Shown here: positions 1 to 64,000 of the stretch, piece after piece
Layout: every line of letters begins with the position of its first letter
Numbering within the stretch: position 1 is the stretch's first letter
NCBI RefSeq assembly: GCF_003171515.1
Contig: NC_089390.1
Coordinates: 8,436,274-8,500,273 of the forward strand
Source: Pyrenophora tritici-repentis
Taxonomy: Eukaryota; Ascomycota; Dothideomycetes; Pleosporales; Pleosporaceae
Direction: 5' to 3'
Length of the DNA stretch: 64,000 nucleotides
Made by a program: the position numbers and the translations under genes
Notes under the pieces: generated by a model
What the model saw: only the letters and a program-made list of their open reading frames with translations
The model's database searches: none
What the model was told of the DNA's origin: nothing

Positions 1-1
1 G

Positions 2-28
2 AGCGACGAGGACTCGGACGAGGACTAA
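2..28 (+). CDS. C-terminal end of an acidic protein (partial)
   Basis: The window opens inside a reading frame that encodes eight residues, Ser-Asp-Glu-Asp-Ser-Asp-Glu-Asp, followed by TAA at 26-28. Acidic Ser/Asp/Glu tails are common in nuclear and nucleolar proteins and chaperones, but nothing more can be said because the rest of the gene lies to the left. The call rests only on the acidic composition and the stop, so it could be chance. Confidence 0.4.
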   Translation, partial: SDEDSDED

Positions 29-349
29 GCTTCGAAGATGGCGTATGCCAGGAAATGATACCCACGAGCAACGAACCAGACCCACCGGGCACCTCGAGAA
101 GCCTTATTTGCCATGTCATCGATTGCCGAGTACGAGGCTGCATCAGAGTCACTGCATGTCTGTGCTAACATGGTGCAGACCTGTTAGATATCTGACGAGA
201 TAAACACTCGTTTGTGCAAAAGCTTGTGCACGGACAAGACGACTCTGAACACTGGAACACGGACGACTCATCAGCACATCCGCTAGCTCTAGCCGAACAT
301 GCATCTTGTTGATTGCATGTAATGCGCCTTTCCAAATTCATAGGTTTGA
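29..349. other. intergenic, 321 bp, no gene seen
   Basis: This lies between the partial acidic reading frame and the 3' end of the adenine deaminase gene, so it should hold two converging 3' ends. I see no convincing gene or RNA. Confidence 0.5.
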
Positions 350-1447
350 CTACATAGACAGAGTCGAATTGCCAGCATACTTGCTCATGCAAGCGTCAAG
401 AGTAGCAAGCAATTCAGTCTTCCTCCCCTCTCCAAGCCAGCTACTGTGAATCGAATTCTTAGCCACTGTCTTCCACTCGTCCATGCTTAGGTCAAAAGCT
501 TCCTGTACAGCGCAATAGTTGCTCAATATGTAGCCGCCAAAGTACGCAGGATCGTCGCTGTTGATGCTGAACATGACACCAGCGTCCAGAAACGTCTTTA
601 TGGGTACCTCGCTGACATGCTTCACAGCTTGTAGGCAAACATTACTCAACGGACAGACGGTCAAGAGCACCTTATTCTGCACTACTCGGCCAAGGAGCTC
701 TGAATCTTCAATGAGCCGGATTCCATGGTCGATGCGCTCAGTGTGCAATGTGTCGAGTGCGCCACTAATGTACGACGGGTCGCCCTCTTCTCCCGCATGC
801 GCTGTCCTGTGCAAACCCCGTTCCTTGCCCTCACGGAACTGATCAACAAACAATTCTGGACGGAACCCGACCTCTGAAGAATCCAGGCCGAGTCCAGCAA
901 TAGCCCTCTCTTTGTTGCCTTCCTTGACATCAAAGTGGCCACCTGCAACAGCTGCAACCATGGTTTCCGCCGCAGACTGAACAGGCATATGCCGGAGGAA
1001 ACACATGATCAACCGACTCGTAATCCCCAGCTCTTTCTTTGCACGCGCTCTCGCAGCATTGAATCCCTCAACCACCAGGTCAAATGAAACTCCCCTCTCC
1101 GTATGGCTTTGTGGATCAAAGAAGACTTCTGCATGGTGGACTCCGTCTCTTTTCGCCGTCGTGAAGTACTCCCACGCTAGCATCTCAAAGTCCTCTTGGT
1201 GGACAAGGACCTGTATGCCGCGGTAGTAATACTGAAGGAAGTCGTCCAAGTTGGTGAAATGCGAGTAGCGCTCGTTCAGAGTTTCTGGAGACGCGTACGT
1301 TGCATCTTCGTCTGCTGTTGGCAAAGAGATGTTGTTCTTTGCAGCCAGTGTGAACAAGAGGCTTGGACTGAGACAACCTTCCAGGTGAAGATGATGTTCG
1401 CATTTTGGGAGATCCGCAAGGAAGTCATGTAGAGGTGTTTTGCACAT
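350..1447 (-). CDS. aah1: adenine deaminase (AAH1-type, adenosine/AMP deaminase superfamily)
   Basis: This is a single-exon gene of 365 aa. In the family the enzyme hydrolyses adenine to hypoxanthine and ammonia, with zinc, in purine salvage. The metal site is visible: EHHLHLEG gives the HxH pair at His19/His21, HAGEEGD is at about 217-223, and SINSDDPA, with the paired aspartates, is at about 297-299. The overall order matches the superfamily barrel. The reading frame runs a few codons further upstream, but the first ATG is at 1447 and gives a natural N-terminus (MCKTPLHDFL). Length and the CEHHLHLEG start fit fungal adenine deaminase better than the longer extracellular ADGF/CECR1 adenosine deaminases. 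True adenosine deaminase cannot be excluded by eye. Confidence 0.88.
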   Translation of the reverse strand: MCKTPLHDFLADLPKCEHHLHLEGCLSPSLLFTLAAKNNISLPTADEDATYASPETLNERYSHFTNLDDFLQYYYRGIQVLVHQEDFEMLAWEYFTTAKRDGVHHAEVFFDPQSHTERGVSFDLVVEGFNAARARAKKELGITSRLIMCFLRHMPVQSAAETMVAAVAGGHFDVKEGNKERAIAGLGLDSSEVGFRPELFVDQFREGKERGLHRTAHAGEEGDPSYISGALDTLHTERIDHGIRLIEDSELLGRVVQNKVLLTVCPLSNVCLQAVKHVSEVPIKTFLDAGVMFSINSDDPAYFGGYILSNYCAVQEAFDLSMDEWKTVAKNSIHSSWLGEGRKTELLATLDACMSKYAGNSTLSM

Positions 1448-1764
1448 GTTGGAAAGCAATTAAGTACAGTAGGGCGGAATGAAGGTTGTAAAAGGAGACT
1501 TTTGCTGGGTATTGAGATATTGAGTAACTATGGGGCTTTCTTTGGGGGCTAGTTTTCTTTCAGTGGTTTCGGAGGCTGACGGCGAACGTCGGTGTTCGCC
1601 GCTGTTGCTGGGATAATCCGCATGCTCCTGCCCTAGAGGGTGGATCCTAAAAACTCTTAACAAATCGACTATGGTGGAGATGGGAAAATAAGACTAGAAC
1701 ATGTCATGCATAGACTGTCAGAGTCTGCAATTAGTACAATTTCAACAAGTGAATATTTCCGGTT
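1448..1764. other. intergenic, upstream of adenine deaminase, downstream of GGCT-like gene
   Basis: These 317 bp lie between two minus-strand genes. They should contain the adenine deaminase promoter and the 3' UTR of the GGCT-like gene. No motif stands out. Confidence 0.5.
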
Positions 1765-2781
1765 TTATATTGTCTCTGCGTACTCTTCCAGCAAGGCTTC
1801 TTTTTCAGCATCGTACCGACTTGATGATTCCCTCCTCACTATTACATCGTCCATGGCTGACATTGCTTCGTCGCCAATTGTTCTCTCTCCATCGCCAAAT
1901 GTACCCTTGAACACGCTGTCGTAACTCATCCACATGCCGGCAAACAACAGAGCGCTAAGTTTTGCAAGCCATGATGGGGCCCGCCCATGTTTATCCTGCA
2001 TCTTCCTCGCTAGTGTAAATACAAACATGACGAATGGCATCCAAATGCCCAGGAATATCATTTTGCCAATTTTCTGCTTCTTAGTTGTAATGGTATATGT
2101 ACGAATCTCGTGCAGGTAGTCCTGGTATTCGGCAGGCAGATTCCGTTGAGCAGCGCCATCGGTTATGAGCTTGAGGTAGCGCGCCGAAGGTTGCGCATAG
2201 CTAGGGTCGGGTCGCGTCACACGGTCGCTTGTTTGCGGCTGGTGGTGGTGGTTGTCTACAATGGGCGCAAAGAGGGTATGCGCCTTGAAGGGCTTTGAAT
2301 CGGGCGAGGCAGGGACTGTGGCCGCGGGTGGCAACACATGGCAGTCGACGAGGATATCGTTGTAGGCGCTTCCTCCTCCTTCTGTGGCTATGATGTGCGC
2401 ATAGTCGGCAAGCGTGACTTCGTACACGACGCCTACCAGGCCCTTGTGCCAGCGGTCCTTGTGGTAGTCCTGCGCGTCCGGCACCCGCAGCGCTGTATTG
2501 GCGAAACAAGGCTCTTGGTAAGGAATGCCGGGGAGGTCAAACGTCAACTTCAGCGAAGGGACCAAGACGTTGACCTGTGATAGTGGATGTATCCCACGCA
2601 CGCCCCGAAACGTCTCGTCACACAAGTTGGAGCCATAGGCCAGGTACAGTACTGTCTTGGCCTTGTCGTCTGTAGGAAGCAGTGGCTGCGATGCGAGCGT
2701 CTTCGCATCCAACGGCGCGTCCGTCAGCGAGGCATCCAGACGTGCCTGCGATAGTCGGGGTACATGATCAAAGACGACCAT
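1765..2781 (-). CDS. gamma-glutamylcyclotransferase-like protein with C-terminal membrane hairpin
   Basis: This is a single-exon gene of 338 aa starting at a true ATG (2781). Residues 45-53 read YLAYGSNLC, the YGSN loop that binds the gamma-glutamyl group in the GGCT/AIG2 fold, and a candidate catalytic glutamate sits in ATEGGGSAY (Glu134). Family members release 5-oxoproline from gamma-glutamyl compounds such as glutathione derivatives; GliK of gliotoxin biosynthesis is a fungal relative. After the enzyme domain come two hydrophobic stretches (about 241-258 and 271-286) and an acidic tail, so it is probably anchored in an internal membrane. The P450 gene starts 285 bp away on the other strand. 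A shared promoter is possible, but I see no other cluster genes, so a joint pathway is speculation. Confidence 0.75.
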   Translation of the reverse strand: MVVFDHVPRLSQARLDASLTDAPLDAKTLASQPLLPTDDKAKTVLYLAYGSNLCDETFRGVRGIHPLSQVNVLVPSLKLTFDLPGIPYQEPCFANTALRVPDAQDYHKDRWHKGLVGVVYEVTLADYAHIIATEGGGSAYNDILVDCHVLPPAATVPASPDSKPFKAHTLFAPIVDNHHHQPQTSDRVTRPDPSYAQPSARYLKLITDGAAQRNLPAEYQDYLHEIRTYTITTKKQKIGKMIFLGIWMPFVMFVFTLARKMQDKHGRAPSWLAKLSALLFAGMWMSYDSVFKGTFGDGERTIGDEAMSAMDDVIVRRESSSRYDAEKEALLEEYAETI

Positions 2782-3066
2782 GGTGAGACTGCACTGTGCA
2801 AATGTTGTACATGTAGATCTTCACACCTTCATCAAGCGCGTATCCTTCGGCGTTATAGGCAGCAGAGTTCGTCCGTAACCCGGCCGGTTTGACAAATCCG
2901 CCTTCTCATCGTCATCCGGATGTGGCCCGAGCCTAGGCTACTGCTTACGGTAAGCCACTCCAACGTGGAGCCATGCACGCCACGCACTTCTCCTATGTAC
3001 ACTACGTATCTTATCTATAGGCAGATACTGCAGGACAGACGAGTATCCTTTGCGCTTGCAGTAACC

Positions 3067-4828
3067 ATGTCAGCTCCTATATATGTTGTACTCGCGCTCC
3101 TACTGCCTGTCGTCTGGCTTCTGCATCAGCAACTGAGCCATTGGCGGTTCAAGCGATTCGCGCATATACCCACCATATTAAAGCCCAATTTCCTTTTTGG
3201 GCATCTTGGGCACATCACGGCAGAGATTAGGAAGCTTGGAAGTACCGTGCACCCGGGTAGGATCGACATGCTGGCAACCGAACGCCACTGACAGTGACAC
3301 AGATTACGCGTTAGAGAACATATGGAAAGCCCATGGTCACCCCGAATTCATCTTCTTTGACACAAGGCCTCTCCAGTTTCCACTGCTGGTGGTCACCTCG
3401 CATGAAATTGCGGAGCAAGTCTCCCGAGCAAGTAAAACGCAGCCGTACAGCGTCGACAAATCTCCTACCGTCCAGGATGGGGTTGGCGGCTTGATCGGGA
3501 AATACTCTTTGCTCAGCGAAAACGGCGAGGTTTGGAGGGGGCTCCGCAAAACGTTCAACGCTGGATTTGCGCCCCAGCATTTGCACTCGCTACTTCCTGT
3601 CATCGTCGACAAGACGTGCAAATTCATGGACAAGCTTGACGACCTGGCCAAGTCTGGCCTTGCAATCGAGATGGAGCCTTGCTGCACCAACGTGACTTTC
3701 GATATAATGAGCCAAGTAATTACCAACATCGACTGCAAAGCACAAGCGGCAAATGACGAAGCCCATGCCATCGTCCGCCATTTCCGCACGCTCAAGGCTC
3801 TATACAATCAAGAGAGTGGTCTCACGGCCAAGTGGCTGAACCTGCCAAAGACCCTCGAGAAGTACATTTGTACTAAACGACTAGATGATGCCATCAAAAA
3901 GTGTGTTCTGGACAAGTATGCAGAGGTCAAAGCCAACGATAGCTTGGAACACAAGGCAACAAAGGATTTATCTGTTCTTGCGCTAGCACTTCGCGATGTT
4001 GAAGAAATGACGCCACACATTTTGCAGTCCACAGCAGACCAGGTCAAGACCTTCTTGTTTGCTGGACACGATACGACTTCCATTCTACTACAGAGGTTGT
4101 TCTATGCCCTCTCGATACATCCACATTGTCTTGCAAAGATACGTGCAGAGCATGACGCCATCTTCGGTGACGCCGATCCACGCCAAGTGTTCCTTGCTCA
4201 GGCTGATGAGACCATGCAAGCACTCAAGTACACGTCTGCATGTATCAAGGAGGGACTGCGCCTTTGGCCTCCAGCAGGATCAGCCCGTATGTCACATAAT
4301 GGCTTCAAGATTCGCACATCAGAAGGAGACGATGTGTGCGTAGATGGAACCATCATCTACAACTGCCATTGGGTTATTCATCGGGACCCAAACGTGTATG
4401 GGGAAACAGCAGAAGACTTTATTCCAGAGCGATGGTTTGGTAACGTCGATACAGGCAGCGCCATGGCAAACGATGACGGCGTGTCAGTTGGAGACAGCAA
4501 GTTACCAAGCGGCGCATGGAGACCATTTGAACGAGGCCCACGCAACTGCATCGGCCAGGAGCTTGCCAACATCGAAGCGAGGATAATTCTTGCATGCGTC
4601 ATACGACGTTATGACTTTATTAAAGTTCGGCTGGGCGAGGTTGAGACGGATAGTGAGGGGAAACCTATTGTAGATAAAAAGGGAAAGTACAAGACGAAAT
4701 CGGAGTTGCTCAACGTAAGTGAATTACCTGGACTTTAATGAACAACTAACTTAAATGACTTTGGATAGATAATATCTGTTACTGCTAAGCCCATGGACCA
4801 CACTGTAATGCGTGTCAAGATGCGTTGA
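3067..4828 (+). CDS. cytochrome P450 monooxygenase
   Basis: The model joins 3067-3256, 3303-4714 and 4769-4828 to give 553 aa. The N-terminus (MSAPIYVVLALLLPVVWLLH) is a typical membrane anchor for the endoplasmic reticulum. P450 landmarks are in order: I-helix AGHDTTS from residue 317, K-helix EGLR (Glu380/Arg383), and heme loop PFERGPRNCIG with Cys479 as heme ligand. The first intron (46 nt) joins the anchor exon to a DYALENIWKAHG segment. The last intron (54 nt) replaces an early stop with the short tail IISVTAKPMDHTVMRVKMR, which looks like a normal P450 C-terminus. The family resembles fungal P450s of secondary metabolism, but substrate cannot be told from sequence. Its electron donor would be the cell's P450 reductase. 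Confidence 0.92.
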
Positions 4829-5298
4829 CATGGTTTGATGGCTAATAGGGATCAACGAGCACATTATCAGGGGCACCAGCAGCGCAGGAATCGCCACATG
4901 CTCAGATCTGCGGGGCGGTTTGTGTGTCACGGTGTTCTCCGCGTTAGCATAAACGTGTTGGAGAAACAAAGACTACAAGTTGTCAGTACAATCCTTGTAA
5001 AACGTAGTTCGCACAGTCACGATTCCCCGGCCGTGAAATTTGCCAGTCAGCGTCTTGTGAATGATTTGGATGTGTGGGTTGCTCGAGTCAGTGGCAGGGT
5101 TGGGCCGACGAGGAGTATGTGGGCCAAAGATTCGCTTCTTCCAATCGCGCCTGAGAGCATGTTTGACAGCCGGCTTGAACATGAAGCAGCGTATCTTCAA
5201 GCCAGAGGGGATGGTATCTCGCAAGGCCTTGCCCGAGCTTTTCAGTTTCCGTAGTTGAGCTAGAATTTCTGCCCAAGGCTCTATATTCTACCTCGTCG
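4829..5298. other. intergenic, 470 bp between convergent genes
   Basis: This holds the 3' ends of the P450 gene and the EF-hand gene. The reading frames here are short, overlap on both strands and have no recognisable content. Confidence 0.5.
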
Positions 5299-5991
5299 TC
5301 AAGTCTTCCTATACTTGACTGGGATGTTCTTCTCCACCACCCCCCTAAGCTCCAACCTTTCCCACTCCTCCTGCCTGGCCTCCTTCTCTTCATGCATTTT
5401 GAAATGCGCGATATCCTCTGGGTGATTCAAATCCTCCTCCTTGACGTCGTCCCCGCTATGGTACTTCTCCCAATGATGAATTTCATACTCGTACTCATCG
5501 TCTCCGTGGTGTCCTGGGCCCAAGCCGAAGTCTGGTAACTTGACGCCCTCGGAATCTCTACGAAGAAACTCGGCGCGGGTGATGGCGCCGTCTTTGTCAA
5601 TATCGAACATGTCCAGAATGGTATGGACAACGGACTCTTTCCTAGACTCGGGAATAGAGGCACTAGAGACGTCTTCGAGACCGTATGTTCGGCGGATGTC
5701 TGCAGCTGTCCACAGCCCGGTACCCTCGTAGTCGTGGAGGTTGAAAAACGTGGTGGCGTCGAAGCCTGAGATGTGGTGTTCCTCTACCGGGCTGTTAGCG
5801 CGAATTTCAACCATCTACTTTATGGAATAGAAACGCGGGGGGAAGTTCATACCAGCCATGTGTCGCGTCGCCCAATCTGCATCGGGTGCGACTTCAACTT
5901 GCGCGTGCTCGTGACTACCGTGTGCAGCGGCATTGAGTGCGCATGATAATAGCAAGAGTGCGCTGAACGGCAACCGTAATATGGGAGACAT
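5299..5991 (-). CDS. secreted/Golgi EF-hand protein, SSP120/nucleobindin-like
   Basis: Exons 5853-5991 and 5299-5783 give 207 aa. The first exon encodes a clear signal peptide (MSPILRLPFSALLLLSCALNAAA) followed by a His-rich stretch; the 69-nt intron is spliced in phase 1 to give MAEEHHISGF. Residues 64-75 form a degenerate EF-hand loop and 107-118 a canonical one (Asp107, Asp109, Asp111, Glu118), so calcium binding is likely. The C-terminal half is rich in His, Glu and Lys with HFKMHEEKE-type helices. This layout fits yeast Ssp120 and animal nucleobindin, secretory-pathway proteins linked to cargo receptors. The gene is divergent from the small membrane protein, with 229 bp between the two starts. 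Confidence 0.8.
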
Positions 5992-6220
5992 GTCTGGCGA
6001 CTACAGTGGCTTTTTTACACTAGTATGTCCAGTATTTTATAACACCTGGGTGGTAAGGTATTGAGAGGAAAAGTGTAATGATTGCGCTGGATGGTGGTGT
6101 TGAGGGCCAGGGGATCGGACCAACAACTGTCTAGCCGCCGACACTATGTCATAACTCAGGGTCTGAAACACTTCGGCGCGCACTTTCAGCCTTGTGCATC
6201 ATCATCATCATCATCTCGCA

Positions 6221-6466
6221 ATGAATGTGTTTCTGCTTCTCAGCTTGCTGTTCTTCATCCCATTATTTTTCTTCTTCGCATTCCTCGCTGCATCGTCATG
6301 CATGGGCGATGGCTTTCGTGCCAGAGTGGCCGGTGTCACCTTCAATCCTCGAAACGCATCTTTCGGCCGCAACTACACACGAGGCTTTGGTTCGGGAGCT
6401 GGTAGCGCGGGGTGGGAGCAGATTGAGATGGAAGACATGCTAGGGGAAGATAGCGATTCGGATTGA
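6221..6466 (+). CDS. small single-pass membrane protein, conserved-looking
   Basis: This encodes 81 aa from the ATG at 6221. Residues 2-22 are almost entirely Leu/Phe/Ile/Ala, a strong membrane segment or signal anchor. The rest is a Gly/Arg-rich middle with two possible N-glycosylation sites (NAS, NYT) and an acidic tail GWEQIEMEDMLGEDSDSD. No family is recognised. The hydrophobic-then-acidic design and its own slot between two good genes suggest a real gene. The frame extends upstream through six histidine codons, but there is no ATG before 6221, so those are probably untranslated. Confidence 0.6.
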   Translation: MNVFLLLSLLFFIPLFFFFAFLAASSCMGDGFRARVAGVTFNPRNASFGRNYTRGFGSGAGSAGWEQIEMEDMLGEDSDSD

Positions 6467-6548
6467 AAAGTTTGGCTGGTGCAGAAAGAAGCATGGGCTG
6501 CGTTGGCCATGTTGTATCTTCCACACATCACAGCGCGACCCAAGTGTT

Positions 6549-7814
6549 CTAGAAATCTAGATCCTGCTTCTTTGGCATTGCACTAGCACCGGCTGCCTCT
6601 CTCACTGCCTCCTCCTGTGCCTCGGTATCGCCCTCCATTGGTGGTAAGCTGAACTTTGCAATGACGAATTTGCGCCGGCTCAGCGTAAATGCCATGTCCT
6701 CGCCTAGATCCTCCGCACCGCCACCGCCACCCTTCTCGTTGAATACCGGTAGCTTGTGCACTGCAAGCATACCCTGTGGTCTTTCCTCGTCCTTCGTCGT
6801 ACCTGCCGATTGGGCGAGCGCCTGTATACGCGAATATGGGAACGGAGACAGCTCGAATACACCATCAGACAGAATCTCCATCCATCGCACAAGACCGGTG
6901 GAGCGTGGATATAGTGTCAGAGGGAGCGTCATCATCGCAGTCAATCTCGTCGAATACTGTCGGAGTAGCGCGCGCAGAGCGTGAAGGAATTGGAGCACAG
7001 CTGTTGGATGCGTCGATCGAGGAGGATACAGCGCTGGCGAGAGGAGAGACGGTATCACGACGCGGTGAATGATATGTGATGGTGTCGACTCTAGTTGCTG
7101 TCGGACGCTCTGCAATATCGGGGGAAAGGGTGACATGGAGGCTCCTGTGGGTATAGCGATATAGTTGATCGCGGTTCCTACCGGGAGCGTAAGGCGCTTT
7201 GCAAGATCGAATTTGTGGCAAAACACCGTCTTTTCTTCTTTCGTTCCATCCCCCTGGCTTGCTGTTCTTTGCACGTTTGGAGAGCCTATCCCATGCACTG
7301 TCAGAGTCGCCCAAGATGGTATTTTGCATTGCCAGACTAAGTGTACAAGTCAAGACGCACCTCTAGCACTCTCGAACTGCCCCAACCCTTCATATCTCCA
7401 GGCAATCTTCATCTTCTCCGCCCTCTCCTTCCCTTCTTTCCTCTTATCGTACTTTTCCTCTGATATGCCTGGCAATTCTCTTCCCCAAACCTCGCCCATG
7501 CCTACTACATGCACTCTGTGGCCCTGAACTACTCCTTCCGCGGCATAGAACCGCAGTAATGCGCCTGCATAGTCGGTCGTACCGCTCTCAGCTATCAATA
7601 TCGAATGTCCGAGAGCCAAGCCAGCGTGTCCAGCTAGCACACCGTCTAGCGAGGGTGTGCCAGTTGAGGTAGTAGGTCGGCCATCAATGGGTGAAGGGCG
7701 GATGCCTGTGGGTGTCAGCGCTGGAGGCGCCATTGAAGGAGATGACGGTTCATTAGACACGTCATCTACTGCCGAGGCGCGTGACAAGGCTACGTTGCGC
7801 TTGCGAAATGCCAT
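6549..7814 (-). CDS. elp4: Elongator complex subunit 4 (Elp4/PAXNEB family)
   Basis: Exons 7361-7814 and 6549-7285 give 396 aa. Elp4 forms the Elp4-5-6 ring of Elongator, which helps modify the wobble uridine of tRNAs (mcm5/ncm5 side chains). The chosen start gives MAFRKRNVALSRA, the usual opening of fungal Elp4. Later landmarks are GTPSLDGVLAGHAGLALGHSILIAESGTTDYAGALLRFY (read in pieces, a RecA-like fold), CHKFDLAKRL after the intron, and a LxxLR-rich helical C-terminal half. The intron is 75 nt and joins ESAR to GSPNVQR in phase 1. The gene is head-to-head with the DHX35-type helicase, 227 bp apart, so the promoter is probably shared. Confidence 0.87.
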
Positions 7815-8041
7815 TTTGGGCTTTGGAGGGGCGTGAGTCGTGACTTTTGGGAAAATGCTGGAGGGACTATCGATAAGACTAGCGTTAGACGTCATCCCTG
7901 TCCGAAGCATTACCAGAGGAGGATAGGACCGGGACGGGACGCACTAGCGTTCAAAGGACCTAGCTCATCCATACCAGCCATGTTTTCAATCTCCTCCACA
8001 TCAACCTTATTTTTTGTGAAACTTCACGACCAAGACTTCAC

Positions 8042-10117
8042 ATGGCGGGAGAGGAGGATGCAGATTCAGCGCTGATACCAAGCCTCTATAAACCCCCTGC
8101 CTTGTTACCTATAGCACAACTCAAGGATCAACTGCTCTACACCATCGAAACCTACCCGGTGACAGTCGTCGTAGGCGAAACGGGAAGCGGTAAAATCCCT
8201 ACTTGGATGTGATCGGGCTCTACTAATCATGGATTATCAGGTAAAACAACCCAGATACCAAAATTTCTGCTCGAAGCCGGCTGGTGCAACACAGGCCAGC
8301 AAATAGCAATTACCCAACCGCGGCGCATAGCATGTACCAGCGTAGCAGCAAGAGTAGCAGAAGAGCTAGATACTCCGCTAGGTCAAAATGTGGGCTATAG
8401 TATTAGATTCGAGGACGTTACATCTGCAGCAACGCAGGTCAAGTTTGTGACTGATGGCCTACTACTACGCGAAATGCTCGTTGATCCCCTGCTATCTCGG
8501 TACTCTGTCATCATGATCGACGAAGCACATGAGCGAAGTCTATCATCCGACATTCTGCTTAGCTTATTGAAGAAGGTGTTGCGGAGGAGAGAGCATCTAC
8601 GGGTCGTCGTAAGCAGCGCTACCTTGGAAGCAGAGCGCTTTCTCGACTTCTTCAATCCCGACGAAGGCGAAAAGATTCACGGCAAGAGCAAGGAGGAATT
8701 TGGCTACATCTTCGGTATTGAAGGTCGCACATACCCCGTTGATATCCAATATCTCGAGAAACCCACGAGCAATTATGTTGAAGCAGCCATCGACTCAGTC
8801 CTTAAGATACATGAGCACGAAGCCGCAGGCGACATACTCGTCTTCTTAACTGGCCGCGAGGAAATTGACGACGCCATCGATCAACTCAGCGAACACATCG
8901 CCGACATGACACCCTCCCAACAACGCCTCATGCCCCTTCCCCTCTACGCCGGCCTCCCAACCGAAGACCAAAATCTCATCTTTGCAAAACCACCTCCCAA
9001 CACTCGTCGCGTGATTCTCAGCACCAACATAGCCGAAGCATCTTTAACCATCGATGGGATAGTCTACGTCATCGATACCGGCTATGTCAAACTGCGCGCC
9101 TACAACGCCGCCCTTGGTATTGAGAATCTTGCTGTAGTCCCCATCTCCAAAGCGAGCGCCATCCAACGCGCCGGTCGTGCAGGACGAACACGCCCAGGAA
9201 AGTGCTTCCGGTTGTACACCGAGGCCGTGTTCAATAGCTTAGAGGAATCTACGTTCCCTGAACTCGCACGCTCAAACCTTGCACCTGTTATCCTACAGCT
9301 TCTGAACTTGGGCATCACAAATGTAATCCGTTTCGATTACCTTTCTGCTCCTCCCTCGGCCCTCGTAACCAGAGCACTAGATACCTTGTATTCACTCGGT
9401 GCACTAGATGAACATGCTCGTCTCACAAAGCCCCTCGGTACACGCATGGCTTCACTCCCGCTCGACCCCATGCTCGCACGCTGCCTGCTCAAATCGGCTG
9501 AAACAGAGTTCTCTTGCCTCTCCGAAATGCTCACTATAGCTGCCATGATGACTCTGCAAGGCAATGCCTTCGTGTCACACGACGGTGGCAAGAAAGCTCT
9601 AGACGCTGCACGCCGCAAATTCGCAGTCGCGGAAGGGGACCACCTGACGCTGTATAACGTATATGAATCGTTTGTGAAGGCAGGGATTGGGAATACAAAT
9701 TGGTGCCATACGCATAACCTCAACCACAAGAGTATGGTGAAAGCTGTGAGTGTGAGAAAGCAACTCGTCGCGCATATCAATCGCTTCGGGATCCAAGAGT
9801 CCTCCTTAGCCTCGTCGGATGTGCTTAGGGTGGGTGGTATGCCGCTTGCCGAGCGGGTCCAAAAGTGCCTGGCCAGCGGCTTCTTTGCACACGCAGCGCG
9901 AATGAAAGCAGACGGCAGTTTTAGTACCGTTGACGGAGAGACTACGTTGTGGGCACATCCCAGTAGTGTGTTCTTTGCCAGAAAGGTCGACTGGGTAATT
10001 TATACGGAGATTACGGAAACGAGGGATAAGATATATATTCGGGATCTGACCAAGGTAGAGATGGATTGGCTGATGGAATGTGCACCGGAATATTATGAGA
10101 TTCGGCAAGGGCGGTAA
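8042..10117 (+). CDS. dhx35: DEAH-box RNA helicase, DHX35 type
   Basis: Exons 8042-8189 and 8241-10117 give 674 aa. Motif I GETGSGKT (residues 45-52) is split by the 51-nt intron; motif II is DEAH (143-146); SSATLEAERF, LTGREE, STNIAEASLT and QRAGRAGRTRPGKCFRLY follow in normal order. The ratchet/winged-helix and OB-fold parts are present, ending near WLMECAPEYYE. The sequence matches DHX35 over its whole length, including a short N-terminus and EAGW after motif Ia. DHX35 is found with late (C complex) spliceosomes in intron-rich eukaryotes. It would use ATP to remodel RNA in the nucleus. PRP22, PRP43 and PRP16 are relatives but have longer N-termini or different tails. Confidence 0.9.
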
Positions 10118-10211
10118 CGACGTGGGAAGAAGAGCATAGTTTGCGGGTATCTAAGAAGAGTAAAGAGCAAGCAAAGTACGTGACATAAAGACATTACGAG
10201 GAAGCATTGGT

Positions 10212-11032
10212 TCATGACTTGCAAGCTTCCACGAATAGCTCGCGCATACCCTTTAGGAAGCCGGCCAGATCTCGTGTCTCGTTTAGCCTCTCAACGACGC
10301 TTTCTACTTCGTCACGCTCCACTTTGGGTCGCATCTCGAAGACTTTGTAGTCACGCTCACTCGTGTCCAACTCAAACCAGGCCTCGCGATCCCATTCGCG
10401 CTCATCGACGTTTGTGTAGACAAACTTGAGTCTATCGTCTTTTCCGAGCCCTTCAATCCTCAGCCCCAGGTAGCTCTCCCAAAAGTCGAGCTCGGGCTCG
10501 TTGTACCTGCTCTGGCCGTCGAGGTATCGGCGGTGCTTGAGCTGTGCCTCGCGGCGTGCTGAGATAGTCTTTTGCACTTCGGCAATCTGGGCGCGCAAGT
10601 TGTCGCGGTGCGCCAGGCGTTCGTCGCGCTGGAGGCTCAGGGCGGAGATGGCTTCCTGCATCTCCGACGTTTCTTGGGCTTCTTTGGAGAGAGTCTGGCT
10701 GTGTTGGGCGGTCTTGAGTTGGAGAATCTCAATGTCGCGCTTTTTCATGCGTTGGTCCTCTTACCTCTTGTTAGTTGTCCGATGTTTTCTTGTGGTGTGT
10801 AGGTGAACATACCGTGTAGCTCTGCGACGTTGATGCGGAACTGGTTTCGCTCTTCAAGTACCCGTCTGCGCCCATTTTCAATGAAGGCGTCGAAGCGGGT
10901 TGTGAACTGGTTCATACGACTGCGTAAGTCATCGAACCCGAAGTTGATGCTGGGGAGTTGGTCGGCCATTGATGGCGCATCGTGCGCAGACGCGCGCATC
11001 GTGGTGCTAAGGGAGGGTTCAAAAGTCGTCAT
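10212..11032 (-). CDS. spc25: kinetochore protein Spc25 (NDC80 complex)
   Basis: Exons 10813-11032 and 10212-10759 give 255 aa. Spc25 pairs with Spc24 and tethers the NDC80 complex to inner-kinetochore proteins. The first part (DLRSRMNQFTTRFDAFIENGRRRVLEERNQF) and the stretch to about residue 150 are charged heptad-rich coiled coil. The last ~90 residues contain FWESYLGLRIEGLGKDDRLKF and a run of beta-strand and helix typical of the Spc25 RWD domain. The 53-nt intron is spliced in phase 1 to give ELHEDQRMKKRDIEI. A later in-frame ATG (MADQLPSINF) could be used instead of 11032. It is divergent from the RRN6-like gene. Confidence 0.87.
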
Positions 11033-11432
11033 GGTCAAGATGGGTGTCGCAGAAAAATCCGGGGGAGGGGGTCTTTTTTTCTCTCTTCGTCAAGTGCGGT
11101 ACATGTATATGTGATCGAGTGTGCTGTGCTATGCGGTAAGACGTTGCCCACCTGGCTTGTTTTGGTTGCTGTGTAAACAACACACGCATGCTAGCGGCCA
11201 TGGGGAATCTTGCGCCCCACATGCACGCACGTGCCGACGTGACTTTTGGCGCTAGTGAACTTTTTGTGCCAATGCGACTTCCATCTTTCTGCTTCACTGT
11301 CGCCTTTCCCTTTCACTTTCACGCTTCACCACTTCTGTCTGGAACTATAGCGACTACTAACGCTCAACTATCGCGCACGAACTATGAGTCCATCTCCCAG
11401 CGCTGCTACGGATCGAAAACCATACGAGCCAG
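11033..11432. promoter_or_regulatory. shared upstream region of spc25 and rrn6-like gene
   Basis: These 400 bp separate two divergent starts. There are C/T-rich tracts (for example 11280-11340, upstream of rrn6) and a poly-T run near 11075. No specific factor site can be assigned by eye. Confidence 0.5.
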
Positions 11433-14327
11433 ATGGCTGATAAACCTCTCGAAGATGGGAACTCGGGCCGTCCTGGTATAGCGAGCTACGATGTGGACAA
11501 TAGGGAATGGGTTTTTCCCAGATACTTTGCGGCCCTGCAGTTGAAGCAAATTCGCCCCGTTACCGACAAACATACTGCCACCTCACTTGCGACAACACCA
11601 GCTCGATTCCCACTTCCAACAACCCATGCGAAACGTTCAAAGACCAAACAGCGCACAGGCGTACGGAAACGCATCAAAGGCCTAGTTAAAACAGACCCTG
11701 TTCTTTGTGCATCCCTCGGCCTTCTTCCCGACTTGGACCTGTCATCCGCTGCTGTCTCCTCAGCCCGCGACCCTCTCGTTGGCAACTTATTATCCTTTGG
11801 CTCCATCACGCTTGGGAACAGGTACGAGACACCCCGAAGAGTCGCCGCGCTGGCTACAGGAGAAGCGGGCAACATTCTACAGCTGGCCATTGTCAATAAA
11901 GAGATATACGACTGGGGCCAGGCAAAGAAGACATGGGTCGACGGTCCAACGCTGAAAGAGGCACCCCTCGGATATTGGAACGAGGATGCTGCGCCTATAC
12001 AACAGATATGCTTTGCCCAGTCGGAAGACAGGAGCTGTTTACTTGCTGTGCGGCTCCCTACACGCACAGTCCTGTTGCGCCCTTTGTACCACCGCCAGGT
12101 GCGCACGACTCCCTCCTCATCCTTCTACGATCTCCCTAAATCTGTGATTGAACCACACCCGGTACTCACTATACACCACAAGGAAACTGGCGGATCTCCT
12201 CACGTCGACTTCGCTTTCAACCCGGACAATCAGCTACAATTTGCTCTCGCTCATCAGGACCACACATGGAGCGTATGGAATATGCATCATCCGCGCAAGG
12301 GTGACAAATACTCTCCTTCTCGTTTGGCCCGAGGGCGAATCAACAAGCTCAAAGATAATGATGTCGCTCGTCAAGATGAGTGGGCAAGGATACTCTGGGT
12401 GGCCAATCCACATACCCTGCTGGTTTGTAACCGGCGTCATCTGGGGATCATTAGTATCAAAACTAGGCCACATTTCTACCGCCCTTACTCGGGTATCTTC
12501 AGTGAGAAGCAATCCGAAGACTGGATTCTTGACGTCAAGAGGCATCCCAAAGATACATGTCAATTCTTCGTTTTGACCTCATCTCTGCTCATTCTGATGG
12601 CGGTCACGACTTCAAGCGGCGCTGATACGGGTGCTGATGAAGCAGTGGTGACAACGCTGCAATCTTGGAAGCATTGCAGGGACGCAAAAGACTTCACTCT
12701 TCAAATTCAAGTCCAACTGGTATCAGACACAGAGTCATTTGTAATTGTTTACTCTACGCTGAACACACGCATCCAAGTATACAGCTACAGCAAGAGTTCA
12801 TCGAGCTCTCCGGCCCTTGTTGCGTGCTCTGATCCCAGCCTACTCAGCCTAGGCCTTGATGAATCTATAAGAATCAACACAATCCACACAGAGACTATGC
12901 AGCAGGAAGGCGTGCAAAACGACGTCAATTTCTTCCGCTTGTTTGTAACGCTGTCTGATGGGGATATGCAAGAGTTGGTCGTGTGTTCCTCTTCCTTGGA
13001 GGCCACTGGGAGCTACCAAGTAATCATGGACTTTAAGAAAAGCACCATAAAGCATCCCAGAGCTGGCAATTCGAAGAAGGATATAGTCCATGTGGAGGAT
13101 GATTTCATTGTCCCCAATCGATTGGCTTTCGCAGGTGCTCCCCGCGCTAAAATCACCTCGCAACTGCCAAGATTACTCCCCCCTTTGGAAATTGTCGTTC
13201 GGCGACACTTCCGGCGTCACGAAACAAGGAGAAGAATTGGTCGATCTTTAGTCATGGCCCATAGGGTATTTGATGGGGTTGATGTTGTTGAAACTGCCAG
13301 TGAGGTGCGGCAGATGCTTACCCACGGCCTTGATGTCATATCTACACCCTTCCGCACCTTGTAAGTAAGCTCCAAGAGTACTATATGCAATGCTAATTTC
13401 TACAGGATGGAGCATGCAAACATGAAAGTTATTTTCTTCGATTTCGGCGAGGCATCATCAGGAATAGAAGAGCTCTTTTCTTTGCAGAACCGCCATGCAA
13501 CTGCGGAAATTCGACACATCGCATCTGGGAGCCGGCTTGAGCTTTCAAAACAAGGCAATACCACTCCATCAGATGTCTACGACGATATAGTCGAAAAATG
13601 GGTCACGCCTCTGTCACCAAAAATTGCAGTCCGCGTTCGACTCGCGAATGAACGTCTCGCTCAACAGATCGCAATGGAATTGGTACTTTCAAGTACTCGC
13701 GTACGAGAACATGGAGTCGATGACCAGATCATTGGTCCTCAATCACAAGACTCTGTTTTCCATTCTTCCTCGCAGTTCTTTTCCTCTCAACCGCTACCAA
13801 CGCCCCCTCTGTCATCCTTCTCAGGGTCGTCACCGCCCATGCCACCTTCCACAACATCGAACCTGTCAGGCACTCTTACGCGCCTGGGGATGCATCTATC
13901 GCTTCGAGAATCGTCTCAAACCTTAGCGAGCATCGCCAGCAGCAACCCCCGAGTTCTCGCGCGTTGGCAACCGGGAAATGACGTACGTACCTTCATTTGG
14001 GCCGAATCTGATGTTCAGCTCGAGGCGATCCAGAAACAGCGCAAGAAGATAGAGCGCAGAGAGAAGCGTCAGCAGCGTAAAACCGAGCGGATGCGACTCA
14101 AGGATATGAGTCAATTTGTCAGCTTCCCGCAGAGTTCTCCCGGACCCATGCTGGGTAACATGGGTAGTAGTAGTCAGATACTGAGTCAGAGTCAAAGTCA
14201 AAGCCAAAGCCAGTTGTCAAGCCAAAATGACGGCTTCATGATACCGCACAGTCAAGTTGAGCGGGGGAAATTTGGTGGGAGGTTGGAAAAGAAGAAGAAG
14301 AAGAAGACGAGGATAAGTGGATTCTAG
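11433..14327 (+). CDS. rrn6: RNA polymerase I-specific initiation factor, Rrn6-like
   Basis: Exons 11433-13360 and 13406-14327 give 949 aa; the 45-nt intron (GTAAGT...TACAG) joins in phase 2. Rrn6 is the beta-propeller subunit of the core factor that loads Pol I at the rDNA promoter. The first ~600 residues have WD-type repeat character (DYDVDNREW, VDFAFNPDNQLQFALAHQDHTWSVW, ILWVANPHTLLVCNRRHLGII). A helical part follows, then a low-complexity Ser/Pro region, a (SQ)n tract near 14180-14220, and a basic tail rich in lysine (KKKKKKTRISGF). Fungal Rrn6 proteins share this architecture and lysine-rich end. Identification is by architecture and recalled similarity, not by a catalytic motif. Confidence 0.8.
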
Positions 14328-14600
14328 GACGCTCATGTATACGGGATGTCACGGAAATGACCAATGGGTGTTCGCGTGACAGCCTGTATAGTCAATGTCG
14401 TCATAGGACAGCGACCCTCTTCCCCGAGAAGTGGGGTGGGAGGGGTAGCTTCCCTAGAGAGCCGATATCATGTTAGCCCATTGCCGGATCCGACCTCAAA
14501 TACTTCTGAACGTCTAAAATTTACTTCAACTCAAACCCCTTCGGTTTTCTTTGTCACCACTTCACCGTACCTCTTCGATTGACAATATTGCTTCTCCAGA
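14328..14600. other. intergenic, 273 bp, tandem genes
   Basis: This is the 3' end of the rrn6-like gene and the promoter of the DUF3237 gene. A C/T-rich run precedes the downstream start, as is common for fungal promoters. Confidence 0.45.
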
Positions 14601-15226
14601 ATGGCCGGCTTCCCCTCCCTCCAGCCCGCGTTCACAGTCCGCGTCAACATTGATGCACCGATGCAAGTTGGGGGTCAATCAGGCCCCGGGCTGGTCATCG
14701 TGCCCATGGTTAGTGGAACGGTAAAGAGTGAAAGGGGTTTTGAACCAAAGCTAGACGGGGAACTGTATGTCTATTCGACTAGAAGGTAAAAGTATACTGT
14801 GAATACTGATACCAACACAGACATGGCGTAGGATATGACTACATCCATAACGATACGAATGGAGGCAACATGCGATTAGACGTCCGCTCGCAAGTCAAGT
14901 ATGTAGACAACCTATCTTCTCCTGTATACCCCCTCCCTTTTGTGCGTCCCCGTTCTTAGAGAATAAATAGAACCGACGATGGCACTATTCTGGCCATGTA
15001 CTACAAAGGCACCGTTGCTCTCACACCCGGCGTCGTCGCTATGTTGTCTGGTAGCCCCGATGCAAAGACCACGGACTACGGTGACTCGTTTGTAACGTTT
15101 TCGTTTGAGACGGGGAGTGATAAGTATAAGGATTTGCAAAATGGGACATATGTTGCTGCGGGGCACTTTGTTAAAGAGGGCGATGGGGTGATTGTTGAGT
15201 ACAAGGTTAGTAAGGCTATTGTCTGA
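14601..15226 (+). CDS. DUF3237 family protein
   Basis: Exons 14601-14764, 14821-14898 and 14971-15226 give 165 aa. The family is a small beta-barrel domain found in bacteria and fungi with no settled function. The visible pattern is LQPAFTVRVNIDAPMQVG, then GPGLVIVPMVSGTV, GVGYDYIHNDTNGGNMRLDVR, TDDGTILAMYYKG, and YVAAGHFVKEGDGVIVEYKV at the end; this order is typical. Both introns (56 and 72 nt) fit GT-AG rules and keep phase 2 throughout. No signal peptide or membrane segment is seen, so it is probably cytosolic. Confidence 0.85.
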
Positions 15227-16485
15227 GAAAAAACAGGCATGGAGATAGTGGACGGTGGACATTGGGTAGCGTGAAATGGAAAAGGTAATTCTGTTTTACA
15301 TGTGTTCCTCTGTCCCAAGATGCGTCAATTCTTGCTGGGTATCTTTCAGTGGTATACCGAAGGGAATATCACATGTTGAACATGGATCGGTTACACAAGA
15401 AGACCTTTACCGCTTCAAGTACAGGGCGCATTGGCTCTTTCCCAATGTGTCGAAGTTTGTCCTTGAATTGCTTTTGTTTACTACCGATATATTCCACCGC
15501 AGACTGACTAGTATAGCGCACACGTGACAGGAGCAAGAAATGTGACCAGTAATGGCGAGCATGTGGCGAAAACGCCTGAACTGATACCGGAATGAGATCC
15601 CCCTTCCCCCCTTTTTCGCAGATAGGCGATCGGGTCTTTGGGCCGATGGGCAAGAGGAAAAGATGGGGGTATGGGGAAGGGTAGCAGAAAAATAAAGGAA
15701 GAAGAAAAGAGGGGAACGATGGATAGGGGGTGCCGGTGGGGGCGCAATAGTTTGTTATTCATCATGCTCGTCGTACGGAGGGATTGACACCGCCTCATTT
15801 GGATAAGACGTGGTTTGCATGTGATTGTGATAGCCGACCAGAGCCACATGTATTCTGGTGGGATAGATCCGCGGAACGGGGTTTGAGATCAACGCTGCAA
15901 GCTGAATGAAACTTGGCGCGCTACGGGAACTGATTACAAGGATTTGCATTGTATGTGGGTATTGACATTACCATCTTGGTATCGCTATAAGAAACACACA
16001 TTACCACATTGGTAATCTAAAGACTAGAGCAAGTACGGTTAGAGGGGTCGGTAGAATAGACATTACCGTTACCGAAGCCATGTACATCAGCGGAGCAAGG
16101 GAAAATAGAAAGAGAGACATGATACAACGCCTGCAGGTGATGCGAGAATTGTGATATGTGAAAGCTGATGCATATTTAGCATGAGAATCCTGCCCGCCAA
16201 CTGTGAAAACAAAAGAAAGAGTCTTGGTGTTGAATGTTGATGATGGTATTGGTGGTGGCAAAAAGAGAAATGGTGATGGAAAGCCTAACGTAGAAGCCGA
16301 GTCATGAACACATTGGGATGCCGATAATCGAGTGTACCCGATCCGGTTGTGCTTCGCTTCGCATTCTTTTGTATTTGTACGTGGCGTGTTTGTGGAACAG
16401 TGGCGTGCTACTCATAGATAGCGATTCGATAGACCGACACGTGAAACTTAACGTCCGCGTCTCAAATTCAGGCTACCAATCATGC
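15227..16485. other. intergenic, 1.26 kb between convergent genes
   Basis: No gene is supported; reading frames are short and overlap in both directions. The notable content is a pair of short palindromes (TACCA, 3 nt, TGGTA) at 15969-15981 and 16002-16014. Purine-rich tracts lie at about 15650-15730. Confidence 0.5.
15969..16014. repeat. two spaced palindromes TACCA-N3-TGGTA
   Basis: Perfect 5+5 bp dyads with a 3-nt centre occur at 15969-15981 and 16002-16014, 33 bp apart. A related CATTACCGTTACC lies at 16061-16073. They sit in the 3' intergenic space between the DUF3237 gene and TSC1. Function is unknown. Confidence 0.5.
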
Positions 16486-19400
16486 TTACATGATGCCTTT
16501 CAAGCCACGAAAGCCACCAGTTTTAGTCGACGTCTGCTTTTTTTGTTCCTTCTCTTTGATCTTTTTGCTCATGTTCTGCGCCCCGCCTGTTGTCACTGCG
16601 TCAGTCTCCAGTCTATCGTGCCGAGGGAGATAGTACTCACCACGGCCGTATATTCGCACTTCGGGCTTTGTTCCTGTCTTGTCTTTTCGATCGCCCCTGC
16701 TCGAACTGCCGTCTGTGTCATTTGAGTAGCTGCTTTTACCGCTCGATTGGGCTTGTTGGACCTGCAGTTGGTTGGCGTCGTGGTTTGCGCTGTACTCGGG
16801 CCCGTAGCCGCCGCCGAAACCGGGGTACGGTGATGGCCCGGCCTGGGAGCGTTGGAATTTGTTTTGTTGGAGCGAGTCGAGACGAGCAGGTCCAGCTGGT
16901 GGTACAGCTGATGTGGGACTGTGTGTCGATTCGGGGGAGCGGTGTTCGGGGTAGTAATCCTGCTCATCGATCTGTGACGATTCTGTCGAGAGAGGCGCAA
17001 AGTATCTCGAAGTGTAGTTGGGGTGTCGTGCAGTGGAGTTGCGGTTCGCTTGCAATGTGCCAAAGTCCATCTGGCTAGTCTTGTCTCGAGAATAGAGCTG
17101 CCCCATGCCAGCCTGCAGCTCGCCTTCAAGTTCTTGACATTTCAACTGCAGCTCCGTGTGCTGTTCAAGAAGGCGGTAATGGGTCTTCTTCATTTGCTGA
17201 AGTTTGGCGTTGCTCGCTGCAAGTGCTGAGTCGAGCATCTGCTGGACCGAAGACGGAAGCTGCCCAGGTTTACTCGTGTTTCTGTCTGACATCTGCAGTC
17301 GCGTCTCAAGCTCCATGATCCGACGCTCATAGGCCTTGATTGAACGATCGCGTTCTTGCTCGCGACTATTCAACCGCATATTCACAATCTCCAGATCATT
17401 CCGCAAGTCGTTCCGCTCCTGCATGAAAATGTGCAGCTCTTTCCTCTGGTCCTCGAATGCCATGATCTTGTCTTGCGCAGCTTCAAGCTCGCGTCGAAGG
17501 TCGCTGTAGTCTTCCAACTCGTATTCCAGCGCCTTTGTTCGCTGCTGAGCCTTGATTTGTTCTGCTTCCGCCCTTTCCACGATCTTCTTGAGCTCCTCAT
17601 AGTCAGCTTGCGTCTTCTGCAACTCGAATCGCAAACCGCCCTCATCGCTATGCCATGTTTTCTCGCTCTCCTTGTAGGACCGCACCTTTGCGTTTAGCTC
17701 GCCCTCCCACTTCTTTGACTGACTCCGACTTGTAAGGGTCTCCTTCTTTAGCTGGGCGTACAGTTCGTTTGCCTTGGCAAGGCGGGCCTTTAGGGTCTTG
17801 TTAGTGTTGATCAAATTCTGTGTCTCTGCTTCAGCCGTTGCTTCCTTGATATGTTTCCGCTGGAGCTGTCCAATGTGGGAAAGATGCTGCAACTTGAGAT
17901 AGCGTTCAAAGTTTAGATCATTCCTGAGCAGCATGATCTCTCTTTGCAGGGAGGCCATTGTGGAATTCTGAAAGTCGCCTTGGGTAGACTGGTTCGGCCC
18001 AGCGATTGACTGCGCAAAACTCTCCAAATTTGGCTGCTGCGTTGGGGATCGCTGGTGAGGGATTGTGAGTGAAGTGGGCAAATCCGGCTTCCTGGTGTCT
18101 TTCGTAGGCGGTAGTGTTGGGGAGTCCATGACGTCGCGACCTTTTAGCAAAGGAGAAGCCATGGATTTGACGGATACAGTAGACTTGAGTGACCTGCTAC
18201 TCGGCGGAAGTTCGAAGGCGTCAGGAACGTCTGGGATATCACCTGAAGGGACATTCATGGTTGATCGTGTGTTTCTCCAGCTTTCTTCTGGATCCTGCAC
18301 TGTGCTGTCATCTTGATCGTCCAAGGTAAATTGTGTTTGGATTGCTGGCACAGGTGGTAAGGCAGCGTTGGGCGGTGGTCCCGGGTCCTCCAAGGTCGAC
18401 GATACTGCTACACAAAGGTCCATGCACTCAATTACGACATCTGCGGGGTCACTCTTCAGCCATCTATTCTCAATCAGTTCTTCCTCGACCGTGGTGCTGA
18501 ACATGTTTGGGTGAAGTAGGTGAACCTGTCGATAGGGCTCTGTCCGGCTGTGAATCAGGCATTGGTCCAGGTCGAAATCGCGAGCGCCAGGAAAGTTGAG
18601 CGACTTGAGATACTTTCTAGGCTTTCGCACAAAGCTCATAAAGTTGAGCGGGAACAGTCCGTAAAGAAAGGTAAAGTAGTGCATGAGCGTGGGTGGTGGT
18701 GAGTCTGGATAGTCCATGGTGGGTTGTACTTGCTCCCAGGCCTGCTCGGGCTCGTCTTGCTCTTCATCCTCGTCTTCGCTGTCATCGTCTTGTATGTCGA
18801 CTTCGCCGGCCTTTTCATTGCCGGTGCCTAGTTTATCCCAACACAATATCCTGCAGTAGACAAGGAACAACTTCTCCAGATGGTGATCCGAGGTCAATGC
18901 TCCACATATGTGGGGTAGGAACATGATGAGAACGACAAGGGCGAGCTCGATGACGGTAGAAGAGTTGTCGATGAGTAGACATTTCTCGAGATGTTGTATG
19001 AGCGGGGTGTCGAGGACTAGGTGGAGGTGCGGCGGCTGCAGACGGACAAAAGCGCTTAGGAGGTTCAGTGCCTGGATGCGGTGTTGCTTCTGGACGAAGA
19101 GGGTGTCGAGTGTGAGAAGCAGTCGCTGAAAGGGTTAGCTTAGGGGTGGCGTATAACACGATGCGGTACCCACCTTGGGCATCTTTCGCCCGAAAGCCAG
19201 CAGGATGGATTCAAGCTCGCGGGCCACAAACTCATTCTCCGGGGACACGACATGGTCGGTCGAAGAAGGTACCGTGGTCCTCGCTAGGTATGTGTCCAGT
19301 ATCTTTTGGGTGAAGAGGGTGGATAAGCGGGCGTGCTCCCCATCTCTGTCCAGGTCTGGATCATAGACCAAGATGGTGTGCAGAAGAGCCCTGGCATCTT

Positions 19401-19725
19401 CAATCTCCGTCTTCTTGTGGCCTATGCCATCGATGATGGGCTTCAGGATCAGATTCCACCATGTCGTCAGGCGCACCTCTCCGGTTATGGCAGGACGCAG
19501 CAGTCTGAGGGTGGACAGGAAAGCGCCGCGCTTCTCGGCGTTATTCGCGACGTGGCGCCAGTAGAGGGCGTGGAGATCCTCGTGGAAGCGTTGCGAGTCG
19601 TGTTCATTGATGCCGTCATAACGCTCGAGGAAGGCTTCTATGGTTGCGCACAGCTCGAAGGGGAGGGGAGAGGGAAGGTCGGGTGCGGAAAAGGTCGTGT
19701 TGAGCGCCTTGAGCAACTCGCGCAT
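16486..19725 (-). CDS. tsc1: hamartin / tuberous sclerosis 1 homologue
   Basis: Exons 19174-19725, 16641-19125 and 16486-16586 give 1045 aa. Tsc1 with Tsc2 forms the GAP complex for Rheb and restrains TORC1. The N-terminal ~350 residues are alpha-helical (FVQKQHRIQALNLLSAF, YFTFLYGLFPLNFMSFVRKPRKYLKSL), as in the hamartin core. After a Ser/Pro-rich linker comes a long coiled coil (about residues 520-800), then a disordered tail ending GGFRGLKGIM. The last intron (16587-16640) is 54 nt, free of stops and in frame; I splice it because the donor is GTGAGT, there is a CTGAC branch point and the joined sequence reads YGRGGAQNMSKK. A tiny upstream exon may exist (see findings). Confidence 0.9.
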
Positions 19726-22236
19726 TGATCTGGAGGGCAGCGTCAGCCATGGCGTCAGGCAATGCTTGCTACGGCGTAGGCCTACCCAGACATGTCGATA
19801 TTGATATTGTGCTCCTTGTCCACTTGCGGGCTTGGAGAAGTTGTAGTGACTATAGACTATAGACTACCGACTACGGTTGTACTATGGCAGGCATTGGCGG
19901 GCAATTGTGCGCCAGGTCTACAGTATCGGTATGCAATCGTCTCAAGTAGAGCACCAGTCGTGTTCGCAGGCAATGGTCGACATGTCACTGCGCAGGCACG
20001 TCTGGTCTTCGGAAGAGCCAAAGCTTTTGGACCAGTCTGTTGGCGTGGGGTGACGTGACGGGTGAGAGAGAGAGCTCGAGCAGCGACGACAGCGACAGCG
20101 ACGTCGACCGGTAGAAGAGAAATTTCACTTGACTTGACTTGACTTGCCACACTGCTCACGCAAGCTTGGTGGTGCTTTTGGGGGCAGCATGCCCTCCCCA
20201 TATTTGGCACGCTATTGGACGTCGCACGTCGCCTTTTGCTCTTCGCACCGCCAAAAGAAATGCGCGCACGCGTCTTACGACCGGCAATGGCTATCCATAG
20301 GTAGGTACGCCCCTCCACGCCTGGTTGGGTTGGGGGTCCAAGTGGGCCCGGCCGCGGCGGCATAGGAAAGAACGACCCTGCACGTCGCCATAAACGGCAG
20401 GCTGCAACGACCGGCCGGATCCACCGTGCCTGCCTGCTCGCTTTTGGCTGTCGTCACACATCCCTGAAAGCACATCTCGTCCCATATTCCCCAATTGCGT
20501 GTCTAACAATCTCACGCCCTCTGCATCTGTGCGATAGAGTGCTGACAGGACTGTCCTGGCCGCATGCGGAAAAACTTATGCAACCCTATCCCTCTGATTC
20601 GCACTCCAGAAACAGTATAGTCATGTGCAGGGCGCTACAGACGGCGTATCATGAGCCTGCGAGGCCTGCCACCCATCACATTCCATCCTGCAATCCAACC
20701 TGTCAGCCACACCGTTATCTTACCGCAGCCCACGGCTTACACCACATCAAAATTGCCCAGCTATGGCCTACTAACTCTAGACTCAGGTCCCACACTAAGC
20801 TGCACGCGGCAGTTGTGTTCGCACATCTTGTCCGCTACTCCTTTACGTCTTACTCAATCTAACCACCCCCGACTCGACGGCATGAATATCTATGAGAGCT
20901 TCCATAAACAGAGCGTCGCCGCCGAGTCAGCCAAGTACGAGCAGACACCCCCTACCACGCCCAAAGCTTCACCAAAACCCGCCGAAAATTACTGTCATCC
21001 CAAGCCAAGCTACCTATCGCCAATCACCGGTTCCGAGAATACGGTACCTTTGGTCCATGCGGGGTGCCTGCATCTGCACGCGTGCATCCTGTGCCTCTCT
21101 CCATCCCATATCCGCTCTCTTATCACAAGGATGCCACTGTTTCGATCCATTTCGCTGACCATGTCTCACTCGTGGATTCGATTGTCATCTTGATGATATT
21201 CTTCTCGCCACACCCATCGCTAACCCCATCTCAACCCAGATGCGTATCAGAAGCTCTTCGTGACAATGTCAACCACCTCTTAACATCGCATATCCGATAC
21301 CTGCCGTAATCATCGACCTCGCTATCCAGACCCTCGGGAGATTCCACAAACCATGAATACGTGACGGACGAAGGTCCGGTGCATCCTGAGCGGGAACAGC
21401 CTGTACGCAATCTGGAACTCTTTGGGAGAAGTATTGGCACATGAAGCGTCTAGGCCTCAGAAGATCTTGAACACTTTTACTCGTTGTTTCCGAATATTGC
21501 CTATTTTTCCTCTCCCTCCTTCCCTTACAAGAACGTTAGCTCTGTGGTAGGTTCCCGCCGTCTTTGCCATCATAAGCATTACGTCACGTTGTACCGAACT
21601 TACAGACCAGTCTTCTCATCTCACGCACACCAACTTCATTGTAATCTAAATACATTAATGATATTTTTGGCGGGTTGGCTGACAACCTCTACGATTGTGT
21701 CTCGCCACGTAGCAACAACGGCTGCACACTCGTAATATCCGACAATGACGCGCATTTGACCGAGACGGGAGTATAGACGTAAATTGAACTGAAACAAGAC
21801 CTGTCACAAACGAATGCATCTCTATTCAGTTATGTAGCCTTCGCTTTCCTCCTGAATTTGACTGGGCTTTTGGGTGCAAGGAGGGGGTGGATGGTAGTAG
21901 TACTACAAAATGTTGTAATTCAGAAACCTACCTTTCCCCACCTTCCCCGTACCCGCTTCCGCTTCCGCCCTTGCCATGAGATTCGTGACAAAATATTTGA
22001 CAGTGACAGTGTGAGTGAGTCCTCAAGTTCCATTGCTAATAGCCGTGCCTGGCATCTACAGTTGTCTTCATATACGAGCGTGTCACCTAGGTTTGGTTCA
22101 TTCAGGTTCATTCCGTGTCTACCTGCACCCCTCCTCCTCATTCTCATTCTCATTCTCATCCAGTATTTCATCAGGCTCAAGCAGCTGCTACAAGCTTGGC
22201 TTGGTGTTTGTTGTTGTGGCAGTGTATATCCAGCCC
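19726..22236. other. intergenic, 2.5 kb upstream of tsc1
   Basis: No gene can be supported. Short tandem motifs occur: gactata near 19850-19870 and four CTTGA units near 20126-20150. A plus-strand frame at 20651-21193 (180 codons, true ATG) has Pro/Ser/Thr-rich content and no recognisable domain; it could hide part of a multi-exon gene, but I found no splice pattern that extends it convincingly. It is unusually long for this window's spacing and should contain the tsc1 promoter. Confidence 0.45.
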
Positions 22237-23238
22237 TCACTGAGCCGTCAGATTGGTGTTACATAGCTCACATCTATATGGCTTTGCTGCCTTGGCTGCA
22301 CCCGTACGACTTCTCGTCCAGTGTGAAGTCTTTTCGATTTCGAGCTTGTCTATGTGCCTCTGGGTGGAGTTATGCGATTTGAGCCTAGATGGTCTGTCGA
22401 AAGAAAAGTCGCAGATCTTGCATGCATGTTTCCCCATGTCTATATCGTGGCGTCTCTTCGCAGCTGCCAAATTTCGCGCCGCCCTGTATGCCCTAGGGTC
22501 GAGAGTCTTGATCACACCATACTTGGCAATCTTCTGAACACGGCGTTTTTCCCTGCTTGTTTTGCGCTTGGCCATGTCGTCGGCAGACGCGGAGTGGATT
22601 TTGGCGCCCCCACGGATTCCTTCGGTAAGGGCAGAGTTCCCACAAAGACCATGATACTCAAACGTATCAAGGGACCAACGGCAGATATTAGGCATTCCGT
22701 AGTCTTTGTTTCGATCGGCCATAGCCCAGAAGAGAATAGCAAAGGCCGCTTCCATAACGAGGTGAAGGGAGCGGAGTGGCAGTACGTCACCAAGGGGGCC
22801 TAGTGATGAAGACGCGAGAAGTCCTTTGTGTGTAATCTTGAAGCCTTCAGCCAGCGCGACTTCCATCTTGACTGATACTGCGGACAGACACTCGTAATGT
22901 AAAAATCGCGCATGAGTTCCATCTTGGCCGTCGGTCGCGGAACCGACATAGATCAACGGGGAAAGGCCAGGTTTCTCGAGCGTGACGACATAAACTCCCC
23001 AGCATCGTTCTTTGGGGTTCGGCAATGTCTTGAACCACGCAAAGGGCGGCGGGGTAGGAGAGTTGAGAACCTCGAATACGCCTGGAATGACGACGACAGA
23101 GAATTGGTTGTGAGCTGCTCCACTACCTTGAACGAAGGCAAGTAATCTGCGAATTTCGGGCTCTTCATGCTCGCGGGGGTGTTGGTCAGAAAGTTCCAAA
23201 AGAGCTTAGCAAAGTGTTCGTGGTCCTGGTCGCCAGTA

Positions 23239-23277
<39 letters not shown>

Positions 23278-23453
23278 TCTTCTTAGTCTTCGTAGTCGTC
23301 ATGATAATCTTCGTCATTAACATCATCGCTGTCAAAGCCGTCGTCGTCATAATCGTTGTTGCCGTTGTCATTATCCTCGTGAGCAGCCTTCATGGGACGA
23401 CCGCACGACTTGTGGCCTCTGGACGGGATTACCACTTTAGATAGGAAAGCCAT
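22237..23453 (-). pseudogene. broken GIY-YIG-like / C2H2 zinc-finger gene
   Basis: From the ATG at 23453, one frame reads MAFLSKVVIPSRGHKSCGR and an acidic region, meets a TAA at 23283-23285, and continues in the same frame through 12 Asp-coding triplets to KLFWNFLTNTPASMKSPKFADYLPSF. Near 23101-23120 the sensible reading shifts by one base, from EQLTTN to QFSVVVIPGVFEVL. The second part holds GVYVV...LIYVGSAT...ARF (GIY-YIG-like core), a basic region, one complete C2H2 finger (C-x2-C-x12-H-x5-H) and a second finger cut off after its two cysteines. The second part has no upstream ATG of its own. No GT-AG intron I tried repairs both lesions. Sequencing error remains possible. Confidence 0.6.
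23241..23276. repeat. trinucleotide repeat (GTC)12
   Basis: Twelve perfect GTC units on the plus strand encode poly-Asp on the minus strand, inside the acidic region of the broken zinc-finger gene. Such tracts change length easily. Confidence 0.9.
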
Positions 23454-24307
23454 CTTTCAAGCATTACCAGTGGCTGGCAAGTGACTGGTAGCCCGGAACG
23501 CGATTTTTGAATTGGTCAGGGAACTTCAGACGAGGTAACCTAGATATTTTTGTAAAGCCGTCTGGTTCTCAACATGAAGGAGAAGGAGTAAAGTGGGCAA
23601 GCCTCGACAGCGATTGCAGATGCCCATATTGATCTATGCAAGCCTCGATATCGACGACATAATGCTATGCGGCTAGCCCGATAGCCCCTCTCTATCTGTT
23701 GTCCCAAAGTTGGCATTGCAATTACTCCAGATCAGGGAGGTTGGGCAAAGGTCAATGTGGGCGAATCCAAATGAGGAAACAACGTCGTCGATTCGTAACA
23801 AGAAAAAATGGTTGTTTGGTTAGAGACGAGGTGCATATCTGCATGGGTGTGACTATCCGCGAAAGCAGTGTTTTTATTGCTGATGCTGTCTGCCATGCAA
23901 GTCTTCCACTGTAATCGTTTGGTATTGTTGAGGGTGGTAGCTTACGGGAATGTCTTAGTGAGGTTGGCTGTACCATGGTACGAATTTTGTCTCGCACACA
24001 CCAGGATGTAACCTATCAGCAAGTACATATCCTCATTTGTTGGCGAGGAAAGTAGGTATAAACACTCGACATACAGTTACAGTGGTTAATTTTCTTCTTA
24101 GGTTCTATAATATTTCAGTTGAACAGTTCTGCGACATGAGCAGTAAGAGCCAGCTATATAGGAAACTCAACAGCTCATACCCTCCCTGTCATATGTGAAC
24201 TGCGGTAAAAGCGAATCGTTTGGGTCTCAGACTTGGCAGCCCGATGCTCTGGTCCACATTGAAGAGATTTGTAGCATAGGAGTAAATAAGCGTACGGCAC
24301 GCGAAAT
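23454..24307. other. intergenic, 854 bp
   Basis: No gene is supported. This is the upstream side of the broken GIY-YIG-like gene and the downstream side of the small probable mitochondrial protein gene. Reading frames are short and lack recognisable content. Confidence 0.45.
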
Positions 24308-24667
24308 TTACTGCCTATCACCCCTCTCACCCAGCCCCTCCTTGCCCCCCTTAACCTCTTCCCCACCCCCAATCCCTGTCGTGCGCTTCGGCTGCTCCTG
24401 AAAGTCGGGCTGCTTCGCCGGATGTTCATCCCCACTCTTATGTTCTTCTTGCGATGCGCTAGACTGTGGGTCCGTGTTTTGTGTCGAGTTGCGTACTTTG
24501 GCGTTGGGCGCGGCGGATGAGTTGGGTTCTGGGTCCGGTAGGTGCGATGGAGGTTGGGACGAGGCTGTGAATTTAGAGAGGGGAAGAGTGGTGTGGAAGG
24601 GGCGTATTGTGAGATTTAGAAGTGAGAGATGCGAATGCGTGAGGGTTCGCAGGGTTTGTGGTGGCAT
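24308..24667 (-). CDS. small conserved fungal protein, probable mitochondrial import signal
   Basis: This encodes 119 aa from a true ATG. The first ~35 residues (PPQTLRTLTHSHLSLLNLTIRPFHTTLP) have Arg/His, Ser/Thr and Leu with no acidic residue, which fits a mitochondrial presequence. The rest is hydrophilic and disordered, ending in HPAKQPDFQEQPKRTTGIGGG followed by EEVKGGKEGLGERGDRQ. I recall similar tails (HPAKQPD, RTTGI, EVKGGKEGL) in uncharacterised ascomycete proteins, so the gene is probably real. No function is assigned. Confidence 0.6.
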   Translation of the reverse strand: MPPQTLRTLTHSHLSLLNLTIRPFHTTLPLSKFTASSQPPSHLPDPEPNSSAAPNAKVRNSTQNTDPQSSASQEEHKSGDEHPAKQPDFQEQPKRTTGIGGGEEVKGGKEGLGERGDRQ

Positions 24668-25246
24668 GACTGTTTGCTGGTGGATGTATGCGTGTTGTGG
24701 CTATTCGCGGTTGATGTAGCGTTCTCGTTTGCTGGTGCTGTTTGCGAAGACGTAAAAAATACACGGGCCGGAGCTGAAGCCCCTCGAAGTCTCTTATCAG
24801 GTCCTCCTGAGTACTGCACTTCTGCGATGACGATGCGTTATGCAGCTTTTGCGCGGTCAAGGATGACCGAGTGATGTCATTGTGACAGACGACTGGTGCT
24901 CCTACCCAATATGTATTTGTCAGTGAGACACATGGAAGCATTTCAAATCTCATAATCTTGTCACCTCTCAACTACACCATCGAATATATACGTCAACTCC
25001 CACTATGTAGCCTCCAAACTACCTGTGCAGGTAGTTCTCAAACGAAGTTCTAGAGTGTATACTTCTTGATCAAGTTAGCGTATAAACCACGCCGCATCAC
25101 GCCAACCATCCCCACATATGTAGAGTAGGTATGCACGACACGTGCCTCGCTCCAGCGCATTAAGATGCTAAAATGGTAATGTGAGAAAACAAACAAAGAC
25201 GAACGACACCCCCCTCATATGCGCCGCTTCCTTCTGCAGCTACATC
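24668..25246. other. intergenic, 579 bp between divergent genes
   Basis: No coding content is recognised. This is the common upstream space of the small probable mitochondrial protein gene and the esterase remnant. Confidence 0.45.
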
Positions 25247-25369
25247 ATGCCTGAATTCGTGCTCTTCGGTGATTCGCTCACAGAGTAGAGCTTTAATGCG
25301 GAGTCGCAGGGCTTCGGCTTCTTTCTTAGGCAGCAGTACAAAGACAAGGTGCGCATCGTTAACGAAGGT
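25247..25369 (+). pseudogene. dead first exon of an IAH1-like GDSL esterase
   Basis: The frame from the ATG reads MPEFVLFGDSLTE, then TAG at 25286-25288, then SFNAESQGFGFF up to DKVRIVNEG, where a GT follows. This lines up with the first exon of the complete copy that starts 97 bp later (VVFGASMAEWSF ... ARVANEG|GT). The stop replaces the tryptophan of the family motif GDS-hx-EWSF. No second exon of this copy is present: sequence goes straight into the next copy. It keeps the classical GDS triad, unlike the complete copy. Confidence 0.7.
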
Positions 25370-25465
25370 TGGTACTGCATTTCACTTTAGCGTATCAATT
25401 CTTTGGGTTCGTGTCTGTTTGCATTGGATATCCCACCGCCGAGACAGACTTACCGTGCCGAAGAC

Positions 25466-26412
25466 ATGGCTTCCAATACTGTTCAAGCACCGCTGCCAGA
25501 GATTGTCGTATTCGGTGCCTCCATGGCGGAATGGAGTTTTGATAGAAACACACAGGGCTATGGGTGGTTACTTGAGAACATATATGCGGGGAAGGCGAGG
25601 GTCGCGAACGAAGGTACTGATTGCGGTCCAGTTGTTTAGAGGACGCTGACGCCTTACCACGTTAATATGTATACTGACACTTTTCCACAGGTCAAGCTGG
25701 GTACACATATCCCTGAAAAAAACAGGTTTAGATATCTGGAAGATTTCGTCTATACTCACGAACAGTCCACAGTTACACCACTTCCCGCCTGAAAGACAAT
25801 TTTGACCGCATCATCGACCGCGCCACTTCCCCAGGTGTACCACAAACCCTACTCTTCACGATATTCATCGGCGCAAATGATGCTTGTATGATAGGCGATA
25901 CACCCATGGTTCCCTGGCCCTTCTTCTCAGCCAACATCCGCAACTTCCTCGACACCATACTCACGGAACGAGCCATGGAGGATACGAAGATCGTCTTGAT
26001 TACGCCCCCTCCCATAAATAGCACAGTTGTGGAAAAGAAAGACGATAGTACGGCGGAGAATATAGAGTACATGAACGAGTTCAGAAGAGGGGCTGCAAGG
26101 TTCAGGACGTACATGAACAAGAAGAGATATGCTGAGGGCATCATGCAAATTGCAGAGGAGTATACGGAGACGGGCAGAGTGGTGGGGTTAAACTTTTGGA
26201 AGGATATTGTCGATGCTATGTTGGAGGAGGAGGGGGAAGAGTACAACGAAGATATGCCGCCAGGGTGTGGACTGTTGGGGTCGAAGAACTTTCCAAAAGG
26301 CTGGTTCACGGATGGGCTGCATTTAAATGTCAAGGGGTATGGGGTACTTTCAAAAAGCTTATTTGAGCTGGTCACGAGTAAGTGGCCTGAGTTGGCGCCT
26401 GAAAACCTATAG
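25466..26412 (+). CDS. IAH1-like GDSL/SGNH esterase
   Basis: Exons 25466-25613, 25691-25700 and 25773-26412 give 265 aa. IAH1 enzymes hydrolyse short acetate esters such as isoamyl acetate. SGNH blocks are visible: FGASMAEW (block I, Ser19), NEGQAGYTTSRL (block II Gly), FIGANDAC (block III, GxND) and FTDGLHLN (block V, Asp/His). In block I the usual GDS is GAS, so the aspartate next to the catalytic serine is alanine. The second exon is only 10 nt; without it the frame hits TGA at once, and with it the joined GQAGYTTSRLKDNF reads as expected for the family. Introns are 77 and 72 nt. The dead first exon just upstream shows a partial tandem duplication. Confidence 0.8.
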
Positions 26413-26527
26413 TCGATTTGGTGCTGTCGTCGATACATGAGCGACGAGCACGTATGGTAGTAGAACAGTGGATTGAGATGATTTTGTATCCAACTATTGG
26501 GTATTCGCTATCATGCACGAATCGTAC

Positions 26528-27732
26528 TTATCCTCTATTCAGGGTATTACCTGAGCCCTTGGGGTTTGCCTCCACATATTCGTCCCACGCACGCTGCTTC
26601 ATCGTTTCTTCGTCCGCGGCGACAAGATCGTCCTCGTTGGGTTCGGGCTGAACCTCAGACTGCGGTCCGCCTCCCTCAATCATGCCGCCCCTTCGCTTCT
26701 CCTCCTCCAGATATTCATCGATAGTCATGGTTGGCAGACTATGATCTGGGCGGAACACGTTCTTCTTCAAGGTCTGGCGACTGTCCAGTAGCGTAAAGGG
26801 CCGCATGGGCTTACCGTCGCTGCTGAGGATGGGCCCCGAGTATCTCAATCCAGCATACTGACCATCGAGACGTTCAGAATAGCCGTCCTTGTCTCTGCTA
26901 TCTTGTCGGGCATCTGGGCTTTGTGCTTGCTGTCCTTGGGGTGGTGCAGGTGGTGCTAGCGAAATGATGTGCAGCTCCTGGGCCATTGACTCCAGCGAAG
27001 CAAACGTCTGGTGTACCATGAATGCCAAGTTGGTTAGATGTAGATCTCGTACCACTTGTTCGTCCTGTTCTGCAAGCTTGGGATTCTGTCGTAGATACTG
27101 TGGTCGCGTGCTTTAGCCCCGGTATGTGCTGCAGATGATGCAACGCATAGACGTACCTCTAGTTTTTGTCTCAACTGTTTTTCCTCTCTGAAACGGGCAA
27201 TCTTTGTATCTCGTCTCGCGGCAGCATCTTTTGTGCTGGCCGTTGAGAAGTTGTCCTTGTCTTCGGTATAAACCTCAAAAAGCCTCGCATCTGCTTTGCC
27301 AAGCACTTCGTAGGCATCCAAGAGCTTCAGATATCGCTCATAATGTCCACGAGCACGTAGTAAATTCTGCTTGCGTGCAGATATGTCGTTGTTGAAAATC
27401 CTTTGCCCCAATTCCGCCAAATGATAGTTTATCGCCATGTATCTATTGGAAACGTAAGTAGAGTCCACAACTTTGAAGATATGATCGGAAGAGCGATCAT
27501 TAAACTAACACACATACTGTAGGTCTGACGACGAAATATCTTCCAGAGTCTCATTTGGACTGAAGAGTGAAACCTGCTCTGAGATCTTCAGACATTCTTC
27601 GTAGGTGGCGATGGTTGCGCTAAGGTTTTCCTGGTAAGTGGGACTGTTTGTCTCGTACGAAGAGGACAGCTCTTCGCGCGCCCTCTCAGCTTTCGAGAAA
27701 AGCCTTCGTAGGCTTTGCGGTTCTTCGGACAT
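26528..27732 (-). CDS. tap42: TAP42/alpha-4 family PP2A-associated regulator
   Basis: Exons 27518-27732, 27157-27442 and 26528-27097 give 356 aa. Tap42 binds PP2A-type catalytic subunits and works downstream of TORC1. The N-terminal two-thirds is helical (LRRLFSKAERAREEL, AINYHLAELGQRI, ARGHYERYLKLLDAYEVLG), as in the TPR-like Tap42 domain, with TKIARFREEKQLRQKLE before the second splice. The C-terminal part contains DGKPMRPFTLLDSRQTLKKNVFRPDHSLPTMTIDEYLEEE in pieces, the family's hallmark, and ends in an acidic, disordered tail. Intron phases are 2 and 0. The gene is divergent from the Dicer gene (485 bp). Confidence 0.92.
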
Positions 27733-28217
27733 TGTGTAGAGGATGAGACTAAGGCGTGGGCCGGTGTTGAGAGGACCGCTATGCTATTGCACGTGAGAAC
27801 GTGAGCCGGTGCTGATGAGTCATCAACGCTCTTGCTCCACAATCGCGTACCCCGCCATCATCGCCCGTGTATCGCCTGCCCCGAGGCGGTAACCTCACGG
27901 GCAGCAAACACTCGATGGTGCGATTGTGCCCGATAGTAGCAAACGGATGCCGCTGCTTATTGGTCACGAGACTGGGAAATAGGCATCTTTTTGAATTTGC
28001 GGTGACAGGTAGCTGCCCCGTTTGCGCCTGTGTGTCGTGCGACAGGTCGCGCAAACAACAGCAGCCTCTCCTCTTCGGTCATCAGCCCGAGCGGATCTTC
28101 TAATTCTCGAATCCAAACTCTTGACTAAATCCACTCACTCTATCTGTCTTGCCTCTTACACCTGTGACAAGCCTCATTATTTGCGCCTTGTGGGGACTAA
28201 CCACAACTGCAACAATT
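27733..28217. promoter_or_regulatory. shared upstream region of tap42 and dcl1
   Basis: These 485 bp lie between divergent starts. A C/T-rich segment occurs just upstream of the Dicer start. No specific binding motif is assigned. Confidence 0.5.
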
Positions 28218-31200
28218 ATGGCGTGGATCCAGAGCGACGAAGAGCAAGAGGATTTTCTCTCGTGCGATGGAGAGTCTGATCCCGAATCTTCCAATGACGA
28301 GTCGCTCAAAGTAAAAGATAGAGTACACCAAGTCGAAGACGACGATTCCGATGTCGATGCTGACATTGCGCGTGCGCATGGCCCAAGGACTACGACTGAG
28401 AGACGCCGAGCGCAGAACGACATCATGAAAGCCTTTGCTGCTAACATCAGTGCAAGTCTAACACAAAAGGAAGTCGATGACGCTGCCGCAAAGAGTGCCA
28501 ATGAAGAGCAGCTGTCGATCCGCGATATCCTTGCAAAACAAGATACGACAGTCCGCATCACGAACCCTCGCGACTACCAGACGGAGCTATTCCAGAGGGC
28601 AAAGGTCGAGAATGTAATTGCGGTGTTAGACACTGGTTCCGGGAAGACTCATATTGCAACCCTCCTGCTGCGACACGTCCTGGACGCAGAGCTCGAACAT
28701 CGGGCCAAGGGCGACGCCCCCAAAATGGCCTTTTTTCTTGTAAGTGTCCAATCCCATTTGATGAATGCCTCGATTCAGTTCTAATGTTTTCAGGTCGACT
28801 CAGTAAATCTCGTGTTTCAACAATCCAACGTTTTGAGATGCGGTCTCGACCAGAACGTGGAAGGCATATGTGGTTCCATGGGCGCTTCGTTGTGGTCTAG
28901 GAAGACCTGGCAGACCTACTTCGATACCAACATGGTGGTCGTGTGTACAGCTGAGGTCCTTGTGCAGTGCATGATGCACTCTTTCATCACCATGAGTCAG
29001 ATCAATTTGCTGATCTTTGACGAAGCTCACCATGCGAAGAGCAATCATCCTTATGCCCGCCTAATGAAGGATTATTACACACATGAGCTGGACCTCTCCA
29101 AACGACCCCGTATCTTTGGTATGACGGCATCGCCTGTAGATACCAAAGGACTGTCTGCGGATCACATCAAGCAAGCTGCTAGCGATCTTGAGAAGCTCCT
29201 ATATGCCAAGATTGCCACTACCACAGAGAGCACGCTTGCTTCCAACAGCATCAGTCGGCCAGATGAGGAGGTTGCGGTATACACACGTCTACAGGACGAA
29301 TTCGAGACGCCACTCCATCAGAAAATCAAGGCCAAGTTCGGGGACCTGCCATCGTTCAAGAAGTTCTTCGTCGCATCCAAACACCATGGTGTCGAGCTCG
29401 GACGTTGGGCATCCGACATGTACTGGTCGTTTGCTTTTGCGGACGAGCAGAGTCGGAAATTCCAGGAGCGGGAGCGCCTGAAGCATAATCGCGCTAATGT
29501 GGACGATGATGTGCAGAAATGGGACGCAAAATTGAAGCGTCTGCAAGAAGCTGCTGAGTTTGTTCAACAATTCGACTTTGGAAAATGCACGCTGAGCGAT
29601 AAAGACGTGAGTTCCAAGGTTTTGAAACTTCATTACTGGCTCCACCGATACTATGAGCGCAGCGACGAGGCCCGATGCATCGTTTTCGTTGAGCAGCGAC
29701 AAACCGCCCGATTGCTTCAACTAATCTTCGCCAGTCTTGGTGGGTCAAACCTTCGATGCAGCGTACTAGTCGGTGTCAACAATCGCATCAGCGAGCAGAA
29801 CATCTCCTTGCGGAACCAGATTCTTACTGTCGCAAAATTCCGGCGCGGTGAATTGAACTGTCTCTTCGCAACCTCTGTTGCGGAAGAAGGCCTTGATATT
29901 CCACAGTGCAACCTGGTCGTCCGATTCGACCTCTACCGCACCATGATTGCATATGTGCAGTCTCGGGGTCGGGCAAGGCATCGTAATTCGAAGTATTTAC
30001 ACATGCTTGAAGACGGTAACCACGACCACCGCGAGAGAATCATGGATGTTAAGCAGGACGAACAAGTGATGAGAAACTTCTGCAGGGATCTTCCACAGGA
30101 CCGTCAGATCAACGAGTTTGACAAGGACGGCACGGATCTGCTGACGTTTGAAGACAAATTATTCCCGACCTTTGTCACCAAGCCTGGTGCAAAGCTCTCG
30201 TATCGCTCCAGCTTGTCTATCCTCAACCACTTTGTGGCAACATTACCAGGGCCCGACAGACAGACCATGCTGCAGCCCACCTATGTCATCAGTTCTGAAG
30301 TTCAACGAAATGTTCTCGACCCACAACGTAGAGGTTTTGTGTGTGAAGTGATCCTACCAGAATACTCGCCGGTGACTTCTATCATCGGGGATGTCCAGGG
30401 GAAGAAAACCATCGCTAAATGTTCGGCGGCCTTTAAGACCTGTCTTCAATTATACAAGAAGGGGTACCTGGACGATAATCTACTCCCAACAACCTTCAGG
30501 AGCTTACCGGCTGGAAGGAATGCGCTGCTAGCGCTCAGCGAGAAGAAGAAGGGCATGTATTCCATGCTAATCAAGCCGAATTTCTGGAAGCTAGGACGCG
30601 GTACAGTCCCTACACACCTGTATCTCACCGTTGTCGACCTCGATTCTGGCCTTGACCGACCTCATCAGCCTTTAGGTCTGCTCACTCGACATCCGTTTCC
30701 GCAATTACCAAACTTCCCCATATATCTGACCGATGGAAGACCGTCCAACATTGTCTCCCAACCATCTGATACTCCGTTGCCTTTGTCAGAAACGATGCTA
30801 GACGTACTTACAGAGTTTACCTTGCGCATATACCAGGATATCTACAACAAGGAGTATGAGAAGGATGTCCAGAAGATGTCCTATTGGGTGGTTCCAGTAG
30901 TTTCTAGCCAGATGGCTTCTCTGCCTTTTGTCACAACCATCAATCAAATCCTGGATATGGATCAGATAAGTCGAGTCTACTCTAAACCCACTTGGAAATG
31001 GACAATAGACACCAAGCCTGAGGATTTGATAGATCAGTACTTTGTGGATCCTATGAATGGGGGACGGCGTTACTATGTAAACCGTCTCGCCCCTCATCTC
31101 AAGCCCCAAGATCCTGTTCCCAAGGGTATACCTCGCCAGAACCACAAGTTCATGGACAGCATTCTTGACTACAGCGATAGCAAATGGCTGAAGACTAGAG

Positions 31201-33181
31201 ACATCTCCAAATGGAACCCATCACAGCCTGTTCTTGAGGTTGAGAAGATTCCTTTCCGCCGAAACCATCTTGCGCGTGTCGAGGACAAAGAGAAGGGCGA
31301 GCTTGATGATCTCAAGACATACGTCTGTCCCGAGCCGCTGCTGATCTCTAATGTAAGTTTTCAATTCCACTTTATATTGTGCGATGATTTGCTGATTTGG
31401 TAGCTTGCGACACCCTTTGTAGTCATGTGTTACGTTTTGCCGGCCATCATTCACCGCTTCGAGAGCTATCTCATTGCTTTGGACGCTTGCGGGGTTCTTG
31501 ACCTGAAGGTCAGTCCAGCACTTGCCCTAGAAGCATTGACGAAGGATTCCGAGAACTCAGAGGAACATGGCGAAGAAAAGATCAATTTCAAGAGCGGGAT
31601 GGGCCCAAACTATGAACGGTATGTGCAGGGCTTGTATTTCCAGACTTGGGCTAACATCGACCAGTCTTGAGTTCTTAGGAGATTGCTTTCTCAAAATGGC
31701 TACTTCTCTATCGGTGTTCGTTCAGCAACCAGACGAGAATGAGTTCGAGTTTCACGTTCGCCGCATGGAAATGCTCTGCAATAAGAATCTCCTGGAGACA
31801 GCAATCGGCAAGAAGAAGGTGACATCTGTGGATGGCACGGAGCGCGACATAAAGCTTTACAACTACATTCGCACTGACTCATTTTCTCGGTATGTGCAAT
31901 AACAGTACCTTGAACAAACGACTAACTTTGTGTAGTCGAACATGGTATCCAGATGGAATGAAACTTCTCAGGGGCAAAGGTGTAAACAAATCCGAAGACG
32001 ACTGGCTCAAACTCACACACAACCTGGGTGACAAGAGTATCGCCGATGTATGCGAGGCTTTCATCGGCGCTGCTTTCCAGGAACACTACAAGGGTGGCCG
32101 GTGGAACGCTGCCGACTGGGACGAGACGGTCAAAGCAGTCAAGCTCTTCGCCAACAGCCCCGATCATGAGATGTCAAAGTGGACCGACTACTACGCCGCG
32201 TACCAGATGCCAAAGTATCAAATCGCAGATGCCACTGCAGCTATGTTGGACATGGCTTGCAAGATTGAGGCGAAACACCCTTATCATTTCAAGTACCCTC
32301 GTCTGCTTCGGTCGGCATTCGCACACCCTTCTTATCCGTACATATACGAGAACATACCAAACTATCAGCGGTATGTACACTCTCTGTTGAATGAGACAAG
32401 ATCTAACATTGTATGTAGTTTGGAGTTCCTCGGCGATTCCCTCCTCGACATGGCATTCATCACACATCTTTACTACAAGTATCCGGACAAAGACCCTCAG
32501 TGGCTCACCGAGCACAAGACACCTATGGTCTCAAACAAGTTTCTCGGTGCAGTATGCGTAAAATTAGGTTGGCATGTTTATATCAAGCAGAACACCGCCA
32601 TCTTAACATCCCAAATCCGCGATTACGTGTTGGAAGCACAGGAAGCCGAGAGGGAAGCCAGCAGTGCAGTTGACTATTGGGTCACCATCAGCGAGCCGCC
32701 AAAGTGTCTGGCTGATGTCATCGAAGCATACACTGCGGCCATCTTCGTCGATGCAGAATTCGACTTTAGCGTTGTCCAAGACTTCTTCAATATGCACCTC
32801 AAGCCATTTTTCGAAGACATGACACTGGAAGCCTATGAAAACTTTGCCTCTAACCACCCCACCACCCGTCTCAGCCGCATCCTCTCCATCAACTTTGGCT
32901 GCAACGACTGGCGCATGGGTGCATTGGAAATGGAGACGCTCATTCCCGGTAAAGGCAAGGCCATTGCGGCTATGATAATGATTCATGGGAAGGTACATTT
33001 TTACTCCCTCGGCCAAAGCGGACGGTACGCGCGTGTTAGGGTGAGTCATGCGGCGTTGGAAAAGCTGGATGGTCTACCGCCGTTTGAGTTTCGGAAGAAG
33101 TACGGATGTTATTGTGCTGAGCATGGGGATGAGATGGCGAAGGGAGACCAGATGAGGGAGGCTATGGGGACGAGCATTTAG
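28218..33181 (+). CDS. dcl1: Dicer-like protein 1
   Basis: Six exons (28218-28739, 28794-31352, 31404-31618, 31665-31889, 31936-32370, 32419-33181) give 1572 aa. Dicer cuts double-stranded RNA into small RNAs. The helicase part has DTGSGKT (138-144), DEAHH (from 250), MTASPVD and QSRGRARH. A dimerisation domain follows ([12 protein letters not shown] ... [15 protein letters not shown]). Two RNase III signatures are present: [12 protein letters not shown] near 1100 and [13 protein letters not shown] near 1320, with later acidic stretches including [13 protein letters not shown]. The last ~80 residues are a degenerate RNA-binding-like tail with Cys/His. Both RNase III signatures are interrupted by an intron just before Leu-Glu; the second is 48 nt and in frame. 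The N-terminus and tail fit fungal DCL1 better than DCL2, from memory. Confidence 0.92.
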
Positions 33182-33615
33182 GTTGACGGGATGGCTCTGC
33201 ATCAGCGTCAAAACTGCTTGAGTGATTTTTGATCATTACCTCGTAGGTGCGAGATAACGACCGCGTGAATGGATGAAATCTCTCTGTGAATCTGTTACAA
33301 GGCGTGCATGTCGTGATTGCACAGGCTGCATTCTCATGGTCCTTTGTTCCCGGGCATTGCACTACAAATCTGAGCATTAGCGGCGACTTGATATTCATAG
33401 TAAAGAAGGCAGAGATGAAGGAATGCATAGATTTGATGTGAGCCGAATGGAACTGGAGTAAGATGAAAGTAAGGGCTAAGTAGGGAGATTGACAATAACA
33501 TTGCGCGTTGCGTATAGGTTAACAGAGACAATTCGAGATAATTATAAATTCGGTAGAGGAATCATACCTAAACTGCCTGAACTTAGACTATCTTTATTTA
33601 CATGGCGCCAACACC
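33182..33615. other. intergenic, 434 bp between convergent genes
   Basis: This holds the 3' ends of dcl1 and the SNG1-family gene. It is rather A/T-rich near 33540-33600. No gene is seen. Confidence 0.5.
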
Positions 33616-35321
33616 TTAATCCAAAGGCCAATACTCATGAATCCCCTTCTGCGTCTTCCACCTCATAAACCAGCAGCAGAAAGGAAAGAATGCGGTATTC
33701 ACAGCGCCCCAAGCAATCAAGATACCAAAGTCGAGCCCAAGTCTAGAGTGTAAATCGAAAAGGATAGATCGACTGCCTTCGACGACTGTTGTGAGAAAGA
33801 AAACGCGTTAGTTTCAGTTTAGGTTCACCCAATCCACCGACCAGCACAGGTTGAAATGCTAGAGAGGGAGACTTACTAGAATGCAACGGCCAAGCATAGC
33901 CCCACCTGTAAAATCCCGGTGCAATTTCAATATCATAGAAGCTCGTGCTAACATTCGTAATAACCCAAAAGATGAGAAACAGGCCCATCCACGGCATCCC
34001 CACCACCATGGCCACATTCTCACACGCGAGACCCAATGCAATCATGCCGAAAAAGTTGAGCATCCAGTACACGAGGAAGGTGCCACTGCCATACGAAACT
34101 GGGTTGCCAGCGCTCTGGAGTGTAGGTAGTGTTTCGTTGGTAATGGGGTTTGTGTGGGAGAAGTTTATTTGGAAGGCGAGGGAAACGAAGGAGTAGGCCA
34201 GCGAAAGCATGAAGTAAGCCGAGAGAGTAGCGCACCAGCGCCATATGATCAATTGGCGGAATTTGAGAGGCGGATGGTTGCCCGGGGTGACGTACTGCAT
34301 GTGAATAGGCATGTAGAAGGAGAAGGAGAAGAAGGAGATTATTATAAGGTCTGTCAGATCATCCTGGTTAGCGTTTTGTGCGCAAGATTAGAGAAAAAAA
34401 GAAGGGAGGAGACAACGTACAGATGAGTCCAATGGATACTGCAGGTATAGCAGTGTATGGATAAAAGGGTCGGAGATTATACTCTGAGAAACCAATGCTG
34501 GGGTTAAGTGCCTGCGGTACATTCTGCATGCTAGAAAGAATATCAGAGTTGGTACTTGCGTTCCGCAGCACCATCTGCGCCCACTGTTTCCCAACCTGGC
34601 TCTGCGCCTGCGTCATAAACTGGCTGATGATCGGGAGCATGAAGTCAAACCAATTTGTGTCGTCGCGCGAATCCTGATACACAAGTTGACATGCGCCCAA
34701 AGGGTCGTAGCTCGCATTTCCAGTCGCAATAGCAGAGTACAGGAGCGCGCTGGCATTGGGGTTGATGATGATAGCCGCCCAGGCGTCGAAGTTGTAGATT
34801 GCTTGATGGACAGCCAAGGGGTCGTTGTTGAAGTCTGAGGCAGGACGAATGCCCCAGCCAAGGGTTGGCTGGCCGCTACTGATTTGTTGCTCGACCAGTT
34901 GGGTGATGGTTGGGCCGACAAAGGGTGCGGTGCCCGTGTTGTCGTAGGGCGCGACGCCGTCCATGTCTACAACATAAACCAGAAGGTGGGTAAGCCTGTC
35001 TTCTACTCTGAAGAAGACAGCCCAGTATAAAGAGAGGATAGCGAGGATGAATGCCATGAGGAAGGATGTAGTGATTGTCCATTTTACAAAGGCGCGGTTA
35101 CGGACCTGTCGTAGATCCGGGTGCCAAAAGCCGACTGGTTCCATCTCAGATCCATCTTTCGACTTTTCATCTTTTTTCCCGTTTTCAGCTTCATTAGGCG
35201 CAGTTTTCCCGCGATTAGTCTCTGGGTATCCATTTGTGCCTTCTTCGGCATTGATCTGAGCTGGGGGTCGGAAGGCGCGTGGCAGGCGGATTCGGTTAAC
35301 CAGCTGTGACATTTGCGACAT
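33616..35321 (-). CDS. SNG1-family membrane protein (DUF3533, nitrosoguanidine-resistance type)
   Basis: Exons 34421-35321, 33877-34350 and 33616-33785 give 514 aa. The layout is a charged N-terminal tail, one membrane segment (WTITTSFLMAFILAILSLYWAVFF), a large lumenal/outer loop with several N-glycosylation sites, then a cluster of about five membrane segments and a short tail ending HEYWPLD. This architecture and motifs such as DMDG, GWGI and YNFDAWAAIIINPNAS match the SNG1/DUF3533 family, related to ABC-2-type membrane proteins. Yeast Sng1 affects resistance to nitrosoguanidine and membrane lipid asymmetry. Introns are 70 and 91 nt; without the last splice the final membrane segment would be lost. 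Confidence 0.85.
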
Positions 35322-35930
35322 GGTATTAAGGCGGGAAGTTCACACAGGAAAGAAACACAAAAAACAAGAAAAAGGTTGCTACCGTCAAGAAACCAAGCAT
35401 GGCGGCCATTCCTTTTATGACATGGTAATTGGGCCAGGGACGGGTGTCCGATGGTACAAAGATCTATGACGTACTGTCATGTTTAGATAGAGCGTGCCGT
35501 AGTGACGTTTGCGTGCACGATAGTCTAGCCCCATGTTTAGCTCCGCGGGTAAAGAAAATCAATTCTTAGTGTTGAAGTCAATTTTTTAAACTAAGCGTTT
35601 TGGCTATCAAAACCTGGTGTCTGCCCAGGTGTGCAACGACTTTCATGGTGCAATTTCCTATAGCTTCCAACGAAGTATACCTAACTCGTCGTATGCCTTG
35701 AATGGCACGATATGCTCTTCGACCATCTGTTTCATGACAAAGGAAAATAAAGAAAAGGGTATATCGTTCGTTACAGGGGGGTATATGTGGGAGCAAAGCG
35801 CCGCGCCATTCTGATCATCCATCATCCGTCAACCATTAGTGTTTTCATGTATCTCAATCTCTTCGTGCCAACGTTGGTCGTTCCCAGCGTTTAATTTTTG
35901 CATCGTCTCGGTCTCACTCATGTTCGTCGC
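35322..35930. other. intergenic, 609 bp
   Basis: This is the upstream side of the SNG1-family gene and downstream side of the unknown 402-aa gene, both on the minus strand. No coding content is recognised. Confidence 0.5.
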
Positions 35931-37188
35931 TCAAAGATCGGGGTCTTCCTCTGTCGAAACCTCTGGTTCAGACAAACACTCGGTGAGCTGCATCATCCGG
36001 TTTCTGCAGTGGATGATGAAGATGGCCATTGCGAGCGAGTTCCAGACATCGTAGCCCTCCTTTGCAAAGTCGAACATGGCAATCAATCGCAGCTGGGGCT
36101 GCTCCTTCATCTCGGTCGGTGGCGCATAGCTGACGAAAGCCATGACGGAATGCGAGGCTGTAATGCCGTACAGTGTAGGGACGTCTGGTACGATTGTGTC
36201 GCCACGCAGCTCGGCTTGTTCAATCTGCAAAGCTTCGTACCAAAGCTCGTATAGGCGTCCAAGCTTCTCGACCATTTTTTCCTCTCCAACGGACGGGTGC
36301 ACGTGGCGAGAGAAGGTGACGGTGTGGAAAAGCGGAAGGCGGGCCCAGAGGTGGTCGACTCTGCCATCCTTCATTGCCCACTTGGTGTAGGCCTTGACTG
36401 CTTTGCCGATGTGGAATGCCGGAGTGCGCTTCGCGCGCGTGTGCCAGGCGTCGCGGACGAAGCCTCCGAGATCAAAGAGCCTGTTGAGAGCGTTTTGGGC
36501 TGTTCACTGTTAGTCATGTCCTTGCTTAAGTGCTGTGCATGTCCATACCACTGTAGTCTGTTCCAAACGCGGGCTTGATGAAGGCTTTGTCGAGTTTCTC
36601 GGTGAAAAGATCTTCAGGGACTGTCTCAAAGTCGTTGATCCAGGAAATAGGCAAGAGGGGCTCAAAGCCGCGCATGCCCAGCTTTTGAAATAGGAAGACA
36701 GCGTCTTCTGACCATCCCGCGTCGCGCAAGTCACGGCCTTGCTGGTCTCGCCTGACTCTCTCAATCTCAACGTCGATCCTCTTGTGCTGCTCCATGTAGG
36801 TCCCATCGTCCACGACCATGGTCTCTTCATTGGCATCCCATTCATCCGCTGACGACCCACCAGCTTTGACACCGATGGGCGACTCTGTTAACAAAGTATC
36901 GCCTTCCAAATCTTCCGAGAGCATAGCTGAGGCAGGTGGTGAGGGAGGCAGAAACATGGCATCGAAGTCGATTTGTTGAGGGCTGTCTGACCGGGGTTCC
37001 TGTTTCGTGGCGTGCGCTTCCGGGCTGATTTGTCTTGTGGGTGCTCTCTCCAAATCCTTTGGCGGAGTTGGGTTTCTGACGGGAATCGCAGGCTTCTTGA
37101 AAGCAAAGGGCTTCTCTCGCTTCTGCTGCGTCTTGCGCGGACTCACATAGTTCCACAGGTGGTTGGTAATTCCGCGAAGGAAGGCCAT
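35931..37188 (-). CDS. conserved-looking protein of unknown function
   Basis: Exons 36549-37188 and 35931-36499 give 402 aa; the 49-nt intron joins in phase 1 (TDYSAQNALNRLF). The N-terminus (MAFLRGITNHLWNYVSPRKTQQK) is basic, followed by a Pro/Ser-rich disordered part to about residue 120. The second half is predicted helical with many aromatic residues (FLFQKLGMRGFEPLLPISW, WAMKDGRVDHLWARLPLF, FDFAKEGYDVWNSLAMAIFIIHCRN). The tail is acidic. No catalytic motif or membrane segment is evident, and I do not recognise the family. An upstream ATG in the same frame would add residues, but 37188 gives the cleaner start. It is divergent from the deoxyhypusine hydroxylase gene. Confidence 0.7.
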
Positions 37189-37527
37189 GATGGGAGTGAG
37201 GTGGATTGGATGTGTCGAGCGAGTTGAGTTCGTTTGCGCTGTGGGTTGCCGTGAGAGTGACGGGATGAGCAGCGCCTTTGTTTCCTTGTTCCCTTGTTGG
37301 CGGCCCTTCACCATGAAAGAAAGAGGCTGCCTCGGCGCTGCCACGCTGTCACATGGTGTCTAACCGAAAGGGATTAGCTGCGCCGGGGGAGGATGCAGAC
37401 TGCAGACGCGGTGAAGATCTAATCAGATGCTGAGGCACCCCCCCCCCTCCCCCCACCAAATCTCAGGACCCCGCTTTAAAAAAAAAAGAGTTCAGTCGTA
37501 TTGTCTATTATCTACAAGATTCGCAAA
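37189..37527. promoter_or_regulatory. shared upstream region, with C-tract and A-tract before DOHH
   Basis: These 339 bp separate divergent starts. A nearly pure C tract (about 37438-37454) and a TTTAAAAAAAAAA run (about 37475-37487) lie 40-90 bp upstream of the DOHH start. Poly(dA:dT) of this kind often keeps promoters free of nucleosomes. Confidence 0.55.
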
Positions 37528-38562
37528 ATGGCAGTCACCGAACAAGACACGCAGGTTTCAACCCTTCGCAACATCCTCAGCTCGGAATCTGAGCCACTCG
37601 CCCGCCGGTTCCGGGCTCTCTTCTCGCTGAAGCATCTTGCAGGCCTGCAGCCACCCAATGCGCAGACGGTGCCCGCCATCGAGGCCATTGCCGCCGCCTT
37701 TTCATCGCCGTCAGCCTTGCTCAAGCACGAACTCGCCTACTGCCTCGGACAGTCTGGACACGATGCTGCTATTGCGCCTTTGAGAGGTGTATTGGAGGAC
37801 AAGGAGGAGGATTCCATGTGCAGACATGAGGCAGCCGAAGCACTGGGTGCATTGAGCGACAAGAGCAGTCTGGACTTGTTGCGAGCGTTGCGTGACGACG
37901 CAAACGAGGTGGATGTGGTGCGTGAGACTTGTGACATCGCAGTGGAGCGCATAGAATGGGACCACGGGCTGCAGAAAGGGCAAGAAAAGTTGAAGAAGAG
38001 GTGTGTTTTGTATCGAGTCTGTATTATATACACGGGCTAACTCGTGTCTAGCGACTTCACCTCGATTGACCCAGCGCCGCCACTACCACAGGGTGCTGAG
38101 AAGCCATCGATAGCGGAACTCGAAAAAACACTGCTCGACACGGCGTTGCCATTGTTTCAGCGCTACCGTGCCATGTTTGCCCTGCGCGACCTTTCCTCGC
38201 CGCCAGATCTTCCGACCGCTGTCCCAGCTGTGCAGGCACTTGCTCGTGGCTTTGGCGACCCATCGGCTCTCTTCCGCCACGAGATTGCCTTTGTTTTCGG
38301 ACAACTCTCGCACCCCGCATCCATTCCCAGTCTGACAGAGGCACTGAGCAATACAAACGAGGCAAGCATGGTCCGACACGAGGCCGCCGAAGCACTGGGA
38401 AGCTTGGGCGATGAGGACGGCGTGGAAGACACGTTGCGCAAATTTCTGAATGATCCCGAGCAGGTTGTGCGGGACAGTGTGGTTGTAGCGCTCGACATGG
38501 CTGAGTTCGAGAAGAATGGGGAGGTAGAATATGCAATTGTACCGCAGGCCGTTGCGGCGTGA
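37528..38562 (+). CDS. lia1: deoxyhypusine hydroxylase
   Basis: Exons 37528-38000 and 38052-38562 give 327 aa. The enzyme completes hypusine on the translation factor eIF5A, using a di-iron centre. It is built of HEAT-like repeats in two symmetric halves. All four His-Glu iron-binding pairs are present: His67-Glu68, His100-Glu101, His234-Glu235 and His267-Glu268, with the same 33-residue spacing in each half. Surrounding text ([19 protein letters not shown] twice, [10 protein letters not shown]) is diagnostic. The 51-nt intron joins [10 protein letters not shown] in phase 2. The expected location is the cytosol. Confidence 0.95.
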
Positions 38563-38645
38563 AATGGCAGGGGTACTGCATGCACATGGCGTTTGGGTAA
38601 TGTTAGATAGGAATCCCCACGGCCATGATAGGTACAGGGACCAAT

Positions 38646-39120
38646 TCAGTTGTTCGTGTTCCATCTGTAAAAATATCAATTAGCATCAGCTCAATCTTCA
38701 ATACCAAGGGCACACATACTTGTGACCACACTCGCACTCGTAAAAGACGGTCGTTCCTTCGTCGGCACTTCGCAATTGCTGTGTGTAGTAGCGCACCTGC
38801 TCCCGACCGCACTTTTCGCACGGGTGGTTGATGACACTGGTAGTCTGCACGTCCTCTTCGGAAATAGTCTGTACTTCGGATCTCTTTGCGCGCAACGAGG
38901 AAGGAAAGGCCGTCGGTTTAGAGACGGTGACAACCGTCTTGGAAGATGTGTCTTTGTTTTGCGCTCCGCACACGCCGCATGTCAGTATCACACTCTGCTT
39001 CCCTACGGATCCATCAAGCAGATTTCCGCAGTCGGTGCAGAAGACGAGCGAACCTGCGAAAACTGCCTTTAGTATACATATCCCATGCCATTTTGGGTTG
39101 TACTGACCGATGGCTGACAT
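38646..39120 (-). CDS. rpa12: RNA polymerase I subunit RPA12
   Basis: Exons 39108-39120 (13 nt), 38720-39053 and 38646-38664 (19 nt) give 121 aa. RPA12 supports RNA cleavage and termination in Pol I. The joined N-terminus is [19 protein letters not shown] with a zinc ribbon (CxxC ... CGVCG). The C-terminal TFIIS-like ribbon has CEKCG ... [20 protein letters not shown], including the acidic RSADEG hairpin. The last splice gives the conserved end HKWNTNN. The first intron (39054-39107) is 54 nt, in frame and stop-free, so an unspliced reading would insert 18 wrong residues. Divergent from the SCC2/Mis4 gene. Confidence 0.93.
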
Positions 39121-39512
39121 GTTGGCCGAATTATCGTCTTGAGGCAGGTGGTGATAGGCGCTGTTTGAAGTCTCTAGAATCTAGAAAAAAAGTTACAGGG
39201 AATCGCGACTTCCGCGAGCCGTAGCAAGCTAGCACCAAGGCGGCAGGCGGTGAGAACGCGTCGGCACCTATGTCACCACCAATCCAACATGCTTTCACTC
39301 CAACCCTAGCGTTTACAACAGCAGCAGTGCGACGCCCCGAGCGCACCGCTTGTTTGCATGAAGGGCACCTAGAGTGAAGGATCGGCTGCAGAGACGATGC
39401 GCGCCCAAATGACCTGATAACGAACAAACTATTTACACCCACCACTCTTACCACGGACTGGCACTTCGACGTCGTTTGATGCCTACAGGTTGACGGTATA
39501 AGCGAAACTGCA
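39121..39512. promoter_or_regulatory. shared upstream region of rpa12 and scc2
   Basis: These 392 bp separate divergent starts. A CTAGAATCTAGA repeat sits at about 39173-39184. No specific factor site is assigned. Confidence 0.5.
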
Positions 39513-42500
39513 ATGAACGGAAACTGGCATAATGTTAATGGAGGGGGCCTCCCGATTCGCAGGCCCCCTCCAACAGTGGACGAGGCCCTCCCGTATTCGC
39601 CTTTTACCTCCATCATCCCCTTCTCGCCGGGTCAGTCGTTCTGCTTCACCTGAGCGTCTTGCTTGCCTGTTGCGCCCTCACCTGTCTGGCCCCAACTAAC
39701 AGTCGACAGATATCATACCCTTTCCCATAGCCGAGCCTCCCACGCCGCCTTCGACGCTGAGTTCAGACCAACAAAAAGCTGCGAAGAGGGCAGTGGCCAT
39801 CTTGAACGACGAAATCCAGGGTCAATCCACAGCTCAGCACTTACACGACACACTCAATCAGTTACGCAATCTTCTTAGCCGCGACAAACTTCCTGAGTAG
39901 TGAGTCGCTATCGCAATACCCATTGAGAGGCGTCTCTAACGCTCATAGTCACTTCAAGTCGATGCCTCAACTAGCCACCCCTCCACCGGATAGCCCCGTC
40001 AAGAATGCCAATGGAGACACATCCACGTACACGCCCGAGTTAAGCCCTTTTGCGCGCATGCTCCTGAAGCAGACCGACGTGCCATTTACGAGTACGTCTT
40101 TCCACCGTCTTTGCCCTATATCTGCTAACATGGACAGCGTCAAGCACCAGCACGCCCACGCCAGCTCGCAAGGAGCAAGCTTCTGCAAGGCAACAGTCTC
40201 ATTTGCAACAGGCTCGCGCAGGGATCCAATCACCAGCAACGTCAAACGGCATCGCCCACGCACAAAACGCGAACCTAGCATATCCACCCAGTACTCCTTC
40301 ATCCGCTCCTAATAGTACTCCCGTGCGCCCGCCGGTGCGCCCTCCCGGCCCTGCAGTCATGATCAAGCCAACACTTGGGGCTCGTGAAGACTATAGATAT
40401 ATCGAGAATATTCCCACACCTGGAAGCCTATCGCAGAAGAAGGACGATAGCAGAGCTGAAGGTGGTGTCGCTGTTCTGAGACCTCATGAACGCGACATTG
40501 CCGACGGGAAGATTGAGCTGCTGAAAAAAATTGTAGCAGATCTAATCGAAGACAAGGATGACCTCGATGGACCACTGCAGTTTACCAAAATCACGTCTCC
40601 TGAGGGCGACTTCAACATCCTCAAATCGCGCTCTATGGATAACCTTTCCGAGAAGATTGCGGGCGTAGTCACCCTCGGCCGCTTTGGTACGCTTCCTGTC
40701 GACCTGATCATGCAGATGCAATCGCTTCTGCAACCAACTATCCTATCAACGATCAAAAATGGACTTTTCCCACAGGAGGACGCTACACTAGAACTGACTG
40801 AGAGCATTACGTCGGCGAAGCTTGCCCTCAAAGCATCCAAGCTTTTGCTAGAGACCATGATTGAGGGTCACGATGACCACCGGATACGGCGAGAGGAAAT
40901 TATCGATACCATCGTCGATCTTATCAAACTCGTCAAGGATGCATGCGTTATTCCCATTGTCCAGGCCCGACGGTCAGGAGAGTCACAAGAGTTGTTCAAC
41001 ACAGCCTCAGCTGTTAGGCAAGATCTGCAAATGGTGCTGCGTTTGTGTGGAGCTGTTCTTGCCCGCTTTGCTACACTTATCGGCAAACACAAGCTGTCAG
41101 ATCGAGCTGTCAACGCATTGGAATACTTGACGCTTGAACTACTTGTGGAGCAAAATAGCGAGCATGAGAGAGACTCAGTCTTCACTATCAAGAAATTTGA
41201 ACACTTCCGCCAAAAGGCCATGGATGTCCTCGCTCAGGTCTTTGCTCAACATTCAGATCTACGATTATCTATCCTCAGCGGCATCTTCAGCAATTTGGAG
41301 AAGCTGCCCGACAAGAAGGCGAGTGCTAGACAGTTTGTTTCTGCTCGCGAGCCATCCATAATGACCATATCTGCGCTCTTCATGCGTTTCGTACAAGTAG
41401 TCGCGACGAACCCAAGTACTCGCACCGCGCTGCAGATTAGCGACGTCGACATCGCCGAGGACGAGGCCAGCGACTATGAGCCTGGCACGTCTCCTTCGAA
41501 GAAGGCGAAAAAGGGCAATCACGACAGCGCAACGGCGGCATCGACTGCTCAGAAGCTTACGGCTATCGCCACTAATACAGCTGCTTTCATCGCAGTGCAA
41601 CTTTGCGAGAGGGCCTCGAACACTTCCAAGTCGGGTGATAAACCATTTCGCAATCTACTTGATCTATTTATAGACGACTTCTGCAATGTCCTTGGTTCGC
41701 CTCAGTGGCCTGCTGCCGTTATGCTTTTACAAGCATTATTGGTCCGCATGTCAAATATACTCAAAGACGAGGAAGCAGCAAAACATTCGGTTGTCGACAA
41801 GGATATGGCTCTAACGACAATGGCGAGGATCGGCTGTGGTGTGATTGATTTCAGAGATCGTCTCAAGAAGATGAAGCAGAGATTGGATATTTCCCAATCC
41901 GATCTGTCCTCGAGGCTAGATCGATTAGTAAATGATGCCATGAGCGACGACGTAAAAGAAAGAGTCAACGACGTGGACTTGTATGCGTTTGATGGACCTT
42001 ACCGCATGGTCATAGAGTCACTGGTTGATTATCTCGACTTGCGGCCATCCCAAGAAGACCCGCACTTGGCGGCAGTGACAGGCTACTACGTTAGTCTATG
42101 GCTGACAGAAGTCCTGAAGCTTTTCCCAAAGGGAGAAGAGGATAATCGACCACAAGCAATCAGGACCGTCCAACAGTGTTTGGAGAACATGATCGTAGAC
42201 TCTAAGTGGCTGGCTCGAAAGTAGTAGGTTCCCTTTCTGATTCTCAAGTCCGTTTACAGCTAACAGCACTCGATAGTAACTTCCAGTCTGTGTCAGACGA
42301 CCAAAGCAAGCTAGCCGCTGGTGTCATCACTTTGCAAAGCCAGGTTTGCAGGTACCTGCCCAGTATCGTCACGTTTATGCAACGTTATGCGCAAGACAAA
42401 CACTCCTCAAAGCTTCGGACGAGAGGGACGACAGGATTGCAGCAGCTCCTAGACAAAGATCCACGCGTCATCTCTGAAAACCATGTCATCAACATGATAC

Positions 42501-45232
42501 CCTCGTTGCGAGACACCTCACCAATGGTACGGGAGGCGACGCTTTCCCTACTTTCGAATTGTTTGGCAAAGGAGCCGTCACTCGAACGCCATGTTCTACC
42601 TCAGATCCTAGAGATGACGACTGATCCCTCAAACGGACCAAAGAAGAAGGCCATCAAATTGCTCAAGGATATCTATCTCCGATCTACATCAAAGCAGAAT
42701 CGCCTTCGGATCGCTGCCCCATTGCTCCTCCCTTCACAAGACGACGAAAGCACTATTTCTGAACTGAGTAGGAACGTTCTCGAGGAGATATGGATGACGA
42801 CTGCTAGCACCAGTGCTAAGACTGACGATAGTCAAGACAAACTCAATCGTGCTCAGCGAGCTTCATTCATGGTAGACCTTGTTGAGTCTATCGATCGGAG
42901 TAGAGTCCACATGGAGGCATTCGAAAAGTTCTTTGCTCACTGTTTGTCCCCTGAAGCCAAGTACCCGGATGCAAACCTCAAGATTTGCGGAGAGCTTGTT
43001 GTAGATCTCATCGACGAGGTCATTGACCCCGGAAATGGTACAGACACGGAATCCCAAGCACGTGTCATGAACGCGCTTAGTGTTTTTGCAAAGACGAAAC
43101 CGACGCTGTTCAAAGTGGTACACCTGAACCATCTGAAACTATACATCAAGACTATCCAAGATACGGGTGACATAGCCTTGGTGCAGCCAACAGTCGTCAT
43201 CTTCCGCCATGTGCTACCAACGCTATCTTCACTCGAACAAAGCCTTGCGGATGAGATAAGGCAGAGTCTCATGCGCAACCTATCTAAGCTAGCCAGTTTT
43301 GCGGCTCAAGATAGGCGTGCGAGTCGGGATACGCTTCTTGACGTTATACATTGCTTGTGGGCCATAAGCGGAATGCCCGGCATGAATGCAGACCGGATAT
43401 TCGTTCCTCTTTGTTCTGTCATCTGTCAGCTACGGCCATTTTTGCAGTGTACTCAAGCAGAGGCTGCCGAGCGACGACTGAGTATCCTATCTTATCTGAT
43501 TTTGCTCGGCACATTTGGTCAAGTCTGCAGCGTTGACCAACACACCGCAGCTTTCGTTGCGAGGCTTCGCAATACTCTTAGCACTCAAAATGCGACGCTC
43601 CGGGCGCAGATGGAGCCGTTGCTCAATTCAAAGACACCCACTCCTCCATCTCTTCTGTTATTGGATACCGCACGACCTTTCACGATGCAGAATTGGGAAA
43701 TCAAGATTCGCGAGCAAGCGTTGCGAAGTATGGGGGGCATCTGTCAACAGTCGCCTCAGCATTTCATGCGTGATGAAGTCCAGGAAGTGGTCAAACAAGT
43801 CTTCAAGAACGAGGGTAATGACTCACTAAAGTACATTGCACTATCCTTTATCCGGGAATTCTTCTCAACCGCTGAGCGACGCTCCGAGACTGGCGCACAG
43901 ATTGCAGTCGGAAAAGGAGCTGTCACCGGCTCTAAGCGTTTGGAGTCCTCATTCACTGCCACTGGCAATGACCGGGCCTCACTACAACTGGCTCAGACAT
44001 TCTTGGAACACTTCGTCAATGCAGCATTCCGAAACAAGAACGAACTTGCAGTCATTGCGACAGACATCATCGCCAGTATCAGTCGACAAGGTCTGGTTCA
44101 CCCAAAAGAGTGCTGCACTGCGCTTGTCGCTCTTGCCACTTCACCGATGCCGAGTCTCGCTCAGGTAGCTGGTGATGAACACAAACGGATTCACGAGAAG
44201 CAGGAATCATATCTGGAAAAGGAATACATGAAAGCAATCAGACGGGCTTTCGAGTACCAGCGAGACCTATACAACGATCCTCACGGAATGGTTGAAACTA
44301 CCCACGCCCCCAAGCTTGCGAAACTTCTCGAGGCACTCAAGAGTGGGAAGAAGGCTAGTCTCAAGAAGTTTATCAACAACTTCTGCAAGCAGATCGATTT
44401 TGACTTTGAAGAACTGGATGCTAGTGGCACAATACCCGGACACGTTCTGTATGCTCGTTTCTGCTTGGAGAACTTGGCCCTGCTTGACTTCCCTCACTTC
44501 GAAGAGTTAGCCGTGTTTCTCAATGCAGTCGAGGCAATGGTTCTCAATACTACCGGGCCAGCTGTGGGACTGGTCATTGAAGATGAGATGCCAAAGCACT
44601 ATGTGAATGTGGAAACACCATTTCAACCGGACATGCTCCAGCAACAGCAGCAATTTGCAGCTGGACAGATGGGTGGCATGATGCATCTACCGCCAGCTGT
44701 AGCTCTTTCCGTACCCAGGCTTGCACCGCTGAGCATCGCCGACGACCGTCTTCGCAAGATTACTGCAGCTTGTATGATCTTACAGATGGTATGGGAAACA
44801 CGAACCTTCATTCGCCGATGCTACACAATCAAGAACAACGGGCCAATTCCCTCGAAGGACTATCCAAAACTTGCAAGCCGCAACAACTTCATCACCGGCA
44901 AGGATCTATGGGAACGCTTTAACCCCATCATGTGCGCTCTCGATACGCGTGAGAGTATGATAAAGCAGTGCTACGACTTTGCAGAGTTGCTGGACGTAGA
45001 TCGCGACATCTTTGTTGACGTAGACGGTGTTGATACCCTTGGTACAGGCTACGAGACGCCAAATGACGATGGCGAGAATGGTACGCCGCTCCCTACTAGC
45101 GGTCGTGGTAGGAAGAGAAAGAGCAATGTAAACCTTGGCAACACACCGAAGAAGGCGAGAAGTAGAACAAGCGGGTCAAAGAAGAAGGGTAGGAATTCCA
45201 AGACGCCCGATGGCGATGAGGACTCCGATTAG
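39513..45232 (+). CDS. scc2: cohesin loader Scc2/Mis4/Nipped-B
   Basis: Five exons (39513-39630, 39710-39899, 39949-40091, 40138-42220, 42277-45232) give 1829 aa. With Scc4 it loads cohesin onto chromosomes. The N-terminal ~250 residues are Pro/Ser/Thr-rich and probably bind the Scc4 partner. Then follow HEAT repeats, clearest in VINMIPSLRDTSPMVREATLSLLSNCL and VLPQILEMTTDPSNGPKKKAIKLLKDIYLR, and the conserved C-terminal helical part. The tail is basic with KKAR and KKKG clusters. An acidic/basic insert (EDEASDYEPGTSPSKKAKKG) lies mid-protein. The fourth intron (42221-42276) ends in GATAG and gives WLARNNFQSVSDDQ; the other nearby AGs hit stops. Confidence 0.9.
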
Positions 45233-45576
45233 GCGCCGTGAATCACATCTGACCTGGAATGAAGACTGAAAGGAAACACTCCTTTTATATTCCTGCACAT
45301 ACGGAAGGGTACTATTTCGAGGGGGTGTTCTACTGCATTAGCACGGCGTTACGCGGCGAGATGTACAATATTGATACCCTCAGCATCTGGGACTGGCGTT
45401 TTTTTACTACAAAAAGATCGATCATCTTGATCTACTTGGCGATGTGGAGGAGGCGTCGCCACTGTCAAGTCAGGATCACATGCAGCGTCCTGGCAAGTAT
45501 ATAGCAAACAAATAGCATTGCATGTCTGGCCGAAACGTGATAGTGCACCTAGTCGTGCCTGTCTGCTGCTTGTTTC
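45233..45576. other. intergenic, 344 bp, between scc2 and the retrotransposon
   Basis: This is the 3' flank of scc2 and the left flank of the insertion. The last five bases (45572-45576, GTTTC) are the target-site copy. No gene is seen. Confidence 0.5.
45572..45576. repeat. target-site duplication, left copy (GTTTC)
   Basis: GTTTC directly before the 5' LTR is repeated directly after the 3' LTR, as expected for a 5-bp duplication made by a copia-type integrase. Confidence 0.9.
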
Positions 45577-45748
45577 TGTCGGCCATAGGGCTTATCCCTT
45601 GGCTCCTCTTTGGGCAACCAGGCAGCCACCTATTTACCCGCTAGTACCTTTACGGCCTAGCTCCTTCTCTCCTCCCACTGCGTATATAGACCTCTTCCCG
45701 ATAGCTCTAATACGACATGATGATTCTCCCCAACCTTGACGCTTGACA
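45577..45748 (+). repeat. 5' LTR of copia element
   Basis: 172 bp, starting TGTCGGCCAT and ending CTTGACA. It contains GCGTATATAG, a likely TATA element, about 50 bp before the end. Confidence 0.95.
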
Positions 45749-45761
45749 GGTTATGAGCCCT
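45749..45761 (+). other. primer-binding site, initiator-tRNA-Met half-molecule type
   Basis: The 13 nt GGTTATGAGCCCT are the reverse complement of the anticodon-loop region of fungal initiator Met tRNA (AGGGCUCAUAACC as in yeast), not of its 3' end. This is the half-tRNA priming arrangement known for Drosophila copia. Confidence 0.8.
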
Positions 45762-45992
45762 CACCCGCTCCCGTAGTCGCTCACGATAATTCTATTAGAT
45801 ATTTTGACGACCCGCGCGCCTCATCACGATCATCACCCTCCCCGCAAAACAGCTCGGTGACGTCGCAATCGCGCGCCACTTTAGCAATCGCGACCCCGCA
45901 ACTTGCAGCTCATCGATCGCTTGGACGACGACGAGCTCCTCGCTGCTCACCGCCAAAAATCGCTAGCCGAACGGTCTTCGACGTCCGCCGCG

Positions 45993-48900
45993 ATGGCAAC
46001 TTACACCTCCTCCACAGCTGTCACAGCGCGCCTTGCAGCCGACGGCAAAAACTGGAAGGACTGGATTAAACAACTCATCAATTACGCAGCCGCCGATGGC
46101 GCTGTAGCCGTCCTAGATGGCGCTCCGCGCCCAGAATTTGACGCTACAGACGACAAATATCGCATTACCGCCATGCAGCGCCCGATCACTCATCCATTAG
46201 GCACCTCAACAGACGTTATCCAAGCCGAGCTTGACCGTGTCGGCAAACTCAACAAGACTATAGGACCGTTCAACAATGAGGCTCGACAGCTACTTAGAGA
46301 GGACAAGCTTGCGCTTGACTCATGGGTCGCCCGAGATGCCCGACTCCAAAACACCATACTCTCATCCATTGACAAGCCTCTCGTAGCTCAGGTGCGCACT
46401 TGCCCCACCGCCCACGATATGTACAAGGCTCTCAAGGACCTAAACAGCAACGGTGACTACGCCAATGCTGCTCTCGCGTGGACTGCCTTCATCGACCTCC
46501 GCGCTGAGACCCAACCCACAGTCCGCAGCTATATTGGAAAGTTTCGCGAGACAATTAATGACATCACGGTACAAGGCATCACACTTGGATGGAAGAAGCC
46601 TTCAGCAGTACCTGGTACATCCGCCGACCGCGACATCGAAGACCTGCTCATCATCCACTTCCTTCACGGCTTAGCTCGTGTACTCCCACAGTGGGTAGAA
46701 GCTCGCAATAACGACCTCCGCCAAGGCCATACATGGTCTATCGACACGCTCGTCGCGTCACTCGAGGATCACCTACGCCATGCCCCAGATGAGCCCGTGA
46801 AGACTTTCCTCTCCGTCTCTAAACAAGCGGAGGAGAAGCGCGTTCTCACACGCCTAAATGGCCGCGGCAATGGCAACAACAGCAACCAGAACTCTACTCC
46901 TACTCCTTCGTCTCTGCCGACGCGCAATAACAACCAACAGAAGCGTACTCCTCAGCCTGTTGGAATGTGCGATCACTGCAAGCGAGAGCACCCAGGACCT
47001 AATGAGCTTTGCTGGAAACTTCACCCTTCTCTCACCCCAGATAATGTTAAGAAGCGCACCGCAGACAATGCCGCTAAGAAGGCCGCAGCTGCAGCAGCTC
47101 GTACAAACGTTACAGTGGCCAAGAACAGCAACGACGACGATGCTGATCAGTACGATGCTCACTCATACGTGACAGTCGCCACCTTCGTCTCTCCGACTCT
47201 CCTCAAGAAGGCAGTCTCCAATCACGACTATCAACAGCGGTACTGCTACGACACTGCCGCTAACCGGCACGTCTTCAATAACCGCTCGAAATTTTACGAA
47301 TACGCTCCAATCGACAATGACGTACACGGCTCTACCGGATCAACCACCGCCGCCGGCGTTGGCACTGTACGCCTTGAAGTCGTCAAAGCCGACGGAACAA
47401 CAGAGAAGATCTCACTCCAAAACGTCCTCTACTGCCCCGATTTCGCCACCAACGTCATCTCCCAAGCTCCATTCAAGCGCGCGGGAGTGTGGTATCACTC
47501 GGGCAAGGACAAATTGTACACTGCCTCAGATGAGGAGCTAGCTTACTTACCAGAGATCGACGGTATACCCAACTTTCTCGTAGTTACAGAATCCTCCAAG
47601 GCGCCGGCCGCTCTCTCATACGCCTCTCTTGTTTGCTATCGAAGCTCTGCCGATGAGCCCTCATCCTCACGGCCAGCCACCGACTGGCATCATATCATGG
47701 GACACGCTGGAATAGACGCTATTAAGGACACTGCAAAAGTTGTACATGGGATGAAGCTCACTACTTCTACCGTCACCAACTGCGAGCCCTGCGGCCTCTC
47801 CAAATCAAAGCGAAATATCTCTCGAATTCAACAAACTCCACCCAATACAGCGCTTGGCAAGGTCCATGTCGATGTCGTCGGCCCCATCACTATACCTGGA
47901 AAAGATGGAGAGCGTTACTTCATGCCTATCACGGATGGCAAGTCACGCCGACAGTGGCTATTCACATCAGACAGCCGCGCTGTACTAGGCCAACAGCTTA
48001 TTAATTGGTGCAAAGCTATGAAGGCCAAAGGCTTTACCATCACTATCCATACCGACAACGCTCGCGAGTTTATTAACGCCAGCAACAAGCAGTACTTCGA
48101 TAGCGTGGGCATCGAGGTAGTTACGTCACCACCTTATGATGCCACTCGCAATGGTATTGCAGAGCGCGCCAACGGTATCACAGAGGATCGAACTCGCGGA
48201 GCTCTTATTGCAGCCAAGCTTCCTATAAAGCTGTGGCCCTACGCAGCCAAATATATGGCCCGCATTCACAACCTCGTCTCCAACAGCAACCTCCCAGGAA
48301 AGATCACTCCTTTAGAGGCCTGGAATCGCTCTATAGGCTACCCAAACCCAGTCCCAAACGTCGCCAAGATGCACGCTTTCGGCCATGTTGGATACGCCCA
48401 TATACCCGCCCAGAAGCGCGTTAAAGGTGACAAATTTGCACCTCGTGCTCACAAGGGCCACCTCGTCGGTATGATCGGCGAGAACATCTACCAGATGTGG
48501 ATCCCAGAGACTGATGAGATCGTTACCACCGCCTCCGTGCGGTTTGATAGCTACGACTCACCCTCCACTCCTCCATTGTCTCCCATCATCGGCCCTTCAC
48601 CATCACCGAAGGTGCTCCCATTTAAACCTCTCATCAACCGCCTCGCCGACGCCGCTACAACTCCACCCGCTCCTCCGCAAGATGGTGATGGCGGCGATTT
48701 GGACAATCATCAGCTACCTCGTGCTGATGGCGGAGATGGCTTTGATGGTTTCGAGGATGATGATGAAGCTCCACCAGCTCCTCCAACCCGTGGTAACAAC
48801 AAGGCAGCGCGTCGACATGAGATTAACGCGGACCTCAACCCAGCTCATATCATACACGGCCCTCGCAATCGCCGGGCACGTGCTTTCTTCACTTCATCTA

Positions 48901-50561
48901 CTTTTGATCGCTGCTTCGCCATGGCTCTCGTCAAGCCCACTCTCGGCTCAAAGCTTTCAGAACTTCCACCGGAGCCTCGCAACTATCGTCAGTTTCTCAA
49001 ACATCCTCGCCGCGATGATCTACAACTCGCAATGGACGATGAGTACAACGCTCTTATCGCCAACGGTACTTGGCGCCCTGCTACGGCAGAGGAGATTGCC
49101 AAGTATGAGATCATCCCAGGTCAATGGGTGTGGACGTATAAAGGCAACGCTCAAGGCTATCACGTGAAAGACAAGGCTCGCATGGTGGCTTGCGGCAACA
49201 AGCAACAAGAATCAATTTGGTACCGCGAGGTTTACTCCTACGTCGTCCGAACTTCTACGCTCCGCATCCTCCTCGCCCTTGTGGCTTACTTCGATCTAGA
49301 GTGTGAGCAGATCGACATGATTACTGCTTACCTCAACGCTCACCTCGACGACGATGACGTTGTCCTCCTTCGCCTGCCCGCAGGCTGTACTGGCTTTGGG
49401 AATATTGTTCGCCTTCGCCGCGGCATGTACGGCCTCCGTCAGTCAGCCCTATTGTGGTACAACGACCTCAAGGACTCTCTCAAAGATCTCGGCTTCGAGC
49501 CCATCGAAGCAGATCCCTGCGTCTTCGTCAACCCAACAACAAAGGCCATCATAGTCGTGTACGTTGACGACCTTATCCTTATTACACGTGACGTGACCTC
49601 TATGAAGGCACTTAAGTCACAACTCCTCAATCGATACAAGGCTCGTGACCTTGGCCCAATTGGTTTCTACTTGGGAATTCGAATCCTCCGCGATCGTCCC
49701 AACCGCTCTCTCTCTATGACGATGGATAGCTACGTTGATCGCATTGTCGATGAGTATCACCTCGCCAACGCTCCAAAGGCAGACAACCCCCTCCCAAAGT
49801 CGGCCCTCACCCTCATCAAGCGTGATGACATCGCCGACAACAACCTTATACAGCAGTACCAATCGCTCGTCGCGAAGCTACTCTATCCTACCTCCATTAT
49901 TCGCTGTGACCTAGCTTGGCACGTGAACTTCATGGCACGCTTTGCAAACAACCCTACGTTAGAGCAACTGTCACTGCTAAAGCACATGCTCCGCTACTAC
50001 AACGGCACGGCAACTCTCGGCATCAAGTACCAAGGTGACCTTAAAGACGCTAATATGGACGACCCAGATCACATGATAGGCCTTAAGGCCTACAGTGACT
50101 CCGCCCATGGCGACAACAACGAGCGCAAGTCGTCCTCCGGCTACGTCATCAAGATGGCTGGAGGCGTCGTCTCATACAAATCGTACCGCCAGCGCCTCGT
50201 TACTCTCTCCTCCACAGAATCAGAATATATTGCCATGACGTATGCTGCCAAAGAGATCAATTGGCTTCAACGCCTACTCTCTCAGGTTGGATACGTCGGT
50301 AACGACCTCAAGCCCTTCAAGCTGTACACCGATAATCAGCCAGCGCTTAATATGATCCGCAAGGACGGCCATCACGAGCGTACAAAGCACATCGACGCGT
50401 ACTTCAAGTATACAAAGCAGCAGTACAAAGACGGCAACCTCAAGCTCGACTATCTCCCCGGCGTAGAGATGCCCGCCGACGGCCTTACGAAGCCTCTCGA
50501 CAAACAAGAGCACGCTAAGTTCATTGGCCTCATCGATATGGTGAACGTTCCCCGCATGTAG
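45993..50561 (+). CDS. copia Gag-Pol polyprotein
   Basis: This encodes 1522 aa in a single frame; the start is the first ATG of that frame (MATYTSSTAVTARL). It has a Gag region (about 1-310) and a CCHC-like knuckle (CDHCKREHPGPNELC). The aspartic protease site is DTA (Asp420) in YDTAANRHVF rather than DTG/DSG. The GAG-pre-integrase zinc motif is HHIMGH...CEPC, and the integrase triad Asp627-x60-Asp688-x35-Glu724 has D,D-35-E spacing. A Pro/Asp-rich linker precedes reverse transcriptase with YVDD (1190-1193). RNase H follows with KAYSDSAHGD, STESEY and LYTDNQPAL. No frameshift separates gag and pol, so polyprotein cleavage must set the ratio. Everything needed for transposition looks intact. 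Confidence 0.97.
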   Translation: MATYTSSTAVTARLAADGKNWKDWIKQLINYAAADGAVAVLDGAPRPEFDATDDKYRITAMQRPITHPLGTSTDVIQAELDRVGKLNKTIGPFNNEARQLLREDKLALDSWVARDARLQNTILSSIDKPLVAQVRTCPTAHDMYKALKDLNSNGDYANAALAWTAFIDLRAETQPTVRSYIGKFRETINDITVQGITLGWKKPSAVPGTSADRDIEDLLIIHFLHGLARVLPQWVEARNNDLRQGHTWSIDTLVASLEDHLRHAPDEPVKTFLSVSKQAEEKRVLTRLNGRGNGNNSNQNSTPTPSSLPTRNNNQQKRTPQPVGMCDHCKREHPGPNELCWKLHPSLTPDNVKKRTADNAAKKAAAAAARTNVTVAKNSNDDDADQYDAHSYVTVATFVSPTLLKKAVSNHDYQQRYCYDTAANRHVFNNRSKFYEYAPIDNDVHGSTGSTTAAGVGTVRLEVVKADGTTEKISLQNVLYCPDFATNVISQAPFKRAGVWYHSGKDKLYTASDEELAYLPEIDGIPNFLVVTESSKAPAALSYASLVCYRSSADEPSSSRPATDWHHIMGHAGIDAIKDTAKVVHGMKLTTSTVTNCEPCGLSKSKRNISRIQQTPPNTALGKVHVDVVGPITIPGKDGERYFMPITDGKSRRQWLFTSDSRAVLGQQLINWCKAMKAKGFTITIHTDNAREFINASNKQYFDSVGIEVVTSPPYDATRNGIAERANGITEDRTRGALIAAKLPIKLWPYAAKYMARIHNLVSNSNLPGKITPLEAWNRSIGYPNPVPNVAKMHAFGHVGYAHIPAQKRVKGDKFAPRAHKGHLVGMIGENIYQMWIPETDEIVTTASVRFDSYDSPSTPPLSPIIGPSPSPKVLPFKPLINRLADAATTPPAPPQDGDGGDLDNHQLPRADGGDGFDGFEDDDEAPPAPPTRGNNKAARRHEINADLNPAHIIHGPRNRRARAFFTSSTFDRCFAMALVKPTLGSKLSELPPEPRNYRQFLKHPRRDDLQLAMDDEYNALIANGTWRPATAEEIAKYEIIPGQWVWTYKGNAQGYHVKDKARMVACGNKQQESIWYREVYSYVVRTSTLRILLALVAYFDLECEQIDMITAYLNAHLDDDDVVLLRLPAGCTGFGNIVRLRRGMYGLRQSALLWYNDLKDSLKDLGFEPIEADPCVFVNPTTKAIIVVYVDDLILITRDVTSMKALKSQLLNRYKARDLGPIGFYLGIRILRDRPNRSLSMTMDSYVDRIVDEYHLANAPKADNPLPKSALTLIKRDDIADNNLIQQYQSLVAKLLYPTSIIRCDLAWHVNFMARFANNPTLEQLSLLKHMLRYYNGTATLGIKYQGDLKDANMDDPDHMIGLKAYSDSAHGDNNERKSSSGYVIKMAGGVVSYKSYRQRLVTLSSTESEYIAMTYAAKEINWLQRLLSQVGYVGNDLKPFKLYTDNQPALNMIRKDGHHERTKHIDAYFKYTKQQYKDGNLKLDYLPGVEMPADGLTKPLDKQEHAKFIGLIDMVNVPRM

Positions 50562-50640
50562 TCTCTCAAGGCACCTCCAGCGAACGTCTCTTTACGATTT
50601 CCTATACATTTCATTCACTCAGATGGCTTGCCACCTGGTT

Positions 50641-50650
50641 CCGGGGGGTG
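50641..50650 (+). other. polypurine-type tract before the 3' LTR
   Basis: CCGGGGGGTG directly precedes the 3' LTR; the G-run is the likely plus-strand primer. Confidence 0.6.
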
Positions 50651-50822
50651 TGTCGGCCATAGGGCTTATCCCTTGGCTCCTCTTTGGGCAACCAGGCAGC
50701 CACCTATTTACCCGCTAGTACCTTTACGGCCTAGCTCCTTCTCTCCTCCCACTGCGTATATAGACCTCTTCCCGATAGCTCTAATACGACATGATGATTC
50801 TCCCCAACCTTGACGCTTGACA
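50651..50822 (+). repeat. 3' LTR of copia element
   Basis: 172 bp, identical by eye to the 5' LTR. Confidence 0.95.
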
Positions 50823-50827
50823 GTTTC
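50823..50827. repeat. target-site duplication, right copy (GTTTC)
   Basis: Matches the five bases before the 5' LTR. Confidence 0.9.
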
Positions 50828-53800
50828 CACATCACCGTAGATCGGTCTTTTGCTGCGTCCTAGACTACGTGTGCAGGTACCCGCTCCACCACGATTTACT
50901 ACCAGACTTCCCAATCACCGACTTCTCATTGCAATCCTCCGTAACCGGATGTGTAATCGTATATCTATCCGATCAACCAAAAACCGAAAACTTCATATGT
51001 GCAAGCTCGCCTCGGGCCTCGGAAGCTCTCACTGAACCCCAAAAAGCGCATCATCTCCGCAATTACAGATTCCTCCTGCAATCCATGGTCATGATGCCTC
51101 TTCGCCTGTACCCGCGTCATCCATCTATTCTACAGGACGACATTGACTACGGGCCATGAAGCCATAAGCGGCATCGCCGTACGTCGCGCCACTAACACGG
51201 CCTCTACAGCGCGACGTAACTTCATCCAGGATGGACGCTGCATTGCTTCCGTGTTCTTTCTAGAAGGTCTCATCTTTTCAGAAGGTCTAACCTTGTAGCA
51301 CAGAGAGCTAAGTACCTTTGGGGCGCGGGGTGGTGCACAGCGTATATGTTTAGAATGCCGTGAGAGGTGCCGATTGGTGGATAAAACAACATATTCTGCT
51401 TGTGGCGTTTGCGCTTGTGCATTGCACGTTCATTGAGAAATTTAAAGAAAGATAGATATGTTTCAGGTTTGCGCAACTCAGGACATCTTTGGGGAATAGG
51501 GGAGACAATAGAGTTTTGAGATTGGGTGTGGGGCTGTGGTGGTGACGTGGATGATGTGGAATGTAGATGCTGGGTGTTTGGTTACGGGTTACGGGTCACG
51601 TAAAAATTGGCGTTCAAGAGTGAGGACTGCTTAAAAAAAGAGATTCTGGTGGAAAGAGGATAGGAATGGGTGGCTAGAAAGAGTGGATGAAAGTTGGAGC
51701 GGGTCGGAAAACGCCACCTACAGTACCTGATGAAAGATGCTGCCCGATAGAGCGGCATTCCAAAGATACAGTCATGGTATTGACTTTGATTACCCGGTGA
51801 CATCTGTCATGAGGGATTTCAGTGTTCGTCGATGTCCTGGACGCGACGGCTGAAGTTAGTTGTACCGAACCCTTTCTCCGAGATCCCAGGAGGAAACCGC
51901 AAGTCACAGCTTCGCTTCTTACAGACAAAGAGCTAGAGAATTGAGGTTGGTTGATAGAATCGCGCAAGAGATCGTGTTCGAGGTTGACTTAACAAGATGC
52001 ATGTTAGGTTGGTCGAAAACTCTCACGTCCCATCTGCAGCCTCATCGGTTCGCGATGACACTTGTAATCGAGGGGAATATCAACTGCAACATCCGTCATT
52101 ATACTTTGGGAACACTGTAACGAAGATAGGAAGGGTTATACGAATGTCTATACGGGGGGTTGATGTGAAAAGTTTGTGAAGTTGAAGGCATTCAATCTCG
52201 AATGGAGGTTGAGTCATAACTGTTGTACAAAGACATCATCGACAAACCGAGCGACGCAAGCTTCGGCTTCTATGGTCAACAATCAGATTTTATCGCTCTT
52301 AGTAGAGCGAAATGATCCTGACGTACTGGATACTATCTCGAGGATTGCCATTACGAACTTGATGTTGACACACACACAATTCCTACACATGGCGAGAAGT
52401 ACGGAATGATCGACAATATTTTTTGATGGATTAAAGAAATGGAGAATGGGGTTGAAAAAGGGAGAGAAACCTTGTCTGAAGGCCTTCTCAATTTTGCCGG
52501 TTCCCACTGACCGTTCGGACGTGGCGGCTTCAATGAACTTTGGAATAATCGGGCTGTCATCACTCACATATTAAGGGAAACCATTCGAATAACAAGACAA
52601 CGAACGTCCTCAGCTTCCCACCTAGTATAGGCGAAGAGAAAAGTCGATGTCCTAATACTGGCTGTGTCATTCACGTGGACCTGATGGCGAAAGTCCTGGT
52701 GTTTTTCAGTTTTTCGGCCATCTCATGCTGAAACAAGATGCTAATAGAGCTCACTACGCCATTTTGAGAAGCATCTCCTATTCGTCTAGTGCCGCCGCAA
52801 ATTGATGACTGTAAGTTCCACACAATTTTTGCTCATCTGAGGAGCAGCCAACCTTGATGATATCGTGTAGGTACTTGACCAATTCTGGAACTGTAGCAGG
52901 ACTCATAAGTTCTCGTTTACACTTGCCCTGCCATTCGAAGCAAGCGAGGGAGTTAGTCGACTGCCACAAGACACGATAACTGGTTTCGGAGACCTGTACT
53001 TGTCAAGCGTGCCATATCAATACCTCAACGCATTCCTGGAATCTCAAATATGGTCTCGACCTTGATCCCGTTACCCTTTTTATCAACTGGGTACTCAACC
53101 CGTTCTCATAGAGTACCTCGAAATTATTCTGCATGCTTGCAGCTGCATCACAGTCGAGCCAACGCAGTCGCTCTTGCTGAGCACGCAGATTTATAGTACT
53201 ATAGTCTGTAACCTCACATATATACCTATAAACTGGCTTCTAAGGACCCAAGAACCCCAGCCTGAGGACACATTGCGGGCTATAACAGCTGATGTGAATT
53301 CCAAGGATTCCTCCTTTCGGTCCGGGCTGTGAGCAGAAGAGCTGAGGCCGAGATACGTGTCAATGTAATCATATCATACTGTAGTTCCACTGTATGAAAT
53401 TGAACAAAGGAGCTTGGCGACACGAATACGGGAAACATTTGCAGACACAAGACCGATGATGAAATTGACGCACACAGGCTTCTGTGCGCAGCGATCTTCC
53501 TAGCGCCAGGGTCCAGCCCTTGTACGGACACCAGGCTTCTCTGTATTGCGCATGATCTGGTCGCGGCAGCCAGCCAGCCAGCCAGGCTCTTACCTGGTAA
53601 CGGCGGCTAAGCTCATGAGCTTGCCCCTTTTAAGCTTCTTGCGATGTTTGGAGTAACGTCTCCGCAATTGTAGGACCTTTACATGACTTGGCAATCGTCC
53701 AAGGGAAAGAGCTGGATACCACTCATATCAGAGCGGAATATACTCCTAGGCCGCCATACAGCATGAATGTTGGAATACAAACACCTGTTTAAGCCGATGT

Positions 53801-56800
53801 ACTTGATCCACACGGACGACACGGGAGTCTCCTGGCAAACGTGGGGAGTATTGCCGGAAACCCTGCAGCCGACCTGTACCCCACAACTCGGCGAGGAGGC
53901 AGAGTCATGCCAATTGCTTAATCGCTCGATTGTATGAGATGCTAAGACTCGAGGAAAGGCTTTGGTTCGGAAAGTCTTCTGGAAGGCGGTAGCAGCATAT
54001 GGGCGAGAGGGCCGAAGATCCACGAACCTGTTCACTTATTGCATATGTTTCAAGGATGATACACTAAGCGTCTCTTACAACCTGGTTTTACGTACCTCCA
54101 AGTCGCAGTCGGTATGTGGAGATTTGTCGTGGCTAGTAGTTTAGTGTCGGTTGCTGACTGAGGTTCGGCAGTCCTCTGTTATAGCAGTATGGTTACCACT
54201 ATAGTCAGGCCACGCTTTGTCGGCACGTCTTAGGGGCTGGGTTTCACAGCTGAATCCCGATGCAATTGTATAATGTATCAGTGCTGTTTACCAATACTAT
54301 CGCAACCGAAATTTGTCGGCCCGACGGAATGCCGACATTGCAAGAGGCTAGGTACCGGGACTATGCTGTGTTGGTGACGTCAATCAAATCTCCAGGAATC
54401 ACCATCTCGCTTTCTCTCAAAGTGGTTCACGAGTCGCGAAAAGTGCGAGAACGAAAGCGAGAAGACTAGTAGCGGGAACTTCCACTGTATGTGCGAAGCG
54501 AGACGTACCAAGCTTGGGAAGTCGCCTAGACTTACATACTCGACATGACGATCACGCACATGAGTGCCTCCTCGCAGTCCAGAGCGGCCGGTGTAGAGTC
54601 TGGATATGGTTCTCCGCCCGCGAGGCTCAGTCGAGCACCATGCAACCATTATCAAGCCAATTATCGATGATGAAAGCGCATGATTGGTCGAAAAAAGCGT
54701 TTTGGTCAATAAATGACAACAGCAAGTGATAGTTGGCGTTTCTACTGCATTAGCGACGGCTACGTACCGTCCAGATTCTCGGAAACAGGAGCTTTCTGCA
54801 CGTGCTAGGGCCGTGCCGTTGTTGTCCCTTTCAAGTACCTTTACGTACCGCCTTCGTCTGGTGGCCTCGAACGGTACGGACGAGCTTGCTTGGCCCCGAA
54901 CAGTCTCCACATCAGGCCAGCGCAGACTAGGCGCACTCTTTCGGAAGAGAATGCTGGCAACCCATGTGCTAGTCTGGTGTGGCTGCGTGATCAGATTTGC
55001 AAGCTTCACTCTTAGTCTGACATAACGCCAGGATAGTCCAAGTACATCGGTAACAAGGCCGAGGATATCGAGCAGTGACTACAGAGTGCTCTGAGCTCAG
55101 ATCTAACTACACTACTACAAGGTAGCGTACCGGTGGTTCCGAATGTAACGTCTGCCGTCTATTGATTCCATGATGTTTCGCACATTGAAGCGAGTAGTGG
55201 GTTGCAAGGCTAACATTTGAAAGGATGTCGGTTGACGGAAGGATGGCGATGCGCTATCTTCCGCAAAGAGGCGTTTACAGCTTTGACACCTGGTGCTTGG
55301 CTGCCTTCTCGGGATGACGCTCCACAAGGCGAAGTGGAAGTGGAAGCATCGCCAAACGCCCTGATGGGTCAGTGCAGTGGCTTCCACGTCGCGAAAATCA
55401 ATGTTACGCATCCAGTAGGATTGGTAGCAGCTGTATCAAGTTCTGCTCGACCTGACCGGTTTCCTATATCATAGGTCGAGTCTATACTTGTGGCTGACGC
55501 CCGCCTTCACTTACCTCGTCTTACTCCACCGGCTAATGTCAAAAGGCGGGCCCCAAACGGTCGACCATACACTTCTCGCACCCATGTCGTTCCCATAACG
55601 GTCAACCTTGCGCAAGGGGGCCTACCGAGATCTTGACGAATTAACACACGAGCACCTAAGTGTAAGCATCAACGAGGTACTCGGGGGTACAACCGAGCTG
55701 CACCCATGCGTCGAGACACCCCTACCGACCACGTTTCCCACATCTTCAACTGTCGATCAGGTAGGTAGGTAGCCACAGCCCGCACTTCGTTACGATTCCA
55801 TGTAACCACCATCGCATCTCGTCTCTTTCTAGGCGTAGGTAGCAGTAGTAGGAGCTCGGTAATCCTTCTAAGCCAAACAGGCGCATACATTGCATAACGC
55901 ATGCAAGCCTCACGCCAGCCGCACGCCATCTGATCGATCCAGAGCCTTCACTTCCGACACTTTCTTGTTCCGACGTCGTCTTATCCGGCATGACCTCAGA
56001 CCAAAACTAGTCAGAAGCAGAGCAGGCCGACATTCCGGTTTGTGGCTTCAATCTTGAACACCGAACAGCCAGTCGCCGTCAACGGTCGCTCACCGCATTC
56101 CGAACTTCTGGCACCCACATGTTTCATTGTACCAACGTCACCGCACAACTTGCTTTTTCACAAAACTCTCGCTTTTCTCCGCATGCGCCGCCCACTCATA
56201 CGAGTGTGCATGTGCATGCAGGACCTGCGGGCTTTGTGGGGTCTTTCTTTACTTTTTCCCCCAGGACATACCCTTCCTCTTCATCTAAAGAGATTGAGCC
56301 CCTCCATATCGCGACCCTTCTAGAGATTCTTTAGAATGTGGACAAGGCATGGCGTTTGCCGGATACACATGGGTCGAGAACGTGGTGAAGAGAAGGCTAG
56401 ATTGAATCCTGGTGGCACATGCAGCTCTGCCGTGAGAAATACTGTAGTGTCACCATGGTTTGACCCGGGGTTGCCATGCCTCTACACCAGGTTCTGCTCA
56501 CTTGTAGCGGAGAAGAGGGAGGAGACTCCGGCACCGAGGTGTGTAAGTGATGAAGGGGGCGCAGCTTGCGTGTGCAGATGGCTCCTCGATCTGGTAAATC
56601 GCAGAGCTGGTAGATAATTTCAGACTCTTAATAGCACTGTTAAGAAGACCTTTGTACACACACTCTCTCTCTCACACACACATCAGCTACCCGAACAAGG
56701 CCTTTTGTGCATGTGACTCGTGCATGATGAAAGGTCATGGATGTGCTTCAGTCAGAAAAGCTTACCATTACCTACGAATGGTATCATTCCCCGACGCCCC

Positions 56801-59061
56801 ATAGCCAAGCTCATCTTCCCATGCTAGTAGAAGCACCTATTTGGAGGTACCAATGCGGTCATAGTAAGTAAGCAAGAAAGAAAAAGGCCTCACGGTCTCT
56901 TTGACTCCAAACGGCATGCTGATCGCATGCAAGGGCTCAAGCTGCACGTAGCGGGGGAAAACAGGGCTCTTCGGGATATGCGGGAGGTCGCTGACCCGTA
57001 ACGTCCCAGGTTCCCCAGTCTACCCTGACCAACCGCTACTTGCTACCAAGGTCTCAACAGATCCGGGGTGCATGACAGGAGCAGTAAACTTCGCTGGCAT
57101 TCCTTTCGTGGCACCGGTGAAGATGTCTCCGTATCGGATTCTATGTAGCTCTTAGAGGAAGAAAGGCTTTACCTGAGATGAGAGGCTGTCACCGTCTACT
57201 CGCCTTCCTGTACTGCACAGATGATCGGTCATGCGTCGAACCATGTCGTTTCCATGACGCCATGGCGTACGTGTGTGCTGGGGACGTTGTTTTGTGCTTT
57301 TCGCTACTCAACACACCCACCAGATGCCCATCTGAAACGTGTGTTAGGAAGTCATACCTAGTATTTGTTCCGAGGAAAATAGCGGAAATTTTGGTGTGTC
57401 GGAGGTTTGTCGAATCCTAGAGAAGACCGGGTTAGGGTCTTGGACCGGGAAGCCGAGTCTTGGTGAAGCCGTGACCGAGGCAGCGCCTGCCACTATGAAC
57501 AAAACATCACGTCACCTCATTCATCCATCATCCAAGTATTGGCTGTGTGCATCTCCTCATCAGGATACATGGGCCTTTTTGGCATTCAGAAAGTGGCAAA
57601 GAAGACTGTTGGGAAATTTGGATTAGTCAACTATACAACTATAGGGCAACAATCATCATGCTAGAATCAGATCATTTGAACAGGGCGTGCGTGTGCAGTG
57701 TGAATCCTCTTTCCAACGTGAGTTTGTGGGTCTGCACTGGCCACCCGTGTCCTTCCTTCATCTGCAATCTTCCCGAGAGATCGACGACGCTTGGTCTTAT
57801 GCTAGGCTATGGGCGGAAGACCCGAGAGTGGAGGTCCATTATGCTAATATCTCTCCACCTTCCGACCTAGCTATGACAGGTGTACCCTATAACCCTTCTC
57901 CTTCCTCCACCTTCAATCGGCCCACCACACTGCCCTACGGCACGGGTGTCAGCACAACACGCGCCTCTTTGCATGGCCAACCAACTGCAGTTAACACGGC
58001 GTTTCCACCCTGTCTCAACTATAGGTCTGTGAGGCCTGGTATATTGAAGTACCTCTGCATCCCTTTTGACTCTCGACTGAGGTAAAACATCCTGCCAAAC
58101 CCTCGATTCAATGGTAAGGTACTTAAACTTCACCATATGCAGGGGTTCACAACCTCAAACTATGATCCTGGACATGTATCAGAACACGGGGAGAAGGTCG
58201 AAAGAGAGGTAACTAGGGCCGACTATACCTGGCGATCATAGTCCAATGTATTAATCAGCTGGGTCATGTTTATAGATGTTTAGTCAAACTTAATCATGTG
58301 ATGCTCCAATGTCTATTGTTACGCACGTAAAAGAATGTGAAGTTCATCTTCTCTTCTCTGATATTTGAGATTACTCATACACGCGTGATAGGAAGGCAAT
58401 CAAGTGCCGAATTATTGCCTATCCACTATTCTGCACTAGCTGTAGAAGCGAAAGCAAGGAGATGAGGGGTATAATGGGTAACAGATATACGTATCGAATT
58501 CAATACCAAGACCACCATGCCACCATGGAAAATGACCAGGTAGCCCATACGCTTTTAGAAAGGATTGTGGTATACAAGGGGGAGAAACAATGAAGAAGGG
58601 GGTTGGGTGTACGAAAGTTTGGTACCAGAAACGCCTTTTCGCTGCCATCGTGCCGCAAGGCCGACTGCCAATATCTGCAGGGGCGGGAACGCGATTTCGA
58701 AATGCCGAAAAAAACCAGTATACGTCAGATCATACACCGCCCCTGGCTAACGCTAACACCAACCCATCCAATGTGTGCGACCCGTGCGCCGGAGGAAAGG
58801 AATAGAAAACCAAGTTGCAACAAGGAGACTACGTCAGGGTATACATTCATGCTCAGAACATAACATGTGCTGCAAATGATGCGATAAAAATGACCGAGAC
58901 GGCAGATTAATCAAGAGATACGGCCAACTAGACCGTAGATGAGAATCGAGGTGTGTACACGGCTGTGGTGTTGCAAAGTGCGGCGTTATGAATCCGGCAT
59001 AGCAGGGGGGGGGGGGGTTGGATGACGGCGCGAAGCGAACATCAAAATGATCGAATGCGAC
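50828..59061. other. 8.2-kb stretch without a convincing gene
   Basis: No domain, credible multi-exon gene, tRNA or rRNA was recognised. Frames of 60-210 codons exist on both strands, but they overlap, often lack ATG starts and show no family resemblance. Small repeats are present: CCAG units at 53569-53584, CT/CA microsatellite at about 56655-56682, GTAG units near 55758-55770, and 13 G at 59005-59017. It may be decayed repeat DNA or a regulatory or non-coding RNA region between the retrotransposon and the xlnR-type gene's 3' end. Confidence 0.5.
59005..59017. repeat. G13 homopolymer
   Basis: Thirteen G residues, 45 bp beyond the stop codon of the xlnR-type gene (that gene is on the minus strand, so this is a C-run in its 3' UTR). 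Prone to length change and sequencing error. Confidence 0.85.
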
Positions 59062-62000
59062 TCATAGTGCGAGCCCAGTGCCATCACCAGTCCAGCGGTA
59101 GAGGCTCAACATTTCCCTGCGGCGCTGCTGCGCAAGCTCGGCATGCTCATCCATGCCGCGACCACGCACTTGCTGCAGGGTTGAACGCATCACCTTTCGG
59201 AAGTTCCGCTGTGGTTGCTTGTTAGCATGATCTACCAACCTCGGCTAAACTTGCTGAAACACTTACTTGGTATTCCGTGTTGAGGGTGACGATGCAGGCT
59301 TCATGCGCACGGACAATGACTTCACATGCTCGCACAATGTTTGGGTTGGCGTCTCCTTGCAGCTTGTCGGCAATGAGGAGCAACAGGAAGCTGCCCTGCA
59401 AAAGGTAGATGCCAAAGAAGAACGGCATGAAGCTCAGATCTGGGTCGTACTCTAGGATCTCATTGAGTGCTTCGGCAGCTGATACCGCATGGCCGGTGGC
59501 TTCAACGAAGCTTTGCGAGGATATCCAAAGGTCGTTGTCGTCCAGGAGTGAGATGGGATCCCATTTTCCATTCAGCAAGATGTGCAATGTGTGCATGAGA
59601 TGTGTACCATATGCTTCAACAATCTTGGCATGCATCAATGACTCCTGCGCCCTGGATATTGTAGAGTTCACAGACTGAACCGAAGGTGTACCCGGATGCA
59701 CCGGCTCTTCTGCATTTGCCTCGTTGACGGCGCGATTCCGAAGCTCTTGCAAGGATCGACCATAGGCATCCAGTTGCTGGCTGATCTCACGCGCATGATC
59801 GTCCCAGTCGGTCTTGGTACCGAATCGGGGATGGTTACGAGCATGATATAGGTCTGTGATTTCTCCGAGTATAGTCATCAGAGGAAGGAAAAATCCGAAA
59901 ATGGAGTGTCCGGTGCACTCAAAAGCAGGGCCTCGTCGGCGAAATGTGGAATCTGAAAACGGTTGAGCGGAAACCTCGAAGAACTCGCCAGATTGCCATA
60001 CGTTATCCTCAAGAGGCTGCATGAGACCTGAGCACTCCACGTCGAGTAAAGATAGAGGTCGGTTGTAGCATAACGCTAGGTGGCTGTTCAGCGATCAGCG
60101 TGTGTTGAGTTGGGCATTGGCTGAATGTGCTAAAACGTCGGAATGTGTCGAACGACATCTCTTGGTGTGTGCCACAGGTAACAAAGATCAGATGGCTTAC
60201 CGATCAACAGTGAACAGGAGCCACCATATACGTCTGCGCTCTTCTCTTTGTTCCTCAGTATAGTCGACGGGGGTGTTTTGGCCAGTCGGATAGCGTCTGC
60301 CCGTGTGTCCCGCATCAACATCTACCGGTGCATCGTCGTCGTTTGTCTCTGGTGGGGGTGTTACAGGCACCTCCTTGCCCAGCTTGAGCTCCCTCGCCAG
60401 TGACCATGCAGCGTTCCACCAACGGAGTGATGCAGCCTTGTACTCGCTTGCTGAGATGACAATGGCTAGATGCATATAAGTGGCTACATCGTCAAGTCCT
60501 CCTGGTGCTCCCGCTGTTGAAGTCAAAGTTAGTTTCCTAGCTAAAACCAGTGGGTCTGTGTCTGACTTACGTAGACCTATTTCGGAGTCATGTGTAGGCA
60601 TACCAAAAGCTCCCATGGTGACACCATTAACCATACCGCCATTGGCGAACGCCGTAGGACTACAGTCAGGGTCACCTGGTGTCTGATGCACAAGGGGTTT
60701 CAGGAGGCTGATGGTCAGGTTGATCAATCTCTCCGATAGCTGACTCCGTGCAGATGGCGATGATGACAAATATGGTGACTCGCTCGTCAAGCAGCCAATC
60801 CACAGCATACTGGCGAGTAGTGCTGGGCTGCACACGCGTGGGCTGTTTGTTCGAAGGAATGATCGTTTCCGGAAGACGTATCCGAGTACATATGGGGAGA
60901 CAGGTTGCATGAAAGCGGATGAGGAACTCTCAAAGTAGAGCTCTAGTAGGTCGCAGGCCAATGATAGGGGCATCATGTTTGCGATATGTGGGACTAACGG
61001 CTGCAAGACGGGGTACCTGAGTTGCTGAGAAGGGGTTTGGTGTGGTGCGCCTGAGTACATTGTTGTCGAGGGTGAAGGAATCATCCAACCGGGAGATGCA
61101 CCGACTGGTGATTGAGCCATGTAGCCCATGTTTGATTGTTCTTCTGCTATCCTAAAGGGGTTGGATGGTACCTGTCCATGTGCGCTTTGCGGGCTCATCA
61201 TGCTGTACGGGCTATCAGAATACTCGATACCGCGGTCATGGGAGGAAACGCCAGGGTGCATTCCTGGCTGCATCATTTGAAGTGGTGACTGGTACGCGAG
61301 GTTTCGGTGGTACTCTTCCATGGATGTGTATTCAGCCATGGGGTTGGGGTTGTGCATAGGCAGTCCGTCAGTCCGGATGCGATGTGGCTGCATGGGCTGC
61401 ATAGGGTGCATGCTCTCGCTCATCTGATGGTGCATGTCGACTTCTGGGATATTGTCAATAGCGCTCAGACTCATGGTCCTGTTTGGGTAGATTGGTGTCG
61501 TGTCCATGTCTGGCCTGGTTGTCGCGATGCTGGCTGATCGGCTTGGAAGTTCTGGAAGAGCTCTTTGGCCTTCAGGGAGCTTTGGACTCTTGGCTGCCTG
61601 TTTGGATTGGGGAACTTTCTCTGGGGCTTCTGGGGTGCTGGACTCTTCAGATTTGGGCGCGCTGTTCCCAGCAGCGGCGGCGGCAGCTTGCTGTTGGGCT
61701 ATGTCCTTTCGCGATGCCTTTCCGCGTTTCTTGCGCTCACGAATGTACTCGCACGTCAAGCCAAATTCTAACTTTGTGTTAGCGCAGCTGTCAAACATGG
61801 TAGTACTCGGGTAACGAGATATGGACGACAGCGCTAGCCCCTTGACCAAGGACCGCTAGCAGACGCTTCAGAAGACTATCCCGATGACGTCGCCAAACAG
61901 CCCGTCAGCATATTGCGGGGCTTGCAGCCTGTCGGTGCATGTCCCAAACGTACCTATACAATGCGCGCACTAGCCTGCACGTCAGTCGGTTGTGGGAGGA

Positions 62001-62407
62001 ATTGAGGGGTGGGGGAAGGGACTTACGGATTGTCTACCATCACACTTGGTACGCAATTGATTACACTGGTCACAGGCTCGGCTGATTCTGCGTCGTACCG
62101 GTCCAGACGTTGAATTGGCGCGACCTGATCGCTCTTGCAGCATGTCCCGATGGTTGCGAGGCGCTAGAGGGCCACTGGCGTAGGGCAGCCGATGGTTCTT
62201 GACGAGAGATTTGCCGCTAGGTAATACATGGCGGTTCTGGTGGAATTGCAGGGCAGCGTATTGTGATGTATGCGCCAGAGTGTCGAGGGGCGAATGTCCC
62301 ATGTGCGGGGCGGCGAGATGGTGATGCTGGTGCTGATGTTCGACCATGTTCGGGGCGGGGAGGTGGCTGAAAGCCGAGGGGTACTGATGGAGATTCGTGG
62401 AAAGCAT
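59062..62407 (-). CDS. xlnR: XlnR/Xyr1-type xylanolytic transcriptional activator
   Basis: Six exons (62027-62407, 61954-61969, 60571-61767, 60201-60513, 59267-60083, 59062-59208) give 956 aa. XlnR activates xylanase and cellulase genes. The Zn2Cys6 cluster is [12 protein letters not shown] plus DGRQSCAHCIEFGLTC: Cys112, 115, 122, 128, 131, 138, with C-x2-C-x6-C-x5-C-x2-C-x6-C spacing. A basic linker follows ([13 protein letters not shown]). The middle-homology region is present ([48 protein letters not shown]). The C-terminus NFRKVMRS...[15 protein letters not shown] is diagnostic. The second exon is only 16 nt and encodes CAHCI. The 57-nt intron 60514-60570 is in frame and stop-free. Confidence 0.95.
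61954..61969 (-). other. xlnR: 16-nt microexon of xlnR
   Basis: Flanked by AG (61971-61970) and GT (61953-61952), this exon encodes Cys-Ala-His-Cys-Ile plus one base. It supplies Cys128 and Cys131 of the zinc cluster and restores exact family spacing and phase on both sides. Confidence 0.88.
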
Positions 62408-64000
62408 GGTTGCGATTCTAACTTAGTACTTCCGTCTCCACCAAAATCCCACCACTGGAAGAGCAAAACTCGTCGTCAACAAGTCAAGGACAAGAGGAGA
62501 GGACGTCTTTTTGGGCTGAGATTATCAAGGGCGTGGCAAAGGGTGGAGAAGGGTCAACGAGGCTGCGGGCTGTCAGCGTCGGGCTGAAGTTCCAAGGTTA
62601 TGTCGTGAAGGACGTCGAGAAGATATGCAGATGCAGGTCATTTGTCCAACCGTCTTCTTCTCCGTGTGCCTGGGGTACGATATAGCACTCGGTTGCTACT
62701 GCCTCCGGTTGACGCTTCAGCTTAGCGGACGTGGTGGGGTATAATACACTTTGTCCAGTGCCTGATGTGAGGTGCAGGGTGACAATACCGAATTGACATG
62801 GGCAGACCTGACCCTTCTCCCGAACCAGCTGCATGGTGCGTCAGAGATGCCTCTGGCCACCTGCTGCAAACGAGATGGACAGCAGGGCACGCAGCTTCGT
62901 AGGTGCGTGCGGCCAGGAGTCAAACATGGTCGACTTGCCTTCCGTCCGCCATGGCCACTTTGAGTAATTCACCCCTGCCCCAACCGGGGTTCTTCTGCAC
63001 ACCAACATTCCACGTTGAGCACAGTCCACAGACACTGCTGGATCGTTGGTGCCGCGGACTTGAACGGATGCATCCTACAAGACGCGACGCGGCTTGACTT
63101 CTCAATCAAATCTCATATTGGTTGATCGGTGCCATCCCGACCCTATAGGCGACCAGTACTAAGACAAGTGGCGCACCGATGCCGGCTCAACAAGTACCTT
63201 GGGGTACCTACTTGTACCCACGACCCACTCGTTACTCTACTGCCTTGTCCGCTTCCCGTTGCTGAGCGATCAGACGCCTGCTGGCCTGGTGATTGGCGAC
63301 CGCCGCCCGCACTGCAGTGCGCCCGTTAGCAGACGAGCCGCTGACTGCGTGGGGCCTGGCTATGTGTCTCCGCCATCACCCAGACCCATCTTCTATACTG
63401 GCGCAGGCTGGCGGGATAGCTAGTTGCCGCCCCAATGCGTCTTCCCTGTCTCGCCACGCATTCGACACCACCCAGCGCGCTTCGCCATCGTGCCATTAAT
63501 CGCATACAGCCCTCTCGTACCGACAATTCCGCAAGAAGCCCTCCCCCGAAGGACATGAACCATGCCAAGTGACAAGACGAACTCCCTGCCGACTTTAGAA
63601 GACGACTCGCTTATGTCACAGCTGTACATCTTGAGCGTCCATGCATAAAACCGCTTTTCCATACCTACTTCGGTCATGCCTTTTATGAACCTCTCCACAT
63701 TCAGCAGCGACTCAGGACCGCCACCTGCAGTAGGCGGAGCGAAGTACAGTATGCCAAGCAACTTTTGTGGACGCCCTGATATGCACAAAATCTGGCCCAT
63801 AACATGTTGCGTTATAATCCCAACTTGATGACTAGGCTGTCGTAGCTTGTTCCTGTCAGCTACGCCTGGCTGCACTCCTTCGAAGCGGGTGGCGCCAGAG
63901 AAACCGAGCCTACAAATCCAAGGGGCGGCCTGCTCCGCTCAGTAGGATGCAATGGCTGTCAATAATTTGATAACAGAGGCACATTGCCTCAGTGGAGAAT
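62408..64000. other. upstream region of xlnR-type gene, 1.6 kb, no gene seen
   Basis: It should contain the promoter and 5' UTR of the xlnR-type gene. Reading frames on both strands overlap and show no domain. Whether another gene begins right of the window cannot be told. Confidence 0.5.

Follow-up and report, generated by a model that had tools for sequence, protein, structure and literature searches.

A lineage-wide, most likely constitutive microexon carries two zinc-cluster cysteines of XlnR in Pleosporales

XlnR is a main activator of xylanase genes, and often of cellulase genes, in filamentous ascomycetes. Microexons that are alternatively spliced in animals are usually multiples of three nucleotides in length and give two working proteins. 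The closest described counterpart of the arrangement reported here is found in Xlr2 of Trichoderma, in which a 20-nt microexon codes for the peptide PCRRCE and covers the same two zinc cysteines that concern us below (Castaneda-Casasola et al. 2024; PMC11121469). According to that report, the exon is present in T. virens RNA without glucose and gives a weak RT-PCR signal with glucose, and sugar-dependent retention of intron 1 has been described for T. reesei. The exon is missing from most Xlr2 gene models, and Xlr2 stands apart from Xyr1/XlnR in the authors' tree. For XlnR itself, we found no account of a microexon among the matches listed in open-licence PMC literature. No paper on the gene structure of Cochliobolus carbonum XLR1 was found there, and passages on XlnR and introns in Dothideomycetes contain nothing on a 16-nt exon. 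Passages on alternative splicing of A. niger enzyme genes and on re-annotation of A. nidulans transcription factors led nowhere, as did papers listed on exon skipping in Pyrenophora, and in the excerpted text of PMC5913888 the word microexon appears solely as a TopHat option.

The window, a stretch of 64,000 nt from the genome of a Pleosporales fungus, contains a six-exon gene on the minus strand (62407-59062) whose joined reading gives a product of 956 aa (Table 1). The protein matches the Pfam family Zn_clus (PF00172) at residues 110-147 with 32.2 bits against a cut-off of 21, and Fungal_trans (PF04082) with 56.3 bits, also above cut-off. The sequence-only reading had called the gene xlnR-type, and this is upheld by 50% identity over 939 aligned positions to P0334, an A. 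nidulans protein named xlnR by its source. Sequence relatives of the zinc cluster in the PDB (E <= 0.01) are PUT3 (two sequences), LAC9 and GAL4. Judged by its domains and full-length similarity, the gene is the xlnR of this fungus and encodes a predicted XlnR-type regulator. We rejected an identification as Xlr2: the protein aligns full length to A. nidulans xlnR, and a separate XLR2-like gene is present in the genome. The gene shares family and domains with the XlnR/Xyr1/Xlr1 regulators of ascomycetes, among which an intron at the intron 2 site is widespread. In the report on the xlnR of Valsa (PMC8928461) that gene has four introns, as against five here.

Table 1. Positions of exons, introns and splice-related motifs of the xlnR gene, numbered from the first letter of the window
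Feature	Position	Strand	Remarks
Exon 1	62027..62407	minus	381 nt; cysteines 1-3; ends ...CDGRQS, phase 0
Intron 1	61970..62026	minus	57 nt; GTAAGT...CTGAC...TAG
Putative branch point CTGAC, intron 1	61981..61985	minus	Motif match; 12 nt from its A to intron end; candidate function
Decoy acceptor CAG, unused	61975..61977	minus	7 nt from putative branch A; if used, exon of 21 nt and a stop
Exon 2, 16-nt microexon	61954..61969	minus	TGCGCGCATTGTATAG; C128 A H C131 I and first base of E133
Intron 2	61768..61953	minus	186 nt; GTACGT...CTAAC...TAG
Putative branch point CTAAC, intron 2	61778..61782	minus	Motif; matched in relatives
Exon 3	60571..61767	minus	1197 nt; sixth cysteine
Exon 4	60201..60513	minus	Joined gene reading
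Exon 5	59267..60083	minus	Joined gene reading
GTATGG...TTTTCAG segment in exon 5	59953..60001	minus	49 nt; possible exon-internal intron; counterpart missing in two relatives' sequences
Exon 6	59062..59208	minus	Holds stop codon

The second exon supplies Cys128 and Cys131, the fourth and fifth of the six zinc cysteines (CX2CX6CX5CX2CX6C). The exon and its two cysteines had been proposed earlier from the letters of the window; both are borne out, and all coordinates check. Both flanking introns have GT-AG ends, with the A of a CTRAC motif 12 nt (intron 1) or 11 nt (intron 2) from the following exon; CTRAY motifs lie at 15, 11 and 13 nt in the remaining three introns. Its 16 nt and the GT-AG introns on both sides make the exon, by its sequence, a microexon, if that term is taken to mean an internal exon no longer than about 30 nt that is flanked by spliceosomal introns. 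The string AG/TGY GCN CAY TGY ATH G/GT (slashes at the splice junctions) would be expected by chance with a probability of about 2e-8, given 240 positions and uniform bases.

Splice patterns were enumerated from about 62127 to about 61642 with introns of at least 35 nt, allowing GT or GC donors in one-intron joins and GT donors in two-intron joins. None of the 1,224 one-intron joins combines an open frame with the six-cysteine pattern, and a one-intron model that skirts the microexon is rejected on this count. Among the 35,666 two-intron joins 22 do so, all taking the intron 62026-61970. In 21 of them the internal exon ends at GTTTGG, GTCATC or GTCTTC within intron 2 and the resulting sequence is unlike XlnR; a single join yields XlnR sequence. 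The frame dependence first suggested for the exon is borne out; in the enumerated joins, six cysteines in an open frame require an exon start at 61969. A sequence at the end of intron 2 that seems to echo the microexon was also considered and rejected: it comes from in-frame reading of the putative branch point CTAAC, which appears as ANT or ADT in relatives.

The sequence-only reading held that skipping the exon would make an XlnR without DNA binding. The letters predict a different outcome: exon 1 joined to exon 3 adds three foreign residues (...CDGRQSNLA-stop) and ends as a stub of 130 aa, in which no Pfam family is found at E <= 0.001. If the decoy CAG five bases upstream were used, the exon would lengthen to 21 nt and finish with a stop (133 aa); transcripts that keep intron 1 or intron 2 would likewise run into early stops, after 141 and 160 aa. 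The decoy is likely left unused because only 7 nt separate it from the putative branch A, as against 12 nt for the TAG that is used. Some joins to other AG acceptors are predicted to keep the frame without the microexon, the nearest following AAAG with an exon start at 61771. The exon resembles the alternative microexons of animals, which PMC11121469 describes in passing, in being a very short exon between spliceosomal introns. It differs from a frame-preserving alternative microexon, a multiple of three that allows two full proteins, in its length of 16 nt and in the stop that follows after 130 codons when it is lost. Retention of intron 2 would happen to restore a sixth cysteine, so that the 160-aa protein would have a complete zinc-cluster pattern. 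Conservation of this accident was rejected, the sixth cysteine being restored in 7 of 78 intron-2 read-throughs of relatives.

The introns of relatives were read from public unspliced ORF proteins that run through introns, and the classes given here are defined by translated letters rather than by DNA. Two sets of relatives were used: one (120 listed of 923 matches) supplied nearly all the rows that read from intron 2 into exon 3, and the other (120 listed of 351 matches) the exon-1 fragments. Intron 1 appears to lie directly before the cysteine codon, as in the window, in 13 of the 120 listed exon-1 fragments, which would make a 16-nt exon. It appears one base earlier in another 13 (17 nt), four bases earlier in 9 (20 nt) and perhaps two bases earlier in 3 (18 nt). 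By contrast with the interrupted window gene, 70 of the 120, relatives outside the group with intron 1, read straight through CDG..C.HC into intron 2; the rest comprise 2 joined rows, 3 unclassified and 7 outside the core pattern. Three of these last seven (P0140, P0142 and P0156) enter an intron after RTK and before CDG, 19 nt further up, which would leave an exon of about 35 nt with three of the six cysteines; P0140 continues in frame into RCDGRQSCAHCIG. In P0167, one of the unclassified rows, and in P0031, from the set of 923 matches, an intron begins immediately behind CDG. Read-through stays in frame in six rows of the 17-nt class and shows S-C-A-H-C-I-G. None of the lengths 16, 17, 20 and 35 nt is divisible by three, so the frame is disrupted whenever such an exon is lost. 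The earlier remark that an exon of 16 nt is very short to be recognized is a fair one; yet exons of 16-20 nt would be present in 38 of the 120 listed fragments, and the splicing machinery of these fungi evidently copes with them.

Reading from intron 2 into exon 3 was seen in 39 rows (38 among the 120 listed of 923 matches, one from the exon-1 search). Four residues ahead of E-F-G, N or D stands in 35 of these 39 rows (32 when the 36 distinct sequences are counted), which is what a branch point CTAAC or CTGAC would translate to in that frame. Elsewhere between -1 and -12 each position has between 0 and 3 such residues, apart from -8, where there are 17. The microexon peptide is present in the named models P0001, P0002 and P0006. 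It is present as well in P0003, which lacks introns 1 to 4 together with a stretch of 49 nt that other relatives have as coding sequence; on the simplest reading, P0003 is probably a spliced cDNA. We conclude that the 16-nt exon is real and common to related fungi. As a separate observation, the counterpart of the 49-nt segment in exon 5 is absent from P0001 (an Exserohilum turcicum model) and from P0003, both of which shift frame and end early, and is kept in P0005 and P0012. This segment may represent a second, C-terminal alternative splice event in XlnR.

The history of the two introns was examined on two trees, both quick and built from few columns: one of 156 N-terminal pieces cut before the trait, and one of 133 rows cut further upstream, which admits the 35-nt and unclassified types (44 rows with intron 1, 70 without). 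On the first tree, presence or absence of intron 1 takes 3 changes and its subtypes take 8. All but one of the 39 intron-1 rows, including the window, share a single group of 50 rows (support 87, not starred), which has members from Alternaria, Exserohilum, Plenodomus, Setomelanomma, Dothidotthia and Didymellaceae. Sporormia, also of the Pleosporales, adjoins this group among the rows without intron 1. The second tree takes 2 changes for presence or absence, or 1 when the long-branch rows P0191 and P0177 are left out of the count. On the first tree, intron 2 is also present in rows distant from Pleosporales, and it appears to be widespread and old. Taxonomic order was checked for four species; the placement of the remaining species in orders is presumed. 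The pattern is consistent with intron 1 having been gained once, within Pleosporales, and having shifted afterwards, which would have produced exons of 16, 17, about 18, 20 and 35 nt. The 19-nt range of its places is large for sliding, and there may have been more than one gain.

The likeness to Xlr2 is close at several points (PMC11121469). Xlr2 of T. virens, like the window gene, encodes a Zn2Cys6 regulator of the XlnR group whose microexon holds cysteines 4 and 5, is overlooked by gene finders and breaks the frame when lost (20 nt). The downstream introns share codon and phase, interrupting the second codon past the fifth cysteine after its first base (TGT GAA G/ in Xlr2, TGT ATA G/ in the window). 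The two differ upstream: the Xlr2 exon of 20 nt reads P-C-x-x-C-x and that of the window, with 16 nt, C-A-H-C-I, the upstream intron of Xlr2 lying 4 nt further off. In this the Xlr2 layout matches the 20-nt class proposed for Didymellaceae XlnR and not the window. Moreover, Xlr2 is a paralogue, whereas the window gene is of the xlnR kind, and the glucose dependence was reported for Xlr2.

The genome that contains the window has an XLR2-like gene of its own (L012; C1:717749-717907 and neighbourhood, minus strand), whose zinc cluster is uninterrupted (CDHCHRMRTRCNGQAPCSRCIELEYVC). Some sources name its close relatives xylanolytic transcriptional activator 2, and the best of these include Pyrenophora teres at 92% identity, so the source of the window is probably a Pyrenophora-like fungus. 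If L012 is taken to be orthologous to Trichoderma Xlr2, the split and unsplit paralogues are swapped relative to the Trichoderma report, and since the L012 cluster is uninterrupted, separate origins of the upstream introns are probable. An ancient upstream intron that was lost several times may be an alternative. Among relatives of L012, the named models P0242 and P0253 are without the zinc-cluster exon. In Didymellaceae, the XLR2-like sequence P0285 passes straight from RCN to ELEYVC and P0281 begins immediately ahead of SPCSRCIE, as though a short exon with the CSRC piece were present in these genes.

We consider it likely that the microexon of XlnR is constitutive, that every functional XlnR mRNA must contain it, and that it acts as an error-prone bottleneck in splicing rather than as a switch between protein isoforms. 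This reading is supported by the unique six-cysteine frame, the four alternatives that give stops, the introns of relatives, the branch-point-like residue in 35 of 39 rows and P0003. Intron 1 would have arisen upstream of the older intron 2 in an ancestor within Pleosporales, its place varying afterwards. Splicing could proceed by intron definition, one intron being removed first so that the microexon fuses to an exon of normal size before the other intron is taken out, and the spacing from branch point to AG would disfavor the decoy CAG. Mis-splicing would give mRNAs with stops, and because these are presumably degraded the site would be at most a quantitative bottleneck on XlnR output.

Regulation by carbon source, with the exon unspliced on glucose through retention or skipping and spliced in on plant polymers so as to set the level of DNA-binding XlnR, seems unlikely to us, although it has a precedent in T. 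virens Xlr2, whose overexpressed forms are reported to differ in enzyme activity (PMC11121469). The two genes share the same two cysteines and, by codon comparison, the same downstream intron place, and the early stops would make an effective off state. However, the precedent concerns a different paralogue, the fungus's own XLR2-like gene has no intron in the cluster, the splice signals in the window look ordinary, and the T. virens authors saw no reads joining exons 1 and 3 (PMC11121469). The switch idea is best treated as a possibility with precedent in a paralogue, not as a finding. That XlnR in Pleosporales and Xlr2 in Trichoderma had the same two cysteines split off independently because a splicing checkpoint is useful, with carbon status setting mRNA passage and the amount of activator, is likewise an unlikely proposal.

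Rare splice forms might instead give stable partial proteins that compete with XlnR, either the 160-aa product of intron-2 retention (CIGTFGTC) or the form from the AAAG acceptor without the two cysteines. Both frames are open in the window, but the restored cysteine of the former is not conserved, and the latter depends on a non-standard acceptor less than 10 nt from the putative branch point; we find this very improbable. That the string is a chance match and no exon, the true gene having another splice pattern or being a pseudogene, is scarcely credible despite its very small size and the models P0004, P0005, P0007, P0012 and P0071 that bypass it, given the chance probability above, the failure of every other enumerated pattern to yield a proper XlnR cluster, the recurrence of the peptide in relatives and in P0003, probably a cDNA, and the lengthwise alignment of the rest of the protein to A. 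nidulans xlnR.

Database annotation of this region is uneven. Among the matches listed, 16 rows are NCBI-named XlnR of Pleosporales, of which half, 8, retain the six-cysteine pattern and the other 8 lack it; the count covers lengths up to 1.75x the query (929 aa) and sets aside the unnamed NCBI-linked fragment P0044, and since longer models, such as full ones of 956 aa, fall outside it, the defective share is biased upward and the true share is probably lower. Five of the defective rows, the same five that bypass the exon, lose the microexon region, and the other three (P0047, P0048 and P0051) keep the C-S-H-C piece and lose the end of exon 1. Models that bypass the microexon could in part be real transcripts. 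With 8 of 16 listed models lacking an intact cluster, surveys may report XlnR without a DNA-binding domain in these fungi.

In much of Pleosporales, the DNA-binding domain of XlnR would hang on an exon of 16-35 nt that gene finders can miss. Failure to include this lineage-wide microexon, which is most likely constitutive, would silence the product of the XlnR gene. The repeated split in XlnR and Xlr2 would offer a clean test of whether such a microexon serves as a metabolic checkpoint or reflects awkward intron placement.
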